Assembly (NCBI RefSeq): GCF_000935125.1
Contig: NZ_JRKI01000027.1
Location: 124,001-188,000 of the forward strand
Origin: Streptomyces natalensis ATCC 27448
GTDB lineage: Bacteria; Actinomycetota; Actinomycetes; Streptomycetales; Streptomycetaceae
Length of the DNA: 64,000 nucleotides
Direction of reading: 5' to 3'
Shown here: in pieces, positions 1 through 64,000 of the stretch
How the letters are laid out: each line of letters opens with the position of its first letter
How positions within the stretch are numbered: the stretch's first letter is position 1
Made by a program: the position numbers and the translations under genes
The notes under the pieces: model-generated
Database searches by the model: none
The model's input: only the letters and a program-made list of their open reading frames with translations
What the model was told of the DNA's origin: nothing

Positions 1-588
1 GCGGACCCTCCAGTGACTCTCCTGCCGGTCGGGCCAGCCAACGCTCGCGGTGCGCGCCTGGTCGTAGACCTGCTCGATGACGGGGCGGGCGCGGGCGGCG
101 GGCACCAGCCGGACGGAGCCCTCGCCGAAGTCCGTATCCGGGCGGAAGCGCAGGGCGCGCCGGTCGCAGCGGATCCGGTTTCCCCGGGTGGCGGGGCCGT
201 AGCCGAAGCGCCCGTAGATCCCGGCTTCGGAGGGGCGAAGGGCGGCGATCGGTTCGCGGCGGTTTTGGTGCAGGTCCGTCAGCTGCCTGCGCATCATCGC
301 GGTAAGGATGCCGCGGCGTCGATGCGTCGGCGCCACGCCCACGGAGGCGATGCCCGCTACGGGTATGACGCCCCCGGGAACGGTCAGCACCCGGCTGTAG
401 ACGGACGCGCCGGCCACCGGCTCGCCCCCGTCGAACGCGGCCAGGGTCCGCCCCAGATCGGTCGCCGCCCGCTGGTCGGCCAGGTCCTCGTCCGAGCGGT
501 CCATGCCATAGGTGTCGGCGATCATGCACGCCCAGGGGCCGAACTCTTCGTCGGTGACGCTGCGAAGCGGGTACGGAGGATGTGTCAT
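1..588 (-). CDS. Eis-like GNAT N-acetyltransferase, 3' end cut by window edge
   Basis: The complement of the first 588 bases is one open frame from an ATG at 588 to the edge (196 residues; the C-terminal half lies outside). It carries a GNAT acetyl-CoA motif near residues 80-100 (VGVAPTHRRRGILTAMMRRQ), followed by a segment with IYGRFGYGPATRGNRIR, the arrangement of the Eis/enhanced-intracellular-survival family, which acetylates amines such as aminoglycosides or lysine side chains using acetyl-CoA. The tandem-GNAT and SCP2-like C-terminal parts cannot be seen, so the substrate is unknown. Family assignment is firm; an aminoglycoside role would be speculation. Confidence 0.85.
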   Translation of the reverse strand, partial: MTHPPYPLRSVTDEEFGPWACMIADTYGMDRSDEDLADQRAATDLGRTLAAFDGGEPVAGASVYSRVLTVPGGVIPVAGIASVGVAPTHRRRGILTAMMRRQLTDLHQNRREPIAALRPSEAGIYGRFGYGPATRGNRIRCDRRALRFRPDTDFGEGSVRLVPAARARPVIEQVYDQARTASVGWPDRQESHWRVR

Positions 589-621
589 CGGGTCTGTGTA
601 CCCCCTGACTCGCCCCGAGCG

Positions 622-711
622 CTACGCCCGCCGGAGTTCCGACTGGTCCTTGGCGCCGGTCAGTTGCTCGCCGTCGACGACGTACGTCGCCACGCCGGAG
701 CCCCGGTGGTC
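622..711 (-). pseudogene. Possible remnant of a DsbA/FrnE-like oxidoreductase C-terminus
   Basis: Reading the minus strand, a short open stretch ends at a TAG (622-624) and encodes GVATYVVDGEQLTGAKDQ then SELRRA. This resembles the end of FrnE/DsbA-family thioredoxin-fold proteins, where a cis-proline loop precedes a VVDG..GA...EL tail. The usual proline is threonine here, and upstream the frame loses similarity at once. There is no start codon or ribosome site. Probably a decayed fragment; the resemblance is short, so confidence is low. The rest of the 589-926 gap shows nothing recognisable. Confidence 0.35.
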
Positions 712-926
712 CGGACCGCGGCGCCACTGGGTGAGACGCCCCGGCACCCAGTTTGCCCGCTAGGAGCACCTGACAGGGCTTCTGGCCCACCACGAGATCG
801 TGCCAGCACCGTTCGTCAGGCATACGACCATGATCACGACCGGACCTCCTGGTCACAGGACGAGATCGCGCCGAGGAAAACGGGATCGCGCCGCGAGCGG
901 ACGGTTGCCGACCGGCATCGATCCGC

Positions 927-1976
927 TCACGGCCGGGCGCCGGGATGGACGGGATTGATGGGATCCGTGGGATGGGCAGGATCCGTGGGGTGGACAGGAT
1001 CCGTGGGGTGGACGGGATGGAACTGCCGCGTCCAGCGTCGCCATGCGGTGATGGGACCGTCGCCCTCGGCGAGGCGGGGGCGTTCGACGTAGGTCTTGTG
1101 GTGCCAGATGCCGATGTCCTGGCGGATGTCGCGTACGTACTGGGGCCGGACGGCGTGGGTGAGTGCGGTGGCGAGGAGTCTGTCCAGCCACAGTGGGCCC
1201 TTCGCCGGGGTGCTCCCGGTCGTCAGGGCGCTGCTGATGCGGGTGCGCATCTGGAGTTGGCCGGGGATGGGGACGGTGACGGCGTTCAGGACGCGGCCGC
1301 GGATGCGCAAGCGGGGGATGTGGGTGTCGATGACGGTGAACCCCAGCCCCCAGTACTCGTAGCGGATGACGGCGTCGATGCCGTGGCCGTAAGGTCCCAG
1401 GATCTTGCGGCCCGTGACGGCCAGTTGGGCGCGATGGCGGTCGGTGGTGAAGGTGTGGAGGGGGCGGGCGTCGGTGATGCGGTGGATGTGGGCGAAGTGG
1501 CCGATGTCGACGCTGTTCTCGCCGGGGTCGTCGGGGTGGCCCCTGAAACAGTGCGTGGTCTGTGCGGTGTGCGGATAGTCGTGGGGCAGGCGAGGCAGGT
1601 CCCACTGCGGGGGCAGACCGGCGTGGTGCTGCCAGACGAAGACGAAGCCGTTGGCCTCGTGGCTGTGCCGGAGTCGCAGGCTCGCCTTGGGCGGGCGGGT
1701 GCCGTAACCGGTGGCGACGCAGGTGCCGTCGGTGTCGAAGGAGAACCCGTGGAAAGGGCAGACGAGTTGCTCACCCACGACCCGGCCGCCGCGGCCCAGG
1801 TGCGCTCCGAGATGGGGGCAGTGCGGCGCGGTCACCCGGACGAGGCCGCTGCGGGTGCGATAGACGACCACCTCGTCGCCCGCGATTCTGGAACGGCGTA
1901 CCTGGCCCGGCCGTAGGTCGCTGCTGAACGCGACGGCGAACCAGCCGTCGGGGCAGGGCGTGGGAGCTGTCGTCAT
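927..1976 (-). CDS. Rieske [2Fe-2S] non-haem iron oxygenase
   Basis: 349 residues. The N-terminal Rieske domain has the cluster ligands C53-x-H55 and C73-x2-H76 (CPHLGAHLG and CPFHGFSF). The catalytic domain has a mononuclear-iron signature around residues 154-165 (NSVDIGHFAHIH), closest in style to the KshA/Neverland (steroid hydroxylase or 7-desaturase) branch. It should use O2 and electrons from a separate reductase, which is not encoded nearby. The extreme C-terminus is three HPTDP hexapeptides produced by an 18-bp DNA repeat, probably a dispensable tail. It lies 78 bp downstream of the ABC permease on the same strand and may share its transcript. Substrate unknown. Confidence 0.85.
   Translation of the reverse strand: MTTAPTPCPDGWFAVAFSSDLRPGQVRRSRIAGDEVVVYRTRSGLVRVTAPHCPHLGAHLGRGGRVVGEQLVCPFHGFSFDTDGTCVATGYGTRPPKASLRLRHSHEANGFVFVWQHHAGLPPQWDLPRLPHDYPHTAQTTHCFRGHPDDPGENSVDIGHFAHIHRITDARPLHTFTTDRHRAQLAVTGRKILGPYGHGIDAVIRYEYWGLGFTVIDTHIPRLRIRGRVLNAVTVPIPGQLQMRTRISSALTTGSTPAKGPLWLDRLLATALTHAVRPQYVRDIRQDIGIWHHKTYVERPRLAEGDGPITAWRRWTRQFHPVHPTDPVHPTDPAHPTDPINPVHPGARP
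961..1014. repeat. 18-bp tandem repeat, 3 copies, inside the Rieske gene
   Basis: Three consecutive 18-bp units (961-978, 979-996, 997-1014), each beginning GGATCCGTGGG and differing at one to three bases. They encode the HPTDP(V/A/I) hexapeptides at the C-terminus of the Rieske protein. The repeat keeps the frame, so copy-number change would only lengthen or shorten the tail. Confidence 0.85.
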
Positions 1977-1980
1977 GGGT

Positions 1981-2067
1981 TTGCCTGCCTCATGGGTGTG
2001 ACTGTCCTCGTCGGTGTGGCTGTCCTCGTCGGTGTCCTCATGAGTTCGCCTGCCTCATCGGTGTGAC
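1981..2067. repeat. Short direct repeats between Rieske gene and ABC permease
   Basis: A 21-base segment ending GCCTCATGGGTGTGAC (1982-2002) recurs with two changes at 2047-2067, and between them TGTCCTCGTCGGTG occurs twice with an 18-base period (2003 and 2021). The block covers the start of the Rieske gene, the spacer and the end of the permease gene. No function assigned; slippage is a likely origin. Confidence 0.6.
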
Positions 2068-2864
2068 GTGCTCTCCTCGGGCTGTGTCCCAGGCCGCAGT
2101 TGTTCGGGACGGCCGTAACGGGTGCGTGTGTGGAAGACCGTGAACGCGGCGAGGGTGGCGGCGGCGAACCAGGCGAGTCCTGCCAGCAGCCCGCCCGGCA
2201 GCGAGCCGGTGGTGAAGGCCGAGGTGAGGGCGGCCCGTGTGGGTCCGTGCATGGGCAGCAGCCGTAGGCCGGGCGCATCGCCGAGCTGGCTGGCGGCGGG
2301 GTTGTGCAGCCCCATGTCGATCATGCTGGCCATGATGACGGTGAAGACGCCGGCCAGTTCGCTGCGGACCAGTGCGCCGAGGAAGATCCCGATGCCGCCG
2401 TAGGCGAGACAGGCCGTTGCCACCGCGCAGGCCAGCGTCCAGGGCTGGCGCACGGGGAAGAAGACGGTGAGCAGGGCGGTGGTGTAGAGGGCGAAGAGAC
2501 AGGAGACGGCGCAGAGCGCGAGGGTTTTGCCCAGCAGCAGGTGAACGCGGGGATAACCGGCCAGGACGAGGCGGCGGTCGAGCGCGTCGGCCCTGATGGT
2601 CGCCATGAACATCATCAGGCCGGTCAGGAGGATGACGGCGTTGAGCGCGCAGGCGACGCGCATGACGCGGTCGGCGGCGGCCGATGCCGGACCCACCGTC
2701 TCGCCCAGTGCGAGGGGGAGCGCGCTGGACGGCGCTGCGGTGCCCGTGACGAAGACGAACAGCGGCAGGAAGAACACGGCCAGTCCCACCGCCAGCCTGT
2801 TGCGCGCGTGGCTGAGCAGGGCGAACCACACCGCGGTCGCCAGCGGGCGCCCGGGGCCTCTCAT
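2055..2864 (-). CDS. ABC transporter permease (export type)
   Basis: 269 residues from the ATG at 2864, which overlaps the TGA of the upstream ATPase gene (ATGA), a sign of translational coupling. Hydrophobic segments lie near residues 15-45, 75-95, 110-145, 150-175 and 220-245, giving about six membrane helices with no ATPase motif. This is the plan of ABC-2-like exporter permeases. Together with the ATPase it should form a two-gene exporter of unknown cargo; the Rieske oxygenase downstream suggests a made-and-exported or detoxified small molecule, but that is inference. A longer open frame continues upstream to 3227, but it is only the antisense-free extension through the ATPase gene. Confidence 0.8.
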   Translation of the reverse strand: MRGPGRPLATAVWFALLSHARNRLAVGLAVFFLPLFVFVTGTAAPSSALPLALGETVGPASAAADRVMRVACALNAVILLTGLMMFMATIRADALDRRLVLAGYPRVHLLLGKTLALCAVSCLFALYTTALLTVFFPVRQPWTLACAVATACLAYGGIGIFLGALVRSELAGVFTVIMASMIDMGLHNPAASQLGDAPGLRLLPMHGPTRAALTSAFTTGSLPGGLLAGLAWFAAATLAAFTVFHTRTRYGRPEQLRPGTQPEESTSHR

Positions 2865-3526
2865 CCGCCCACCGTCCTTGTGCTGTCCGTGCCGACGGAC
2901 CAGGGTCGTGGCGGTCCGGCGGGCTCGGCGTACAGGACACCCTCGCGCAGGTACCGGACGTCGTCGAAACGGTCGATGTCCAGGGCCAGATGGGAAACCA
3001 CGGCGATGGCCCTGCCCCGCTCGCGCAGTCGGCCGACCAGTTCCCAGAACCGCAAGTAGGTCTCCCAGTCGAAACCCTGGTACGGCTCGTCCAGGAGCAG
3101 CACGGCGGGATCGTGCATCAGCGCGATGACCAGGTTGAGTTTCTGCCGGGTGCCGCCGCTGAGCACGCCCGCCCGCTCCGCGCGGTAGTCGGTGAGCGCC
3201 AGAACCTCCAGCAGTTCCTCCGCCCACCGCAGATCCGGCAGACGGTAGGCAACCTGAAAATAGCGCAGGTGCTGAGTCACCGTCAGCGAGTCATCCAGCA
3301 CCAGGTCTTGTGGGCAGTAACCGACCGCCCCCGCCCGGTGCACCGCACCCTCATCCGGTGGCAGCTGCCCGGCGGCGATCCGCAGCAGCGTGCTCTTGCC
3401 CCCGCCGTTCTCCCCCACCACCCCCACCACGGCCCCCGACGGCACCACCAACGACGCCCCGCACAACACCCGTCGTCGCCCGTACGCCTTGCACACCCCC
3501 CGCAACTCCAGCCGCGCGGTCTCCAC
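2861..3526 (-). CDS. ABC transporter ATP-binding protein
   Basis: 221 residues with a complete set of ABC motifs: Walker A GENGGGKST (38-46), Q-loop in YCPQD (70-74), signature LSGGTRQ (122-128), Walker B VLLLDEP (142-148) and the switch histidine H179. It hydrolyses ATP to drive the adjacent membrane permease, whose start codon overlaps its stop codon. The short length, without a C-terminal regulatory domain, fits an exporter ATPase such as those for drugs, lantibiotics or haem-like cargo. First gene of the apparent ATPase-permease-(Rieske) unit. Confidence 0.9.
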   Translation of the reverse strand: METARLELRGVCKAYGRRRVLCGASLVVPSGAVVGVVGENGGGKSTLLRIAAGQLPPDEGAVHRAGAVGYCPQDLVLDDSLTVTQHLRYFQVAYRLPDLRWAEELLEVLALTDYRAERAGVLSGGTRQKLNLVIALMHDPAVLLLDEPYQGFDWETYLRFWELVGRLRERGRAIAVVSHLALDIDRFDDVRYLREGVLYAEPAGPPRPWSVGTDSTRTVGG

Positions 3527-3722
3527 CCGCTGCCCGCTCCCTCCACATGCCGACCGACCACCACGTCCTTATCCGTCACCCCAACATTCCCCTGTTGGGC
3601 ATCGGTCAAGACAAGTGCCGCGCCGGTGTGGCTGTGGCCCGTACCGCTTCGTATACGGGGAGGCGGGCGCCGGCCGCCGTCACACAAAGCCGCCGAGGCT
3701 TCCCGGACCCGCGGCGCCCCGC

Positions 3723-4574
3723 CTATTCGCCCGGCTCGGCGATCAGCGCAGTGGCCACGGAACGGAAGCCGAGGCGGGCGTAGATCCGGGCGACGTCCTC
3801 ATCGCCCGCCGACAAGAAGAGGGTCTCGACGTCCCGGGAGCGGGCGTCGGCCACCAGGGCCGCCGTGACCGCGTGCCCAAGGCCGCGGCGGCGTGCGGTC
3901 GGTAGCGTTCCCACGCCGACGATCTCGCTGACCGGCCCCACCGGCTGGTGCTGCCCGGCGCACAGTGCCCCACCGTCCTCCACCGCGGCGGCAACACGCG
4001 TCAGGCCTGCCCGGATGCGTGCCGCAGCGCGTTCCACCGACCCGTCACCGGCGCGGCTCCGCACCGCCTCACCCAGTTCCGCCAGCCCGGCCGCTCCTAC
4101 CCGCGTGCCGGGCTGGGCGAAGGCGAGGTGAGGAACGGCCAGCGCGCTCGGCAGCAGAGGATCGTCCGGCCCTACGCTGCGGATCGCCACGCCGTCGGCC
4201 CGCTCGGGCACGGCGGGGGTCGGTGCGTCCGGGCCGAGCACCATCAAGGGGTACTCGTGCACCATGAGTCCGGCCTCCTCGGCCGCCTCCCGAAGCCCCG
4301 GCGCGGTCTCGGCGACCCACTCGAAGCTCTCCGGGGCGCCCAGTTCCCGCTGGCGGACGCGTACCCGTGTCACATCAGCGGCGCTGACCGCTCCGGACCG
4401 TCCCGGAGTCGGGCGCGCGTAGAGGGGCCAGCCCGGCCCCTCACGGACGAACAGGGTCAGCGGCCCGAAGTCCTCGACCCGGGCGCCCGAGCGGGGAACG
4501 GCGTCGTAGTGCTGCTCCAGTCGGTCCAGCAGTTGACGACGGTTCTCCGGATCCACAGCTGTCATGCCGAGCAT
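3723..4574 (-). CDS. GNAT family N-acetyltransferase
   Basis: 283 residues. The C-terminal third holds the acetyl-CoA binding motif GVGTLPTARRRGLGHAVTAALV (about residues 220-241; V-G-T-L-P...R-R-x-G-L-G), followed by the usual RIYARLGFR segment. The N-terminal half is a divergent GNAT-like or FR47-like region. A second possible start is the ATG at 4565. Stands alone on the minus strand, with a spacer of 196 bases to the ABC genes. Substrate unknown. Confidence 0.8.
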   Translation of the reverse strand: MLGMTAVDPENRRQLLDRLEQHYDAVPRSGARVEDFGPLTLFVREGPGWPLYARPTPGRSGAVSAADVTRVRVRQRELGAPESFEWVAETAPGLREAAEEAGLMVHEYPLMVLGPDAPTPAVPERADGVAIRSVGPDDPLLPSALAVPHLAFAQPGTRVGAAGLAELGEAVRSRAGDGSVERAAARIRAGLTRVAAAVEDGGALCAGQHQPVGPVSEIVGVGTLPTARRRGLGHAVTAALVADARSRDVETLFLSAGDEDVARIYARLGFRSVATALIAEPGE

Positions 4575-5223
4575 CCAAACAGCAACTCCGGTACCGCTGC
4601 CATCGCATTACGTCCGGCGACGGCCGGTCCCTGGGCGGCGGCCGCTGGAGTAGCCCCACGAGGTCATTTACGGAATGTGCGCCAGATTCCGAGCATTGGC
4701 GCCGGTCCGGAGGGGGTGGGCCGTACCGACTGATTCCCCAGCTGAGAACGCTGACCGGTGTGAGCATGCTGCGTCCACTACAGTGCGGTGTGGGCCGTGA
4801 CTGGCGCTGAGGTGGAGCACCACCGGGGAGCGGTCTGACGAGACGTCGGTTGCCGTGCGCCTGGGCGAGTGGTCAGCAACGCCTGGAGGGCAAGCCTGCT
4901 GGATCCGGGCGGGCTGGTACCTGATCGGCGCCACCCACCACCAGGTCCCTCAGACCATCGGCCCCCTGGTTTTTGCCGCCGCCCTGCTGATAGCGGCCCG
5001 GCTGCTCGCCGGCCGCACCTCGGCCTCAGGGCGGATCCGGCCGACCTCGCTCTGAGTGCCCATATCCGTCACCAAGAACGAGGGTCGAGAGTGCCTGCGC
5101 TTCCGGCTCGGCTCATCGACCCGTTGTGCGCTCAGTTCGCGGCCCTTCTCCCGGCTCGGCCGGTGTATGCCCTCTCGCATCCGCTGGGCTGCACCGGCGG
5201 CGGTCGGGCCTGGCCCCTGCGGC
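4575..5223. other. 649-bp gap; one weak ORF, otherwise nothing recognised
   Basis: This gap between the GNAT gene and the methyltransferase stop has no convincing gene. A plus-strand frame 4855-5055 (66 residues) ends in one hydrophobic segment (GPLVFAAALLIAARLLAG) and an Arg-rich tail, as in the C-terminus of a membrane protein. It lacks a clear ribosome site and could be a remnant. The last 160 bases hold no feature I can support. Confidence 0.4.
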
Positions 5224-6111
5224 TCACCGGCGGCAGTGGTAGATCCCCCACACCAGCAGGCCGTCGCGGCAAGCCCGCTGCCACAGCGGGAGGTTCTCCC
5301 GCACCTTGGCCAGGTAGCCGGGGCTGACCGCCCCGTCCGGCTCGGCGTGGAACCGCTGTGCTTCCTCGGTCAGCCGGGTGTAGTGGATGCGCAGTTGCCG
5401 GCTCAGCTCCTCGAAATCCACCTCGGTCAGGCCGACTTGGGACAGCAGCTTTTGGTACTGGCCCGGCGTGGACAGTGCGGGTGCGGCCAGCCGCGTCAAC
5501 AGCGGCCGGATGGCCTCGGTGGGCGTGTCGTCGGACGCCATGATGTCGGTGAAGACGAACTCGCCCGCCGGCCCGAGCACCCGAGCCGCCTCGCCCAGCG
5601 TTCTGGCCGGGTCGCCGCTGTGGCACAGGGCGTCCTGGGACCAGACAACGTCGAAGTGCTCGGCGGGGAAGGGGATGTCGTCGAAGGACCCGGTAACCAC
5701 CTCGATCAGCCCGTCCAGGCCGCGCTCGGCGTTGGTCGTGCGGTGGCGCCGGTTCTGCTCCTCACTGATGTTGAGCGCGGTCACCCGGCACCCGAAGCGT
5801 TCGGCCAGGTAGCGAGCCGCGCCACCGTAGCCGGAACCCAGGTCGAGGACCGTGCGGTCCGGGCCCAGCAGGTGGGAGACCTTGGCCGCGACGCGTTCCA
5901 CGGTGCGGCGGGAGGCCGTCGCGACCTGCTCGTGCTCGTGTGCATAGATACCGATGTGGATGTCCTCGCCGCCCCAGAAGCTGTCGTAGAAGGCGTCCAC
6001 GTCGCTGCTGTCGTAGTACGCACGCGCGGCCGCCGCGGCCCTTGCACCTCCCGTCTCCGTTGCCGCTGCTCCCGGTCCGCTCTCCGTCGTCTCCGTACCT
6101 TGATCAGCCAT
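5224..6111 (-). CDS. SAM-dependent methyltransferase, sarcosine/dimethylglycine N-methyltransferase type
   Basis: 295 residues from the ATG at 6111 (the frame runs further upstream but without homology). The N-terminal block YYDSSDVDAFYDSFWGGEDIH with HIGIY is characteristic of the glycine-betaine synthesising SDMT enzymes. SAM motif I is VLDLGSGYGGAARYL (near residue 85), with motif II/III around FDVVWSQDALCHSGD. By family it transfers methyl groups from SAM to sarcosine and dimethylglycine, giving the osmoprotectant betaine. No glycine/sarcosine partner enzyme is adjacent, so the exact substrate is uncertain; related enzymes in secondary metabolism also carry this N-terminal block. Confidence 0.8.
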   Translation of the reverse strand: MADQGTETTESGPGAAATETGGARAAAAARAYYDSSDVDAFYDSFWGGEDIHIGIYAHEHEQVATASRRTVERVAAKVSHLLGPDRTVLDLGSGYGGAARYLAERFGCRVTALNISEEQNRRHRTTNAERGLDGLIEVVTGSFDDIPFPAEHFDVVWSQDALCHSGDPARTLGEAARVLGPAGEFVFTDIMASDDTPTEAIRPLLTRLAAPALSTPGQYQKLLSQVGLTEVDFEELSRQLRIHYTRLTEEAQRFHAEPDGAVSPGYLAKVRENLPLWQRACRDGLLVWGIYHCRR

Positions 6112-6262
6112 GTGGAGTGTCTTGGCCCGCCGCTGCCCGGCACAAACCATCCTTTCCGGACAACGGCCGAGCGGCGGCCGAGACGGGAAAGGGGAGCTGC
6201 GGGCGTCGGGAGAGGTGGGCGACTGGTCGTAACAGGGGGTCGGAGCGGTCGTCGATAAAGGT

Positions 6263-6493
6263 ATGACTACCTTTCGGAAGTTCGTCACAGGTGTGGCGGC
6301 GGCGGCTGCGGCGGTCGGTATCGTCTTCGTCGCCGGGCCGCCCGCGACGGCCGCCGGCAAGTGGTGCAACAACTCTGTCTGCATCGAGACCTACGACCGT
6401 TCATGGAGGTCCCCGCAGCATGACTCCTTGCATGAGTGGAACGGCCCCGCGCTACCTCTACCTCGCGCGGCACGGCGAGGCTTCGCCGGATGA
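6263..6493 (+). CDS. Small secreted peptide, probably truncated
   Basis: 76 residues. The first ~31 form a clear Sec signal peptide (MTTFRKFVTGVAAAAAAVGI..., with cleavage after ATAA). The following KWCNNSVCIETYDRSW has two cysteines. After about residue 52 the frame runs into the downstream phosphatase gene (overlap 6420-6493) and becomes Arg/Pro/Ala-rich, so the original C-terminus was probably lost. A weak AAAGG lies just before the ATG. Not recognised as a family member; it could be a decayed secreted protein or a real short one. Confidence 0.5.
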   Translation: MTTFRKFVTGVAAAAAAVGIVFVAGPPATAAGKWCNNSVCIETYDRSWRSPQHDSLHEWNGPALPLPRAARRGFAG

Positions 6494-7055
6494 GAGCGAG
6501 CTGACGGACAACGGCCGTCGTCAGGCGGTGCTGCTGGGCGAACGGCTTCGGGGCGGCGCTCTCTCGGCGATTCACCACGGGCCCCTTCCGCGGGCGGAGC
6601 AGACGGCCCGGCTGATCTGCGACCAGCTCGACGACGTGCCCGCCAAGCCGTCGGAGCCGGCCGGCGACTACGTTCCCTATCTGCCGCAAAGAGCGGAGCT
6701 GCCTTCGGAGTCGGCCGATGCCCTGCTCGACCGCCTGGACCGGTTCCCGGCCGAGGAGCGCGACAACGGGCCGGAGCTTGCCCGGAAAGCGCTCGCGCAG
6801 TTCACCGGTCCGGTCGACGGCGACGCACCTCGCCACGAGCTGATCGTCACCCACAACTTCCTCATCGGCTGGCTCATCCGGGACGCCCTTGACGCGCCGA
6901 AGTGGCGCTGGATGGGACTGAACCACGCCAACGCCGCGCTCTCGGTCATCCGTTACGCACCCGGCCGGCCCGCTTCCGTCCTCTTCTACAACGACATGGG
7001 GCACCTGCCCCCGGAGCTGCGCTGGACCGGCTTCCCGCCCGAGCTGACCGTCTGA
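6420..7055 (+). CDS. Histidine phosphatase family protein (phosphoglycerate mutase-like)
   Basis: 211 residues. The catalytic LARHGEA motif lies near residue 15 and a second histidine sits in the ELIVTHNFLIGW segment (~140). R62-type arginines follow in RAEQTARLICDQL. The start is fixed by a GGAGG at 6405-6409, ten bases before the ATG at 6420. By family it removes phosphate from small phosphorylated molecules or proteins through a phosphohistidine intermediate. Specific substrate unknown. It is followed after 70 bases by the tRNA-like element. Confidence 0.85.
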   Translation: MTPCMSGTAPRYLYLARHGEASPDESELTDNGRRQAVLLGERLRGGALSAIHHGPLPRAEQTARLICDQLDDVPAKPSEPAGDYVPYLPQRAELPSESADALLDRLDRFPAEERDNGPELARKALAQFTGPVDGDAPRHELIVTHNFLIGWLIRDALDAPKWRWMGLNHANAALSVIRYAPGRPASVLFYNDMGHLPPELRWTGFPPELTV

Positions 7056-7126
7056 ATGCGGCTGAGAACAGCGCACGAAAAAATGCGTTTGTTCGAATCC
7101 CCGCAGCCGGTTAACCTCCCCTCCAT

Positions 7127-7198
7127 CGACGTGTAGCTCAGCAGCAGAGCACCGGGCTTCGGACCCGGAGGGCGCAGGGGCGGAACCTGCCACGTCGG
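7127..7198 (+). ncRNA. tRNA-like cloverleaf RNA (anticodon position UCG) with non-canonical loops
   Basis: The 72 bases fold into a full cloverleaf with only Watson-Crick pairs: acceptor CGACGTG/CACGTCG (7127-7133/7191-7197), U8 and A9, D stem GCTC/GAGC (7136-7139/7147-7150), anticodon stem CCGGG/CCCGG (7152-7156/7164-7168), 5-base variable region, T stem GCAGG/CCTGC (7174-7178/7186-7190), and discriminator G7198. The anticodon loop CTTCGGA puts UCG (Arg, CGA) at 34-36. The D loop AGCAGCA lacks G18G19 and the T loop GGCGGAA lacks TTCRA, so the normal elbow cannot form and ordinary translation use is doubtful. No CCA is encoded. It ends two bases before the ATG of the next gene. Perfect stems with altered loops argue for a tRNA mimic rather than a decayed tRNA. 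Confidence 0.7.
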
Positions 7199-7200
7199 CT

Positions 7201-9495
7201 ATGGACGACGACGCTGAGCAGCAGCTTTCCGCCCGGCCCGGCGCATCCACGGACTACCCGCAGGGGCTGCTGGCCCGGGCTTTCGTGACCGCGTTGACTC
7301 ATGGCGACGCCGAGACCCGGCGCCGGGCCGAAAGCCGTATCGACCGCTGGCGTGCCGTGCTGGCCGGGATGGCCGACGGCCGGCTGGCCATCGGTTCGCG
7401 CGCCCCGGTGGCCGGGCTGCCCGCCTGGGTGACACCGGAGGTCGTACGGGGCGGGTTCGCCACGACCGCCGCGAGCGCCGAGGGCCCGCTCCAGCCGTAC
7501 GAGCGCGAGGCCGCGACCCGGGCAGGGATACCCGCCGAGCGGCGGGCCCTCTTCGCGTACTGCCTCACCGAACCGGGGCTTTCCCGGCTGTACGCCCTGC
7601 TCGACAGCGGCCGCTACGAGATCGCCGTGCCCGAGGAGGCCGCGCTGCTGACCGTGGCGTGGCTCGTGCGGGCGGGGGACGTGGCCGGTGCGCTGGAACT
7701 CGTCGACGTACTGGAGCCGTTCGCCGACCGGCTGCGGTTCACTCCCCGGCCGTCCGCCCTCCCCTCCCCCGACGTCGAGGCGGTCCATCGGCGCACGGTC
7801 GGCGACGCCGCAGAGGCCCTGGCGCGCCGGAGGCCCCACGCTGCCGTCGAAGCGCAGCGCGAGGCGCTCACCGTCTGGCAGCCGTTCGGCGATGAACTCC
7901 TCGCCCACTGGCTGGAAACCGCCGCCGATACCGGCCGCGTGCTGGAGCGGGTGCCCGACGCCGCCTGGTACGAGCGCGGTGCGGTGCTGCTGCGCCGCTA
8001 TCACGACCTCGCCGCGGCCCACACACGCTGCACCAAGCACCGCAGCCCGAAGGAGAACCTGGGCATCCTGCGCGGCGCCCTGGAGGAGACGGTCGCCGGG
8101 CGGCCGCTGGACGCGCGTCGGCTCGGGCTGCTGCGGCACGCGGTGGAATCCATGGTGCGGCGGCGCGGCCTGCCCGGTTCCCGCCGGCACACGCAGCTGC
8201 GCATCCGGCAGGCGGCGCAGGCAGCCCCGCCCTCGCACCACGCACTCGCCCAACTGGTGCTGCGCCGGCTGTCCGAACTCCCGCAGGAGACGGGTGTGGC
8301 CGATGTGGCGCCACTGGTCGCGGACGTGTCGGCGGGCGAGGCGGCAGGGACCGGGCTGCCCGCCGGAGCACCCGTACCGGTCGCGATCCGGCAGGTGGTC
8401 GCGGCCGCGCTGAGTGCCCCGGTCGGCACGCTCGTGGAACGCGGCGTGGTGCCCTCGGCCGAGGTTCTGGCCGAACTCGTACCGCAGTTGGTCGCAGTGG
8501 CCGTTGCGCAGGCGTATCCGGACGAGGCGCTGCGCACCCTGATGGCCGCGAACTACCGGGCGTTCCGCAACCGCCGTTCGCTGCTCCTGCTCAACCTCGA
8601 ACGGCAGGTGCGGGCGGAGGAACTGCCCTGGGTACGCGCCGTGGCCGACCACCGCGTCGACACGGAGGGGCAGGAACCGGCGCACACCACGCTGCGTCAG
8701 CTCGGGGAACTGGCCGTGCAGGCATTTCCCGGGACGCTCCTGCCCAATCCGCTGGTCCGCGAACTGGGCGTACTGGCCCGGCAGGCCGAGGCCGGCGCAC
8801 CGTTCGTCGAAGAACTGGCCGCGGACATCTTCATGGGCACCTTCACCCCGAAATTCCTCGCGGCGGCGCGGATCGCCGCGGAGCTGCTCGGCGGCACGCT
8901 CTACGCGCACTACTACGGCATCGACTACGCGGCCGTCCGCAACCTCGCCATCACCGAGGCCGGCGAAGCCCTGACCCGCCACCATGCGGCGCGCACCTCA
9001 CCCGGATTCGCGCGGCTCTGCACCGAACGTGCCGGCGGCCCAACGGGCTGGTCGGTGGCGGCCAACGGCAAGGTCATCGAACAGGCCCAGATCCTCACCA
9101 CACACAATCTGGCCACCCTCGTCGGCCGCGTCGGCATCCGCCCCGCCCCCGGCTGGGACGATCTGGCCCGGCGCTGCTTCACCACCGTGTGCCGGAAGAC
9201 AGCGCGCCTACAGGGCAACCCGCGGCCGCTGTCCACGATCAAGGACGCCGCCTACGCATGGCGTCAGATGATCTTTCACCTGTCGCTGTGCGATCCCGCC
9301 ACACAGGCCCGGGTGATCGCCGAACTGGACGAGGAGACGGCCCGCCATCCCGACCACGTCGCGGCCCGGCTCGCCCCGGCGTTGACCGGCCTGCGCCAGG
9401 TCGCCGCCGGCGGCACGGCAGACTCGGGCGGCGGACGGCGCTTTCTCGGGTGGACCACCCAGCGGCATTGGCTGCTCCCCCACGCCCGCGGATGA
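7201..9495 (+). CDS. Large helical protein of unknown function, directly behind tRNA-like RNA
   Basis: 764 residues; I do not recognise the family. The ATG at 7201 is the first possible start: the frame is open upstream to 7066 but has no ATG, GTG, TTG or CTG. No Shine-Dalgarno sequence lies at the right distance, because the preceding bases belong to the tRNA-like RNA. The protein looks almost entirely alpha-helical, with no signal peptide, no membrane helix and no Walker motif. A basic segment near residues 305-340 (RHAVESMVRRRGLPGSRRHT) and an FRNRRSLLLLNLERQVR block near 460 could bind nucleic acid. Distinct blocks near 560-590 (FLAAARIAAELLGGTLYAHY) and 675-695 (TIKDAAYAWRQMIFHLSLC) should be useful search keys. 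Context suggests an RNA partner. Confidence 0.85.
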   Translation: MDDDAEQQLSARPGASTDYPQGLLARAFVTALTHGDAETRRRAESRIDRWRAVLAGMADGRLAIGSRAPVAGLPAWVTPEVVRGGFATTAASAEGPLQPYEREAATRAGIPAERRALFAYCLTEPGLSRLYALLDSGRYEIAVPEEAALLTVAWLVRAGDVAGALELVDVLEPFADRLRFTPRPSALPSPDVEAVHRRTVGDAAEALARRRPHAAVEAQREALTVWQPFGDELLAHWLETAADTGRVLERVPDAAWYERGAVLLRRYHDLAAAHTRCTKHRSPKENLGILRGALEETVAGRPLDARRLGLLRHAVESMVRRRGLPGSRRHTQLRIRQAAQAAPPSHHALAQLVLRRLSELPQETGVADVAPLVADVSAGEAAGTGLPAGAPVPVAIRQVVAAALSAPVGTLVERGVVPSAEVLAELVPQLVAVAVAQAYPDEALRTLMAANYRAFRNRRSLLLLNLERQVRAEELPWVRAVADHRVDTEGQEPAHTTLRQLGELAVQAFPGTLLPNPLVRELGVLARQAEAGAPFVEELAADIFMGTFTPKFLAAARIAAELLGGTLYAHYYGIDYAAVRNLAITEAGEALTRHHAARTSPGFARLCTERAGGPTGWSVAANGKVIEQAQILTTHNLATLVGRVGIRPAPGWDDLARRCFTTVCRKTARLQGNPRPLSTIKDAAYAWRQMIFHLSLCDPATQARVIAELDEETARHPDHVAARLAPALTGLRQVAAGGTADSGGGRRFLGWTTQRHWLLPHARG

Positions 9496-9596
9496 GGGGT
9501 GGCGGCGGCCCCTGTGGCCGGGCCGATGTCCCGGGCGTTCACTCCCAGACGGACGCCGTCACGGCCGGGGAAGGGGGAAGAAAGAACAGGCGGGAT

Positions 9597-10175
9597 TCAG
9601 CATGCACCGGAGCCTTTAGCTGACGTATCGTCACCGACAGCGTTCGGCAGGGCGCCTCCGTCCGCTGCGCGACGTCCGGCGTTGTCCGCCCCATCGGAGG
9701 GGTCGTCACACAAGTCCAGCACGCCGACTCGTTGGTTCCCGCTCATCTCGCCCGTCGGCCGGAATCCGAGACCCAGGTAGAAACCTTCCGGGCCGCCCTT
9801 GCCCGGGTGCCAGGTGGTGGTGAGCCGGGTGCCGCCGCGACGGCGGATCTCGGCGGCCACGGACTCGACGGCGAAGCGGCCATAGCCCCGGCCCTGTTCG
9901 CCGGCCGCGATGTTGAGGCGCCAGAGGCCCGAGCGGAGATCGATGCCGCTGCCGTCGCCGATCCAGTCGATGTCGAAGAAAGCCATGAGGAAGCCGACGG
10001 GCCGGTCGCCGTCGCAGATGAGGCGGGGCCAGGCTGTGCCGGGATGGACGTATGCCTCGGCGAGAGACTTCACGACCGGCGCGACCAGGTGCTCCTGATC
10101 GGGCCGGACGCGCAGGCCGATCGCGGCGTCGAGGGTGGCCGGGGTGATCTGCTCCAGTCCGAGGGTGCTCGTCAT
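9597..10175 (-). CDS. GNAT family N-acetyltransferase (diamine/spermidine type)
   Basis: 192 residues. The acetyl-CoA motif is WRLNIAAGEQGRGYGRFAVE (about 85-104; Q-G-R-G-Y-G), followed by GGPEGFYLGLGFRPTGEM, the arrangement of BltD/SpeG-like polyamine acetyltransferases. The last ~35 residues are Ala/Gly/Asp-rich and beyond the domain. Converges with the unknown helical protein, leaving a 101-base gap. Substrate unknown; the polyamine link is family analogy only. Confidence 0.8.
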   Translation of the reverse strand: MTSTLGLEQITPATLDAAIGLRVRPDQEHLVAPVVKSLAEAYVHPGTAWPRLICDGDRPVGFLMAFFDIDWIGDGSGIDLRSGLWRLNIAAGEQGRGYGRFAVESVAAEIRRRGGTRLTTTWHPGKGGPEGFYLGLGFRPTGEMSGNQRVGVLDLCDDPSDGADNAGRRAADGGALPNAVGDDTSAKGSGAC

Positions 10176-10216
10176 CCAGGAACGATAGGCAGGTTGCTCA
10201 GGTCAATGCTGAGATT

Positions 10217-11563
10217 TTAAAGGGTGACGAGAACCAGGTTGCCGTCCACGGTGCGCCGCGCGAGGACGCCGGTGCGGAAGTAGCCGTCGGTGGTGAAGGA
10301 GCGCGCGTTGTGGTCGGGCGCTCGGTAGTAGCCCCGCAGGGTGTACGGACCGCGGGCGAGGAGTTCGCCGGGCTCGCCGTCGGGCACGTCCTTGCCGTCG
10401 GCGTCGACGATGCGGATCTCGTCGTCGGGCGAGAGCGGGCGGCCCTGCGTGCTGCGCACGGTCTCGTCCGGATCGGCGGGCCGGGTGAGGGTGAGCAGCC
10501 CCTCCGCCACGCCGAAGACCTGTTGCAGGCCACAGCCCAGTTCGGGGCCTATCCGTTCGGCGGTCGCCCGGGGCAAGGGTGCGCCGCCGATCTGGAGGAG
10601 GCGCAGGCTGTTCAGGTCGGCCTGGGGCGTGGGGCGTTCGTCGATCCAGAGCTGGGCGGTGGCGGGTACCACCGACGTGAGGGTGACGCGCTCTCGTTCG
10701 ATGACGGGAAGGCATGCGGCGGGTTCCAGGCTCTCGGCCAGGACGACGGTGCCGCCGACGGAGAGGGTACCGACGATGCCGGGGCCGCCGAAGGTGAGGT
10801 TGACGTTGAATTCGGCCGGCAGTGCGGCGAGATATACGTCGTTCTCGGTGAGGGACACCAGCTCGGCGGCGGCCCGCGCCTGGTAGGCGTAGTCGTTGTG
10901 GGTGCGCGGGATGAGGCGGGGCACCGTGGCCGTATCGCCGGAGGGCAGGAAGAACGCCACCTGGTCGGCGCTCTGCGCAGGCATCCGCACGGGCGGGGCG
11001 TCGATGGAGGCCAGTGGGAAGTAGTGGCAGCCCGATGGGTCGGTCGCCAGGCCGCCGTACGGGGACGAGGTGCCCGGAGTCTCATGGGTGAACACCCGCC
11101 GCAGGAAGGGACCTTGGGCCGCGATATCCGCGGCCATCGCCGTGTGGTCGAAGCCCTGGTACGTCGAGGGACCGACGTAGCCGGTCGCCTCGGTGACCCG
11201 TACGAGGTGGGACATCTCGGTCGCGCGGTGCGAGAGGGGGCAGAACACGGGGACCGCGCCGAGGCGCATCAGCGCGAACACGGTGATGACGAACTCGGGG
11301 ACATTCGGCAGCTGGACGACGACCCGTTGCCCGGGCCTGAGGCCGCGCAGCCGGAATCCGGCGGCCATGCGGTCCACGCGCCGGTTCAGGGCCGCGTACG
11401 TGATGCGGGTGCCGCCGTGCACGAGCGCGGTCCGCGGTCCGTACTCCCGGGCCCAGCCGCGCAGCAGGTTGTCCAGCGTGTTGCCACGCCAGTGCCCGGC
11501 CGCCCAGTAGCGGCCGACGAACTCCTCGGGCCAGGGCGCGCAGCCGTCGAGCATGGAGGTCAT
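10217..11563 (-). CDS. Degenerate, C-terminally truncated aryl-acid AMP ligase (DhbE/EntE-like)
   Basis: 448 residues from the ATG at 11563, against about 540 for DhbE/EntE-type salicylate or 2,3-dihydroxybenzoate adenylating enzymes. The core is clear: WAREYGPRTALVHGGTRITY, IPRTHNDYAYQARAAAEL, FGVAEGLLTLTR. However, the P-loop reads LPSGDTATVPR instead of SGGTTGLPK (the lysine is arginine), the adenosine-binding Asp in YRTGD is Val (FRTGVLARRT), and the protein stops a few residues later, so the C-terminal subdomain with the catalytic lysine is missing. It probably cannot adenylate. No siderophore genes are nearby. Likely a decaying gene or a pseudoenzyme. Confidence 0.75.
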   Translation of the reverse strand: MTSMLDGCAPWPEEFVGRYWAAGHWRGNTLDNLLRGWAREYGPRTALVHGGTRITYAALNRRVDRMAAGFRLRGLRPGQRVVVQLPNVPEFVITVFALMRLGAVPVFCPLSHRATEMSHLVRVTEATGYVGPSTYQGFDHTAMAADIAAQGPFLRRVFTHETPGTSSPYGGLATDPSGCHYFPLASIDAPPVRMPAQSADQVAFFLPSGDTATVPRLIPRTHNDYAYQARAAAELVSLTENDVYLAALPAEFNVNLTFGGPGIVGTLSVGGTVVLAESLEPAACLPVIERERVTLTSVVPATAQLWIDERPTPQADLNSLRLLQIGGAPLPRATAERIGPELGCGLQQVFGVAEGLLTLTRPADPDETVRSTQGRPLSPDDEIRIVDADGKDVPDGEPGELLARGPYTLRGYYRAPDHNARSFTTDGYFRTGVLARRTVDGNLVLVTL

Positions 11564-11871
11564 TCGCTTTCTTCTGTCGCAGTTTCTGAACCGGACGCCG
11601 TAACCCCGCCGTCTTGACCTGGCAATCCCATCTGTCAACACGCCTTGTACGCAATGCGCTTTCCCCACCATGGGCGCTGAATTCCCTCGGCAGAAAGTCC
11701 AATGAGCGGCGCTGACCAGGGGTCGTTGGTCCGAGGGCGTCAGGGTCTCGCCCGGCTGACGCCATCCGTCCGAACGCGTCGGCCAATTTTCGTTATCGGC
11801 GTCCGGCTGCGGGGTCTCCCGGGTGTTGGACCTGCACGCAGGAAGACCCACAACCGGAGAGGGAACCCGCC

Positions 11872-12684
11872 ATGAACCACGAGCCGGCCAGGCATCGTAA
11901 AACCGGGGCACACAGGGGGCGACGACCCCGATGGGTGGTTGCGGCAGGCGGTGTGGCCGCACTGACGACCGTGTTGGGTGGTGGGTACGGCATCGCCCAG
12001 GCACTGAGCGACGGCACACCCGGTGACGCGCTGACGGCAGCCGACGCGGCTCAGCGGTCCAGGGCAGAGGCGGAGCCCGTACGGAAGGCGCGTTCCGGCG
12101 TGTCTTCCACGACACCGACAGCCACACCGACGTCGACGCCGTCCAAGGCGCCGGCGACCACAGCCCGGAAGAGCCGCTCCAGGCCGCCGTCCGCCGCGTC
12201 GCCGAGCCCCCGTACCACCGCCGGTCCCGAGGCCACAGCTGACGACGGCGCCGCGCAGACCGCCCCCGGCACGGACACCCCGGCAGGCCGTTCCGGCGGA
12301 AGCAGCAGCCTGGCCCGGCAGGTCGTCTCCATGGTCAACGCGGAACGCGCCCGGAAAGGCTGTTCCCCGCTCGCCGTCGACGCCAGGCTCCAGGCCGCGG
12401 CGCAGCGGCACTCCGACGACATGGCCACCCGCAACTACTACGACCACACCTCCCCCGATGGCGTCGGCCCGGGCGACCGGATCACCTCCGCCGGCTATCG
12501 CTGGAGCGCGTACGGCGAGAACATCTTCAAGGGGCCCCAGGACGCGCGCACCGCGATGGCCGGCTGGATGAAGAGCCCCGGACATCGTGAGAACATCCTG
12601 AACTGCGCTTTCACCCAGATCGGCGTCGGCGTCAACTCCGCCTCCAACGGCCCTTGGTGGACCCAGGACTTCGCCGCCCCCTGA
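11872..12684 (+). CDS. Secreted CAP-domain (SCP/PR-1-like) protein
   Basis: 270 residues. A basic N-terminus and hydrophobic helix (residues ~22-45) anchor or export it. A Ser/Thr/Pro/Ala-rich linker reaches about residue 145, then a CAP domain fills the C-terminus: VVSMVNAERARKGCSPL, HSDDMATRNYYDHTSPDG, YGENIF, MAGWMKSPGHRENILN and FTQIGVG. The two conserved histidines of the CAP cavity are present (in AQRHSDDM and SPGHRENI). GGAGAGGGAA precedes the ATG. Bacterial CAP proteins are extracellular with unknown or peptidase/lipid-binding roles. Confidence 0.9.
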   Translation: MNHEPARHRKTGAHRGRRPRWVVAAGGVAALTTVLGGGYGIAQALSDGTPGDALTAADAAQRSRAEAEPVRKARSGVSSTTPTATPTSTPSKAPATTARKSRSRPPSAASPSPRTTAGPEATADDGAAQTAPGTDTPAGRSGGSSSLARQVVSMVNAERARKGCSPLAVDARLQAAAQRHSDDMATRNYYDHTSPDGVGPGDRITSAGYRWSAYGENIFKGPQDARTAMAGWMKSPGHRENILNCAFTQIGVGVNSASNGPWWTQDFAAP

Positions 12685-12702
12685 GGGGACGGGCGACCGG
12701 GG

Positions 12703-13173
12703 CTACGACGTTCCGACGCGCGTGTACGTCACGTCGAAGTCCGGCATCCACAGCTCGCCGTCACCTGACCGTTCCCAGCCGCCCTGGATCGTGTCGCCTC
12801 CCTCGCGGAAGGTGGCGGTGAACCGTTGGTGGAAGCCGGGAGCGGTACGCCACTGCTTCCACACGCCGTCGTGCACGGTCGTCCGGTAGACACGAGCGAC
12901 GCCGCGGCCGTCGGCGTACAACGTGGTGAAGTCGCCGGACGTCTCGTCGTAGCCGGTCAGCGTCACGGTGGGGAACGGCGCGTGCGCACCCCACTCCGCG
13001 GGAAGGGATGTCTCAGGGCCCACATCCGCGCGCTGGACGAGGAAGGCGCCGCCCTCGAGCCACGCGAACTCCACCCGCACGGGCCCGACATCGTGGCCGA
13101 GGGCCCACATGTCCCACTCGCCCACCAGCGCGTCCAGCTGCCGCAGCGCGCTGTGAGGTGTTGGCTCCCGCAT
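12703..13173 (-). CDS. Small lipocalin-like protein (DUF1579-type)
   Basis: 156 residues from the ATG at 13173, which is preceded by GGGAGA. The start LRQLDALVGEWDMWALGHD, repeated beta-strand pattern and end WMPDFDVTYTRVG match DUF1579/FABP-like calycin barrels of unknown ligand (G-x-W near the N-terminus, alternating strands to the end). No signal peptide. Convergent with the CAP gene, with only 18 bases between stops. Confidence 0.7.
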   Translation of the reverse strand: MREPTPHSALRQLDALVGEWDMWALGHDVGPVRVEFAWLEGGAFLVQRADVGPETSLPAEWGAHAPFPTVTLTGYDETSGDFTTLYADGRGVARVYRTTVHDGVWKQWRTAPGFHQRFTATFREGGDTIQGGWERSGDGELWMPDFDVTYTRVGTS

Positions 13174-13389
13174 CGTGGTCTCCCTCTTCTCGGCCGGCCG
13201 GTCCGTTCCCGGGCCCTCTGAGCCCACCCTCCCCCACTTCAGCAACATTTCATCGAGGTTGCATCGCCTCGCGAAAGAGTTCGCACGGCGCGTCGGGCCC
13301 CCGATGCGCCTTCGCCCCGGGCCCGGCCCATGGGACCGGTGTGTGCCGTTCCCGATGGCGAGAACCGAACGGACAAAGCGAGTTGCCCC

Positions 13390-14313
13390 GTGAGTGAGAC
13401 CCCGCAGTCGGACCCCCGAGAGGGCTTTGGCGAGGCCGGCCCCGCACAGCCGCTCCCGCAGGGAGCCCCGGACTGGGGACCTGCGGCGCCGGCCCCGGGC
13501 CAGGCACCACCCCCGGCCCCGGGCCAGGCACTGCCCCCGATCCCGGAGCGGGCGCCCGGTGTGCCCTCGGCCTGGTCGCAGACGGTCCCGGCGACGCTGC
13601 CGCAGACCGGAGGCCCCGCCGCGGGACGGGCGGGCGGCAGTCGACGGGCCTGGCTGATCGGCGGCGGCGCGGTGCTCGCCGTGGCCGCGATCGTCGGTGT
13701 GGTCGTCGTCGCCACCTCGGGGAGCGACGGGAAAAGCTCCGCGTCGGAGCAGTCCTCCGCCGGTCAGGGCGGCGCCGGCCAGCCGCCGGCGTCGGGATCG
13801 CCGGAGGCCGAGGGGAAGACGTACACCAAGGTGCCCGAAGGCTGTCAGCTGATCAAGGCGTCCACCCTCGCCCGCATCGCGCCGGGCACCGAGTGCAAGC
13901 CGTCGCAGTTCGACAACGCCAGCATGGCAGCGATGATCACCAGGATGCCGAACTGGAAAACGGCCTTCGGCTCCAGCGACGCGTTCCTCAGCATGGACGT
14001 GAACCTCTCGGTCGGCCCAGCGGGCAAAAACATGTACGACATGGACAAGCACACCGCTCTCCACGCCCTGGACAAGATGCGCAAGATCACCGACTCCCGG
14101 CCGCTCCACGATCTCGGCGACGAGGCTCACCTCGTCCACGCCGTCGACAAGGCCCCGATGAGTCTGGCCGAGGCAACGGTGATCGTCCGCTCCGGCAACG
14201 CCACGTACACCGTGGGCTACACCTACGACGTGGCGCGCTCCGGCAAGGACCAGCAGCAGGCCGAGGACGCCGCCATCGCCGCCGCCCGCGATGTGCTCGG
14301 CTCCCTCCACTGA
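13390..14313 (+). CDS. Membrane-anchored protein with DUF3558-like extracellular domain
   Basis: 307 residues if the GTG at 13390 starts translation (an alternative start lies at 13330). Residues 1-85 are Pro/Ala/Gly-rich, with repeated APGQAP units. A single membrane helix follows an RRAW stop-transfer (IGGGAVLAVAAIVGVVVVAT, ~95-115). The outer domain has two cysteines (EGCQLIK and GTECKPS) and a conserved-looking C-terminal half ending QQAEDAAIAAARDVLGSL. Such proteins often sit next to Ser/Thr kinases in Streptomyces; here the kinase begins 15 bases downstream, so co-transcription and a sensory or accessory role are plausible. Confidence 0.7.
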   Translation: MSETPQSDPREGFGEAGPAQPLPQGAPDWGPAAPAPGQAPPPAPGQALPPIPERAPGVPSAWSQTVPATLPQTGGPAAGRAGGSRRAWLIGGGAVLAVAAIVGVVVVATSGSDGKSSASEQSSAGQGGAGQPPASGSPEAEGKTYTKVPEGCQLIKASTLARIAPGTECKPSQFDNASMAAMITRMPNWKTAFGSSDAFLSMDVNLSVGPAGKNMYDMDKHTALHALDKMRKITDSRPLHDLGDEAHLVHAVDKAPMSLAEATVIVRSGNATYTVGYTYDVARSGKDQQQAEDAAIAAARDVLGSLH

Positions 14314-14328
14314 CCCGGCCGCGGCACA

Positions 14329-16607
<2,279 letters not shown>

Positions 16608-16611
<4 letters not shown>

Positions 16612-18740
16612 CCACGCCGACCACCCAGGCCGACACCGCCGCCCCGCACATCGGGCCGTACCGAGTGATCCGGGAACTCGGCGCGGGCGGCATGGGCCGC
16701 GTCATGCTGGCCGCATCGCCCAGCGGCCGTGCCGTCGCCGTCAAGGTCGTACGGGCCGAACTGGCCGCCGACCCCGACTTCCGCCGGCGCTTCAAGGCGG
16801 AGGTGGATGCGGCACGCGCGGTCGGCGGCGCCTTCACCGCGCCCGTCGTGGACGCCGACCCCGAGGGGCCGCAGCCCTGGCTGGCCACCGCGTACATCCC
16901 CGGGCCGTCGCTCGCCGACGCCATCGAGGCACACGGGCCCATGCCCGAGGCCACCCTGCGGGTGCTCGGCGCGGGCCTGGCCGAGGCGCTGGCCGCCATC
17001 CACCGCGCGGGACTGATCCACCGCGACCTCAAGCCGTCCAACATCCTGCTCACCTTCGACGGGCCCCGAGTCATCGACTTCGGCATCAGCCGGGCCGTCG
17101 ACGGCACGGTGCTCACCGCGGAGGGCCAGATCATCGGGTCGCCCGGTTTCATGTCGCCCGAGCAGACGACCGGGGCCGAACTCGCCCCCGCCAGCGATGT
17201 GTTCGCCCTCGGCGCCGTGCTCGCCTACGCGGCCACCGGCATCCCGCCCTTCGGCACCGGCGCGGCCCACGCACTGCTCTACCGGGCCGCCCATGAGGCG
17301 CCCGAGCTGGACGGCGTCCCGCAGGCCCTGCTCGGCACCGTCGCCGCCTGCCTCGACAAGGACCCGGCCCGGCGGCCGACCGTTGCGCAGTTGCAGGGGT
17401 GGCTGCGGCCGTCGACCACCGCGGGCTGGCTCGGCGCGGTCGAACTCCAGGTGGCCGAGTCGGAGCGCAGCCTCCACGACGCGGTGCGCACTCCGCTGCT
17501 CAGCCGGCGTCGGATGCTCTTCGGCGGCGCGGTGCTCGCCGCGGCCGCGGCCGCCGGAGGCGCCGCCCTGCTGCTCCGCTCGCGCGACGGGGAAACGCCC
17601 GCCACGCCCGAGCTGTCCTGGACCGGGGACCTTCCCCAGTCCGACATGTCCCTGCTCAAAGTGGCCGCGTCCACGCTGCTGTGCGGCGGGAAGACCTCGG
17701 GGGCCTGCTTCGACCGGGCCACCGGCAAGCTGCTGTGGAAGGACCTCAGCGGCCAGAACACCGCCGCCCTCGCGGACGACAAGCGCGTGTACACGGTACG
17801 CACCGACGGCAAGGTCCACGGCCTCGACGGCCGCTCCGGAAAGGAGCTGTGGGCCACGTCCCCGACCGGATCGGGCGCGCCGCACCTGGAGTTCGCCGGC
17901 GGCTCGCTGATCGTGACCACGGGCGACCACGGGCGCTTCCAGGGCGTCGACGCCTCGACCGGAGCGGTGCGGTGGAAGTCGCCGGACATGGGCGCGCTCA
18001 CGGTGGTCGGTACGACCGAGGCGGGCCGGCTGATCGTCTGGGGCAGCGTCGCGAAGACGTCCACGACCGCGATGCTCAACGGCTACACCGCCCTCGCTCC
18101 GGACACCGGCGACCGACTGTGGTCGAAGGACCTCGTCACCCTCTACCCGCCGGCCAAGGGCAAGGTGCTCTATGGCATCGACGGCGAGATGAACCTGCTC
18201 GCCCTCAAGGACGCCGACGGCGGCACACTGTGGAGCAAGCCCACGGCCCTCCCCTCGACGAACAGTCAGATCCTGATGTACGAGGGGTCCTTGAGCCTGC
18301 ACGGCAGCACCCTGTTCTGCTATCCGGGCACCGGCGCCAACGGGTCGACCAGCGGGCTGCTCGCGGCCTTCGACGCGGCGACGGGCAAGACGCTGTGGAG
18401 TGTGCGGACCGGGGCCCGGGGAAACCGCGGCTACGACGTGTCCGGCACGACCGTCTGCTATCTCGACAAGGTCCTGCACGCCGTCGACGCCCGTACCGGA
18501 GCGGCCCGTTGGACGGCCGGTTCCGGCCTCGGCACCCTCCAGTTCCTGGGCGCCGTACGCCACCTCTTCCTCGCCGCGGGCCCGAAGGGGCTGTACGCCT
18601 TCCACGCCGGAACCGGCAAGCAGGTCTGGACGTACCCGGTCAGCGGCGGCTCCGGCTACTGGTCGGCGTACCCCGTCGGTGACCACCTCTTCGCCAGCTC
18701 GTCCGGCAAGCTCTTCTCCTTCTCGGTGCCCGCGGCATAG
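16608..18740 (+). CDS. Second Ser/Thr protein kinase with PQQ beta-propeller
   Basis: 710 residues. The ATG at 16608 overlaps the preceding kinase's TGA, so the pair is translationally coupled and probably a tandem duplication. Kinase motifs: LGAGGMGRVMLA, VAVKVV, HRDLKPSNILL, DFGIS, MSPEQT. A hydrophobic segment after SRRRMLFGG (~305-325) is followed by a PQQ propeller with blades such as ATGKLLWKDL, RSGKELWA, ATGKTLWSVRTG and GTGKQVWTYPV. Relative to its neighbour it lacks the long N-terminal extension. It may phosphorylate the same or a partner protein; the minus-strand PP2C phosphatase beyond it could oppose or respond to this signalling. Confidence 0.92.
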
Positions 18741-18799
18741 GGGCCACCGCATAGGGGAAACGGCGCAGGGGCCACGGCACAGCACCCCGTGCCGGCCGG

Positions 18800-20866
18800 T
18801 CACTCCTGCCGGCGGTGCACCCGGGCGAGGAGCAGAACGGTGTCGTCGGCGGGTGAGCTCGGTACGAGGCGGGTGAGGATCCGGTCTGCCGCTTCTTCCA
18901 ACGAGTCCGGGATCCGGCCCAGTTCCGTACGCAGTGCCTCCAGCCCCTCGTTGATGTCGTGGCCGCGCGCCTCGATGAGGCCGTCGGTGTACAGGGCGAG
19001 GGTGGCACCGTCGGGCAGGTCCAGCTCCGTCGTACGGAAGGGGGCGCCGCCGACGCCGAGGGGGATTCCCAGGACGTCGTCGATGAGCTCGATCCGGCCG
19101 TCCGGGTGGCGTACCAGGGGCGGCGGGTGGCCGGCGCTGGCGATTCTGGTGCGTCCGGTGGTGGGGTCGTAGCGGATGTAGAGGCAGGTCGCGAGCTCGA
19201 TGCCCGCCTCATGGGCGCACTGGTCGAGTTCGGTGAGCAGCTCGTCCGGTTCCTGGTCGTGCCGGGCAAGCGTCTTGGCGGTGATGCGCAGCCTGCCCAT
19301 CGCCGCGGCGGCCGAGACGCCGTGTCCCATGACGTCGCCGACGAGCAGGGCGACGCGGTGGTCGGGCAGGGCGACCACGTCGTACCAGTCGCCGCCGACC
19401 TCGGTGAGGTGGCTGCCGGGCAGGTAGCGGTGGGCGATGTGGAGGTAGGGGCCGATCACCAGGGAGCTGGGGAGGAGGGCGCGTTGGAGGGTGAGCGCGA
19501 TGTTTCTCTCGCGGCTGTACAGACGCGCGTTGTCCAGGCAGAGCGCGGCGCGGGAGGCGAGTTCTCCGCCCAGGCCGAGGTCCTGCTCGGTGAAGGCCGG
19601 CCTGGCAGCGGACCGGCCGAAGACGGCGAATCCCTGAACCGTTCCGCGGGCGATGAGCGGGGCGAGGAGGAGAGAGACGAGATCGCCGTCGGCCAGCATC
19701 CGCGCGCGGTTTTCGTCCAGCACGGTGCGCACCAGGAACTCCTGGTCCAACGGGACGCAGATCGGACGGCCGGTGCGCAGCATCTGGTGGATGGCGGAGC
19801 CCGGCGGGTAGTGCACGACTTCCCGCGCGCTCATCAGCCCCGTCAGGGAAGAGGGCAGGACGCTGCCGAAGGCGATGCGGCGGGTGACCACCGGCAGTGC
19901 CGGGTCGAAGGCCATATGCTCGTCCATCCATTCCACGAGCTCCACGACGGCTCCGTCGGAGAAGTCCGGAACCGCGGTGTCGACCAGCTCCTGGGCCGTG
20001 ACCTCCACGTCCAAGGTGGTACCGATCCGGGCGGAGGCCCGGTCCAGCAGCGCCAGCCGCTGACGGGTGGCGGTGGCCTCCACGATGGCCTGCTCCCGGT
20101 CGGTGACGTCCACCAGCAGTCCGCCCAGGCCCGACCGCGTGCTCACCGCCTGGGTGAGCGGGAAGAAACTCACCGACAGGACCCGGTCCTGGTCCGGGTG
20201 GCCCCGGGTGCGCACGCCCACCAGCGCCCCGGTGACGGGCCTGCCGTCCGTGGCGACGGCACGCAGCATCCGCTCGTACTCTCCCCCGTCCGAGGCGATC
20301 ATGATCTCGGTGAGCCGTCGCCCCAGGTGGTCCCCGATGGGGAGCCCGTCGATGTCGGCGAGGGCCTGGTTGAGGTGGAGGTAGCGCAGGTCTTCGTCGA
20401 GCATGACCAGGCCGATGGGACAGGTCTCGAAGAGGGCGTCGAGGAAGGCGAGGTTGGTCTTGACCCGGTCCAGCTCGTCGCCCCGGCTCGCCAGGACCAT
20501 GACGACCGCATGCTCGGCGACGCCGGTCACCGGGAAGACCCGGAACCCGCAGCCGAAGACCGTACCGTCCCGATGCCTGGCGGACAGGCGACCACGCCAG
20601 TAGCCCTCGGTCCGGCCTCGCTCGGCCATACGGGAGCAGGCGTCCGGACGGTCCCCGGGAGCGGCGGCGAAGAGGAGAGCACCGGGCTCCGAGAGGGCCT
20701 GCGTGGCCCGGTAGCCGAAAAGATCCTCCGCACCAGGCCCCCAGTAGCAGATCCGGTCCTCGTCATCGAGACCGAATACGGCAACGGGCACATGCTCCAG
20801 CAACGACCCGGGCTCGGACCAGAGCGGACCTCGAGCCTTCCCGACGCTCGGCCGATCTGATGGCAC
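18800..20866 (-). CDS. RsbU-like PP2C phosphatase with PAS and GAF sensor domains
   Basis: 688 residues. GTG at 20866 is chosen because GGAAGGGG lies at proper distance; the open frame 28 codons longer has no homology. Domains: PAS ~15-130 (VAVFGLDDEDRICYWGPGAEDLFGY), a second PAS ~150-265, GAF ~280-440, and a SpoIIE/PP2C catalytic domain ~465-685 with GGDWYDVVALPDHRVALLVG, DVMGHG and a terminal ADDTVLLLARV. The metal-binding Asp residues are present. By family it dephosphorylates anti-sigma-factor antagonists, releasing an alternative sigma factor. It lacks an HATPase domain. No anti-sigma partner is adjacent. Confidence 0.92.
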   Translation of the reverse strand: MPSDRPSVGKARGPLWSEPGSLLEHVPVAVFGLDDEDRICYWGPGAEDLFGYRATQALSEPGALLFAAAPGDRPDACSRMAERGRTEGYWRGRLSARHRDGTVFGCGFRVFPVTGVAEHAVVMVLASRGDELDRVKTNLAFLDALFETCPIGLVMLDEDLRYLHLNQALADIDGLPIGDHLGRRLTEIMIASDGGEYERMLRAVATDGRPVTGALVGVRTRGHPDQDRVLSVSFFPLTQAVSTRSGLGGLLVDVTDREQAIVEATATRQRLALLDRASARIGTTLDVEVTAQELVDTAVPDFSDGAVVELVEWMDEHMAFDPALPVVTRRIAFGSVLPSSLTGLMSAREVVHYPPGSAIHQMLRTGRPICVPLDQEFLVRTVLDENRARMLADGDLVSLLLAPLIARGTVQGFAVFGRSAARPAFTEQDLGLGGELASRAALCLDNARLYSRERNIALTLQRALLPSSLVIGPYLHIAHRYLPGSHLTEVGGDWYDVVALPDHRVALLVGDVMGHGVSAAAAMGRLRITAKTLARHDQEPDELLTELDQCAHEAGIELATCLYIRYDPTTGRTRIASAGHPPPLVRHPDGRIELIDDVLGIPLGVGGAPFRTTELDLPDGATLALYTDGLIEARGHDINEGLEALRTELGRIPDSLEEAADRILTRLVPSSPADDTVLLLARVHRRQE

Positions 20867-21091
20867 CGACTGCCCCTTCCACCCTCCGTACACGGTGGCT
20901 CGCGCATAGTGTCCGGTCCGCCCTCCGCACGGCAGAACGGCTCCCCTCAATTCTGCGCTTGCCCCCTGTACGCGGACACTCGGCGAGATCCCGACTCGCC
21001 TCCTCGCTCCAGGCGGGCTGCCCCGGCACGGCTCGGCCCCGAATGGTCGGCCCCGGTAGCAGGCATGCGTCAGGCATGCGTCCGGCCGACG

Positions 21092-23290
21092 TCAGGAGCT
21101 GGTGAGGATGACGAGTTGCTGGGTCGCCCGGGTCATCGCGACATAGCGGTCGACCGCTCCTCCCACGCCCTCGCCGAATTCCTCCGGGTCGATGAGGACG
21201 ACCAGGTCGAACTCGAGCCCCTTCGACAGCTCCGGGGTCAGCGACCGGACGCGTTGGCCGGCGCGGGCCGTCGTCCGGAAGGTGCCCGCTCCGATGTCAC
21301 CGGCGCCGATGACGCAGGCGATCCCCTCGGCATGTGCGGCGAGCCAGGTGTCGAGGACCGCGTCCAGGTCCGAGACCGAGCCGTGCACGACGGGGACGCC
21401 GCTGCCGCGGATGGACGTCGGCACATTGGCGTCCGGGAGCGCGGCGCGGATGACCGGCTCGGCTTCCGCCATGATTTCTTCCGGCGTCCGGTAGTTGATG
21501 CTCAGCGAGGCCAGGCTGATCCGGTCGAGCCCGATCCGCTCCAGCCGTTCCTGCCACGACTCCGTGAACCCGTGCCGGGCCTGGGCCCGGTCCCCGACGA
21601 TGGTGAAGCTCCGGGACGGGCACCGGAGCAGCAGCATCTGCCACTCCGCGTCGGTCAGTTCCTGGGCCTCGTCCACCACGATGTGCGCGAACGGTCCGGC
21701 GAGCAAATCCGGCTCGGTGGTGGGCAGTTCGGACTCGTCGACCAGGCTGACCTGGGCGTCCTGGCCGCGCAGCATCCGCACCAGGCCCTCGCCGTCGTCA
21801 CCGTCGGCGCCGGAGTCGGCTGCGGCCTGGATCAGGTTGTCGACGACCTGATCCATGCGCTCGCGCTGGGCGGCGAGGACGGCCTTGTGCCGACGCTTTC
21901 GTCGTGCCTGCTCCGGGTCGCCGAGCCGCTGCCGCGCCGCGTCCAGGAGCGGCAGATCGGACACCGTCCAGTCCTGGGGAGCCTCCTTGCGCTGCAACGT
22001 CCGGACCTCGTCGCGGCTGAGCCAGGGAGCGCACATCCTCAGGTAGGCGGGTACCGACCACAGGTCTCCGACGAGGTCGGCCGCTTCGAGCAGCGGCCAT
22101 GCGCGGTTGAGGGTGGTGACCAGCTCTTCGTCGTGCCGCAGCGACCTGCGGAAGAGATCGGGCGAGACCTCACCGTCGTACTTGTCCATGAGGATGGTGA
22201 CCAGTTCCTCCCAGATCTGCTCACGCGCCTCGTTGTGCGGCGTACCTGGTTCCGGTGCTTGGAATGCCTCGGCCCAGTCGTCGGCGCTCAGCCAGATGTC
22301 GGACCAGTCGGTCGTGACGGTCATCCCTTCGGCGGGCGGCTCTTCGTAGAACCTGACGGCCGTTTCGATCGCCTTCACCATGTCCGCGGACGACTTCAGG
22401 CGGGCCACGTCCGGGTCGGCCTCGATCGCCGCTCCGGCTCCCTCGGCGACGAGGTCCCGCAGGGTGCAGGTCTGCACGCCCTCCTCGCCGAGGCTGGGCA
22501 GGACGTCGGCGACGTAGGCCAGGTAGGGCTGGTGCGGACCGACGAACAGCACGCCGCCCCGGCGGTGCGCGAGGCGAGGGTCGGAGTAGAGGAGATAGGC
22601 GGAGCGGTGCAGCGCGACGACGGTCTTCCCCGTACCCGGACCGCCGTCGACGACGAGAGCGCCGCGGGATCCCGCGCGGATGATGGCGTCCTGGTCGGCC
22701 TGGATGGTGCCGAGCACATCGCGCATCCGCGGCGAGCGGTTGCTGCCCAGGCTGGCGATGAAGGCGGACTGGTCGTCGAGCGCGGCATGGCCGACGAACC
22801 CGTCCGAGGTGAACACCTCGTCCCAGTAGTCGCTGATCCGGCCGCCGGTCCAGCGATATCTGCGACGGCTCGCCAGACCCATCGGGTTGGCGTGGGTGGC
22901 TCCGAAGAACGGCTCGGCCGCGGGGGAACGCCAGTCGAGCAGCAGCCGACGGCCCGCGCTGTCGGTGAGGCCAAGTCGTCCGACGTACAGGGGCTCGGGA
23001 TGGTCCGCGCTGACCATGTGTCCGAGGCACAGGTCCAAACCGAAACGACGCAGTGCACGCAGGCGAGCGCTCAGCCGGTGGATCTCCGTGTCCCGGTCCA
23101 TCGCCTGCCTGCCTGTGCCGCCGGGCGCCTTGCGCTCGGCATCGAGGCGGTCGGACACCTCGGCGATCGACTGCTCCAGGCACTCCGCGAGGGCCGCGAA
23201 GTGCTGCTCGTCGCCCGCGATCAGCGTCGGGTCGGCCTTGGACGAGAGACGGTCGGGAAGGTCGAATGCGCTGGTGGTCAGAGGGTTCAC
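21092..23290 (-). CDS. helR: HelR-type helicase-like protein, RNA polymerase protection from rifamycins
   Basis: 732 residues from the GTG at 23290, preceded by GGAG eight bases upstream. It is a UvrD/HelD-superfamily 1 ATPase: an N-terminal coiled-coil arm (~25-90), Walker A GGPGTGKT (216-223), DEAQE in IVVDEAQELTD, GDRAQ, NYRTPEEI, and a C-terminal DRYVAMTRATQQLVIL. The LLLDWRSPAAEPFF block after the arm is typical of HelD/HelR, which pry RNA polymerase from DNA. HelR proteins displace rifamycins and confer tolerance. The symbol rests on this layout and on the neighbouring rifamycin glycosyltransferase with its rifamycin-associated element; ordinary HelD is the alternative. Confidence 0.85.
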   Translation of the reverse strand: MNPLTTSAFDLPDRLSSKADPTLIAGDEQHFAALAECLEQSIAEVSDRLDAERKAPGGTGRQAMDRDTEIHRLSARLRALRRFGLDLCLGHMVSADHPEPLYVGRLGLTDSAGRRLLLDWRSPAAEPFFGATHANPMGLASRRRYRWTGGRISDYWDEVFTSDGFVGHAALDDQSAFIASLGSNRSPRMRDVLGTIQADQDAIIRAGSRGALVVDGGPGTGKTVVALHRSAYLLYSDPRLAHRRGGVLFVGPHQPYLAYVADVLPSLGEEGVQTCTLRDLVAEGAGAAIEADPDVARLKSSADMVKAIETAVRFYEEPPAEGMTVTTDWSDIWLSADDWAEAFQAPEPGTPHNEAREQIWEELVTILMDKYDGEVSPDLFRRSLRHDEELVTTLNRAWPLLEAADLVGDLWSVPAYLRMCAPWLSRDEVRTLQRKEAPQDWTVSDLPLLDAARQRLGDPEQARRKRRHKAVLAAQRERMDQVVDNLIQAAADSGADGDDGEGLVRMLRGQDAQVSLVDESELPTTEPDLLAGPFAHIVVDEAQELTDAEWQMLLLRCPSRSFTIVGDRAQARHGFTESWQERLERIGLDRISLASLSINYRTPEEIMAEAEPVIRAALPDANVPTSIRGSGVPVVHGSVSDLDAVLDTWLAAHAEGIACVIGAGDIGAGTFRTTARAGQRVRSLTPELSKGLEFDLVVLIDPEEFGEGVGGAVDRYVAMTRATQQLVILTSS

Positions 23291-23469
23291 GTCATCAGCT
23301 CCGAAGCTTCGATCTGAGGCCGCTTGCGACCATGGCGCGCGGCGAGGCGTCCGGAATACCGGCATGACGAACCTGGGGGCCACGACGAGCGACACAATGC
23401 TTCGCCCGGTGTGGACCCCATGGCCGTTGTCGGTTCAGGTCGCCGGGGTGTGCAGGTTCGTGTGTTCTG

Positions 23470-23539
23470 GTGTTTGCGTTCCGGTGTTTGCGTTCCGGTG
23501 TTTGCGTTCCGGTGTTTGCGTTCCGGTGTTTGCGTTCCG
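23470..23539. repeat. 14-bp tandem repeat, five perfect copies
   Basis: GTGTTTGCGTTCCG occurs five times head to tail (23470-23539), upstream of helR and 50 bp from the inverted-repeat element. The unit is less G+C-rich than the surroundings. It lies between helR and the glycosyltransferase, outside coding sequence. Function unknown; it may be a mutable spacer in the helR leader. Confidence 0.9.
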
Positions 23540-23588
23540 GGGGCCTGGCTCGACGAACCCGCGTGGTTCACGCGGGCACGGGCGGCCT

Positions 23589-23757
23589 CTAGGGCCCTTC
23601 TGATGGATCTCCGTGGGAGAAGGAGCGGCGTCCGGTGCGTGCTCTCGGCGTGCCGCGCGGAAGTCCTCGTAGCGGCGCTACTTGGGATTTCGTGCGGTGC
23701 GGCGAGAGGGCGTGCCGGACGCCGCGACGCCGCGGAGATCCATCAGAAGGGCCCTAG
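23589..23757. mobile_element. 169-bp MITE-like inverted-repeat element
   Basis: Perfect 24-bp terminal inverted repeats, CTAGGGCCCTTCTGATGG plus ATCTCC at 23589-23612 and its complement at 23734-23757. The inside is also largely self-complementary (GGCGTCCG.../...CGGACGCC), with a GTAGCGGCGCTAC centre, so transcripts would form one long hairpin. The right end covers the TAG stop codon and last bases of the glycosyltransferase gene. It has no ORF. It resembles a non-autonomous transposon or an extended terminator; the CTAG at both ends could be the target of an IS5-type transposase. Confidence 0.7.
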
Positions 23758-24968
23758 CGGCTGACCTCGTCGAGCAGCGTCCTCGCGGCCACCGTGGCTC
23801 CGTCGGCGCGGATCATCCCGGCCACGGCGGTCGCCCGTGCACGGGTCTCGGGGGCCAGGGCGGTCCCGAGCGCGGCCGACAGGGACTCGGCGGTCGGCGT
23901 CGGACCGTCGTGTGCCACGCCGATGCCCAGGTCGGCCACCCGACCCGCCCAGTACGGCTGGTCCGCCGCCTGCGGGACCACCACCTGGGACGCGCCGGCC
24001 CGGGTGGCCGTCGTCGTGGTGCCCGCGCCGCCGTGGTGCACGACGGCGGCCACCCGGGCGAACAGTGCGTGCTGATTGACCTCGCCGACGACGAAACAGT
24101 CGTCCTGGCCCTCGATCGGGGCCAGGCCGGCCCAGCCACGGGCCACGACCGCGCGGCGGCCCTGCGCGCGGACCGCCTCGATGGCCACCTGGGCGACGTC
24201 CGTGGAGCCGTGCATCGGCATGCTGCCGAAGCCCACATACACCGGTGGCGTGCCGACGTCCAGAAACGCCACCAACTCGGCCGGGAGCGGGTGCACGTCG
24301 GAGAGGATCCACGCGCCGGTCTGGACGACGTCGAGGTCCGGTGTCTGCTGCCACGGGTCCAGGACCGGGTCCGTCGCCAACCACGGCCGGTCGCCGAGGA
24401 CGTAGGCGCGGACGTCGTCCACCGGGGGCAGGCCGTTCGCCACCCGGTGGGTGTTGAGCGCCTCACCGAACAACGCGTTGATGCTCTGGGCGTCCAGGTC
24501 CCACAGCACCCGGTTGTCGGTCACCTCCGGCGGGAACGGCCGGCCCGGATACGCCAGCGGCGGGCGGTGCCGCGACGGCAGGGTGAGCTGCTGGAAGGTC
24601 ACGGAAACGGAGCGGATGCCCAGCATCTCGGCCACCGAGAGCGCACCGGCCGCGGCCGGCATCATGCCGGTCACCACCACCACATCGCATCCCTCGGCCG
24701 CCGCGGGGATCGCGTCGAACTGTCCGGCGACCACCTCGGCCGCACGCTGGGGCAGGGACGACGGCGGCGGCGCCGCCTTCGTCCACGCACGCGCCGACCG
24801 CCCGACGGGCACCAGCGCCACACCGACACCGGCCAACCGCTGCGCGAAGTCCTCGTCCGGCGGCGCGCACACCCGCACCTCCGCACCGAGCGCCCGCAAC
24901 TGCACCGCGAGTCCCACAAGCGGCTCGACGTCCCCCCGCGACCCATACGTCGACAACAACACGCGCAC
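23754..24968 (-). CDS. rgt: Rifamycin glycosyltransferase (MGT/GT1 family)
   Basis: 404 residues from the GTG at 24968, with GGGAG seven bases upstream. GT-B fold: the N-terminus VRVLLSTYGSRGDVEPLVGL and the C-terminal nucleotide-sugar site VAAVVHHGGAGTTTTATRAG plus VVPQAADQPYW are diagnostic of macrolide/vancomycin-type GT1 enzymes. Rgt enzymes glucosylate rifamycins at the C23 hydroxyl and inactivate them. The specific call rests on a 20-bp rifamycin-associated element 58 bp upstream and on helR downstream; without these it would be just a GT1 transferase. The stop codon lies inside the 169-bp inverted-repeat element. Confidence 0.85.
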   Translation of the reverse strand: MRVLLSTYGSRGDVEPLVGLAVQLRALGAEVRVCAPPDEDFAQRLAGVGVALVPVGRSARAWTKAAPPPSSLPQRAAEVVAGQFDAIPAAAEGCDVVVVTGMMPAAAGALSVAEMLGIRSVSVTFQQLTLPSRHRPPLAYPGRPFPPEVTDNRVLWDLDAQSINALFGEALNTHRVANGLPPVDDVRAYVLGDRPWLATDPVLDPWQQTPDLDVVQTGAWILSDVHPLPAELVAFLDVGTPPVYVGFGSMPMHGSTDVAQVAIEAVRAQGRRAVVARGWAGLAPIEGQDDCFVVGEVNQHALFARVAAVVHHGGAGTTTTATRAGASQVVVPQAADQPYWAGRVADLGIGVAHDGPTPTAESLSAALGTALAPETRARATAVAGMIRADGATVAARTLLDEVSR

Positions 24969-25025
24969 TTCGCGACTCCCATTTCCCCCGGTCCTGGCTT
25001 CGGCCGGTAATTCTGCGGCACCACC

Positions 25026-25045
25026 GGGGCCTTGCCGCAAGCCCC
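25026..25045 (-). promoter_or_regulatory. Rifamycin-associated element (RAE)
   Basis: The minus strand reads GGGGCTTGCGGCAAGGCCCC, an inverted repeat with the halves CTTGC/GCAAG. It matches my recollection of the rifamycin-associated element, found upstream of rifamycin-inactivating genes in actinomycetes and needed for rifamycin induction. It lies 58 bp before the rgt start codon. A TATAG-like -10 candidate lies just upstream on that strand (about 25054-25060). No comparable element was found before helR, so helR may depend on readthrough or its own promoter. Confidence 0.85.
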
Positions 25046-25141
25046 CTGGTGCGCTATATCTTGAGAGTGGCAAGGAGTGGCTGACCTCCTTGCCTTTCTC
25101 TTTTGCCGTCCGCCGTGGGCCGTCCGTTACACCGTCAGCCG

Positions 25142-25809
25142 TTACGGGGTCGGACGCGACAAGGTGCGAGGACCGCCGACGAGTGGGACGCCCGTGCGTC
25201 GGGGCTGATCGCGGGATGCCTTGGAGCGCACCCTCTGGGCCGCGGCCTGCGGAATCTCGGCCGGCCGTGTCGGTCGGCCCGGCGGCGGGACACCGCCGGG
25301 CAGGCGCAGGGCGCCCCATACGTACGGGTCGGCCTGGGCGCTGCCGAAACGGGACCAGGCCAGACGGGTCTTGCCGGTGTTGTCCTGGGTGTCGGAGTCA
25401 TAGAGGAGAACGTTGGCGGTCAGACGGTCGGGGTCGACGGTGGCGGGCAGGTCGGCGAGCGGGATTTTCGCTTCGCCCGAGTAGCCCTGGTAGGGGACGG
25501 TCTCGACGGAGGCGACCGTGATGCCGGGGGCGGTGGTGTCTGCGGACCCCTTGACGGTCACCACGCCGGTACTCAGCCCCGGCTTCTCCTCCACTGCCCG
25601 AACGTGGCCAGGGACTGGAACTCGTCATCCGGATGGGCACCGATGAACAGGACGTCGGTATGCGCCGGATCCGGCTTCATCGAGGAGGCGGTGGTGTGCG
25701 TCGTCGGCTCGGCCTGTGTGGTGCACGCGGCCATGGTGAGCGCACTTGCGGCCAGCCCTACCGCGCACAGCGCAGCCGGCAGGGCGCATCGAGGCTTCGA
25801 ACGTGTCAA
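25142..25809 (-). pseudogene. Secreted PIG-L (LmbE-like) deacetylase, internally deleted and frameshifted
   Basis: The 5' part starts at a TTG (25809) after AAAGGG and encodes a lipoprotein-like signal (ALCAVGLAASALTMAACTTQ), then DVLFIGAHPDDEFQS, the metal-binding AHPDDE motif of PIG-L N-acetylglucosamine deacetylases. About 75 residues in, the frame ends (25573). In another frame, the C-terminal beta-rich domain of the same protein type follows (VPYQGYSGEAKIPLADLP ... RLAWSRFGSAQADPYVWGAL). Several hundred residues of the catalytic domain are missing between them, around 25575-25595. Non-functional. Confidence 0.75.
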
Positions 25810-26111
25810 GGAGCCCTTTCTCCTGTTCAAGGACGCCAACACATGCGGCCCCACAACTCTCACATCCGGTGGCGACCATCCCCCGCGCGACATCTCCAAC
25901 TTGGCGCATTCACATCCCCACTAAGGGGAACGACCCCTGGCGAGGCAAACCCGAACACCCCATGCTGGTGCTCCCGTTCGGCTGGTGAGGCGAACGCAAG
26001 TGCCACGTACTCGGAGAGCGGTCTGGAGGACCATTGGGTTAATTGCGGAGAAAGACGAGTAACATCCAGCCAACCACAGAGACCGATCACGCGAGAGAGA
26101 GCGGGTGTGCC

Positions 26112-26780
26112 ATGTCAGACTCGGAATTCACTGCACAGGTGACTGCCAAGCTGAAGAGCATCACGGAAGAGATCGACGAACTGCAGAAGCTCAAGGCAAA
26201 GCTGGAGGATCTCCAGCAACACCTCGGAACAACACCTCGTCGGGACGAAGCCGACGAAGCTGTCGCACCACAGCACTCGGAGGCCGACACCGAGGTGGAG
26301 AACCCGGTGACCGTGCCTCCGGCGCGACGCGCGAAGGCTTCCGTCCCCAAGGCCCGGCCTGCGAAGAAGACCCCCTCGAACTCGAAGGCGGCTGGACGCG
26401 CGAAGGAGCCGCGCAAGGCCACGTCGGCGAAGGGCACCACGACGGCGAAGGGCACCACGACGGCGAAGGGCAAGGCGCGGCGGAAGAACCCCACCCGCGC
26501 CGACCGTCTCCTGGGGCTGCTCACCGAGCAGCCGCGCACGGTCGCGGAGCTGACAAAGGTGCTGACGGAGGAGCATCCCCAGCATGCGGCGCCCGAGACC
26601 GCCGTACGCAACACCTTGGAGACCTCACTCGTCGCCAAGGGTCTGGCACACCGCAGCAAGCAAGGACGGAACGTCTTCTACTCCCTCCCCGCACCGGCTC
26701 TTGAGAGCGGTAGCGAAGGAGCCCAGGACGCCGGCCCTGTCGAGGAGAACACGCAGGAAGTCGTTCCTGCTTCGGCCTGA
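26112..26780 (+). CDS. Lys/Ala-rich protein with N-terminal coiled coil and C-terminal winged helix
   Basis: 222 residues from the ATG at 26112 (an upstream ATG at 26043 lacks a ribosome site). Residues 8-45 predict a coiled coil (VTAKLKSITEEIDELQKLKA). Residues ~75-135 form a histone-H1-like basic tail with SAKGTTTAKGTTTAKGKA repeats. Residues ~135-195 look like a winged helix (RADRLLGLLTEQPRTVAEL ... VRNTLETSLVAKGLAHR ... GRNVFYSLP). This is the plan of a nucleoid-associated or DNA-binding regulator that oligomerises by its N-terminus. I do not recognise a named family. Confidence 0.75.
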   Translation: MSDSEFTAQVTAKLKSITEEIDELQKLKAKLEDLQQHLGTTPRRDEADEAVAPQHSEADTEVENPVTVPPARRAKASVPKARPAKKTPSNSKAAGRAKEPRKATSAKGTTTAKGTTTAKGKARRKNPTRADRLLGLLTEQPRTVAELTKVLTEEHPQHAAPETAVRNTLETSLVAKGLAHRSKQGRNVFYSLPAPALESGSEGAQDAGPVEENTQEVVPASA

Positions 26781-26919
26781 CGGCTCCGCCCCCATCACCC
26801 CCATCCGCCGCCCCGCCTGCCTCAGCTCGGCCGACACCACTCGGACTCGCCGCCGCTCACCTCTTCCCCAGCGCATGAACGGCGGTCGCGCAGTCCCTCA
26901 TGTCTCGTGTCTTCAGGGG

Positions 26920-27756
26920 CTACGCCCCACTCCAGAGCGCTGCGACCGCCGGGGCGGCGGCGCGTCCTTGGGCGAAACCGGCGTGGCCGGCGGGGGTGCG
27001 CGTGGTGGGGACCAGCGGGTCCGTGCCGAAGGCGGCGCGGGCGGCGTCATCGGGGGTGACCACCTCGATACGCCCGCGCCCGGCTATGGCTGCGGCGTCG
27101 GCCTCCAGCGTCGCGTCGGGCATGGGGGCGATTGCCAGCACGCGGGTGTGGTCGGCCGCCAGGTCGAGGTTGGTGAGGGTGCGGATGCCGCCGTCGATGT
27201 ACCGTGCGGCGCCTATCGTGACGGGGGGCCAGACACCGGGCACGGCACAGCTCGCCGCCACCGCGTCGACCAACGAGACACCCGACGTACGGTCGAAGAG
27301 CCGGCTTTCGCCCGTGGCGGCATCCACCGCGACCACCCGCAACGGGCGTGCTGACCAGGTGTGGGAGGGCAACCGGGCCCCGATGACCGCCCGGCGGTCG
27401 GCCTCGGGAACGGTATCCGCGGCCAACGCCATCTCCGCCATACGGCGGCGGCGCTCCAGTGGGTCAAACACCTCCGTGTCGAGTTTCTCTCCGAATGCGA
27501 AGACCTCGGCAAGAGCGCCCTCCCTGGGTATCAACTCACGCTTTTGGAGGGCGGGTTCGACCTGGGCTCGGTAGAGCGAGGCCAGATCGGCGCCGCTGGC
27601 GACCTGCGCGGCGACCACCGAACCCGCCGAGGTGCCGAGCAGAAGCTCCGCATCGCTGACATCGGTCCCCGCATCGGCAAGACCGGCCAGTACGCCCGTC
27701 ATCCAGGCAATCCCGGCCACACCGCCACCACCGAGCACCAGTGCGCGATCGTTCAC
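26920..27756 (-). CDS. Patatin-like phospholipase
   Basis: 278 residues from the GTG at 27756, with GGGGAGAGG just upstream (a second GTG at 27759 is also possible). All patatin motifs are visible: oxyanion hole GGGGVAGIAW (near 8-17), nucleophile elbow GTSAGS (~41-46) and the catalytic Asp in YIDGGIRTLTN (~190). By family it hydrolyses acyl chains from phospholipids or related esters. There is no signal peptide, so it acts inside the cell or at the membrane. Divergent from the small ORF and SGNH esterase. Confidence 0.9.
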   Translation of the reverse strand: MNDRALVLGGGGVAGIAWMTGVLAGLADAGTDVSDAELLLGTSAGSVVAAQVASGADLASLYRAQVEPALQKRELIPREGALAEVFAFGEKLDTEVFDPLERRRRMAEMALAADTVPEADRRAVIGARLPSHTWSARPLRVVAVDAATGESRLFDRTSGVSLVDAVAASCAVPGVWPPVTIGAARYIDGGIRTLTNLDLAADHTRVLAIAPMPDATLEADAAAIAGRGRIEVVTPDDAARAAFGTDPLVPTTRTPAGHAGFAQGRAAAPAVAALWSGA

Positions 27757-27906
27757 CACGTACCTCTCCCCTTCGCTTGAGCACCGGTCCTGTGCAGTGC
27801 CGTGCCCTGTCAAACTCGCGGCTGGTCAGGGCTATTCCCGACGGTTCCCGGTCCGCACGGGGGAAATCCGTGTGCGCATCGGACATCCGGTTGACAGGCT
27901 GAGGTC

Positions 27907-27999
27907 ATGAACGCCCAGCTCGACGACGTCCGCGGCCTCCGTAGGGAGAGCGCTAAGGCGAGCAAGAAGAAGAACGATGAGGAGGGCAACGGTGACTGA
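27907..27999 (+). CDS. 30-residue small ORF coupled to the SGNH esterase
   Basis: ATG at 27907, preceded closely by GAGG, encodes 30 residues beginning MNAQLDDVRGLRRESAKASK and continuing KKNDEEGNGD. Its TGA (27997-27999) overlaps the esterase's GTG start at 27992, so reading through it would bring ribosomes to that start. Composition is charged and unstructured. It could be a leader peptide or a genuine microprotein; the evidence is only the ORF and its overlap. Confidence 0.4.
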   Translation: MNAQLDDVRGLRRESAKASKKKNDEEGNGD

Positions 28000-29158
28000 C
28001 TGGATCACCACACCCGTCGAGCCCCGCCTCCTGCGCGGCGCCCTCGATGTGGAACGCACCGAGCACGGCGTACTGCCCCACCGGCTGCCCGCCTGGGCCC
28101 GGAAGCAGTTCGCGGATCCGTATCTGGCCATGGTCGAGACACAGCCCTCGGGCGTGCGGCTGGCGTTCCGTACCCGGGCCACCGCCATCGAGCTGGACGT
28201 ACTCCCCACCAAGACGGTCTACCAGGGCGCTCCGGTCCCCCCTGACGGCGTATACGACCTGGTCGTCGACGGGCAGCTCATCGGCCGGGCCAGTGTGCCC
28301 GGAGGCAACACGCACACCATCGATATGGCCACCTGGTCCGCGGTCACCCGGCCCGGCCCGGCCGGCACCGCCCGGTTCGCCGGGTTGCCCACCAGTGTGA
28401 AGGACATCGAGATCTGGCTGCCGCAGACGGAGATCACCGAGCTGATCGCGCTGCGCACCGACGCTCCGGTGGAGACCGCGCCGCACCACGGCCGCAGGGT
28501 GTGGCTGCACCACGGCAGTTCGATCAGCCATGGCTCCACGGCCGAGAGCCCGACCGCGACCTGGCCGGCGCTGGCCGCCACCCGGGGCGGCGTCGAGCTG
28601 GTCAATCTGGGATTCGGCGGCAACGCCCTGCTGGACCCGTTCACCGCACGCGCCATGCGGGACACCCCCGCCGACCTGATCAGCCTCAAGGTCGGTATCA
28701 ACCTGGCCAATGCCGATCTGATGCGCCTGCGCGGCTTCTCCCCGGCGGTCCACGGCTTCCTCGACACCCTCCGCGAGGGTCACCCGACCACGCCGTTGCT
28801 GGTCATCTCCCCCGTCCTCTGCCCCATCCAAGAGGACACCCCGGGCCCCGTGGCACCGGACTTCGACGCCCCGAAGCCGCGCTTCCGGGCCCTTGGCGAC
28901 CCATCCGACCGCTCCAGCGGACGGCTGACGCTCACCATCATCCGGGACGAGCTGTCCCGCATCACCGCACAACGCTCGGCCGACGACCCGAACCTCCACT
29001 ATCTCGACGGCCGCTCCCTCTACGGCGAACCGGACTTCGCCGAACTGCCCCTCCCCGACCAACTCCACCCGGATCCCGCCGGCCACCGCCGTATGGGCGA
29101 ACGCTTCGCCGACTGGGCCTTCGGGGACGGCGGACCGTTCGCCGTGGGCGGCGGCTGA
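27992..29158 (+). CDS. SGNH/GDSL-type esterase with N-terminal beta domain
   Basis: 388 residues from the GTG at 27992, set by GGAGGG five bases upstream. Residues 1-165 form a beta-rich domain like that in two-domain carbohydrate esterases. The SGNH hydrolase follows: block I VWLHHGSSISHGS (~170), block II NLGFGGNALLDP, and block V DQLHPDPAGHRRMGERF (Asp and His, ~360). The usual GDS is HGSS here, as in this subgroup. Probably removes acetyl or acyl groups from saccharides or lipids; no signal peptide is visible. Followed by a hairpin at 29165-29182. Confidence 0.85.
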   Translation: MTDWITTPVEPRLLRGALDVERTEHGVLPHRLPAWARKQFADPYLAMVETQPSGVRLAFRTRATAIELDVLPTKTVYQGAPVPPDGVYDLVVDGQLIGRASVPGGNTHTIDMATWSAVTRPGPAGTARFAGLPTSVKDIEIWLPQTEITELIALRTDAPVETAPHHGRRVWLHHGSSISHGSTAESPTATWPALAATRGGVELVNLGFGGNALLDPFTARAMRDTPADLISLKVGINLANADLMRLRGFSPAVHGFLDTLREGHPTTPLLVISPVLCPIQEDTPGPVAPDFDAPKPRFRALGDPSDRSSGRLTLTIIRDELSRITAQRSADDPNLHYLDGRSLYGEPDFAELPLPDQLHPDPAGHRRMGERFADWAFGDGGPFAVGGG

Positions 29159-29164
29159 GCGGCG

Positions 29165-29182
29165 GCTGAGCGGTGGCTCAGC
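29165..29182 (+). terminator. Hairpin downstream of SGNH esterase
   Basis: GCTGAGC (29165-29171), loop GGTG, GCTCAGC (29176-29182): a perfect 7-bp stem seven bases after the esterase stop. There is no U-tract, as usual for Streptomyces terminators. The rest of the 29183-29403 gap holds the promoter region of the FMN reductase and nothing else I can support. Confidence 0.5.
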
Positions 29183-29403
29183 GACGCGCCGACCCGGCGA
29201 AGCGCGGGTGACCCGCCCTGAACCTTTCCGACGCGGTCCCGGCGAAGGCCGAGCCCAGCAGCGCCAGTTGCTGCGTCGCGAAGCGCCTGAGCCGGAGTCC
29301 GGTACGCGCCTGGCGCGCTGCTCCCCGGCTTGTCGCGCCTGCCCCTATACGCTGCTGGCCGGAACGGCCGCCGGGGCGCGGCGCCTGCCGGAAGGACGTC
29401 ATC

Positions 29404-30063
29404 ATGGCCACGGATGCCCACCTCAGCCCGCTGCGCGTGCTTGTTCTCGGTGCTTCGCTGCGGTCCGGTTCGACCAATTCCCGTCTGGCCGCCCTCGTCG
29501 GCCGCATGATGGGCGAGGCCGGGGCCGACGTCGATCTGGCCGCGATGCGGGACTTCGACATGCCGCTGTACGACGGCGATCTGGAGGCCGCGAACGGGGT
29601 GCCGGACGGCGCGCTGGCGCTGCGCGACCGGCTCGAACGGTCTGACGCCTTCGTCCTGTCCTCCCCCGAGTACAACGCCTCCGTACCGGGCGTGGTGAAG
29701 AACGCGATCGACTGGGTCTCGCGCGTCCGGCCGCAGCCGTTCAAGACCAAACATGCCCTGCTGCTCTCCGCCTCGCCGTCCCTGGTCGGCGGCAACCGGG
29801 GGCTGTGGGCGCTGCGGGTCCCGCTGGAGCACCTCGGCACCCGTGTCTACCCCGATATGTTCAGCCTCGCCGCGGCCCACAAGGGTTTCACCGACGACGG
29901 GCAGCTGGCCGATTCCGGGCTGCATCAGCGTCTGGGGGAGACGGTCTCGGCCTTTCTGAGCCTGGTCGAGGCTGACGCCCGGTACGTGTGTCTGCAACGC
30001 CGGTGGTACGAGTTCCTGGGCGACCGTACGGAAGCGTCGGTGACGCAGCGGGCGGAGGACTGA
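29404..30063 (+). CDS. NADPH-dependent FMN reductase
   Basis: 219 residues. The flavodoxin-like fold shows the phosphate loop GASLRSGSTNSRLAAL (residues 16-31) and the flavin-contact motif SSPEYNASVPGVVKNAIDW (~88-106), typical of the ChrR/ArsH/SsuE group that reduces FMN or quinones with NADPH. GGAAGGA precedes the ATG by seven bases. It could supply reduced FMN to a monooxygenase; the LLM monooxygenase remnant just downstream hints at a former partner. Confidence 0.88.
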   Translation: MATDAHLSPLRVLVLGASLRSGSTNSRLAALVGRMMGEAGADVDLAAMRDFDMPLYDGDLEAANGVPDGALALRDRLERSDAFVLSSPEYNASVPGVVKNAIDWVSRVRPQPFKTKHALLLSASPSLVGGNRGLWALRVPLEHLGTRVYPDMFSLAAAHKGFTDDGQLADSGLHQRLGETVSAFLSLVEADARYVCLQRRWYEFLGDRTEASVTQRAED

Positions 30064-30065
30064 GC

Positions 30066-30240
30066 CGGATCGCGTCGAAGCGGGTGAGCTCCCCTGTGAA
30101 GGAGGCCGGGTCCTCGGCCCAGAGGGCGCGCATCGCGGCAAGGTACTCGTCGGTGCACCGCCCGCGCCCGGCGAAGGGGACTCCGAGCGCTGCGAACTCC
30201 TCGGCAAGTCGTCCGGACGAGCGGGACCACCCGCCCCGGT
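30066..30240 (-). pseudogene. Fragment of a luciferase-like (F420/FMN) monooxygenase
   Basis: On the minus strand, an internal piece reads LAEEFAALGVPFAGRGRCTD then EYLAAMRALWAEDPASFTGE and LTRFDAIRLS. This matches the conserved middle of F420-dependent LLM oxidoreductases (W-L-x-EEF-x-ALG-V-P-F-x-x-RG...E-x-L-x-A-x-x-x-LW). No start, no remaining N- or C-terminal domain. A fossil next to the FMN reductase. The 30241-30434 part of the gap shows only the promoter region of the downstream gene. Confidence 0.6.
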
Positions 30241-30434
30241 CCGCCCCGGCGTGCGCCGCAGAAGACTCCGGGGTCGGCGGTGACACTGACGGCGTGCCGT
30301 GAAGGGGTGGCGGCTGAGGCGTACGGGGGACCCGGGGCCGTGCATTGCGCGGATGCCGTGGTGCGGCGCAGTACGTTCGGGAGGCGGCGCACAGCGGTAC
30401 GTACGCGAGGAACGACACGATCGGCGGGGTGCGC

Positions 30435-32069
30435 ATGTCCTCATCCGTCATGCCACACAGGGGTCGGCGGCGTTTCGGCCGACGGCGCGTTCTCGGCGGC
30501 CTGGGGCTGGTGCTGGCCGTCGGTGCGGTCGTGGCCGGTCTCGTCCAGGCGACGCCGTCACCCTCGCCCTCGCCCTCGCCGCATCGGCTGGATCCGCGGA
30601 TCGCCGCGATCATGCGGAAGCCGACGTACGGGCACGCCCAGTGGGGGCTGTTCCAACAGAATCCGGGCAGTGGTGAGGTGGTGCAGTCGCGCTACCCCGA
30701 CCAGTTCTTCATCCCCGGGTCCTCGGCCAAACTCTTCAGCGTCAGCGGCACGTGGCACAGCCTCGGCAGCGACTACCGGTTCATCACGCCTGTTCATGCC
30801 GTCGGGCATCGCAGTGGACCCACGCTGAACGGCGATCTGGATCTCGTCGCGCAAGGGGATCTGACGCTCGGCGGCCGTACCCGCAGGGACGGTACGGTCG
30901 CGTTCACCAACGTCGACCACACCTACGCCAATGACTTCCCGGGAGCCACGCTCACCGCGCAAGACCCGCTGGCCGGAATCGACCAGCTGGCGCGGCAGGT
31001 GCGGGACGCGGGCATCACACGGGTCGAGGGGGATGTGGTCGTCGATGCGCGGCTGTTCCGACCCGATTCGACGCTGCGCCCGACCCCCAAACCGTTGATC
31101 ATCAATGACAACCTCATCGATCTGCTGACGTCACCCGGCGCCGGTCCGGGCTCACCGGCGCGCCTGGAGTGGCGCCCGAAGGTGGCGCCCTACCGCGTCA
31201 CCTCCACCGTCCGCACCGTCGCGGCCGGCCGGCCCACGAGTATCCACGTCAACGCCTCCCCGGACGGCACCCGCATCCGGCTGTCCGGCACCATCGCCGC
31301 CGGCTCCGCACCCGCCCTGCGGGTGGCTCCGGTCAAGGACCCCAACGCCTTTGGACGCACCGCGCTCATCGAGGCGCTGAAGCGGGTCGGGGTGGAGGTG
31401 CGCGCGGGTGCCACCGGCCCCAATCCGGACTACCGGCTGCCGGCCTCCTACCGGGGCGCCCCGGCGGTGGCCCGGTATTCCTCCCCGACGTATGCACAGT
31501 ACGCCCAGCTCATTTTCAAGGTGAGCCATAACCTCGGAGCGAACCTCGGCATCTGTTTGATGGCGACGCGCACGGGAAGTTCCAACTGCCAGGACGGATT
31601 CCCCGTCCTCGCGCAGTTCCTGGACGATGCAAAGGTCGATCGCCAAGCGGTGCAGCTCGCCGACGGGCGCGGAGGAAATCCGGTCGACCGGACCACCCCG
31701 CGGGCCCTGGCGCAGATGCTGACGTACTGGCAGCACACTTCCCAGGCAGAACGCTTTCGCAGGTCACTGCCGATTCTGGGGGTGGACGGGACCTTGGCGG
31801 GCGCCTGCCGCGACTGCCCGTCGCGGGGGAAGGTCTTCGCCAAGACCGGCACCGTGGCGGGCGGCGATGCACTCAACGACCGGCTGGCCGTGGGCGCCGA
31901 GACCGCGGCCGGTTATCTGGAAACGCATAAGGGGCATTTCGATGTGTTCTTCGTCGGAGTGAATGGGGCGTCGACGTCGGGTGCCGATGTCAGTGGGGTG
32001 TTGGAGATGGGGAATGACGTGGCGGATATTGCCGCACGTCTTCAGCAGGATGCGGCCGGGCGGGGCTGA
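30435..32069 (+). CDS. dacB: D-alanyl-D-alanine carboxypeptidase/endopeptidase, PBP4 (S13) type
   Basis: 544 residues from the ATG at 30435. The N-terminus has an Arg-rich stretch and a signal helix (LGGLGLVLAVGAVVAGLVQA), then SPSPSPS. Penicillin-binding motifs: S-x-x-K in IPGSSAKLFS (~95), S-x-N in VSHNLGANLG (~360), K-T-G in VFAKTGTVAGGDALN (~475). This S13 layout, with a large insertion between the first two motifs, is that of PBP4/DacB, which trims stem peptides and cross-links of peptidoglycan outside the membrane. The symbol is by family, not by proven orthology. Confidence 0.9.
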   Translation: MSSSVMPHRGRRRFGRRRVLGGLGLVLAVGAVVAGLVQATPSPSPSPSPHRLDPRIAAIMRKPTYGHAQWGLFQQNPGSGEVVQSRYPDQFFIPGSSAKLFSVSGTWHSLGSDYRFITPVHAVGHRSGPTLNGDLDLVAQGDLTLGGRTRRDGTVAFTNVDHTYANDFPGATLTAQDPLAGIDQLARQVRDAGITRVEGDVVVDARLFRPDSTLRPTPKPLIINDNLIDLLTSPGAGPGSPARLEWRPKVAPYRVTSTVRTVAAGRPTSIHVNASPDGTRIRLSGTIAAGSAPALRVAPVKDPNAFGRTALIEALKRVGVEVRAGATGPNPDYRLPASYRGAPAVARYSSPTYAQYAQLIFKVSHNLGANLGICLMATRTGSSNCQDGFPVLAQFLDDAKVDRQAVQLADGRGGNPVDRTTPRALAQMLTYWQHTSQAERFRRSLPILGVDGTLAGACRDCPSRGKVFAKTGTVAGGDALNDRLAVGAETAAGYLETHKGHFDVFFVGVNGASTSGADVSGVLEMGNDVADIAARLQQDAAGRG

Positions 32070-32143
32070 GCGCCGCGTCGGGTGAGGCGTTGCTGATGGG
32101 GGCGTGACGGCCTGCACGGTGGACTGCATGGTGGGCTTCCTTG

Positions 32144-34567
32144 TCAGCTGGGCGGCTCCGACGGCCCCGTGCCTGCCCGGGCTATGAGTTCCTCCGCGGT
32201 GATGAGTTCCTCCGCGGTGCGGACGATACGTTCCAGGAGCTTTTCGTCGTACGGCAGAAAGGGCAGGGGGCGGGCCGTGCGGCCTTCGGGCACGGTGATG
32301 TCGACCGGATCGCCGTCGCGGGTGACGCGGCCGGTGGCGAGGTGGATGGCGTAGCCGTCCAGGCGGAGGTGGCGGGCGCCGAACTCCACGCGGCCGGAGG
32401 AATGGTGGCCGGCGAAGATACGGTGCAGTGCCTCGCGGCGCAGCTGGGCGCTCTGGCCCAGCGGGAGGGAATGAAGACGGTCGAGTTCCTGCCATGCGTC
32501 ACGGTCGAGGGCGGAGCGACCACTGAGGTGAGTGTCGGTGGCGCTGTCGGTGTCGGTGTCGGTGTCGGTGTCAGTGTCGCTGTCGGTGTTGTGCCAGGCG
32601 TAGCTGGATGCGCTGACGAGGAGGTCGACCGCGCGCAGGATCTCGGAGCGCTTTACGGGATCGAGCCCGCGCAAAGGCTGTGCGCCTCCCCCGGCACGAA
32701 CGAGACGTACATCCTGTGTCCCGGCCCATCCGCTCGCTCCGGGGTAGAGCTTCGCGGCAAGACCGAAGTAGGCGGTCACCTCCGGGAGGGAAAGGGCAAG
32801 CTCGTCCTCGTCGATGCGCCAGCCCTGACGTGCGGCCAATCCCAGGACCGTCTCGATACGCACCACGTGGCCACGGAACATGTCCGTTGAGTGAGTCGAG
32901 TGTGAGGGTGCCCCCTCGGAAAGATCCACAAGGTTCAGGGCGTCTGGGAGGTCTGGAAGGTAATGCTCCCGAAAAGCCTGCCGGAAGGGCTGGCGCAGCC
33001 GGAGGTCGGCGATCCGGTCGCGCCAGAGGCGGCGTTCGGTGTCGGTGGCGCGGGCAGGGTGCCAGAGGCGGACGGCGGCCGACGGGGATGGCTCGGGATC
33101 AAGGGCACCGTCGACTTGGGGCAACGTCGCTCGCCAGTCTCCGGCGGCGTACTCGATCTCCCAGATCAGGCGGCTGACGGCCCCACGCGCCACCGGATGC
33201 GTGGCCAGGGCATCGCGCCAGCGGTCGAAGCGGTAGACGCTCCCTGCCTGATAGCCGCCTTCGAGCCCGCGAAGCAGGGCGCGTATCTGGGTGCGGGTCG
33301 TACGCAGCACCTCGCGGGCCGCGGTGACGTCCTCCGGATGGTCGCGTCGGGCCGCGGCCGGGAGTGACCGCAGGGGACGGCCGTCGGCGCATTCCCAGGC
33401 CAGGGTGGGTTCGGGGGCGGCGGTGAGGACGGCGGTGCAGTAGCCGCAAGGGATTCTTTGGGTGCCGTCGGGGCCGTAGCCGAGGTCGGGAAGGCGGAGC
33501 AGGGTCCCGGAGCGTTGGGCGAGATTGCGTTCGGCGCGGGGCAGCAGGCGGTCGATTTTCTTGCGGACGCCGGCGTGGCGGACGACGCGGTGCGCTTCAC
33601 GGAGCGCGGCGACGGATTCGGGGGTCGGGTAGGTCTCGACAGCCTGGGCGAGGACTATGCAGGCGCCCTGAGACGGGAGCGTCCGCGCCGCGGTCGGTGC
33701 CACGGCGAGCTGGGGCAACAACATGGACAGCACCTCCCCGGCCCAGGGTTCATCGCGACGCAGGGCCAGCCGGGCGGCGCGGCGGAGGGTCTCCGTATCG
33801 GCGGGGGTGAACGCCTTGTCAGCGGCGTACGGGACTTGGCCGGTGTGGATGGCGGCCAGGTGGTCGGCCGCGGAGTGGAGCGTACGGCGGGCGAGTTCGA
33901 TGAAAGGCGGGGAGGGGGTGTATTCCGCGAGCCGATCCGTGAGCGGCGGCCAGGCGTCCGTCAGGGAGGGGTATCTGCAATCCTCGGCGATCCAGGCCCG
34001 TTCCCGGGCATCGGTCGTGAGCATCACGTCGAGTTCGGCGAGCCGGAGCGGGCTGTTTCCGCATTCCGTGCGCAGGCGGGCGACGAGCTCCGTTTCGACG
34101 GCCGGACCGGCCACCGCTGCCACGGCCAAGGCAGCACCGGCAATCTGGTCTCCCGTCACCGCCTCCGTCGCCGTCGCCGCCGACACGAGGGCGGCGGCGG
34201 ACGCCCCCAGGGCGGACCCGTCCCCTTCCTCGAGGCCCGTATCGGTGCAGCGCAGAAGCGCACCGGCCGCGTAGCAGACGTCGGTGGGCTTCGGTGCTAT
34301 AGCGAGCGCCGCGTAGAAGTCCACCAGAGTGGTTGCCGTGAACGCCGGCTGTGTCGTGGCCCGGGTGATGTCGCGGGCGGTCCGGCGCGCGTGCTCGTGG
34401 GCCTCCTCGTCGGCGAGCGTGCGGTACGCCGTCGGCAGCAGCGCGCCCAGCTCGATCGGGGTCAGCCGGGCGCGGGCGGCCCACATTCCATCTGACGCGC
34501 CCAGATCGGGCGGCGGACCGGTCATTGCGGCGGACAACCAAGCGGCGTTCGAGGAAAGTTCGTCCAT
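32144..34567 (-). CDS. DUF4132 (MolR-like) domain protein
   Basis: 807 residues from the ATG at 34567. The N-terminal two thirds look helical and repeat-like. The C-terminal part carries the DUF4132 core: VARGAVSRLIWEIEY, LRQPFRQAFREHYLPDLPD, VVRIETVLGLAARQGWRIDE, and the FGARHLRLDGYAIHLATGRV segment. Function of DUF4132 is unknown; E. coli MolR is the founding member. A run of Asp-Thr dipeptides (~8, DNA GTGTCG repeat around 32530-32590) interrupts the domain and may vary in length. Divergent from the nitrilase gene with 223 bases between. Confidence 0.85.
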   Translation of the reverse strand: MDELSSNAAWLSAAMTGPPPDLGASDGMWAARARLTPIELGALLPTAYRTLADEEAHEHARRTARDITRATTQPAFTATTLVDFYAALAIAPKPTDVCYAAGALLRCTDTGLEEGDGSALGASAAALVSAATATEAVTGDQIAGAALAVAAVAGPAVETELVARLRTECGNSPLRLAELDVMLTTDARERAWIAEDCRYPSLTDAWPPLTDRLAEYTPSPPFIELARRTLHSAADHLAAIHTGQVPYAADKAFTPADTETLRRAARLALRRDEPWAGEVLSMLLPQLAVAPTAARTLPSQGACIVLAQAVETYPTPESVAALREAHRVVRHAGVRKKIDRLLPRAERNLAQRSGTLLRLPDLGYGPDGTQRIPCGYCTAVLTAAPEPTLAWECADGRPLRSLPAAARRDHPEDVTAAREVLRTTRTQIRALLRGLEGGYQAGSVYRFDRWRDALATHPVARGAVSRLIWEIEYAAGDWRATLPQVDGALDPEPSPSAAVRLWHPARATDTERRLWRDRIADLRLRQPFRQAFREHYLPDLPDALNLVDLSEGAPSHSTHSTDMFRGHVVRIETVLGLAARQGWRIDEDELALSLPEVTAYFGLAAKLYPGASGWAGTQDVRLVRAGGGAQPLRGLDPVKRSEILRAVDLLVSASSYAWHNTDSDTDTDTDTDTDSATDTHLSGRSALDRDAWQELDRLHSLPLGQSAQLRREALHRIFAGHHSSGRVEFGARHLRLDGYAIHLATGRVTRDGDPVDITVPEGRTARPLPFLPYDEKLLERIVRTAEELITAEELIARAGTGPSEPPS

Positions 34568-34790
34568 GTCACGAACGGTAAGGGCAGGGTCTGACAATCG
34601 CCCTTCCGAGCGGAGAGGCCCGCGGCGCGGATCCTTTGCTGACACGCCGAGGAACACCCCAAGAGCCGCCGAATTCCCCGGCCGCATCGCAGACTCCGGG
34701 TCAGCGTCCGGAGCCACCGGGGAGAGACTCCGGAACACACCGGTGCACAGAAGAGTTGACGACGTGAAGTGCCACGAGAGAGGAAGCTGC

Positions 34791-35585
34791 ATGCGCATCG
34801 CCCTGTGTCAGATGACGGCGTCCGCCGACCCGAACAAGAACCTCGCAGCGGTACGGGAGCATGTGCGCCGCGCGGCGCAGGAGGATGCGCGGCTGGTGGT
34901 GTTCCCCGAAGCGGCCATGGCGCGGTTCGGAACTCCCCTCCGTCAGGTGGCCGAGCCTCTGGACGGCCCGTGGGCCGAGGGGGTGCGGGCGGCGGCCCGG
35001 GAGGCGGGCGTGACGGTTGTTGCGGGGATGTTCACCCCGGCCGACGAAGGCAAGGTGGCCAATACGCTGCTGGCCGTGGGGCCGGAGGTGGATGCGTCCT
35101 ACGACAAGATCCATCTGTACGACGCCTTCGGATTCCGGGAGTCCGACTCGGTCGCGGCAGGGTCACGGGTGGTGACGATCGACGTCGACGGAGTCCGCAT
35201 CGGCCTGGCCACCTGTTACGACCTGCGTTTCCCCGAGTTGTTCCGGGCGCATGCGGACGCGGGGGCGGCGCTCTGCGTCCTCTCCGCCGCGTGGGGTGCC
35301 GGTCCCGGTAAGCGTGAGCAGTGGGACCTCCTGGTGCGGGCCCGCGCCTTGGACGCAACGGTCTGGCTGGCCGCCGTCGACGCAGCGGCCCCGGACCCGC
35401 AGGCCGATCCGGAGCTGCCCACCCCCGCGCCGACGGGTGTCGGACACAGCGCCCTGCTCGGTCCCGACGGAACCGTACGGGCCCGGTTGGGAGCCGTACC
35501 GGATCTGCTCATCGCCGATGTGGACGTCGAGGAGACCGAGCGGGTGCGTCGTGCGGTGGCCGTACTGGACAACCGACGGTTGTGA
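34791..35585 (+). CDS. Carbon-nitrogen hydrolase (nitrilase superfamily amidohydrolase)
   Basis: 264 residues from the ATG at 34791, after AGAGAGGAAG; the frame extends upstream without homology. The catalytic triad is visible: Glu in VVFPEAAMARFG (~42), Lys in YDKIHLYDAFGF (~107) and Cys in ATCYDLRFPELFR (~144). It matches the Nit/omega-amidase branch, which hydrolyses linear amides such as deaminated glutathione or alpha-ketoglutaramate. Exact substrate unknown. Convergent with the GntR regulator. Confidence 0.9.
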   Translation: MRIALCQMTASADPNKNLAAVREHVRRAAQEDARLVVFPEAAMARFGTPLRQVAEPLDGPWAEGVRAAAREAGVTVVAGMFTPADEGKVANTLLAVGPEVDASYDKIHLYDAFGFRESDSVAAGSRVVTIDVDGVRIGLATCYDLRFPELFRAHADAGAALCVLSAAWGAGPGKREQWDLLVRARALDATVWLAAVDAAAPDPQADPELPTPAPTGVGHSALLGPDGTVRARLGAVPDLLIADVDVEETERVRRAVAVLDNRRL

Positions 35586-35691
35586 CCGCCCTGCGATCGG
35601 CGGCCGTGTCACCGGCGGCCCGCGCCGGACACGGTCGGCGGCGACGACGCATACGGCCCGATGTAACGGACGGACGTGACGGCAGGCGCCC

Positions 35692-36384
35692 CTACGCCGC
35701 AAGCAAAATATGCTGCGTCGCCCGGAGATGACGGTCGATCGCCGTACAGGCGGCCGCGGCATCACCGGCCACCAGGCCGTCGAGGATCTGCCGGTGTTCG
35801 GCGAGCACCTCGTCCTGGCGTCGGCCCGTGCGGTACGGCGTGATGATGCCGACCCGGCTCTGGCGGCTGCGCAGCGCGTCGTACTGACGGCTCATCAGGG
35901 TGTTGCCGACGGCGGCTACGAGCGCGGCATGGAAGCGGTGGTCCGCGGCGATGAATTCCTTGGTGGTGTGCTCGCCGCGGAGCGATTCCTGGTGGGCGAG
36001 GAGATCGGTCATTTCCGTTACCGGGACGATGCCGTGCGCCGTGGTGGTCTCGGCGGCGAAGCGTTCGATCAGTCCGCGCATCTCCATCAGCTCACGGATA
36101 TCGCGCCCGGACAGCGGCGCGATATGGGCTCCCCGCTTGGGCACCAGCCGTACGAGGTCCTCGGCGGCGAGCAGGAGCAGGGCTTCGCGGATCGGGGTGC
36201 GGGAGATGCCGATACGGTCGGCGAGGTCCTGCTCGGACAGGAAGCGGTCCTGCATGTCGGGGTCTGTCAGGACGCTGCCCTTGAGATAGGCGTACGCCTT
36301 CTCACGGCCTGACTGCATCGTTGGACCTGACTGCTTCTCTGGCCCCTGCTGCACCGCTGGCCCCGACTGCATCGTGCTTTCCAT
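35692..36384 (-). CDS. GntR-family transcriptional regulator (FadR/FCD subfamily)
   Basis: 230 residues from the ATG at 36384, after GGGAAG. The N-terminal ~25 residues contain a short MQSGP repeat. A winged helix-turn-helix follows (REKAYAYLKGSVLTDP, FLSEQDLADRIGISRTPIRE ALLLL), then an all-helical FCD effector domain with metal-type histidines (DHRFHAALVAAVGN and HRQILDGLVAGD). It probably represses catabolic genes and itself; a palindromic site lies about 105 bases upstream. Effector unknown. Confidence 0.9.
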   Translation of the reverse strand: MESTMQSGPAVQQGPEKQSGPTMQSGREKAYAYLKGSVLTDPDMQDRFLSEQDLADRIGISRTPIREALLLLAAEDLVRLVPKRGAHIAPLSGRDIRELMEMRGLIERFAAETTTAHGIVPVTEMTDLLAHQESLRGEHTTKEFIAADHRFHAALVAAVGNTLMSRQYDALRSRQSRVGIITPYRTGRRQDEVLAEHRQILDGLVAGDAAAACTAIDRHLRATQHILLAA

Positions 36385-36487
36385 TGCGCTTCCCGCCGCT
36401 CCCCGCTGAGGTCCCCGTCGCGCTGTGCGGGTGGCCGTCGCGGGCACGGCATGGTGCACCGCGGGCTGCGCTTCCCGCCGCGATTTC

Positions 36488-36507
36488 TGCATGCATGTTG
36501 TATGCAG
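36488..36507. promoter_or_regulatory. Palindromic operator candidate upstream of the GntR gene
   Basis: TGCAT (36492-36496), GTTGT spacer and ATGCA (36502-36506) form an inverted repeat, within an AT-richer stretch, with further TGCAT-like copies on both sides. FadR-type regulators bind short palindromes of this length, so autoregulation is plausible. Inference only. Confidence 0.4.
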
Positions 36508-36592
36508 GTGGATGCAGAAGTTACCACGGTGAGCGGGGCGGCTGGGCCGCGGGTTCCTGCCCTCAACTCCCGGCCGTGCCTGGGCCCCTACC

Positions 36593-36622
36593 GGGGGCCG
36601 GCCCGCTGCGGGACCGGCCCCC
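36593..36622 (-). terminator. Strong GC hairpin downstream of the sortase gene
   Basis: GGGGGCCGG (36593-36601) pairs with CCGGCCCCC (36614-36622), extended by CCGC/GCGG with one bulge. It lies 28 bases past the sortase stop in its direction of transcription and has no U-tract. Confidence 0.6.
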
Positions 36623-36649
36623 GGGACCCGAAATAGCCCGGCTACTCAC

Positions 36650-37342
36650 TCATGCACGGCCCGACGACGCGAGGTGGGCGAACACCACGACGTTGTCCTC
36701 GTAATCCTTGGCGGCCCTGTTGTACGGACCGCCGCAGGTGATCACGCGCAGCTGGGCGTCCGGAGTGTCGGCGTAGACCTGGTCGTTGGGGAACTGTGCT
36801 TTGCTGAACGTCTCGACCGAGTCGACCTTGAAGGTCGCAACGACGCCGTCGGCCCGTGTGACCTTGATCGTACTGCTCTTCTTGAGCCTGCTGAGCAGCA
36901 TGAACACCGCCGGGCCGGTCTTGGTGTCGACATGGCCCGCGACGATCGATGCGCCGCGCTCGCCGGGAGTCGCCCCGCCCTTGAACCAGCCGACCAGGTT
37001 GTTGTTGTTACCGGGCGGGGCGTTGAGCTGACCGGCCGGGCCTATCTCCAAGGGAACGAAGGGCGCGTCGACGCCGATCTCCGGGATGGAGAGCCGTTTG
37101 GGCTCGGAGCGGGCCAGCGCCGGAACGGATGCGGGGAGGGAACGTATGCCGCCGGCCCGGGCGGTGGCGGCCACCGCGGGGCGGGACTGTGATGCGGGGT
37201 CCGCTGGTGCGCCTATGGAGTTGTAGACGAACAGGGTTCCCATGAGGAACGCCCCGGCAGGCCACATCAGCCGACGGCTGAGGGGTCCGGAACCGGGTGC
37301 GTTCCGGGGTGAGTTCGGCTGAGGCATCTGCTGGAAGGCCAT
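36650..37342 (-). CDS. Class F-like sortase
   Basis: 230 residues from the ATG at 37342 (an alternative at 37369 adds nine). A single N-terminal membrane helix (LMWPAGAFLMGTLFVYNS, ~20-37) is followed by a sortase domain: SIPEIGVDAPFVPLEIG, catalytic His in ASIVAGHVDTKTGPAVF, catalytic Cys in LRVITCGGPYNRAAKDYEDN and a following Asn/Asp region, with the TLXTC-like block reading VITCGG. It anchors surface proteins to peptidoglycan. The gene lies directly downstream of a repeat-rich protein with a C-terminal anchor, its likely substrate. Confidence 0.85.
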   Translation of the reverse strand: MAFQQMPQPNSPRNAPGSGPLSRRLMWPAGAFLMGTLFVYNSIGAPADPASQSRPAVAATARAGGIRSLPASVPALARSEPKRLSIPEIGVDAPFVPLEIGPAGQLNAPPGNNNNLVGWFKGGATPGERGASIVAGHVDTKTGPAVFMLLSRLKKSSTIKVTRADGVVATFKVDSVETFSKAQFPNDQVYADTPDAQLRVITCGGPYNRAAKDYEDNVVVFAHLASSGRA

Positions 37343-37495
37343 GGAGCGCTGCCTTTCTTGTACGGACATCTCTTTGTGCGGGCGCGTCCTGCACCGGCGC
37401 CTCTTGTACGGGCGCTTCGTACCGGCGCCCCATGTACGGGCGTCGTGACGGCGCTGAAGAAGGGTGGGGGTGAGGCGGGGCCTGGAACGGCAATC

Positions 37496-37532
37496 GTCGC
37501 GGCCACCGTCCATCTGCGACGGTGGCCGCGAC
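37496..37532 (-). terminator. Perfect 15-bp hairpin between repeat protein and sortase genes
   Basis: GTCGCGGCCACCGTC (37496-37510), loop CATCTGC, GACGGTGGCCGCGAC (37518-37532). It lies 31 bases after the repeat-protein stop and 154 bases before the sortase start, so most transcripts should end here and the sortase needs its own promoter. Confidence 0.75.
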
Positions 37533-37562
37533 ACCACGGCTAACTGTGGGGGCGCAGCCGAA

Positions 37563-38492
37563 TCAGGCTGCGTTGTTCCCCCGCGCGTTGCGGCGGCGGA
37601 GCACATACACCCCGGCACCGAGACCGCCGAGCATCAGGACGGAGCCGGCGGCGAGGCCGCCTCCGGTGAGGGCCATACCGCCGCCACCGGTGTGGACGCC
37701 ACCGGACGGCTTCTTGGCGGTGCCGTTGTCACCGGCAGTGCCGTTGCCACCGGCGTTGCCGTGGTCGCCACCGTTGCCGTGGTCGCCACCGTTGTCGTGG
37801 TCACGGCCGTGGTCGTGGTCGCCACCGTGGCCACCGCCACCCCAGCCGCCACCGCCACCGCCGCCGTAGCCACCGCCGTGGTCACCACCGCGACCGGGGT
37901 CACCACCGTGGCCGTGGCCGTGGCCGTGGCCGTCGCCGTGACCGTCGCCGTGGCCGCGGCCCCAGCCGCCGCCGTCGCCACCGCCGCCCCAGTCCTTGGT
38001 GATGGCCCGGGACATGGCGCCGCCACCGGTCTTCATACCACCGGACGGCTTCTTGGCGGTGCCGTTGTCACCGGCAGTGCCGTTGTCACCGGCAGTGCCG
38101 TGGTCGCCACCGTTGCCGTGGTCGCCACCGTTGCCGTGGTCACGGCCGTGGTCGCCGCCCCAGCCGTGGCCGTGGTCACGGCCGTGGCCGCGGCCCCAAC
38201 CGTCGTCGCCACCTCCCCAGTCGTTGGTCAGTGCGCCGCCACCGGTCTTCATACCGCCGGACGGCTTCTTGGCGGTGCCGTTGTCACCGGCGGTGCCGTT
38301 GTCACCGGCGTTGCCGTGGTCGCCGCCCCAGCCGTGGCCGGGGTCACCGCCGTGACCCCGACCGTGGTCGTGGTCGCGGCTGCTGGATCCACCGTCGTCG
38401 CCAAACACGGTGATCGCCTGGGCAGCAGGAGTAGTGATGGCCAGGACCGCGGTAACGGCGGCCGAGGCAAACAGGGTGCGAGCAGTGCGCAT
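37563..38492 (-). CDS. Gly/His/Asp-rich repeat cell-wall protein, probable sortase substrate
   Basis: 309 residues from the ATG at 38492, with AAAGGA upstream. A Sec signal (LFASAAVTAVLAITTPAAQA) is followed by long GDHGNGGDHG-type low-complexity stretches. Three copies of GDNGTAKKPSGG(M/V) with (K/H)TGGG, about 80 residues apart, are DNA repeats around 37687, 38028 and 38242. The C-terminus has a hydrophobic helix (LAAGSVLMLGGLGAGVYVL) and an RRRNARG tail, as in wall-anchored proteins, but no LPXTG. The TGGGG just before the helix may be the sorting signal. The His/Asp richness could bind metal ions. Confidence 0.75.
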   Translation of the reverse strand: MRTARTLFASAAVTAVLAITTPAAQAITVFGDDGGSSSRDHDHGRGHGGDPGHGWGGDHGNAGDNGTAGDNGTAKKPSGGMKTGGGALTNDWGGGDDGWGRGHGRDHGHGWGGDHGRDHGNGGDHGNGGDHGTAGDNGTAGDNGTAKKPSGGMKTGGGAMSRAITKDWGGGGDGGGWGRGHGDGHGDGHGHGHGHGGDPGRGGDHGGGYGGGGGGGWGGGGHGGDHDHGRDHDNGGDHGNGGDHGNAGGNGTAGDNGTAKKPSGGVHTGGGGMALTGGGLAAGSVLMLGGLGAGVYVLRRRNARGNNAA

Positions 38493-39197
38493 GGAGACAG
38501 GTCCTTTCACATCGCTACTGCGAAGGCCGACACGTCATCGGCTCATCGGACCGCAATTGCGACGTGATCAACGTCAACCAGATGGCGCCTCGGCACCACC
38601 TGAGAAGGCCGCATTCGGGGTACTTCGTCCGCTCTTCGGGTGGCTTGGGCCGGATTTGTCACCCGTTCGATGGCGCGCCCCTACGGCGTGTCGCGGGTTC
38701 TACGGTGTAGCGGCCTGCACGGACGGCGTACACGGCGACCGAGGCCGCCATTTCGTCACGGAGCGTGAGTAACGGAAAGGGGTGAGGACGGGCCGTACGG
38801 CACCGGTGACGGCATGCGGGGGAAGGGTGCGGCGCCGGCGAGGGCGGTGGGCCGCGGGCGGGAGCGGACACGAGCCCGCGAGAGCTGGCGGGAGCGCACG
38901 AGAGCGGGCGGAATCCGGGCGCCGACGACGATTGCCCACCAACCTCCCTGCCTCCAGCCGCAGTTACCGCCGACGGCGCGATGCTTCCCCCTGAACCGGC
39001 TTGCCCCTCAAGAACATTCGCTACCTTCCCGGACACATCAGCACTCATCCGCTCAATGCCGCCCCGTGCCCCAGGAACACCATCTGGCTACATACGGAAC
39101 GTAGCTTTCGCCGCTGCGGATTGTGCACGGTGGAGCAGGCCCCGCTCCCCGGCCGCCTCTAGCCTCGCTGCAACATCACCAACGAGGGGCGGTACCG
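38493..39197. other. 705-bp gap between repeat protein and GNAT-AAA gene
   Basis: No supported gene. The left part should contain the promoter of the repeat protein. An inverted pair GCTAC (39087-39091) and GTAGC (39101-39105) lies 90-110 bases before the GNAT-AAA start and could be an operator. The remaining sequence is high-GC, with open frames only as composition artefacts. Confidence 0.5.
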
Positions 39198-40487
39198 GTG
39201 AACTGGCTCATCCACGACTACCGCGAGACGGATCTCGCCGCCGTGGTCCACCTCATCGACTCCACGGCCGAGCTCGGGCAGGAGTCGGTCTTCTCGCTGG
39301 CCGAGTGCATCAGCGCGCTCAGCTCACGGCAGCCCGCCGTGGTGGCCGTCCACCAGGGCGTGCCCATCGGTGCGGCGCTGGCCTGTGTAGCGGGTGAGCG
39401 GGGCTGGGTGATGCGGATCGCCATCTCGTCGGCCTGGCGTGGGCGGGGGCTGGCGAGTGCGCTTTTGGTGGAGCTGGAGCGGCGGCTGGTCGCCGCGCGG
39501 GTGAGCCGTATCGCGTACGTCCTGCCCGAGGAGGATCTTCTGGGCGAGGGCCTGCTCAACGCGGGCTATACGCGGCAGCCGGCCGTGGCCTACTTCGAGA
39601 AGGTCGAACCGCACCACGGCCCCGCGGCCAGCCTGCTGGAAGACCTCGGCGGACGGTTCCTGCCGGCCGATCTGTGGGCCAAGGTCGCCGGTATGGAGGC
39701 GGAGAAGGATCTGATCGAACGGCGTGTGGTGCTGCCGCTGGCGGAACCGGAGCGGGCCGCCCGGCACGGGGTACGGCCGCCGCGGGCGATTGCCCTGTTC
39801 GGTCCGCCGGGGACCGGGAAGACGACGTTCGCGCGGGGTATCGCGGCCAAACTGGGCTGGCCGTTCGTCGAGCTGCTGCCCTCCCGGCTGGCCGATGAGG
39901 GCAACCTCGCGGCGGCGCTGCGCAGCGCGTTCGCCCGTATCGCGGAGCTGGAGCGGGTGCTGGTCTTCATCGACGAGGTCGAGGAGATCGCCCCGGTGCG
40001 CGCGGAGCCGGCGCAGCCCGGCGGGCTGCACGGGGTGACCAACGAACTGCTCAAGCTGATACCCGGGTTCCGGGAGCGGGATGAGCGGCTGCTGGTGTGT
40101 GCGACCAACTCCATCCGTTCTCTCGACCCGGCCTTCCTGCGTCCCGGCCGCTTCGACTATCTGATCCCGATCGGCACGCCGGACACGGCGGCCCGTACGG
40201 CGATCTGGTCCCGCTACACGGACGGCCGCGCGGATGTGGATGTGGCGGCGCTGGTGGCGGCCAGCGAGCTGTTCACCCCGGCCGATATCGAGCATGCCGC
40301 CCGGGTCGCGGCGCAGGCTTCGTTCGAGCGGGACCTGGAGTCGATCGGACTCGGCGCGGGCGCGCAGGGGCGGTTGGGGGCGAGTACGGAGGACTATCTC
40401 GCCGCCATCGCCCAGTGCCGGCCGACGGTCACCCCGACGATGGTCGAGGAGTTCGCGGCGGATATCACTGCGCACGCTCGGTGTTGA
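39198..40487 (+). CDS. GNAT acetyltransferase fused to an AAA+ ATPase
   Basis: 429 residues from the GTG at 39198 (GAGGGG nine bases upstream). Residues 1-140 are a GNAT domain with the acetyl-CoA motif MRIAISSAWRGRGLASALLV (R-G-R-G-L-A). Residues ~185-400 are a classical AAA module: Walker A LFGPPGTGKTTFARG (~197), Walker B LVFIDEVEEIAP (~257), sensor 1 LLVCATNS, arginine fingers in LDPAFLRPGRFDYLIPIG, and a C-terminal lid FTPADIEHAARVAAQASF. The fusion suggests ATP-driven remodelling coupled to acetylation of a protein, but no substrate is evident. Gene order gives no further clue. Confidence 0.9.
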   Translation: MNWLIHDYRETDLAAVVHLIDSTAELGQESVFSLAECISALSSRQPAVVAVHQGVPIGAALACVAGERGWVMRIAISSAWRGRGLASALLVELERRLVAARVSRIAYVLPEEDLLGEGLLNAGYTRQPAVAYFEKVEPHHGPAASLLEDLGGRFLPADLWAKVAGMEAEKDLIERRVVLPLAEPERAARHGVRPPRAIALFGPPGTGKTTFARGIAAKLGWPFVELLPSRLADEGNLAAALRSAFARIAELERVLVFIDEVEEIAPVRAEPAQPGGLHGVTNELLKLIPGFRERDERLLVCATNSIRSLDPAFLRPGRFDYLIPIGTPDTAARTAIWSRYTDGRADVDVAALVAASELFTPADIEHAARVAAQASFERDLESIGLGAGAQGRLGASTEDYLAAIAQCRPTVTPTMVEEFAADITAHARC

Positions 40488-40637
40488 GGGAGCGGGGCAG
40501 CGGGCCGCCCTGACCGGCCCCGGATTTGGCATCCCCCGACAAATACGCTCCGGCGGTGAAACGGCCGACACCTCCTCCCCGTACAAGGCTGCATCGAACC
40601 CGCGCCAAGGGTTCCGCACCGAGGACAGGAGTGTCGT

Positions 40638-41393
40638 GTGTCCCGAAAGAGAAGAATCGGCCGGGGGAAAAAGATCGCCGTCTTCGCCAGCTCCGTGGCG
40701 CTGGCCGGCGGAATCGCGATCGTCGCGACGGGCACCGGCCACGCATCGGTCCTGTGCGACGGGCTGGCCACCGCGCTGAGCAACAACCAGAAGTTCATCG
40801 CCGCCCAAGAGGCCCACCCCGACGCCCAGTCGGCCGCCCGCATCGCCAACCGTGAGGCCGTGGTCGCCCAGATCCAGTCCCGGCAGAAGGCGGCCGGGTG
40901 CGACGGCGGCCAGGGCAACGACAACGCGGCACCGCCGCCCGCGTCCGCACCCCCGGCAGGCCAGGAGGGGACCTCGCCTCCGGCGGACCAGCAAGGCACC
41001 ACACCCCCGGCAGGCCGGCAAGGCACGACACCACCGGCAGACCAAGGGAGCACAACGCCTCCCGCCGACCCCGGCACCGCGTCTCCGCAGGACCCGCCCA
41101 CGGCCTCAGGCCCGCCGGGCGGAGACCCCGCACAGTCGGCCGGGGCGGACGTCGTCTGCGCCGGCTCGACGGTCACCCTCTCCGGCGAGGGCGGCCCCCC
41201 GGCGGCGTCGAGCAACCAATTCCCCACCGGAACCAAGCTGAAGGTAACCAATCTGGACAACAACAAGTCGACCACAGTGTCCGTCACTTCGGCGTCGGGG
41301 AGCTGTGCGCTGCTCAACAACGCCGCCTTCGAGCAGGTACGCGAGCCAGGAAAGTTCCTGATCCGCCACGCCCGGATCGAACGCGTCGGATAG
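40638..41393 (+). CDS. Secreted protein with Pro/Thr-rich linker and C-terminal beta domain (RlpA-like?)
   Basis: 251 residues from the GTG at 40638 with AGGAG upstream. Signal peptide (KIAVFASSVALAGGIAIVAT), a short helical domain with two cysteines (SVLCDGLATALSNN ... AAGCDGG), then a linker of PPADQQGTTPP-type repeats (~95-160). The last ~80 residues look like a small double-psi or cradle barrel (VVCAGSTVTLSGEGGP, TKLKVTNLDNNKSTTVSV) with two more cysteines. Extracytoplasmic; function unknown. The RlpA resemblance is a guess from strand pattern. Confidence 0.7.
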   Translation: MSRKRRIGRGKKIAVFASSVALAGGIAIVATGTGHASVLCDGLATALSNNQKFIAAQEAHPDAQSAARIANREAVVAQIQSRQKAAGCDGGQGNDNAAPPPASAPPAGQEGTSPPADQQGTTPPAGRQGTTPPADQGSTTPPADPGTASPQDPPTASGPPGGDPAQSAGADVVCAGSTVTLSGEGGPPAASSNQFPTGTKLKVTNLDNNKSTTVSVTSASGSCALLNNAAFEQVREPGKFLIRHARIERVG

Positions 41394-41621
41394 GCCGACC
41401 GACCTGGACCAGGCCGGAGCCACGAGTCTGGACGAGACCGGAACCACGAGTAGGGGGCCGCGCGCCACCCCACCCGCGCGGCCCCCCCGCTCCTCCACTC
41501 CCCAACTCCCCCACCCCCCTCTCCCCGGTCGATCCCACCCCCTCCGTACGGAGTACGCACAGCGCATCTCGCTCCGCCTACCGGACGATGCCCGTTTCAT
41601 CACCCCTGCATAGTCTGGCGC

Positions 41622-41659
41622 GGAGATCACGACACGATGTCGAGATCACGACGCGATAT
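41622..41659. repeat. 19-bp direct repeat in the P450 promoter region
   Basis: GAGATCACGAC occurs at 41623 and 41642 as part of two 19-bp units that differ at four to five positions. They sit between a TAGTCT -10-like sequence (41611) and the P450 start at 41672. Two same-face sites spaced by about two helical turns suit a dimeric regulator. Inference only. Confidence 0.5.
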
Positions 41660-41671
41660 GGGGGCAGGACC

Positions 41672-42925
41672 GTGGCGGAAACTCCGACAAAGCCGCAGGC
41701 GGCAGGGGTGGTCGAGCAGACACCGGGGATCGTCGACCTGGCCTCCTACGGAAAGGGCTTCGCCGCCGACCCCTATCCGTACTACGCCGAGCTGCGCGCC
41801 CAAGGTCCCGTACACCGTGTGCAGATACCCGAAGGTCCGGAGGCATGGCTGATCGTCGGCTACGACGCGGTCCGGGCGGCGCTGGCCGACGACCGGCTCA
41901 AGAAGGACTGGTGGGCCGCGGGGATGATGGACGAGAACGCCGAGGACTCCCCGCTGTTCAAACACATGCTGGATTCCGACCCGCCGCACCACACCCGGCT
42001 GCGGAAGCTGGTGGCCCGGGAGTTCACCTCCCGCCGCGTCGAGGCGCTGCGGCCGCGTGTCCAGGAGATCACCGACGAGCTGCTGGACGCGATGCTCGGC
42101 GTCCCCAACGGGCGCGCCGACCTGGTGGACGCGCTGGCGTTCCCGTTGCCCATGACCGTGATCTGCGAACTGATCGGTGTCCCCGACATGGACCGGTCCG
42201 CCTTTCGCGCATGGTCGAACGAGATCGTCGCGCCGACCGACCCGTTGGCCGTACAGGAGGCCATCAGGGCGATGACCGCATACCTCGTGGACCTGATCGA
42301 CCAGAAGCGCGGTGTGCCCGGCGATGACCTGCTCAGCGCCCTGATCCGGACGAGCGACGCGGACGGCGACCGGCTCTCCCGCGACGAACTCGTCGGAATG
42401 GCCTTCCTGCTCCTGGTGGCCGGCCACGAGACCACGGTCAGTCTGATCTCCAATGGGGTACGGGCCCTGCTCCAGCATCCGGACCAGCTGGCCGCCCTGC
42501 GGGCCGATGCCTCCCTCCTGGACAACGCCGTGGAGGAGATGCTGCGTTACGACGGTCCGGTGGAGACGGCCACTTGGCGCTTCGCCTCGGAGCCGGTCGA
42601 GATCGGCGGTACGGTCATACCCGCCAGGGAACCCGTACTGGTCGTCTTGGCCTCCGCCTCCCGCGACCCCGAGCGCTTCGCCGCCGCGGACGAGTTCGAC
42701 ATCACCCGCGAGCCCCGTGGCCATGTGGCCTTCGGGCACGGCATCCACTTCTGCCTCGGCGCCCCACTGGCACGCATGGAGGCCCGTATCGCCATCGGCT
42801 CCCTCTTGGACCGCTGCTCCGACCTTGTGCTCGACTGCCCCGCGGACGCCCTCACCTGGCGCCCCAGCATGCTCATCCGGGGCACGGAGCAGCTCCCGGT
42901 CCGCTGGGCGGATGACCAGACGTGA
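41672..42925 (+). CDS. Cytochrome P450 (CYP107-like)
   Basis: 417 residues from the GTG at 41672 (GGGGGCAGGA upstream). Motifs: I-helix LLLVAGHETTVSLISNG, K-helix ExxR in VEEMLRYDGPVE, and the haem loop FGHGIHFCLGAPLARMEARI with the cysteine ligand near residue 355. Length and motifs fit soluble bacterial P450s, which need a ferredoxin and reductase from elsewhere. No biosynthetic cluster surrounds it, so the substrate is open: xenobiotic or endogenous hydroxylation. The 42926-43255 stretch behind it holds nothing I can support. Confidence 0.93.
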   Translation: MAETPTKPQAAGVVEQTPGIVDLASYGKGFAADPYPYYAELRAQGPVHRVQIPEGPEAWLIVGYDAVRAALADDRLKKDWWAAGMMDENAEDSPLFKHMLDSDPPHHTRLRKLVAREFTSRRVEALRPRVQEITDELLDAMLGVPNGRADLVDALAFPLPMTVICELIGVPDMDRSAFRAWSNEIVAPTDPLAVQEAIRAMTAYLVDLIDQKRGVPGDDLLSALIRTSDADGDRLSRDELVGMAFLLLVAGHETTVSLISNGVRALLQHPDQLAALRADASLLDNAVEEMLRYDGPVETATWRFASEPVEIGGTVIPAREPVLVVLASASRDPERFAAADEFDITREPRGHVAFGHGIHFCLGAPLARMEARIAIGSLLDRCSDLVLDCPADALTWRPSMLIRGTEQLPVRWADDQT

Positions 42926-43255
42926 CCGTCAGGTGACCGCGTAGGTGACCATGTCAATGAGCGGGTAAATGTCCGTGTCCGGAGAGGTGTTGGGCCGCCG
43001 TGGCGCCGTCGTCCCCTGCCGCGGCTGCACCGAGGACGACGGCTTCACCTGGCAGCGGTACGAAGAGCGTCGTCTGACGGCCCGTATCGCGGAGCGGTCC
43101 GCCGAAGGGCGCGCCACCCTGGCGGCGCTGACCGCCGTCCGTCCGCAACCGCACCTCCTCCGCGGGAGCCGCAGCGCATACACCGCGGCGCAGGCCATTG
43201 GCCGGCGCAACCCCCACTCGCCCCGCGCGTCCCCGTCGCCCCGCCGTCCTTTCCC

Positions 43256-43372
43256 ATGGACAACGCCACCGTGGACGACGCCACCGTGGACGACGCCACC
43301 GTGTACAACGCCACGGTGAACAACGAGGCAGATCAACTTCCTCGGCACGGATGTGCGACAGTGGCGCGATGA
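43256..43372 (+). CDS. 38-residue small ORF with DDATV repeats, overlapping the racemase start
   Basis: ATG at 43256 opens a frame reading MDNATVDDATVDDATVYNAT and then VNNEADQLPRHGCATVAR. The TGA (43370-43372) overlaps the racemase ATG at 43369 (ATGA). The front half comes from a 15-bp tandem repeat (GTGGACGACGCCACC, ~2.5-4 copies, 43258-43320). No ribosome site is obvious. Translational coupling to the racemase is the only positional support; it may be chance in a repeat. Confidence 0.3.
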   Translation: MDNATVDDATVDDATVYNATVNNEADQLPRHGCATVAR

Positions 43373-44070
43373 GGACTATCGGGCTGCTCGGCGGCATGAG
43401 TTGGGAATCGACGGCGGAGTACTACCGGCTGCTGAACGAGCTGACGCGTGAGCGTCTGGGCGGTCTCCACTCGGCGCGGTGTGTGCTGTACTCCGTCGAC
43501 TTCGCCGAGATCGAACGGCTGCAGACCGAGGGGCGCTGGGACGTTGCGGCCGAGATATTGGCCCAGGCCGCCAAGGCCCTGGAGGCCGCGGGCGCGGACA
43601 TGCTGCTGATCTGCACCAACACCATGCACAAGGTCGCCGACGAAGTGGCCGCCGCGGTCTCCGTCCCGCTCCTGCATCTGGCCGACACCACCGCGAGCGC
43701 CGTACGGGCGCAGGGCCTGCGCCGTGTGGGGCTGCTGGGCACGGCCTTCACCATGGAACAGGATTTCTATCGGGGCCGGCTCACGGCCCAGGGCCTAGAC
43801 GTCCTGGTCCCCGATGGCTCCGGACGCAGGACCGTGCACCAGGTGATCTACGAGGAACTCTGCGTCGGGATCGTCCGCGAAGAGTCCCGCAGGGCCTACC
43901 AGGCCATCATCAAGGACCTGGTGGCCGCCGGCGCCGAGGGCATCGTGCTCGGCTGCACCGAGATCGAGCTGCTGATCAGCGAAGACGACAGCCCCGTCCC
44001 CGTCTTCCCGACCACCCGGCTCCACGCCGAAGCAGCGGTCGCCCGGGCGCTGACGGACGACGCGACCTGA
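43369..44070 (+). CDS. Aspartate/glutamate racemase family protein
   Basis: 233 residues. Starts MRTIGLLGGMSWESTAEYYR. The two catalytic cysteines are present, in LLICTNTMHKVADEV (~85) and IVLGCTEIELLI (~200), each followed by the usual Thr. It belongs to the YgeA/RacX branch that racemises aspartate or other amino acids without a cofactor. D-amino acids would feed the cell wall or signalling. The start is not preceded by a good ribosome site, so it may be read by coupling from the small ORF or from a leaderless message. Confidence 0.9.
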   Translation: MRTIGLLGGMSWESTAEYYRLLNELTRERLGGLHSARCVLYSVDFAEIERLQTEGRWDVAAEILAQAAKALEAAGADMLLICTNTMHKVADEVAAAVSVPLLHLADTTASAVRAQGLRRVGLLGTAFTMEQDFYRGRLTAQGLDVLVPDGSGRRTVHQVIYEELCVGIVREESRRAYQAIIKDLVAAGAEGIVLGCTEIELLISEDDSPVPVFPTTRLHAEAAVARALTDDAT

Positions 44071-44165
44071 AACCGGGCAGGGAGCCCCGGGCTCAGGAAA
44101 CACGTCGTCCGCGTGACAAATCCTTTCCGCGGTCCGGGGTTTGAAGTGAAGCCGGGTAGGCTGAC

Positions 44166-44486
44166 GTGGTGTCGCACACCGAGTTGGAACGACTTGCCAG
44201 GATCCGGATGCAGGTGACCGGAGAGACCCTGGAACGCGCCATGGCGGTACTCGAAGGACACATCACGGGGCCCGAGCAGCCGGATCCGACCGATCACGCC
44301 TGTGCCCCATCCGGTTCGGACGAATCCCCTGACTCCGACGCCCGGTCCGGTTCGGCTGCCTCCTCCCCCACCACCTCTTCCTCTGCGCCCGCCTCTCCCC
44401 CCGCATCTGCCGAGCCGGTCGCCGACCGGCCCACCGCCGAGGAATCACCACGGCCTCAGCGCCGCCCCCACCTGCGGAGCCTCTAG
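44166..44486 (+). CDS. Small protein with N-terminal helix and Ser/Pro-rich tail
   Basis: 106 residues starting with two GTG codons (44166, 44169). The conserved-looking N-terminus is SHTELERLARIRMQVTGETL then ERAMAVLEGH; the rest is a disordered Ser/Pro/Ala tail. A TAGGCT hexamer (44156-44161) lies 5-8 bases before the start, so the transcript may begin at the GTG itself (leaderless). Family not recognised. The 44487-44695 spacer shows nothing. Confidence 0.6.
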   Translation: MVSHTELERLARIRMQVTGETLERAMAVLEGHITGPEQPDPTDHACAPSGSDESPDSDARSGSAASSPTTSSSAPASPPASAEPVADRPTAEESPRPQRRPHLRSL

Positions 44487-44695
44487 GGCCAGGCCGAGGC
44501 CCTCCCCGTCCGAGCACCGCTCACAAGCGCACCACCGGCTGCACGCGCGCCTCCGCTCAACTCCACAAGCGCACCCCATGCCGCGCGGCCCACCCTCCCC
44601 GGACGCCTCACCGCTCCCTCTGGTCACCCCTCCCTCTGGCGTCGTACTACTGCCCCTAAGAGAGCGCCCCCGACACTCCCCACACTCTCCGGGCT

Positions 44696-44926
44696 CTACG
44701 GACACAGCGGCCGGGCCAGCAGCGGTGCCTGCGGCGCCTGGTGTCCGCCGCTGGCCAGCATGCGGACCTCGCCACGGTCGCTGATCTCCGCGCGTACGAT
44801 CCCCGATTCGTCTTCGTAGACCGGATACCCGCCCGCTCCCGCCATCTCGGTGCGCCGGACCACCACCACATCGTCCTCCACGGCGAGAGCCTGAAATACC
44901 AGCTCATAGCGTTCCGGGTAATCCAT
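44696..44926 (-). CDS. DUF6296-type small protein
   Basis: 76 residues from the ATG at 44926. Reads MDYPERYELVFQALAVEDDV with VVVRRTEMAGAGGYPVYEDE and a GIVRAEISDRGEVRMLASGG end, a compact beta-rich protein of the Streptomyces-restricted DUF6296 family. Function unknown. No signal peptide. Confidence 0.65.
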   Translation of the reverse strand: MDYPERYELVFQALAVEDDVVVVRRTEMAGAGGYPVYEDESGIVRAEISDRGEVRMLASGGHQAPQAPLLARPLCP

Positions 44927-45190
44927 CGCGGCCTCCCGAACTGAATCTGCCGCTACACCTCCGCCATTCCATCGTCACTCACCCGGGCCCGCGGCGCCTC
45001 AGGAGGGGCTGTCGCTGTGACGGCGGTCCACCGGCTCCGATCCACCGCCCACGAAGTTAAACCTGATCTTTGTCATCGAGATTTGGGATCAAGGTAGTTC
45101 CACGGGTTGATGGCGCGAGGCCGTCCCACCGCCAGAATCGAACCAACAAGATCGAACGCCCGTCATGGACCTCGAACTCACGGAGACACC

Positions 45191-46480
45191 ATGCCTGTTA
45201 CCCGCCCCACCCGCCGCACTGTGCGGCTCGCCGGGACCACCACTGCCGCCTTACTCGCGCTGACAGCACCGGCGGTCTCGACGGCCTCGGCCGTCCCGGC
45301 CCCCGCTACCCCGCTCACCACGACCGCCGCCACCGCACCCACCACCGACCGCGCCGGCCTCGACCGTGCGGCGCTCGACAGAACCCTGGAGGCATTCCAC
45401 GACGCAGGGATGTACGGCGCTTACTCTGCGGTGCGCGACGGCTCCGAGGAGTGGCAGGGAGCGGCAGGATGGGCCGACCTCGGCACCAAACGTCCCACCA
45501 CCCCAGAGATGCGTCACCGCATCGGCAGCATCACCAAGACGTTCACCTCGGTCGCCGTCCTACAGCAGGTGGGGAAGGGCCGCATCGCGCTGGACGCGCC
45601 CATAGGCCGCTATCTGCCCGACCTCATCCCGGGCAAGCGCGGCCGGACCATCACCGTACGCATGCTGCTCAACCACACCAGCGGTATCGGCGACTACGCC
45701 AACGCGATCTTCGCGACCCCGCAGAGCCTGGAAGACAACCGCTTCCATCAATTCGCCCCCGAGGCACTGGCCCGACTGGGCCTCAAGGCCCCGCCGTTGG
45801 GCAATCCGGGCGAGGCGCATCACTACTCCAACACCAACTACATCATCGCCGGACTTCTGCTACGGAAGATCACGGGCGAGTCCCCGGAGCGGTACATCAC
45901 CGACCACGTCATCCATAAGGCCGGGCTACGCCATACCTACTTCCCGGCTTCTGCCTACCTGACCGGCCCCCACGCCAAGATGTACGAAGCCGCCTACGGA
46001 GGCTTCAACCCGCCCCGCGACTTCAGCGTCTACAACCTGTCCTGGGCCGGGACGGCCGGTTCACTGGTCTCGACCATGCCCGATCTGAACCGCTTCTACC
46101 GCGCACTGCTCAGCGGCAAGCTCCTCGCCCCCGCAGAGCTGCGCCAAATGAAGACCACGGTGCCGATCGAAGGCACCACCGCGCGCTACGGCCTGGGCCT
46201 GCTCCGTACCGAACTGCCCTGCGGAGAATTCTGGGGACACAACGGTCTGGTGCTCGGCGCCATGACCTGGTCCTTCACCAGCACCGATGGCCGCCACCAG
46301 ATATCCCTCGGCTTCAACCTGACGCGCTACCAAAAACTCGACAGCAACGGCCGACCCAAGCCCAGCCCGATCGACGACGCCATGAACACACACATAGCGC
46401 AAGCCCTCTGCGGCACCCACGCCCACGCCCATCCGCAGCCGGAGGCATCGCGCATCCTCCCGCTGCCGAGCGCACCGTAG
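45191..46480 (+). CDS. Secreted serine hydrolase, beta-lactamase / D-Ala-D-Ala carboxypeptidase (S12) family
   Basis: 429 residues from the ATG at 45191 (GGAG five bases before). Signal peptide (TVRLAGTTTAALLALTAPAV, cleavage near ASA). Active-site motifs: S-x-x-K in IGSITKTFTSVA (~115), Y-S-N in EAHHYSNTNYIIAG (~215), and H-x-G in CGEFWGHNGLVLGAM (~345). Class C/S12 layout, as in Streptomyces R61 DD-peptidase, which trims peptidoglycan stem peptides and binds beta-lactams. Penicillinase activity cannot be inferred. A strong terminator follows the stop immediately. Confidence 0.92.
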   Translation: MPVTRPTRRTVRLAGTTTAALLALTAPAVSTASAVPAPATPLTTTAATAPTTDRAGLDRAALDRTLEAFHDAGMYGAYSAVRDGSEEWQGAAGWADLGTKRPTTPEMRHRIGSITKTFTSVAVLQQVGKGRIALDAPIGRYLPDLIPGKRGRTITVRMLLNHTSGIGDYANAIFATPQSLEDNRFHQFAPEALARLGLKAPPLGNPGEAHHYSNTNYIIAGLLLRKITGESPERYITDHVIHKAGLRHTYFPASAYLTGPHAKMYEAAYGGFNPPRDFSVYNLSWAGTAGSLVSTMPDLNRFYRALLSGKLLAPAELRQMKTTVPIEGTTARYGLGLLRTELPCGEFWGHNGLVLGAMTWSFTSTDGRHQISLGFNLTRYQKLDSNGRPKPSPIDDAMNTHIAQALCGTHAHAHPQPEASRILPLPSAP

Positions 46481-46481
46481 G

Positions 46482-46517
46482 CGTCTCGCCCCCGTGCGCT
46501 GTCACGGGGGCGAGACG
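46482..46517 (+). terminator. Perfect 15-bp hairpin after the S12 hydrolase
   Basis: CGTCTCGCCCCCGTG (46482-46496), loop CGCTGT, CACGGGGGCGAGACG (46503-46517). Starts two bases after the TAG stop. Confidence 0.8.
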
Positions 46518-46730
46518 GGTCCGAGAAGCGCCAGCAGCTCGGATAGTTACGAGGACCACCGTACGGGCGCCCACTGACAATGAACCCTGGAGCCGCCCAC
46601 GTACACCCGCATCACCTCGCCAAACCTGGCCGCGACCAGGCCGACAACGCCACCCGATCGGATTAACGCCACACAGCCAACAGCCCGTTCGGAGGCGAGG
46701 CCAGAAGCGGAGAGAGGAGACTGCACGACG

Positions 46731-47222
46731 GTGACCACACGACGGACGTCGACACGCCCAGTGGCGGCACAAGGCCCGGCGACCGAAGAGGGACGAGGGG
46801 GAGAAGAGACTACGGAAGCGGCAACGACGGGCGAAGGAACCCCCCTGAATCCCCACCCCCGTTTCTCGCTGGCGACCGTGGTCGTGGACTGCCCGGATGC
46901 CCCTGCACTGGCGGACTTCTATCAACGCCTGCTGGGATGGGAAGTGAAATTCCACGAATCGGACTGGGTCCTGCTCAGACCGCCGGAGGGTGGCACAGGA
47001 CTCTCCTTCCAGTCGGAGGCGGCGTACCGCCCTCCGGTATGGCCGGAACGGGCAGAGGAGCAACAGAAGATGCTCCATCTGGACATCCGGGTCGATGACC
47101 TCGACGAGGCCGGGGCGTACGCCGTCGCCTTGGGTGCGACACTGGCGGAAGTCCAGCCACAGGACGACGTCCGCGTGTTCTTCGACCCAGCGGGACATCT
47201 CTTCTGCCTCTTTCTCCACTGA
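46731..47222 (+). CDS. VOC superfamily (glyoxalase/bleomycin-resistance) protein
   Basis: 163 residues from the GTG at 46731. The VOC domain begins only at ~residue 40 (NPHPRFSLATVVVDCPDAPA, LADFYQRLLGWEV) and ends with DVRVFFDPAGHLFCLFLH. The first 38 residues are charged and unlike the family, so translation may really start at a CTG (46845) preceded by GAAGGAA. Metal ligands of the two beta-alpha-beta-beta-beta halves include H in MLHLDIRVDD. Function could be small-molecule binding or detoxification. Confidence 0.8.
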   Translation: MTTRRTSTRPVAAQGPATEEGRGGEETTEAATTGEGTPLNPHPRFSLATVVVDCPDAPALADFYQRLLGWEVKFHESDWVLLRPPEGGTGLSFQSEAAYRPPVWPERAEEQQKMLHLDIRVDDLDEAGAYAVALGATLAEVQPQDDVRVFFDPAGHLFCLFLH

Positions 47223-47414
47223 TTTCACCACTGACGGCCGGTCAGCGGATTCCACTCCCTTCGCGACCACGAGCCACGGGCCGCCCGAAAGGAAGAGGGC
47301 TTAGAGCGGCTAACACAATGAGCCGAATGGTCAGTGGCTGACTGAGCGGCAGCCAGGCCGGGGGACGATGTGGCAAGCGTTGGACAGAAGCACCTGTGGG
47401 GAGTCTCTGTGCAT

Positions 47415-48641
47415 TCAGGACTGCTCTTTGCGGTCCGGGCCGGGGAAGCGTTCGGCGAAGCGTGCCCCTACTGCCAGGACCATGAGAGCCGCGGTGCATC
47501 CGCCCAGCAGCATGACTGCGGACGGAGAGGTGCGGTCCAGGATGACTCCCCCTACGAGTGCACCGATAGAGAATGTTGCCTGGAAGGAGGCGGTGAACAG
47601 GACCGTTGCCGCTTCCGGGGCATGCGGTGCCGCCTTGGAGAACCAGGTCTGCGACGCGACTGGCACGGCGCCATACGCGATGCCCCACACGATCAGCAGT
47701 ATCACTGCGCCGACCTCCCAGCAGCCCAACGCTGGAAGCAGGAGGGTCACCGTGGCGATCAGGCCGGCCGCGAGCCCAAAGACGGTCCGGGGATACCGGG
47801 CCACCCAGGCGCCGCCCAGGAAGTTGCCGAGGATGCCGGCGGCACCGTAGAGCAGCAAGAACGTAGTGATCAGACCACCGCTGGCGTGGGTGACCTGTTC
47901 CAGGAACGGTGTCACGTAGGTGTAGGTGCCGAAGTGAGCCAGCACAACAAGGAACGTCAGCAAGAGTGCGAAGCGGGTTTTGACACTGCGGAGCATGCCG
48001 CTGAGGACGCCAAGCCGTGTGGCCTGGACCGGAGGAAGCGGCGGTACGAGCAAGAGCAGCATGACCAGTACGCCGACCGTCAGAGTTCCCATGACGGTGA
48101 AGGCCGTTCGCCATCCGGCGAGATCTCCGATGAGGGTCCCGGTCGGCACGCCGAGGACGGATCCCAGCGGGACGGCAGAGAAGATCACGGCAGTAGCCCT
48201 GCCGACCGAGGCCGGCGGCACCAGTCGTTCCGCCAACCCTGCCCCGATCGACCAGAAGCCGCCGATCGTGATCCCGACCATGATCCGGGAGGTCAGTACG
48301 AGCCAGTAGTTGGATGCCGCGGCGGCCAGGAAGTTCGCCAGTGCCAGCAGGAGCATGAAAACGCACAGCATCACTCGGCGGTCGAAGCGTGCCGTGGCCG
48401 CGGTGACCAGTGGGGCGGCGATAGCCGCCAGGAAGCCGGGCATGGTCATCATCAGTCCAGCCATCCCGTCCGAGATGGTGAAACTGGATCCGATCGAGGT
48501 CAGCAGACCGATCGGCAGGATCTCGGTGGTGACGATGGCGAAGATTCCCAGCATCACCGAGACCACGGCCAGCCACCCCATCAGCGGGGACCGAGGGGAT
48601 AAGAACTGGCTGTTGACTGAAGCGGTGGTGGTAATCGGCAT
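47415..48641 (-). CDS. MFS drug/sugar efflux transporter (DHA1 family)
   Basis: 408 residues from the ATG at 48641, with AGGATGG upstream. Twelve hydrophobic segments fit a two-times-six-helix MFS protein. The start SPLMGWLAVVSVMLGIFAIV and TTEILPIGLLTSI, the loop-2/3 motif FDRRVMLCVFMLLLAL and motif C-like GITIGGFWSIGAGL are typical of the AraJ/CmlR/YdhP-like efflux group, which exports drugs, amino acids or sugars using the proton gradient. Its codon third positions look less GC-rich than neighbours. It lies between the inverted ends of a transposon-like unit. Confidence 0.88.
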   Translation of the reverse strand: MPITTTASVNSQFLSPRSPLMGWLAVVSVMLGIFAIVTTEILPIGLLTSIGSSFTISDGMAGLMMTMPGFLAAIAAPLVTAATARFDRRVMLCVFMLLLALANFLAAAASNYWLVLTSRIMVGITIGGFWSIGAGLAERLVPPASVGRATAVIFSAVPLGSVLGVPTGTLIGDLAGWRTAFTVMGTLTVGVLVMLLLLVPPLPPVQATRLGVLSGMLRSVKTRFALLLTFLVVLAHFGTYTYVTPFLEQVTHASGGLITTFLLLYGAAGILGNFLGGAWVARYPRTVFGLAAGLIATVTLLLPALGCWEVGAVILLIVWGIAYGAVPVASQTWFSKAAPHAPEAATVLFTASFQATFSIGALVGGVILDRTSPSAVMLLGGCTAALMVLAVGARFAERFPGPDRKEQS

Positions 48642-48834
48642 GGCGTTCCATCCTGTGAAGGCAGCGCGGTTCGCGATCAGTCCAGCAGGTTTCGTCGAGA
48701 GGTAGCTGGCAGGTCTGCGACTGCACCCTTGCCCTGCACGGGTGATGTCGCATACCCGCCGACAACGGCCTCCGCAATGAAGTGCCTTGGTCCTAGCGGT
48801 GGTGTCGGCAGGGCGCGCTGAGCACTCTGACCAC

Positions 48835-49647
48835 ATGGGGGCTTCACCATGGAACGTGTCGGATGAGCTGTGGGAGCGGATCGAACCGCTTCTACCGTGC
48901 AAGCAACGGCGGTTCCGGTATCCAGGGCGCAAGCCCGTGCCGGATCGAAAGGTTTTCTGCGGCATCCTGTACGTGCTGCACACCGGCATCCAGTGGGAGT
49001 ACCTGCCCGCCGAGATGGGCTTCGGGTCGGGCATGACCTGTTGGAGACGGCTGCGGGACTGGAACGAGGCCGGAGTCTGGCAACGACTGCATGAGGTACT
49101 ACTTGCCGAGCTGAATGCCGCATCGCGGCTCGACTGGGCGCGCTGCGTTGTCGACTCCAGCCACGTGCGAGCCCTGAAAGGAGGGATCCACACAGGTCCG
49201 TCGCCGGTCGACCGTGGCCGGGCAGGCTCCAAGCACCACATGATCACTGACGGGCACGGCACCCCGCTCACGGTCATCCTCACCGGAGGCAACCGCAACG
49301 ACGTCACCCAGCTGCTGCCACTGCTCGATGCCATCCCACCAGTCCGCGGCCGGGTCGGCCGTCCCCGCCGCAAGCCTGACCCGCTGTTCGCCGACCGCGG
49401 CTACGACCACGACATCTACCGCGAGATGGTCCGTGCCCGCCGGATCCTGCCCGTCATTGCCCGCCGTGGCACGCCCCACGGCAGCGGACTGGGTATCTAC
49501 CGTTGGGTGGTAGAGCGTACGTTCGCCTGGCTACACGGCTTCCGACGTCTCCGGGTGCGCTGGGAACGCCGAGCCGACATCCACGAGGCGTTCCTGAGAC
49601 TCGCCTGCTGTCTCATCGCCCACTGGCAACTCAGCTCATTGTGTTAG
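48835..49647 (+). CDS. IS5-family DDE transposase
   Basis: 270 residues from the ATG at 48835. N-terminal DUF4096-like domain (WNVSDELWERIEPLLP) and DDE core: first Asp in ARCVVDSSHVRALKGG (~103), second Asp in PLFADRGYDHDIYRE (~185), and Glu in YRWVVERTFAWLHGFRRLRV (the Y-R-E signature of IS4/IS5 superfamilies). It is a full-length single-ORF enzyme with no frameshift. The last codons (HWQLSSLC) overlap the right terminal inverted repeat. Probably active or recently active. Confidence 0.92.
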   Translation: MGASPWNVSDELWERIEPLLPCKQRRFRYPGRKPVPDRKVFCGILYVLHTGIQWEYLPAEMGFGSGMTCWRRLRDWNEAGVWQRLHEVLLAELNAASRLDWARCVVDSSHVRALKGGIHTGPSPVDRGRAGSKHHMITDGHGTPLTVILTGGNRNDVTQLLPLLDAIPPVRGRVGRPRRKPDPLFADRGYDHDIYREMVRARRILPVIARRGTPHGSGLGIYRWVVERTFAWLHGFRRLRVRWERRADIHEAFLRLACCLIAHWQLSSLC

Positions 49648-49734
49648 CTCCTCTTAACCAAAGGTGGCCGGGTGGCCTGGGTGTGTGCGGATAACGGGAG
49701 GACGCCAGGCGGGACGGCGGGACACAATGCCGCA

Positions 49735-50352
49735 ATGGTTGATCACGTTCACAGTGCCCCACGTCCCGACTTCGTCAGCAAGCCCACGCTGAGAGGGGAA
49801 AAGGTGCTGCTCCGGCCAGTCACGGTGGATGACGTGTCCGCGCTGATGCCGATGTTCCGGGACGCGGAGGCATCACGGCTGACCGGCAGCCATGACGACG
49901 GCCGACCTGATGAAGCGCGGATACGCACCTGGTACGACACCCGGCGGGACCAGGAGGACCGGCTGGACCTCGCCGTGGTCGAGCAGGCGACGGGGAACGT
50001 CATCGGTGAGGCGGTTCTCAACGACTGGGACCCGGGCAACGAAAGCTGCAACTTCCGCATCTGCCTCGTCCCTGGCACCTACGGGCACGGCATGGGGACG
50101 GAGGCGACCCGGCTGATCGTGGGATACGGCTTCGAGAAGCTGGGTCTGCACCACATCTCGCTGGAGGTCTACTCCTTCAATCCGCGGGCTCGCCGCGTCT
50201 ACGAGAAGGTGGGGTTCGTCGCTGAAGGCGTACTGCGCGATGCGCTGCTGTGGGAGGGCACGCGGGTGGATGCGGCGGTGATGTCGTTTCTGGCGCCGGA
50301 GTGGTTCCAGCATCATGGCTGGCCGGAACCAGCCGGTCACACGTCGGTGTGA
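49735..50352 (+). CDS. GNAT acetyltransferase, RimJ/RimL-like
   Basis: 205 residues from the ATG at 49735; an earlier ATG (49727) is out of frame. Typical RimJ-type order: LRGEKVLLRPVTVDDVSALM, ICLVPGTYGHGMGTEATRLI (acetyl-CoA loop), LEVYSFNPRARRVYEKVGFV and EGVLRDALLWEG. It likely acetylates an alpha-amine of a protein, amino acid or small molecule. It lies just beyond the right end of the transposon-like unit. Confidence 0.88.
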   Translation: MVDHVHSAPRPDFVSKPTLRGEKVLLRPVTVDDVSALMPMFRDAEASRLTGSHDDGRPDEARIRTWYDTRRDQEDRLDLAVVEQATGNVIGEAVLNDWDPGNESCNFRICLVPGTYGHGMGTEATRLIVGYGFEKLGLHHISLEVYSFNPRARRVYEKVGFVAEGVLRDALLWEGTRVDAAVMSFLAPEWFQHHGWPEPAGHTSV

Positions 50353-50570
50353 CCGTACCGCTGGTGTCAGATCGTTCGCTGGAGGCCGCCCGCTGGCGCG
50401 GGGGTCCGCACGGCGGACGGCGCTTGGTTTGGCCTTGCCCGCCCTTGCCTTGCCTCACAGATACTTGCTGGTCGGAGGACGGAGACGGCGAGCAGGCGGG
50501 GGCGAGGAGGGAATCGAGGGGGCGCACGAGGGGCGCACGTGGTGACGAATTGTCACTGACTGCCCCTACC

Positions 50571-50765
50571 ATGTCTCACATGTCCCCAACTCCTTCTGCC
50601 CCCATGGGGGATCCCGTCCCTTCGTCCGAGGCCAACGAATCGATCCGGCGATTTGTGCGCGCCCGGCACGGCTTGGCATGGACGGCGCAGGACATGGCGG
50701 AGTATGCGGTGCTTCTGGAGATCTGGACGGCCGCGGTGCGCTCAGAGGTGGTGGAGGCGGCATAG
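50571..50765 (+). CDS. Small conserved-looking hypothetical protein
   Basis: 64 residues from the ATG at 50571: a short disordered start, then a helical block ESIRRFVRARHGLAWTAQDM with AEYAVLLEIWTAAVRSEVVE. No signal or motif. The frame is open further upstream to 50250 but that part overlaps the GNAT end and is unlikely. I believe similar proteins occur in Streptomyces but cannot name the family. It abuts the aroM pseudogene. Confidence 0.6.
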   Translation: MSHMSPTPSAPMGDPVPSSEANESIRRFVRARHGLAWTAQDMAEYAVLLEIWTAAVRSEVVEAA

Positions 50766-51346
50766 CCCGCAACGCCGGCGTCTGCCAGAGTGACTCCCGC
50801 CGCGGTCAGTGCGTCATCGCTCCCTGCGTAGGGGTCGGCCGTCACGACCGGAACATCGCCGCCGAGTGCCGCGGACCAGTGCATGCGGAACACTTCCGTT
50901 TGATGCGGCAGTGCGCAGACCACGCCTACTCGGCGGCCACCGGCCAGCGCATATGTTCCCTGCTGGACCAGCCCCTGGGCGGGAAGCAGTGGGCGCCGGG
51001 TGGTCAGCGAGGGGAGGGGCCCGCTGCACGACAACAGGGTTGCCACGGCGGCGTCGGCTTCTGCACGGCGCACCGCATCGGTCAGACGGGGCGCTACGGC
51101 CCGGTGGCCCAGCACGACAGGTGCGCCGTTGCGCAGCCGGGTGAGCAGTGGCACCTCGTCGGCGGCCGGACGCAGGGCGGCCAGTTACTTGTCGTCCGGG
51201 CGGTCCCCGAAGGGATCCAGGGCGCCATGTGCGATCAGCTCCACCGAGGTGAGCAGGTGCGTTACGTCGGGCAGCGGCTCGCCGTGCGCTGCTTGGCCAA
51301 TATTGACCAGACCCGGCTTCGCCCTCTTCTTCGCGCACTCCTCCAA
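50766..51346 (-). pseudogene. AroM-family protein, disrupted by an in-frame stop and 3' loss
   Basis: The minus strand reads KPGLVNIGQAAHGEPLPDVT, then VELIAHGALDPFGDRPDDK, a TAA at 51185-51187, and in the same frame LAALRPAADEVPLLTRLRNG, HRAVAPRLTDAVRRAEADAA, RRVGVVCALPHQTEVFRMHW and DPYAGSDDALTAAGVTLADA. This is the AroM fold (Asp/Glu racemase-like superfamily). The C-terminal quarter with its conserved cysteine (IVLDCxGY) is absent. With a premature stop and a missing active-site end it is not functional. Confidence 0.75.
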
Positions 51347-51383
51347 GAGCACAATCCCGGTATCGGATGCCGGAGGGGGCCCG

Positions 51384-51959
51384 GTGCGGTTCGTGCTGCT
51401 CGTCGGAACACTTGCCGAGTTGGACAGCGGTCATGCCCTGTACGCCAACCGCCTTTTCGCCGACGGGCATGAGGTGTGGATCGGCACTCTGAACGGGCTC
51501 ACCGGTGCGGGAATCCGGATCCAGTGTCCGATGGGCCAGGTCGATGGCCCCCTGAAGGCTTTCGGGCCGTTCCTCGGCAAAGTCGAGGTGCGTGACATCG
51601 CGGGTGCGAACGTGGTGTGGGTACTGAACTACCCCTACCCAGGCGTGCAGGAAGTGGCCTGGCAACTGCTGTGGCAGCTCAACCAACAGGTGCCTTTGAC
51701 CAGCTGCGGGACGCCGGCTGGTCTCGGCGAATCCCTTGGCCGCGCTCACCACGGCAGCGGCACGCGCTCAGATCAGCGGGCTGACCTGGTCACCGATACC
51801 GAGCAGAGCCCGGCCGTAGATCTCGGTCGCGATGGCAGGGTTGATCAGCGCGTGCCGGCTACCGGTCTCCTGATCTCGCCAGATGCGCTGCAACGGATTT
51901 CCGTCGGCGAAGCTTTTGGCTCCGTGGACGGTCAGCAGGATGTCCAGCGCCTCTCGTGA
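51384..51959 (+). pseudogene. N-terminal piece of an ATP-grasp-like protein, truncated
   Basis: GTG at 51384 follows a very good ribosome site (GGAGGGGG, 51372-51379). It encodes VRFVLLVGTLAELDSGHALY, ANRLFADGHEVWIGTLNGL and VVWVLNYPYPGVQEVAWQLL, the pre-ATP-grasp pattern of glutathione-synthetase or RimK-like enzymes. After about residue 108 the sequence loses all resemblance and runs antisense through the end of the next gene to 51959. The ATP-binding half is therefore missing. Start signals intact, body deleted. Confidence 0.5.
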
Positions 51960-52985
51960 GCTGCGAGCGACCGTGGCGATGTCCATGCGCACCCGGGCCC
52001 GGTCGAGGAGGGGCATGCACTGGCCCCTCGCCGCACAGTTGTCGACATCGTCCGCCGCCCGCATGAGGTGCAGGGTGGCGGTATCGATCAGTTGGGCGGC
52101 CTCGGCGCATTGCATCTGGGTGGAGGGCGCCTGGCGTGCCTGCTCGTAGAAGGTGTGCGAAATGCCGCGTCCCCGCGCCAGAGAGGCCCGCACCAGTTCC
52201 ATTCCGCCGCGGGCAAGACCCAGCAGCGGGCCGGCCAGCGACAGGGCAAGCGTCGGAACGAACGCCGCGCGGTAGAGGACCTCGTCCCTGAACTCGGTCG
52301 GATATCTGCCCTGCTTCGCCCCGGTCACCGACAGGATGCGGTGCGCAGGGACAAAGACGTCGTGGGCGATGAGGGTATTGCTTCCGGTGCCGCACATCCC
52401 GGCCACATGCCAGGTTTCCTCGATCTTCAGTTGGTTCATCGGGACCAGCGCCAGTCCTTGGTCCGGCCGCTCGCCGCCTGCGTCGGTGATCGATACGCCG
52501 AGCAGCGCCCACTCGGCGTGCAGACAGCCGGACGCGAAGCCCCACCGTCCGGTGATGACCTGCCCTCCGTCGGCCGGCGTGCTCGTGCCGTGGGGCGGGA
52601 GGGCAGCGCAGGCTCGGGCACGGAGGTTCGCCTCGTAGACCTCACGCTGCGCGCGTTCCGGAAAGAGGCCGATGACCCAGCCGGAGACGTTGATCAAACT
52701 CGTGGTCCAGGCGGTGGACCCACAGCCGCGGCCGAGTTCCGCCCCCACCTCAACAAGGGTGCGGACGCTCGCCTGGTGGCCACCGAATCGCCTGGGAACC
52801 GTGATGCCGAACAGTCCGGCCTCGTCGAGTGCCGCGATGTTCTCCTCGGCAACCCTTCGCTGCTCCTCTGTGCGGGCGGCATGGCGCCGAAGCAACTCGA
52901 CCAGTGAGGCGGCCCGTTCCGGTAAGACGACCGGCCCCTCGCCACCGCCGGATTCGGCGGACCGGTTCATCGCATTCGTCGTCAC
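51768..52985 (-). CDS. Acyl-CoA dehydrogenase-fold flavin monooxygenase
   Basis: 405 residues from the GTG at 52985 with GGAGGAGG eight bases before. The fold is that of HsaA/DszC/HpaB-type two-component monooxygenases: N-terminal helices (AEENIAALDEAGLFGITVPR RFGG), beta domain with ITGRWGFASGCLHAEWALLG and WHVAGMCGTGSNTLIAHDVF, and C-terminal helices ending LTVHGAKSFADGNPLQRIWR D. The catalytic Glu of true acyl-CoA dehydrogenases is not apparent. It needs reduced flavin from a reductase. Substrate unknown; relatives hydroxylate aromatic or polyketide intermediates. Confidence 0.85.
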   Translation of the reverse strand: MTTNAMNRSAESGGGEGPVVLPERAASLVELLRRHAARTEEQRRVAEENIAALDEAGLFGITVPRRFGGHQASVRTLVEVGAELGRGCGSTAWTTSLINVSGWVIGLFPERAQREVYEANLRARACAALPPHGTSTPADGGQVITGRWGFASGCLHAEWALLGVSITDAGGERPDQGLALVPMNQLKIEETWHVAGMCGTGSNTLIAHDVFVPAHRILSVTGAKQGRYPTEFRDEVLYRAAFVPTLALSLAGPLLGLARGGMELVRASLARGRGISHTFYEQARQAPSTQMQCAEAAQLIDTATLHLMRAADDVDNCAARGQCMPLLDRARVRMDIATVARSSREALDILLTVHGAKSFADGNPLQRIWRDQETGSRHALINPAIATEIYGRALLGIGDQVSPLI

Positions 52986-53192
52986 GAGGGAAGCCTCCTC
53001 CATGTCGGGCGCCCCGCTGCGGAGGGGAAGCGCCCTGCCTTGCCCTCATGGAAGCATCGTCGACCACCGCATGGCGGGGAAAGGGCAGCGTCTGCGCCGA
53101 CATTCCGGAACCGCCTATGGCCGCATTCGTCCGCGCCGGTCGCTGCCTCACCGGAGACCTCCGAGCCCTCGGGTCGCCGCCCCGACGATGTG

Positions 53193-53218
53193 GTCCGCCG
53201 CCCACCGAGGCGGCGGAC
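53193..53218 (-). terminator. Terminator of the urease operon
   Basis: GTCCGCCGCC (53193-53202), loop CACCGA, GGCGGCGGAC (53209-53218): perfect 10-bp stem eight bases beyond the ureD stop on the minus strand. Confidence 0.75.
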
Positions 53219-53226
53219 AGCGCCCA

Positions 53227-54069
53227 TTACGCTCCGAGGGCGTGTGCGAGGGCCTCGTCGAGCAGCTCCCGCAGGGCCGAGGAGGTCGGTGCGACGGCGG
53301 TGGCGAGCAGGGCAGGGCCGCCGGCCAGGGGTGCGAGGACGGCACAGCCGTCGTGGGTCCCATTGCGGAGGAGGACGGGGTCGTGTTCGGCGTCCATCTC
53401 TGGTTCTACGAGGAGGAGTTGGCCGACGGCGCGGTGCCCGTCGAGGAGGGCGGGACCGTCCCAGCCGGGCTCGGGGTCTCCGTAGGCGGTGTGCTGGTCG
53501 AGCAGTGGGCGGCCGGCGCGGTGGACCCGGATGCGGCTGACGAGGTGACCCGACTTCTCGTCGGCTCGGCCCAGGAGCTGCTCCTCTCGCAGCAGGAGTC
53601 GTGCGGTGGCGGCGAGGTCGACCGTGCAGGTCTGGTGCAGGTTGCTACCGGCGGCGCTGATCAGCGGCCGGGGTAGCCAGCGCAGGCTGGCGCCTTCCCC
53701 GGCGGTCAGTCGTACGTCGTAGGTGGCCGGGGCGGTGGTCGGGCCGCGGAGGGCGAGTGTGGCGGCGGCCGTCGTGACTTCCAGTTCGGCCCGGTCTTCG
53801 GCGGTGATGTCGAGGGCGAGCCGGTCGCCGCCGAGCGGGGCGCTCATCGCACCGATGATGCCCACCGTGGCGCCCCGGCCGCCGGTGCGCATGCGTCGGA
53901 GGTGGAACGGGCCGTCGCTGTGCATTTGCGGAAGCGTGGTGACACGTCCGTTGTACGTGGCGCGGATGCGGGCGGTGGCGCGCACGCCGTGCGGGTGTCC
54001 GGCAGATTCCCCGGCGTCGGCGGCTTTGAACGGGCCTTTGGGTACGGCGAGTTGGGTGTCTGCGTTCAT
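53227..54069 (-). CDS. ureD: Urease accessory protein UreD (UreH)
   Basis: 280 residues from the ATG at 54069, overlapping the TGA of the shortened ureG (ATGA). Beta-rich UreD pattern: [80 protein letters not shown]. UreD is the scaffold on which UreF and UreG bind apo-urease for nickel delivery. Last gene of the operon; the terminator follows at once. Confidence 0.88.
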
Positions 54070-54365
54070 GCCGTCGCCTCCGCACGCCACCGCGTGAGGT
54101 GGCCGGTGACCCGGTCGGCGATCTCGCGGATGCCGTCGTCGGAGGTGAGGCTGGTGAGGACGACGGGCAGGTCGCCGCGGTGTCGTTCGGCGTCGGCGGC
54201 CATGGTGGCGAGGTCGGCGCCGACGTGCGGGGCGAGGTCGGTCTTGCCGGAGCCGACGGGTCCGCCCAGGCCGACGCGGAAGGCGCGGCGGCTGCCGTCC
54301 GCGCGAAGCGGCGTCGCGCTGTAGGCGTGGCGGTGGGGCAGGGTCACGGGGTGGTCGGGGTGCAT
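54066..54365 (-). CDS. ureG: Urease accessory GTPase UreG with large internal in-frame deletion
   Basis: 99 residues instead of about 220. The N-terminus is normal ([23 protein letters not shown]-loop), but this joins directly to [20 protein letters not shown], which in intact UreG follows the NKTD motif near the end. Missing are the switch regions, the metal-binding CPH motif, the ESGGDNL segment and the guanine-specificity NK. The join falls at CAAGACCG, a sequence expected at both places, so a microhomology deletion is likely. It cannot work as a GTPase. GGAG precedes its ATG, and its TGA overlaps the ureD start. Confidence 0.85.
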
Positions 54366-54408
54366 GGGAGCTCCGAGAGGCGGGCGGGAGGTGGGGGTGG
54401 GGGGGGGG

Positions 54409-55083
54409 TCAGGAGGCGAAGAGCCGCACGGTCCAGGCGGCGTGCTGCTGCGCGGTGATGTCCAGGAGGGGAGCGGATGCCGACGGCAGGGCGCCCAGTC
54501 CCTCGGTCGCGACGCGGTCCGCCGCGTCGGCGGCGGCCAGGGCAACGGCGTCGATCTCCGTGCTGAGGCGCGCCAGCAGCCGCGAGGCGCCGAGCGGGTC
54601 GAGGCTGAGCAAGCGCACCGCCGCGGTGGTCGGTCCGCCGACGCTCTCGTACGCGGCGGCGCGGGCCGCGTCCACCGGGGCGAGTCCGGCGGCTCGGGCG
54701 GCGAGGCCCTGGACGACGGGCTGATGGGCGCCCCGAGGGCGCGCGGCGGCCACACGGTCGAGTTCGGGGGACGGGAAGGTGGCGCGTGCCGCGCGCATCA
54801 TCTGCCGGCCCAGCCTGCGGGCCACGGCGCGCAGCGCGGGAACAGGGGTGCGGGCGTCGGCGGCGTCGTCCAGCAGCAGCGGGTCGCAACCGGCGGCGGC
54901 CGCGGCGGCCAGGCCGGCCGTGGTCAGACCGGTGGTGTGCAGGCGTCCGCGGCAGAACGCTTCGAGGCTGTCGAGGTCGTGTACGGAGGTGTGGGCGATG
55001 GCGGCTTCGACGCCGCCGGAGTGGGCGTGCCCACCGGCGGGAAAGCGACCGTCGGCCAGCAGGAGCAGGGCGGTACGGCTCAT
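54409..55083 (-). CDS. ureF: Urease accessory protein UreF
   Basis: 224 residues from the ATG at 55083. All-helical UreF pattern: [24 protein letters not shown] at the N-terminus, [40 protein letters not shown] and a C-terminal [20 protein letters not shown]. UreF gates GTP hydrolysis by UreG during urease activation. 43 G-rich bases separate its stop from the ureG start, including a run of about ten G residues (54400-54408). Confidence 0.88.
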
Positions 55084-55200
55084 GGGCGCGCGGCTGCCTT
55101 TCGCGGGATCGGGGGCGGATCGGAGGGTGCGCCGTGGCGCGGGCGGGCGCGGGTGCCCGTCCACACCACGGTCGCCGTGCCGACGCCGTCGGCCGGGCGG

Positions 55201-55255
55201 GCCGGTTCGGGTCAGGCCGGTTCGGGTCAGGCCGGTTCGGGTCAGGCCGGATCAG
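55201..55255. repeat. 15-bp tandem repeat at the ureC 3' end
   Basis: GCCGGTTCGGGTCAG is repeated about three and a half times (55201-55255), the last partial copy reaching the ureC stop codon. It fills part of the ureC-ureF spacer (168 bases) and may come from slippage. Confidence 0.8.
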
Positions 55256-57276
55256 AAGAGGAAGTACCGCTGCGCCATGGGCACTTCATTCACGTAGGAC
55301 CGCGGCACGGTCACTCCGTTGAGTTCCGTACGGGTGTCACCCGTGGTCGCGCCGCCGATGGTGACCTCGAAGCTGTTGTGGTCGACCTCGAGCTCGATGT
55401 TCCACGTGTCGTTCAGCTTCATGTCGGCCTTGGTGACGCCCCGGGTGCTCTTGATCGGTACGAACTCCTTGTCGAGGCCGAGGCCGGGCCGGGTGCGCTT
55501 GTTGAGGCGGGCAGCCACTGTGTTTGCTGTGCCGCTGCGCGTCACGTCGGGTGCCACGAAGTTGACCGAGTTGGTCTTCGTGGCTCGGCCGGTGGCGCCC
55601 CAGACCGCCCGGGGCAGGTAGGGCTGCGGCGTCGTGATCGACGCGTTGGCATCGCCGACCTGCGCGTACGCGAGCTGCCCGCCTTTGAGGACCATGTGCA
55701 TCTTCACGCCGAAGAACTTCGGCTCCCACAGCACCAGGTCCGCGAGCTTCCCCGTCTCCACGGAACCGACGTGTCCGTCGATGCCATGTGTGACCGCCGG
55801 GTTGATGGTGTATTTGGCGACGTAGCGACGTGCTCGGTAGTTGTCGTTCGGCGTCAGCCGGTCCGCATTGTGCGGGTGGCCCGTGTCGTCCGTGTCGTCC
55901 TTGACCGGGCGGACCTGCGCGTGCGCGAGGTCCTCCGGCAGATGGCCGTAGCGGGACTTCATGACGTGCGCGGTCTGCCACGTACGCATGATCATCTCTC
56001 CGATCCGTCCCATCGCCTGGGCGTCGGAGGACATCATCGAGATGGCGCCCATGTCGTGGAGCAGGTCTTCCGCGGCCATGGTGGACGGCCGGATGCGGGA
56101 GTCGGCGAAGGCCATGTCCGCCGGAATATCCGGGTTGAGGTGGTGGCAGACCACCATCATGTCGACGTGCTCCTTCACGGTGTTCACCGTCAAGGGGCGG
56201 GTCGGATTGGTCGAGGCGGGCAGGACGTTCTTGTATTTGACCAGCTCGATCATGTCCGGAGCGTGGCCACCACCGGCTCCTTCGACGTGGAAGATGTGAA
56301 CCGAGCGTGCCTGGCCCGACTCGCCTGTGAAGGCGTCGCGGGTGCTGTCCAGGAAGCCGGACTCGTTCAACGAGTCGGCGTGCAGGGCCAGCTGAACTCC
56401 GCGGGTATCACACACCTTCAGCGCCGCATCGATCACGGCGGGCGTGGCACCCCAGTCCTCGTGGACCTTGAACCCGATGACACCGGCGTCGACCTGTTCC
56501 TCAAGGGCATTCTCGTCCACCGTGCTGCCCTTGCCGAGCAGACCGATGTTGACGGGGTACTGGTCCAGGCTCTCGAAGGCCCGCGTGATGTGCCAGGAGC
56601 CCGGGGTCACACTGGTGGCCGTACTGCCCTCGGCCGGGCCGGTACCGCCGCCGATGAGGGTGGTCACTCCCGCGGTGAGCGCCTCGTCGATCTGCTCGGG
56701 ACAGATGAAGTGGACATGGGTGTCCACGCCGCCCGCGGTGAGGATGCGCCCGTTGCCAGAGATGACCTCGGTGCTCGGGCCGACCACGAAGTTCTTCGGC
56801 CGCGCCGTCACCGGAAGCCGATGCCCCTTGGGGATGCGGCGCGGCATCTCGAACTTCTTGATCTGGTCCATCGTCTCGGGGTTGTACGCCTTGCCGATGG
56901 CGTCGATCTTCCCGTCGCGGATACCGACGTCTGCCTTGACCACACCCCACCAGTCGAGGATCAGCGCACCTGTGATGACGGTGTCCACGGGCTTGCATCC
57001 CTTGTCGTCCCCGGTCCTTGGGATGTGCGCCATGCCCATCGACTCACGGATCACCTTGCCGCCGCCGAAGATCATCTCGTTGCCGCTGTGCTCGGGCCCG
57101 CCGCTCCAGTCCGCCTCGATTTCAAGGGTCAGGGCGGTGTCGGCCAGGCGCACGCGGTCTTTGGTGGTGGGCCCGTACAGAGCGGTGTAGTCGGCCCGCT
57201 TCAGCATGTTGCCCGGTCGCCCGGCCTGCTGGCTCGCCGAGCCGGTGCCCGACGGCATGTTCGCGCTCTTGCTCAC
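55252..57276 (-). CDS. ureC: Urease alpha subunit UreC (long, divergent form)
   Basis: 674 residues, about 100 more than usual. The GTG at 57276 overlaps the ureAB stop (GTGA) and has AAGGAGG six bases before. Active-site residues are kept: metal His in [14 protein letters not shown], the carbamylated Lys in [27 protein letters not shown], and the flap [20 protein letters not shown] with the mobile Cys. Extra segments include [20 protein letters not shown] before the TAGGVDTH block, and others near [16 protein letters not shown] and [20 protein letters not shown]. It hydrolyses urea to ammonia and carbamate with two nickel ions. The end MAQRYFLF is canonical. Confidence 0.93.
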
Positions 57277-58094
57277 GGGTTCACCTCCTTGCGCAGTCCC
57301 TTGACGATCCGATCCCCCTGGATATCCACGAGTTCGACGCAGCATTCGTCGCCCGGCTCGAAGCGCACGGACGTACCCGCGGGGATGTTGAGCCGACGCA
57401 TCCATGCGGCTTCGCAGTTCCTGAGCTTGCGGTCCTTCGGCGGAACCGTGGCGGGGACCTCGACCGCGACGACCTCCAGGTCGGGATTGACCTCGGCGAA
57501 GTGATAGTGGGAACCCACCTGGATGGGACGGTCCGACACGTTCTTCACCTTGATCTTCGTCCTGCCCCCGGCGATCTTCGTGTTGCTCCGACTCCCCTGG
57601 CGGGTGGCGTCTTTCTGCACATTCCGGTTGAACTCGATCGCCTCGTACCAGGAGGCGGCGTCCTCGCACGCGTCGCAACACGCGGACGAGCCGTTGCCGT
57701 TGCCTTTGCCGCACTCGACCGGGCAGTCCGGTGCGCGCGGCGGCCGGGGATGCTCGACCTTGCCCGGATGGACCTCGGGTTCCTCCGCGGCCTCGGGGAA
57801 CGGGTCGTGGAGGGTGACAAGCTTGGTGCCGTCCGGGAAGGTGGCCTCCACCTGGACGTTTTTGATCATCTCTGGGACGCCCTCCATGACCTCGTCACGG
57901 CCGATCAGGCGTCGGCCCGAGTCCATGATGTCGCTGACCGTCTTGCCGGCGCGTGCCTGCTCGAAGACGTGCACCGACAACAGGGCCATCACCTCTGGAT
58001 AGTTGAGGAGCAGCCCGCATGCGCGGCGCCGCTGCGCTACGTCGGCGGCCACATGAATGAGCAGCCGTTCCTGCTCATGTGGAGTCAAATGCAC
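57273..58094 (-). CDS. ureAB: Fused urease gamma-beta subunit (UreA-UreB)
   Basis: 273 residues starting at the GTG 58094 so that the protein begins [20 protein letters not shown], as UreA does; an ATG at 58190 would add 32 residues without homology. Gamma domain 1-100 ends [16 protein letters not shown]-like (KLVTLHDPF). A cysteine-rich linker ([21 protein letters not shown]; five to six Cys near 120-145) precedes the beta domain (SYHF-type [34 protein letters not shown]). Such fusions are known, but the Cys-rich linker is unusual. First gene of the operon, overlapping ureC. Confidence 0.88.
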
Positions 58095-58736
58095 GAGGTG
58101 CCGTTTCTCTCGCTCGGACAGTGCGTGCAGCCGGGCATGCCGAAGGCCGCGGAAGACGTCCCCGGTTGGCGCCAGGCGCTCGTCGAGCATGGACGGGAGA
58201 AGCCGATGGCAGACTTGAAAGGCGGATCATGTACTCGATGAGGTGACGCCGACGCGCAGGGGTTTATACCGCGGGGCAGTGGGGGCCTGGGGCGGAGGCG
58301 CGAAGATACCTCTGCGCCGAGCGACCCCCAGTCGACGCACTATCGCGGCCGCCCCAAGGCGTCGAGTCGAGTCATACCCGGATCCGCATCAGTATCCGCA
58401 CCGTATCCGGATCCGTACCCGTATCCGTCGGGAACACAATGCGGCCGGGCAGTCGCGCAGGGCAGCCGGGTGCCCTGCACCCTGTCGGGGCCGTCAGGCG
58501 GCCGGAGGCGACGGGAGGGAATAGAGGCCCGAGGTGGCTGGAGGTCGCCACCCGGCGGCTTCCCACGCCCCGCGGGTACGCCGCTCCATGGCACGCTGAG
58601 GAGAGGACAATCGCAGGAGCACGAGCAGCCAAGCCACTGGCGCGATCGGTACACCGCGACCGCCACAGCAGCGATCGACGTGGCTGCCACGTGGCAGCCA
58701 CCGGGCCGACGAGACAACAGGCAGGTCGAGGAGCAC
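58095..58736. other. 642-bp divergent intergenic region between urease and AlkB-like genes
   Basis: No gene supported. It should hold the urease promoter. Positions 58374-58436 contain a degenerate hexamer run (ATCCGNAC/ATCCGTACC-like, about ten units). Near its right end is the perfect palindrome at 58680-58701. Confidence 0.5.
58680..58701. promoter_or_regulatory. Perfect 22-bp palindrome upstream of the AlkB-like gene
   Basis: Each half is GTGGCTGCCAC followed by its complement GTGGCAGCCAC, with a CACGTG-type centre (CCACGTGG). It lies 36 bases before the ATG, a typical place for a dimeric repressor or activator site. Regulator unknown. Confidence 0.6.
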
Positions 58737-59678
58737 ATGAGTACGCCACTTCCCGGCTTCGAGGACTTCGGGGGGCTTGAGCGGAACGGGCTGCCGGGAG
58801 ACATCGAGGGACCCGCGGGAACCGGTCGTTCTTCGGGAACCAGGGCTGCAGGAGCCAGGATGCCCGCGAGAACCACGGGCGGCGGCTCTGCCGGGACCAC
58901 GGGCCCTGCGGGGGCCGAAGGCACCGACCAGCCCCAGCGGACTCCTCGCACGCCCGCCGCCACCGGCAATGACATCAACGACACCGACGCTACTGACGGT
59001 ACGGCCAGCTCCTCCCCGCCCCCCGGCCAGGAACGACACCCCTCCCGCCACGTTCTCGCCCCCGGCGCCGTCCACGTCCCCGGCTGGCTGACCCTGGACC
59101 AGCAGCGCGAGCTGGTCACCGCCTGCCGCGGCTGGGCGCGTGGCCCGGCACCGATCCGGCACACCAAACTCCCCCGGGGCGGCGTGATGTCCGTCCAGAC
59201 GGTGTGCATCGGATGGCACTGGCAGCCGTACGCGTATACCCGGACCGCCGACGACGTCAACGGTGCCCGGGTTGCCGAATTCCCTTACTGGATGATCGAG
59301 TTGGGTCGCAGGGCGCTGGTCGACGCGTATCAGGACGCGACCGCGGGCGAGGGCTACACACCTGACACCGCACTGATCAATTTCTACGACGACCAGGCGA
59401 AACTCGGCATGCACCAGGACAAGGAGGAGCGGTCCGGCGCACCGGTGGTTTCGCTCAGCATCGGCGACACCTGTGTCTTCCGGTTCGGCAACACGGAGAC
59501 GCGGACCAAGCCGTACACGGACATCGAGCTGGCTTCCGGCGATCTGTTCGTCTTCGGCGGCCCGTCGCGCTTCGCGTACCACGGAGTGCCCAAGGTCCGG
59601 CCGGGCACCGGCGACCCGGCGACGGGCCTCGCCAATGGCCGCCTCAACATCACCATGCGAGTCACCGGGCTCAGCTGA
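58737..59678 (+). CDS. AlkB-like 2-oxoglutarate/Fe(II) dioxygenase
   Basis: 313 residues from the ATG at 58737 (GAGGAG three bases before). The first ~105 residues are a Gly/Thr/Ala-rich disordered extension. The AlkB domain follows: GAVHVPGWLTLDQQRELVTA, INFYDDQAKLGMHQDKEE (Fe ligands His and Asp), VVSLSIGDTCVFRFGN, FAYHGVPKVRPG (third ligand His) and GRLNITMRVTGL (2-oxoglutarate Arg residues). By family it removes alkyl groups from damaged DNA or RNA bases. The upstream palindrome suggests control. Confidence 0.92.
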   Translation: MSTPLPGFEDFGGLERNGLPGDIEGPAGTGRSSGTRAAGARMPARTTGGGSAGTTGPAGAEGTDQPQRTPRTPAATGNDINDTDATDGTASSSPPPGQERHPSRHVLAPGAVHVPGWLTLDQQRELVTACRGWARGPAPIRHTKLPRGGVMSVQTVCIGWHWQPYAYTRTADDVNGARVAEFPYWMIELGRRALVDAYQDATAGEGYTPDTALINFYDDQAKLGMHQDKEERSGAPVVSLSIGDTCVFRFGNTETRTKPYTDIELASGDLFVFGGPSRFAYHGVPKVRPGTGDPATGLANGRLNITMRVTGLS

Positions 59679-59906
59679 CCCGCGAGTCGGCCCCGTATTG
59701 ACCCGCCCGTCGACCCCGTATCCAGTGCGGAGTTCCGCCCGACCGTCACCGCACCCGGCCCTGTCTCCCACACAGCGAACCAAACGGCGGGCCCCGCAGC
59801 CGGCTCAGCTCCCGGCCCCCGCCCACGGCCCGCCTCCAACGCGGCAGATCCACACACCCCGCCCATATCCGCTCCCAGGAGACAGAGGCAGAGGCACACT
59901 GGACTC

Positions 59907-60131
59907 ATGTGCCGCAGCATCAAGACCCTTCGCCCGCCCGTTACGCCCGAAGTCACCGATGACGACGTCCGGGCCGCGGCCCTTCAGTACGTCCGCAAGG
60001 TCTCCGGCTTCCGCGCACCGGCCGCACACAACCGCGAGGTGTTCGAGCACGCCGTGGACGCCGTGGCGGCCGCGACTCAGGAACTCCTCAACGGTCTCCA
60101 GATCCGTGGGACGGCAGCACAGCAGCGCTGA
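59907..60131 (+). CDS. DUF2277 family protein
   Basis: 74 residues from the ATG at 59907. Reads MCRSIKTLRPPVTPEVTDDD, then RAAALQYVRKVSGFRAPAAH NREVFEHAVDAV, the full DUF2277 pattern with the N-terminal MCRSIK. Function unknown, although the family is widespread in actinobacteria. The 59679-59906 spacer shows nothing further. Confidence 0.85.
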   Translation: MCRSIKTLRPPVTPEVTDDDVRAAALQYVRKVSGFRAPAAHNREVFEHAVDAVAAATQELLNGLQIRGTAAQQR

Positions 60132-60179
60132 GCCCGACTGTCCCGGCAGCCCATCCCACAGCCGACGGCCCCACAGCCC

Positions 60180-61160
60180 TCACCACTCCAGCAACGCCTG
60201 CACCGGAAGGTGATCGCTCGGGAACTGTCCGTGCTCGGAGAAGGTGTTGATCGTGGCACACCGTGTCCGCACGCCCGGCGAGGTCAGAATCCAGTCGATC
60301 CGGTCCCCGTCCAGCACCAGCGGCCGATACCCGTGAAACGTCCCGTACTGAGCGCTCCGCTCCTCGGCCACGTCCCAGCTGTCGACGAGCGCCCCGTCCG
60401 CCAGCATCGCCTCGTATACGGGATTCTTGTGCGCCGCGACATTGAAGTCACCCGTGACGATCCGCGGCAATGACGGATCGAGCACACCGAGCCGCTCACG
60501 GATCAGCGCAGTCGATCGCTCCCTCGAGTACTGGTTCGCATGATCGAGGTGGGCATTCCACGCAGCGAACTCGCCCCCGCCCCACATATCTCGGAACCGC
60601 ACCCAGGTCACCATCCGAATCACGGTGTTCCCCCAGGTCGCCGACCCGATCAGATACGGCGTATCGGACAGCCAGAAATGGTCGTACTCGACCGGTGCGA
60701 GTCGCCGCACATCATAGAAAATCGCCGCGAATTCATCCCGGCTTCCGCCTCCCCGCCCCGTCCCCACCCAGGCGTAATGCGGACCCAGATCCTCCGCGAT
60801 ATCGCGGAGCTGCCCGTAAAGCCCCTCCTGGGTCCCGATCAGATGCGGAGCCTCGCGCCGTAGGAGCGACCGCATTACGGGGCGCCGCTCGGCCCACGAA
60901 TGCGGCCGGGTGTCGGAGGCGTAACGCAGGTTGAAGGTCATGACCCGCAGCCCCCTCCCCTCCCCCCGATCGGCGGCGCCCGCGTGCCCGGCCCCGTACG
61001 CCACCGCCGGTACGGAAGCCGCCCCCGCGGCCGCCACTCGCAGAGCCGACCGCCGGCTGAATCCCACCGCCGCGGACGGCCCGGCGAATCCTGACGACGC
61101 CGGCAACGCCGTGTCCGCAGCGGCTCGAGACTCCCCGACGGGAAGACGGTCATCGTTCAC
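60180..61160 (-). CDS. Secreted endonuclease/exonuclease/phosphatase family protein (Tat signal)
   Basis: 326 residues from the GTG at 61160 with GGAG five bases before. N-terminal twin-arginine signal (FSRRSALRVAAAGAASVPAV). The EEP domain starts LRVMTFNLRYASDTRPHSWA and has the metal Glu in LIGTQEGLYGQLRDI, HLDHANQYSRERSTALI, TGDFNVAAHKNPVYEAMLAD (catalytic Asp/Asn) and the final SDHLPVQALLEW. Family members hydrolyse phosphodiesters (DNA, sphingomyelin, inositol phosphates). Target unknown; secretion suggests phosphate scavenging. Confidence 0.9.
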   Translation of the reverse strand: MNDDRLPVGESRAAADTALPASSGFAGPSAAVGFSRRSALRVAAAGAASVPAVAYGAGHAGAADRGEGRGLRVMTFNLRYASDTRPHSWAERRPVMRSLLRREAPHLIGTQEGLYGQLRDIAEDLGPHYAWVGTGRGGGSRDEFAAIFYDVRRLAPVEYDHFWLSDTPYLIGSATWGNTVIRMVTWVRFRDMWGGGEFAAWNAHLDHANQYSRERSTALIRERLGVLDPSLPRIVTGDFNVAAHKNPVYEAMLADGALVDSWDVAEERSAQYGTFHGYRPLVLDGDRIDWILTSPGVRTRCATINTFSEHGQFPSDHLPVQALLEW

Positions 61161-61287
61161 AACGACTCCATTCGTCCCTACGCAGGTCAGGACCAACACC
61201 CCATCCGCAGAGTCCCGAGCACCGCCATGAGCCGAAAATGGCCTCGAACAGAACCGCACGGCAATCCGGGGCGAAAAAATCTCCCCC

Positions 61288-61908
61288 TCAATTCCGTCCG
61301 GCAGGTCCCTGCCATTCCGCATGCCGGATACGGGAGATCGACTGCACGCCGGCGACCGTCCCCCACTCATCCTTGCCCAGCCGCGACAACGGCCGAAGCT
61401 TGGCGATCTCCGGATGCCCGTCAGCCAGCACGGCGGCCGATACCACTGCGTGCACCACCCGCCCGAACACCACCGTGGAATCCCCGATCCCCAGCGTGCT
61501 GTGCACCTCGCACTCCAATGCCACCGGCGACTCGGCCACCCGCGGCGGCTTCACCCGCACACTCGGCTCGGAAGCGATTCCCGCGGCCTCGAATTCATTC
61601 ACCCCGTGCGGGAAATCCGTAGCACTTTCGTTCACCTGCTGCTCCATGCCCTCCGCGGCAAAACTCACCACGAATTGGCCGGTTGCCTCGATGTTCCGCA
61701 GGGTGTCCTTCCGCCCGACGGAGCTGAACTGCACTACGGGCGGCGTCACGCTGGCTATGTTGAAGAAGGAGTGCGGGGCAAGGTTCGCTGAATCACTATA
61801 TGGATCGTAGGTCGACACCCAGGCGATCGGCCGCGGCACAACCACCGCGGTCAGCAGCCTGTAGAACTCGTTGCGAGACATGTCAGCGGGATCAAAGTCG
61901 ATACGCAT
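61288..61908 (-). CDS. Flavin reductase-like protein
   Basis: 206 residues from the ATG at 61908. FMN-binding split-barrel pattern: FYRLLTAVVVPRPIAWVSTY, DPYSDSANLAPHSFFNIASV and PPVVQFSSVGRKDTLRNIEA, ending with FGRVVHAVVSAAVLADGHP. Members reduce flavin with NAD(P)H or bind FMN as oxygenase partners. It faces the recombinase gene across a 121-base divergent region. Confidence 0.88.
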   Translation of the reverse strand: MRIDFDPADMSRNEFYRLLTAVVVPRPIAWVSTYDPYSDSANLAPHSFFNIASVTPPVVQFSSVGRKDTLRNIEATGQFVVSFAAEGMEQQVNESATDFPHGVNEFEAAGIASEPSVRVKPPRVAESPVALECEVHSTLGIGDSTVVFGRVVHAVVSAAVLADGHPEIAKLRPLSRLGKDEWGTVAGVQSISRIRHAEWQGPAGRN

Positions 61909-62029
61909 GGTGATCAGTATCCATGCAGGCGGCCGCGCATCCTACGGCGGATCCCCGGCACCACCAAACCCCCGAGTTCGACGGAAAGTGCCCGGTACCG
62001 GAGCCACCGAGCACCAGGAGCCGAACACC

Positions 62030-63706
62030 GTGACGACCGCAGCCCCCACCGTCTGGGAGGACTTCGACGTTCCCGCGCACGCCCGCGGTGGACAGGTGAC
62101 CCTCAACCTCTACGACCACCTGGCGGCATACGCGCCCAAACGCCCCGGCGCGTACCTGCGCATCTCCTCCGACCGCTTCGGTCTGGAGACCGGCGTCGAC
62201 CGTCAGCTCGAGGACGCCCAGGATTCGCGCACCCGCCTGCGTTGGGGCCCGTTCGCCAAGATCTACCGCGAGAACGACACCTCGGCCTTCAAGAAGCGCA
62301 AGGTCGTCAAGTCCGACGGATCGGTCGACTGGGTGGTCCTGCGCCCAGAATTCCGCCAACTGCTCGCCGACCTCGCGCACGGTGTGATCGACGGCGTCAT
62401 CTTCTACGACCTCGACCGGCTGGTCCGCCAGCCGCGGGATCTGGAAGACCTCATCGACATCGTCGAGTACGTCAAGAGGCCTGTCACCGGGGCCACCGGC
62501 GGCCGCATGAATCTGATCAATGACAGCGACCGTCACATGGCTCGCATGATGTGCGTGATGGCGCTCAAGTCCTCCGAGGACACCGCCCGCCGCGTCGCCC
62601 GCCAACACCTGTCCGCCGCTCAGAACGGACTCGCCCAAGGCCGCATCGCCTACGGCTGGGTACGCAAGGGCGGGCGCAAGGGACAGCTCGTCCCGGATGA
62701 GGCCGACGTCGTCGTCCGCATCTTCCAGGACTTCATGACGGGAGAATCGGCCTACAGCATCGCCAAGGCATTCAACAACGAAGGCATCACGCCGCCCTCC
62801 GCCCGCACCTGGTCATCCACCATGATCGCCAAAATGCTCCGCAATCCGCGCTACGCGGGCATGGTTTCCTACGCGGGCAAGCACCGAGTCGAAGCTGCCG
62901 CAGCCGGGGACGGCTGGTCCTTGGTCCTCTTCGACGACGAGGGGCGTCCCCTGCTCGGGACATGGGAACCCATCGTCACCCCGAAGCTGTGGTCCCAGGT
63001 CCAGTTCGAGTGGCAGCGCCGTCGCCAAAAGGCCGGCATCAAGCCGGGCGAGTCCGGCGTCGCACCGATCAACAAGTACTTGCTGTCCGGAATCCTGCGA
63101 TGCAACAAATGCCGTCGCGGCCTTGTCGGTCATTCCTACAGGGAGCGCAGGTCAGGAAGGACCATCCGCAATTACATGTGCCCACCCTCCGATCGAGGGG
63201 GCTGCGGCGGAACCGCCATCGCGGCTCAGACTGCGGACGCAGCAATCGAGGAAGCAATGGCGACGTTCCTTCGCAAGCAGCTTCAGGCCGCCAAAACCGA
63301 TCAGGTGGAATCCTCGGGCGCCATCACAGCATTGCAGGCTCGACTTGACCAGGATCTCTCGCGCAAGAGTGAACTCATCCATCAATGGTCGGAAGGCTCC
63401 TTGCACGAAGCCGGTCTCACCGAAGAGGACTACTTCACCATGCTCGCGACCCTCAACCGAAAGATCTCCACGCACAGGGAATCGATCGCCGCCCTGGAGG
63501 GCGCACCGGAACCGGCAGTTGCTCCTGACGAGCTCCTCAAAAACTGGACGGGCGGTTCACTGCGCCAAAGGCGCGCGATACTCAAGCGCTACCTGCACTC
63601 CATTACAGTGCAACCGCCCCTCCCGCCATCGGATTTCAACCGATCCGAACTCGTGAAGGAACGCCTCACTCCTCACTGGAAGTCGGCCGGAGAACTCGCC
63701 GCGTAG
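62030..63706 (+). CDS. Large serine recombinase (phage-type integrase)
   Basis: 558 residues from the GTG at 62030 (AGGAG nine bases before). Resolvase domain ~40-195: AYLRISSDRFGLETGVDRQL (catalytic Ser46), VIDGVIFYDLDRLVRQPRDL. Recombinase domain ~205-320 (GRIAYGWVRKGGRKGQLVPD, SYSIAKAFNNEGI-like). A zinc ribbon near 345-385 (LRCNKCRRGLVG ... NYMCPPSDRGGCGG), then a coiled coil and a C-terminal tail. Such integrases insert phages or mobile islands at an attB site. It sits beside a cut GMC oxidoreductase gene, the probable attachment gene. No other phage genes are seen to its left. Confidence 0.92.
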   Translation: MTTAAPTVWEDFDVPAHARGGQVTLNLYDHLAAYAPKRPGAYLRISSDRFGLETGVDRQLEDAQDSRTRLRWGPFAKIYRENDTSAFKKRKVVKSDGSVDWVVLRPEFRQLLADLAHGVIDGVIFYDLDRLVRQPRDLEDLIDIVEYVKRPVTGATGGRMNLINDSDRHMARMMCVMALKSSEDTARRVARQHLSAAQNGLAQGRIAYGWVRKGGRKGQLVPDEADVVVRIFQDFMTGESAYSIAKAFNNEGITPPSARTWSSTMIAKMLRNPRYAGMVSYAGKHRVEAAAAGDGWSLVLFDDEGRPLLGTWEPIVTPKLWSQVQFEWQRRRQKAGIKPGESGVAPINKYLLSGILRCNKCRRGLVGHSYRERRSGRTIRNYMCPPSDRGGCGGTAIAAQTADAAIEEAMATFLRKQLQAAKTDQVESSGAITALQARLDQDLSRKSELIHQWSEGSLHEAGLTEEDYFTMLATLNRKISTHRESIAALEGAPEPAVAPDELLKNWTGGSLRQRRAILKRYLHSITVQPPLPPSDFNRSELVKERLTPHWKSAGELAA

Positions 63707-63710
63707 ACGA

Positions 63711-64000
63711 GAGGCGTCCCCAGGGAGGTGATCGGGGCTGCCGATGCCGGAGAGCATCAGCAGCTTGGGGGACTCGACGGCGCCGGCCGCGAGAATCACC
63801 TCGCCGGCGGCGCACGCCTGGTGCAGGCCCAGCCGGACCGGCTCGCCGTGCACGTCCCGTACTTCGCGGCCACCCACGCCAGGCCGCTCCCGCCGTTGGA
63901 GGTACTCCCCCCCACACAGGTGTCACCGGCGAAGGCGAGCCCGATGACCTGGGCGTTGCAGCGCAGGGTGAGGTTGGAGCGGCGGAGGGCCGGCTCCAGG
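63711..64000 (-). pseudogene. GMC oxidoreductase fragment, interrupted at the recombinase and frameshifted
   Basis: The minus strand reads LEPALRRSNLTLRCNAQVIG and FAGDTCVG up to a run of seven C/G (63907-63913), then continues in another frame as GEYLQRRERPGV, VRLGLHQACAAGEVILAAGA and VESPKLLMLSGIGSPDHL. This is the middle of choline-dehydrogenase-type GMC flavoenzymes. Homology ends at about 63735, just after the conserved GIG, and the recombinase stop lies at 63706. The C-terminal part is not in the window. The frameshift shows the piece is dead even apart from the insertion. Confidence 0.75.

Follow-up and report, generated by a model that had tools for sequence, protein, structure and literature searches.

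A tRNA-like RNA with a variable anticodon loop encoded directly upstream of a predicted helical protein in Streptomyces natalensis and its relatives

Sequence features of the locus

The window (the whole stretch of 64,000 nucleotides from Streptomyces natalensis ATCC 27448 that was analysed) carries a tRNA-like RNA followed, one base past the tRNA end called by ARAGORN, by the ATG of a long open reading frame (ORF). The features are as follows, all on the forward strand.

7089-7117 (+): promoter-like site, with -35 TTGTTC at 7089-7094, a 17-nt spacer and -10 TAACCT at 7112-7117
about 7124-7126 (+): expected transcription start, equal to the 5' end of the tRNA-like RNA; a prediction from the promoter-like site
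7127-7199 (+): tRNA-like RNA, anticodon loop CTTCGGA; from ARAGORN, Rfam, the R1 RNA model and compensatory changes
7140-7146 (+): D loop AGCAGCA, read as A14 G15 C16 A18 G19 C20 A21 (numbering by eye)
7159-7163 (+): positions 34-38 of the anticodon loop, TCGGA, hypervariable among relatives
7179-7185 (+): T loop GGCGGAA (positions 54-60), with G55 and C56 invariant and 54/58 either GG or TA
7201-9495 (+): ORF of 764 aa, predicted helical, of no known family, pI 9.1; from the ORF call, AlphaFold2, and family and fold searches
7213-7225 (+): GCTG-N5-CAGC, a possible 4-bp mini-hairpin at ORF codons 5-9, conserved at the nucleotide level

The RNA was called as tRNA-Arg(tcg) by ARAGORN and matched the Rfam tRNA family with 54.3 bits (cut-off 29), ranking sixtieth by score among the 71 Rfam tRNA matches of the genome. 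The R1 model gave it 101.6 bits, the window sequence being itself a member of that model. Its 73 nt fold into stems of 7, 4, 5 and 5 pairs, and the 21 Watson-Crick pairs and the D and T loops described in an earlier note, made from the sequence alone, were confirmed. The idea that a second tRNA had left a remnant immediately before this one (TTGTTCGAATCCCC, 7089-7102) was rejected, as homologues have their -35 region there.

Promoter-like sequence was common to the family. A TANNNT ending 7-14 nt before the RNA was present in 103 of 112 distinct upstream stretches (at 8-10 nt in 88 of these), and 96 of the 112 also had a TTG separated from it by a spacer of 17-19 nt, against shuffle means of 7.2 and 0.46, respectively. 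From this placement, transcription would be expected to start at the 5' end of the RNA itself. The ATG lies 1-2 nt past the RNA in nearly all Streptomyces loci and no Shine-Dalgarno sequence was seen before it, suggesting that cleavage at the acceptor stem would make the mRNA nearly leaderless. The start of the ORF is itself conserved: codon 5 specifies alanine in 91 of 108 loci and is GCT in 89 of these 91, a codon that makes up 2.7% of alanine codons in the protein family, and GCTG-N5-CAGC spans codons 5-9 in 88 of 108 loci. Judged from this codon usage, the constraint on codons 5-9 is one that acts on the nucleotide sequence.

Both the position of the ATG and the conserved element would suit a cis-regulatory leader, in which the mRNA would begin with the cloverleaf and the protein would bind this structure to control its own translation, with the loop drifting unread. 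In minimum free energy (MFE) folds of the RNA with 36 nt of the ORF, the acceptor stem survived in 28 of 94 cases. A switch between the cloverleaf and a start-codon hairpin, which appears in the MFE fold of the window, was not accepted as a conserved feature, since in 65% of the 94 loci the observed start had lower stability than its synonymous resamples, and starts were about equally unpaired (0.648, compared with 0.667 in the resamples).

Conservation and linkage of the RNA and the protein

Across 112 distinct RNAs (73-76 nt across the module), standard pairs were found in 2351 of 2352 stem cells, and 9 of the 21 stem pairs had changed on both sides. This covariation was matched by none of 500 shuffles, and slid controls paired in only 31-47% of cells; as the structure is kept in 112 distinct relatives, the cloverleaf is not a product of chance. 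Two loci sharing one RNA with an unusual anticodon arm (L006 and L066) were excluded from A3 and from the loop counts.

The earlier note had held that the tertiary elbow of a real tRNA could not form. With numbering by eye, however, A18, G19, G55 and C56 were each present in all 112 RNAs, the internal AG at 18-19 occurring in all 28 variants of the D loop, and the 19-56 elbow contact can form since both G19 and C56 are there. The T loop begins G54 G55 C56 in 110 RNAs and T54 G55 C56 in the other 2, and positions 54 and 58 change together (GG in 110, TA in 2), while the usual tertiary partners are largely kept (U8 in 110, A14 in 112, G15 in 106 and C48 in 107 of the 112). On this sequence evidence the elbow is remodelled and kept, not lost. 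The statement that the D loop is without G18G19 is correct in that no GG stands there, although by position the two bases are A18-G19; likewise, the proposal that selection keeps the fold and changes the loops stood for the fold, with its compensatory changes, but the odd D and T loops proved conserved and it is the anticodon loop that varies. Of the traits of elongator tRNAs, the 7/4/5/5 cloverleaf is thus present, whereas G18G19 and a TTCRA T loop are absent from the 112 RNAs (diverged RNA copies at one locus, L071, do have TTCGAA) and an anticodon constant among orthologues is absent from 109 loci.

A scan with a single genome for each GTDB species yielded 244 relatives, and linkage was examined in the best 80 of them, so that distant members are under-sampled. 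In all 80 of these best 80 of 244 loci a tRNA-like RNA lay directly upstream of the ORF. A regular-expression count found it in 143 of 148 loci, the misses being three protein fragments (L057, L061 and L067) and one locus with diverged RNAs (L071/L074); loci L002-L008, fetched with a query containing the RNA, were not counted as linkage evidence, and the loci of the two genome collections overlap. A tblastn search with the protein matched 6 of 72,556 plasmid records (2 each from Streptomyces, Embleya and Curtobacterium, at 39-80% identity), and all 6 carried the RNA 0-12 nt before the ORF start. Two distant matches (L072 and L073, E about 1e-4) were dropped, as the profile search did not recover them and ARAGORN called no tRNA at either.

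In 293 genomes of the order, the protein was found in 48, a patchy distribution, and the RNA model matched 49; two of the latter (G182 and G251, 67-68 bits) were ordinary tRNA-Trp with TTCGA T loops, leaving 47. R1 had been built partly from genomes later scanned, and stricter filters were used in that scan. RNA and protein occurred together in 46 genomes. The two genomes with protein and no RNA (G173 and G214) both hold protein fragments, and in the loci inspected no near-complete homologue was without an upstream cloverleaf. A single genome (G226), 1 of the 47 bearing the RNA, has it alone: here an intact RNA with promoter-like sequence stands beside apparent bkd genes, and no part of the ORF gave a score. 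This orphan fits an antitoxin and a decoy alike.

The 80 kept loci (the best of 244) are nearly all from Streptomyces, with one each from Wenjunlia, Kitasatospora, Nocardia, Actinomadura and an "Actinobacteria bacterium"; Curtobacterium plasmids also carry the module. Streptomyces rimosus NRRL WC-3904 and S. viridochromogenes NRRL 3413 are among the strains that have it. A profile search of 396 genomes of the phylum gave 4 matches, three from the genus of the window and one (G547) from another family. The G547 homologue, at about 39% identity, has two tRNA-likes at the same upstream place with canonical TTCGAA T loops, suggesting that the altered elbow probably arose from a canonical ancestral form. 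No relatives of the module were found in the phage and viral collections searched.

An ordinary tRNA decaying beside an unrelated gene might account for the fairly low tRNA score and odd loops, but it is contradicted by linkage in 80 of 80 loci (the best 80 of 244) together with compensatory stem changes, and it is scarcely credible. The idea, put forward in the earlier note, of an RNA-protein pair kept by selection withstood both of the refuting conditions set there, since the loci inspected include no near-complete homologue without the cloverleaf and the stems have compensatory changes. The RNA and the protein almost certainly form a linked two-gene module. No third conserved partner was found, the commonest neighbour family occurring in 12 of 86 loci and being read as inherited synteny. 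The flanking genes resemble those of ordinary metabolic and transport functions, as judged from the 25 of 126 Pfam families listed. PADLOC, applied to 145 flanking genes (picked by GC3 from 183 non-redundant genes of 305, genes above 600 aa being left out), revealed no clear defence island; at 1e-10 it matched 38 families, the widest in 5 members among the 25 listed, and these matches were read as common methyltransferases, kinases and the like.

The protein (82 kDa) was modelled by AlphaFold2 as nearly all helix, with a pLDDT of 86.4 and pTM of 0.78 for the whole chain and 88.7 and 0.89 for the C-terminal domain alone. The window protein matched no Pfam, PHROGs or PADLOC family at the limits used, and its one NCBIfam match (E=0.038) scored 12.8 bits against a cut-off of 700, in keeping with the earlier description of a 764-residue helical protein without recognised family. 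When 45 members were searched against Pfam, only six families were hit, by one member each at E 0.02-0.23, none of them a toxin family; beyond these weak matches, the 45 members matched nothing in Pfam, PADLOC, PHROGs or NCBIfam. A profile of the family had no match among PDB sequences, and Foldseek at E<=0.001 returned nothing for the whole protein in PDB or BFVD or for the C-terminal domain in PDB. The best VIA-align Z scores, 7.3 over 47 residues (rmsd 1.9) and 7.8 over 86 (rmsd 3.9), lie in the range which that tool calls common. On its model and these searches, the protein is a helical one of a new family, for which no known fold was matched significantly. Its most striking conserved stretch is EQ(A/S)QILTTHNLA near residues 627-638, and a subgroup of shorter proteins (L056, L058 and L066) is without the N-terminal part. 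No nuclease or toxin motif was recognised in the protein; a candidate HEPN motif (R688-x4-H693) was rejected, the arginine being invariant and the histidine not.

Turnover of the anticodon loop and tandem copies

Positions 34-38 showed 35 distinct 5-mers among the 112 distinct RNAs, with anticodons resembling those for Pro, Gln, Gly, Arg, Ser, Trp, Tyr, Cys, Lys, Glu, Ala, His and Phe, and one further anticodon that would read UGA. In pairs among 109 loci, loop divergence was 0.20 per site at an ORF fourfold-site divergence of 0.05-0.10 (8 pairs, not independent), 0.155 at 0.10-0.15 (22 pairs) and 0.164 at 0.15-0.20 (28 pairs). Outside these positions, the RNA diverged by 0.013-0.023 per site over the three bins (0.013 in the first). 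By this comparison of sequences, positions 34-38 appear to change about as fast as synonymous sites, perhaps faster, and the body is nearly frozen. On a tree of 109 proteins (FastTree, long branches flagged) the loop required at least 54 changes (at least 50 for the triplet 34-36), and acceptor position 3 at least 23.

One RNA copy was present in 68 of the best 80 of 244 loci, two in 10, three in L118 and four in L122, where a stricter regular expression counted three. The copies in these 12 tandem loci were mostly unlike in the loop, although L122 has one loop three times. A36 was found in 11 of 16 distinct upstream copies, compared with 18 of 96 ORF-adjacent copies.

A loop rate near the synonymous rate is also what the cis-regulatory leader would give. 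This reading is, however, rather unlikely: 12 of the 80 loci (the best 80 of 244) have tandem copies, mostly with unlike loops, which speaks against it, as does the intact, promoter-bearing solo RNA of G226 without an ORF, and the loop is not free to drift, with C32 and U33 in 112 of 112 RNAs, A38 in 93 and A35 in just one. Loop variability and tandem arrays would equally suit a passive decoy, an RNA that soaks up anticodon nucleases and so spares the real tRNAs while the protein only stabilises or matures it, and survival of the RNA without the protein in G226 is in line with this. A partner of about 760 aa would nevertheless be a costly stabiliser, and the RNA is seldom found alone (1 of 47 RNA-bearing genomes); a passive decoy is also rather unlikely.

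The constant C32 and U33, with a purine at 37 in 90 of 112 RNAs, give a decoding-like loop, which together with the many different anticodons raised the possibility of a guide or codon reader, whereby the 34-38 loop would direct the ribonucleoprotein to ribosomes or RNAs and have it act at particular codons. Five bases, however, offer little specificity, no codon pattern was seen, one anticodon would read UGA, and no ribosome-binding family was matched among the 45 members, so that this role is improbable. More improbable still is a non-translational aminoacyl carrier, a charged tRNA kept off the ribosome and used by the protein; an altered elbow with an intact acceptor stem recalls the tRNA-Gly of staphylococcal cell-wall synthesis, but here the anticodons of many amino acids sit on one nearly constant acceptor stem, and the 45 members match no aminoacyl-transferase family.

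Copying of host tRNA loops was not significant, 7 of the 35 distinct 5-mers matching where 4.2 were expected (P=0.07). G36-G37 was present in 57 of 112 RNAs and was no commoner in distinct loops (9 of 35) than in host tRNA loops (11 of 47). Co-evolution of the loop with particular protein residues was rejected, top mutual information being alike for loop (5.7) and body (5.9). Ratios of protein to fourfold-site divergence were also alike, with medians of 0.74 for same-loop pairs (n=34) and 0.77 for different-loop pairs (n=25; P=0.07).

A possible bait or guard and its relation to known systems

A frozen body with a fast-changing loop suggests that the body is held fixed by its own protein while the loop is exposed to something that changes. 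A ribonucleoprotein acting in trans is probable, and the chances that the anticodon loop is an exposed specificity surface are about even. In the mechanism that we favour, the transcript would be cut at the acceptor stem to give a free tRNA-like RNA and a near-leaderless mRNA, and the protein would grip the conserved RNA body and leave the anticodon loop exposed. The loop would then be an exchangeable bait, or pseudo-substrate, presented to enzymes that target tRNAs at this site. Such enzymes could be VapC-like or other anticodon nucleases of phages, of rivals or of the cell itself. The RNA would most likely restrain the protein, and cleavage of the bait would free or activate it, as in a putative guard resembling a type III toxin-antitoxin system. 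Taken whole (processed RNA, protein-bound body, bait loop and guard), this explanation is put forward tentatively and at clearly less than an even chance; a role as guard or bait against tRNA-targeting enzymes is, on its own, possible though doubtful. An RNA-guarded immune or competition system, in which a tRNA mimic would restrain an effector of new fold until the bait is cut, and in which arrays would widen the range of enzymes sensed, is more doubtful again.

Enzymes that cut tRNA would fit this mechanism, as actinobacterial anticodon nucleases read this loop. Cleavage by VapC-mt11 of M. tuberculosis follows a GG ending just 3' of the anticodon, and 15 of 45 tRNAs were cut in vitro and two in vivo, according to an excerpt of the report (PMC6459853). 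Mycobacteriophage tRNAs change their anticodon loop, which the authors, in the excerpt consulted, read as nuclease evasion (PMC10264068).

In favour of a bait or guard are the linkage and co-occurrence of RNA and protein, stem covariation, loop divergence, unlike loops in tandem copies, the tRNA-likes of G547, the lack of a third partner and the presence of G36-G37 in 57 of 112 RNAs. Against it, no nuclease or toxin motif was recognised in the protein and its toxicity is putative; the match of loops to those of host tRNAs is not significant, and G36-G37 is not enriched among distinct loops; at a fourfold-site divergence of 0.15-0.20 the loop, at 0.164 per site, changes at about the neutral rate; and no clear defence island was seen among the 145 flanking genes. 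The A36 bias of upstream copies, the near-absence of A35 and survival of the acceptor stem in only 28 of 94 MFE folds also count against it, and the orphan RNA of G226 does not tell antitoxin from decoy.

In type III toxin-antitoxin systems (ToxIN, CptIN and TenpIN), which are also plasmid-borne, an RNA, often in repeats, lies directly upstream of one protein gene. The module is similar, as far as the excerpted literature on those systems goes, in having RNA copies directly upstream of a protein gene with one predicted promoter, though with a single copy in 68 of 80 loci (the best 80 of 244). It differs in that its RNA forms a complete tRNA cloverleaf and in its protein, which is helical, about 760 aa long and at most a putative toxin; no ToxN, CptN or TenpN family was matched among the 45 members in Pfam or PADLOC. 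With regard to a ToxN-like fold, structure searches of the protein gave no significant PDB match. Ro60 is a helical RNA-binding protein, and the bacterial Y RNA (YrlA) has a tRNA-like module, so that a tRNA-like RNA encoded beside a helical-protein gene is common to both cases, but the present module has no TROVE domain, its anticodon loop is hypervariable and its RNA abuts the start codon. The analogy with Ro60 and Y RNA drawn in the earlier note thus found no support in the protein, with no TROVE match in Pfam among the 45 members. Non-proteinogenic tRNA-Gly of staphylococci likewise has changed D and T loops, which should weaken ribosomal use, but its anticodon is fixed and it has no attached partner gene, in contrast to the variable loop and partner seen here.

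Mycobacteriophage tRNAs share with the module an anticodon loop that is a changing surface in actinobacterial conflicts, but, in the excerpt of that report (PMC10264068), their changes are read as escape from nucleases, and the module was not found in the phage and viral collections searched. The pseudo-tRNA tRNAOther of Bacillus cereus, located beside a pathogenicity island, is similarly a tRNA-like RNA with a role outside translation, and differs in that the excerpt of its description mentions no dedicated protein partner (PMC3399842). Nothing of the present kind stood among the papers listed in searches of the open-licence literature on tRNA-like RNAs, decoys, type III toxin-antitoxin systems and Ro60, and the module looks like an undescribed RNA-protein machine of many Streptomyces and some relatives. 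It would add a class of RNA that mimics tRNA but has a rapidly changing anticodon loop, together with a family of proteins without match to a known fold, linked to that RNA in all 80 loci (the best 80 of 244). If the bait reading is true, cells would watch for tRNA cleavage by means of sacrificial tRNA look-alikes.

ARAGORN labelled the tRNA-likes as tRNAs for Arg, Pro, Ser, Gly, Gln, Trp and SeC. Since gene finders likely label the RNA as an ordinary tRNA, tRNA gene counts of Streptomyces may be slightly wrong.

Divergent and orphan copies of the module

Five of the loci compared (L056, L058, L059, L060 and L066) form a divergent subgroup of the module, degraded in part and with shorter proteins; at four of the five loci the loop of the tRNA-like RNA reads CTGCACA or CTCCACA. 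At a further locus, L244, the tRNA-like RNA is intact, with the loop CTGCACA, yet orphan, the open reading frame being gone; its neighbours were read as bkd genes. At the start of the 764-aa open reading frame behind the tRNA-like RNA, the motif GCTG-N5-CAGC (7213-7225) occupies codons 5-9, and conservation was observed here at the nucleotide level.

Unusual tRNA genes of the host

An odd tRNA-Gly(TCC), located in two adjacent stretches of host contig C3 (L167 and L203), resembles the tRNA-like RNA in its D arm and is a possible relative. Its D loop is AGTAGTA and its T arm reads GTGCAAT. On host contig C61, a cluster of three odd tRNA calls (L210, 909304-909766) was assigned by ARAGORN to Asp, Pro and Ala, two of the three being weak Rfam matches. 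The same contig carries six Glu(CTC)/Gln(CTG) tRNA genes arrayed within about 0.7 kb (164846-165507).

Other RNA elements in the window

Two further RNA elements were matched:
4787-4873, + strand, ZMP/ZTP riboswitch (54.5 bits)
56682-57048, 5_ureB_sRNA match (48.4 bits, cut-off 40)
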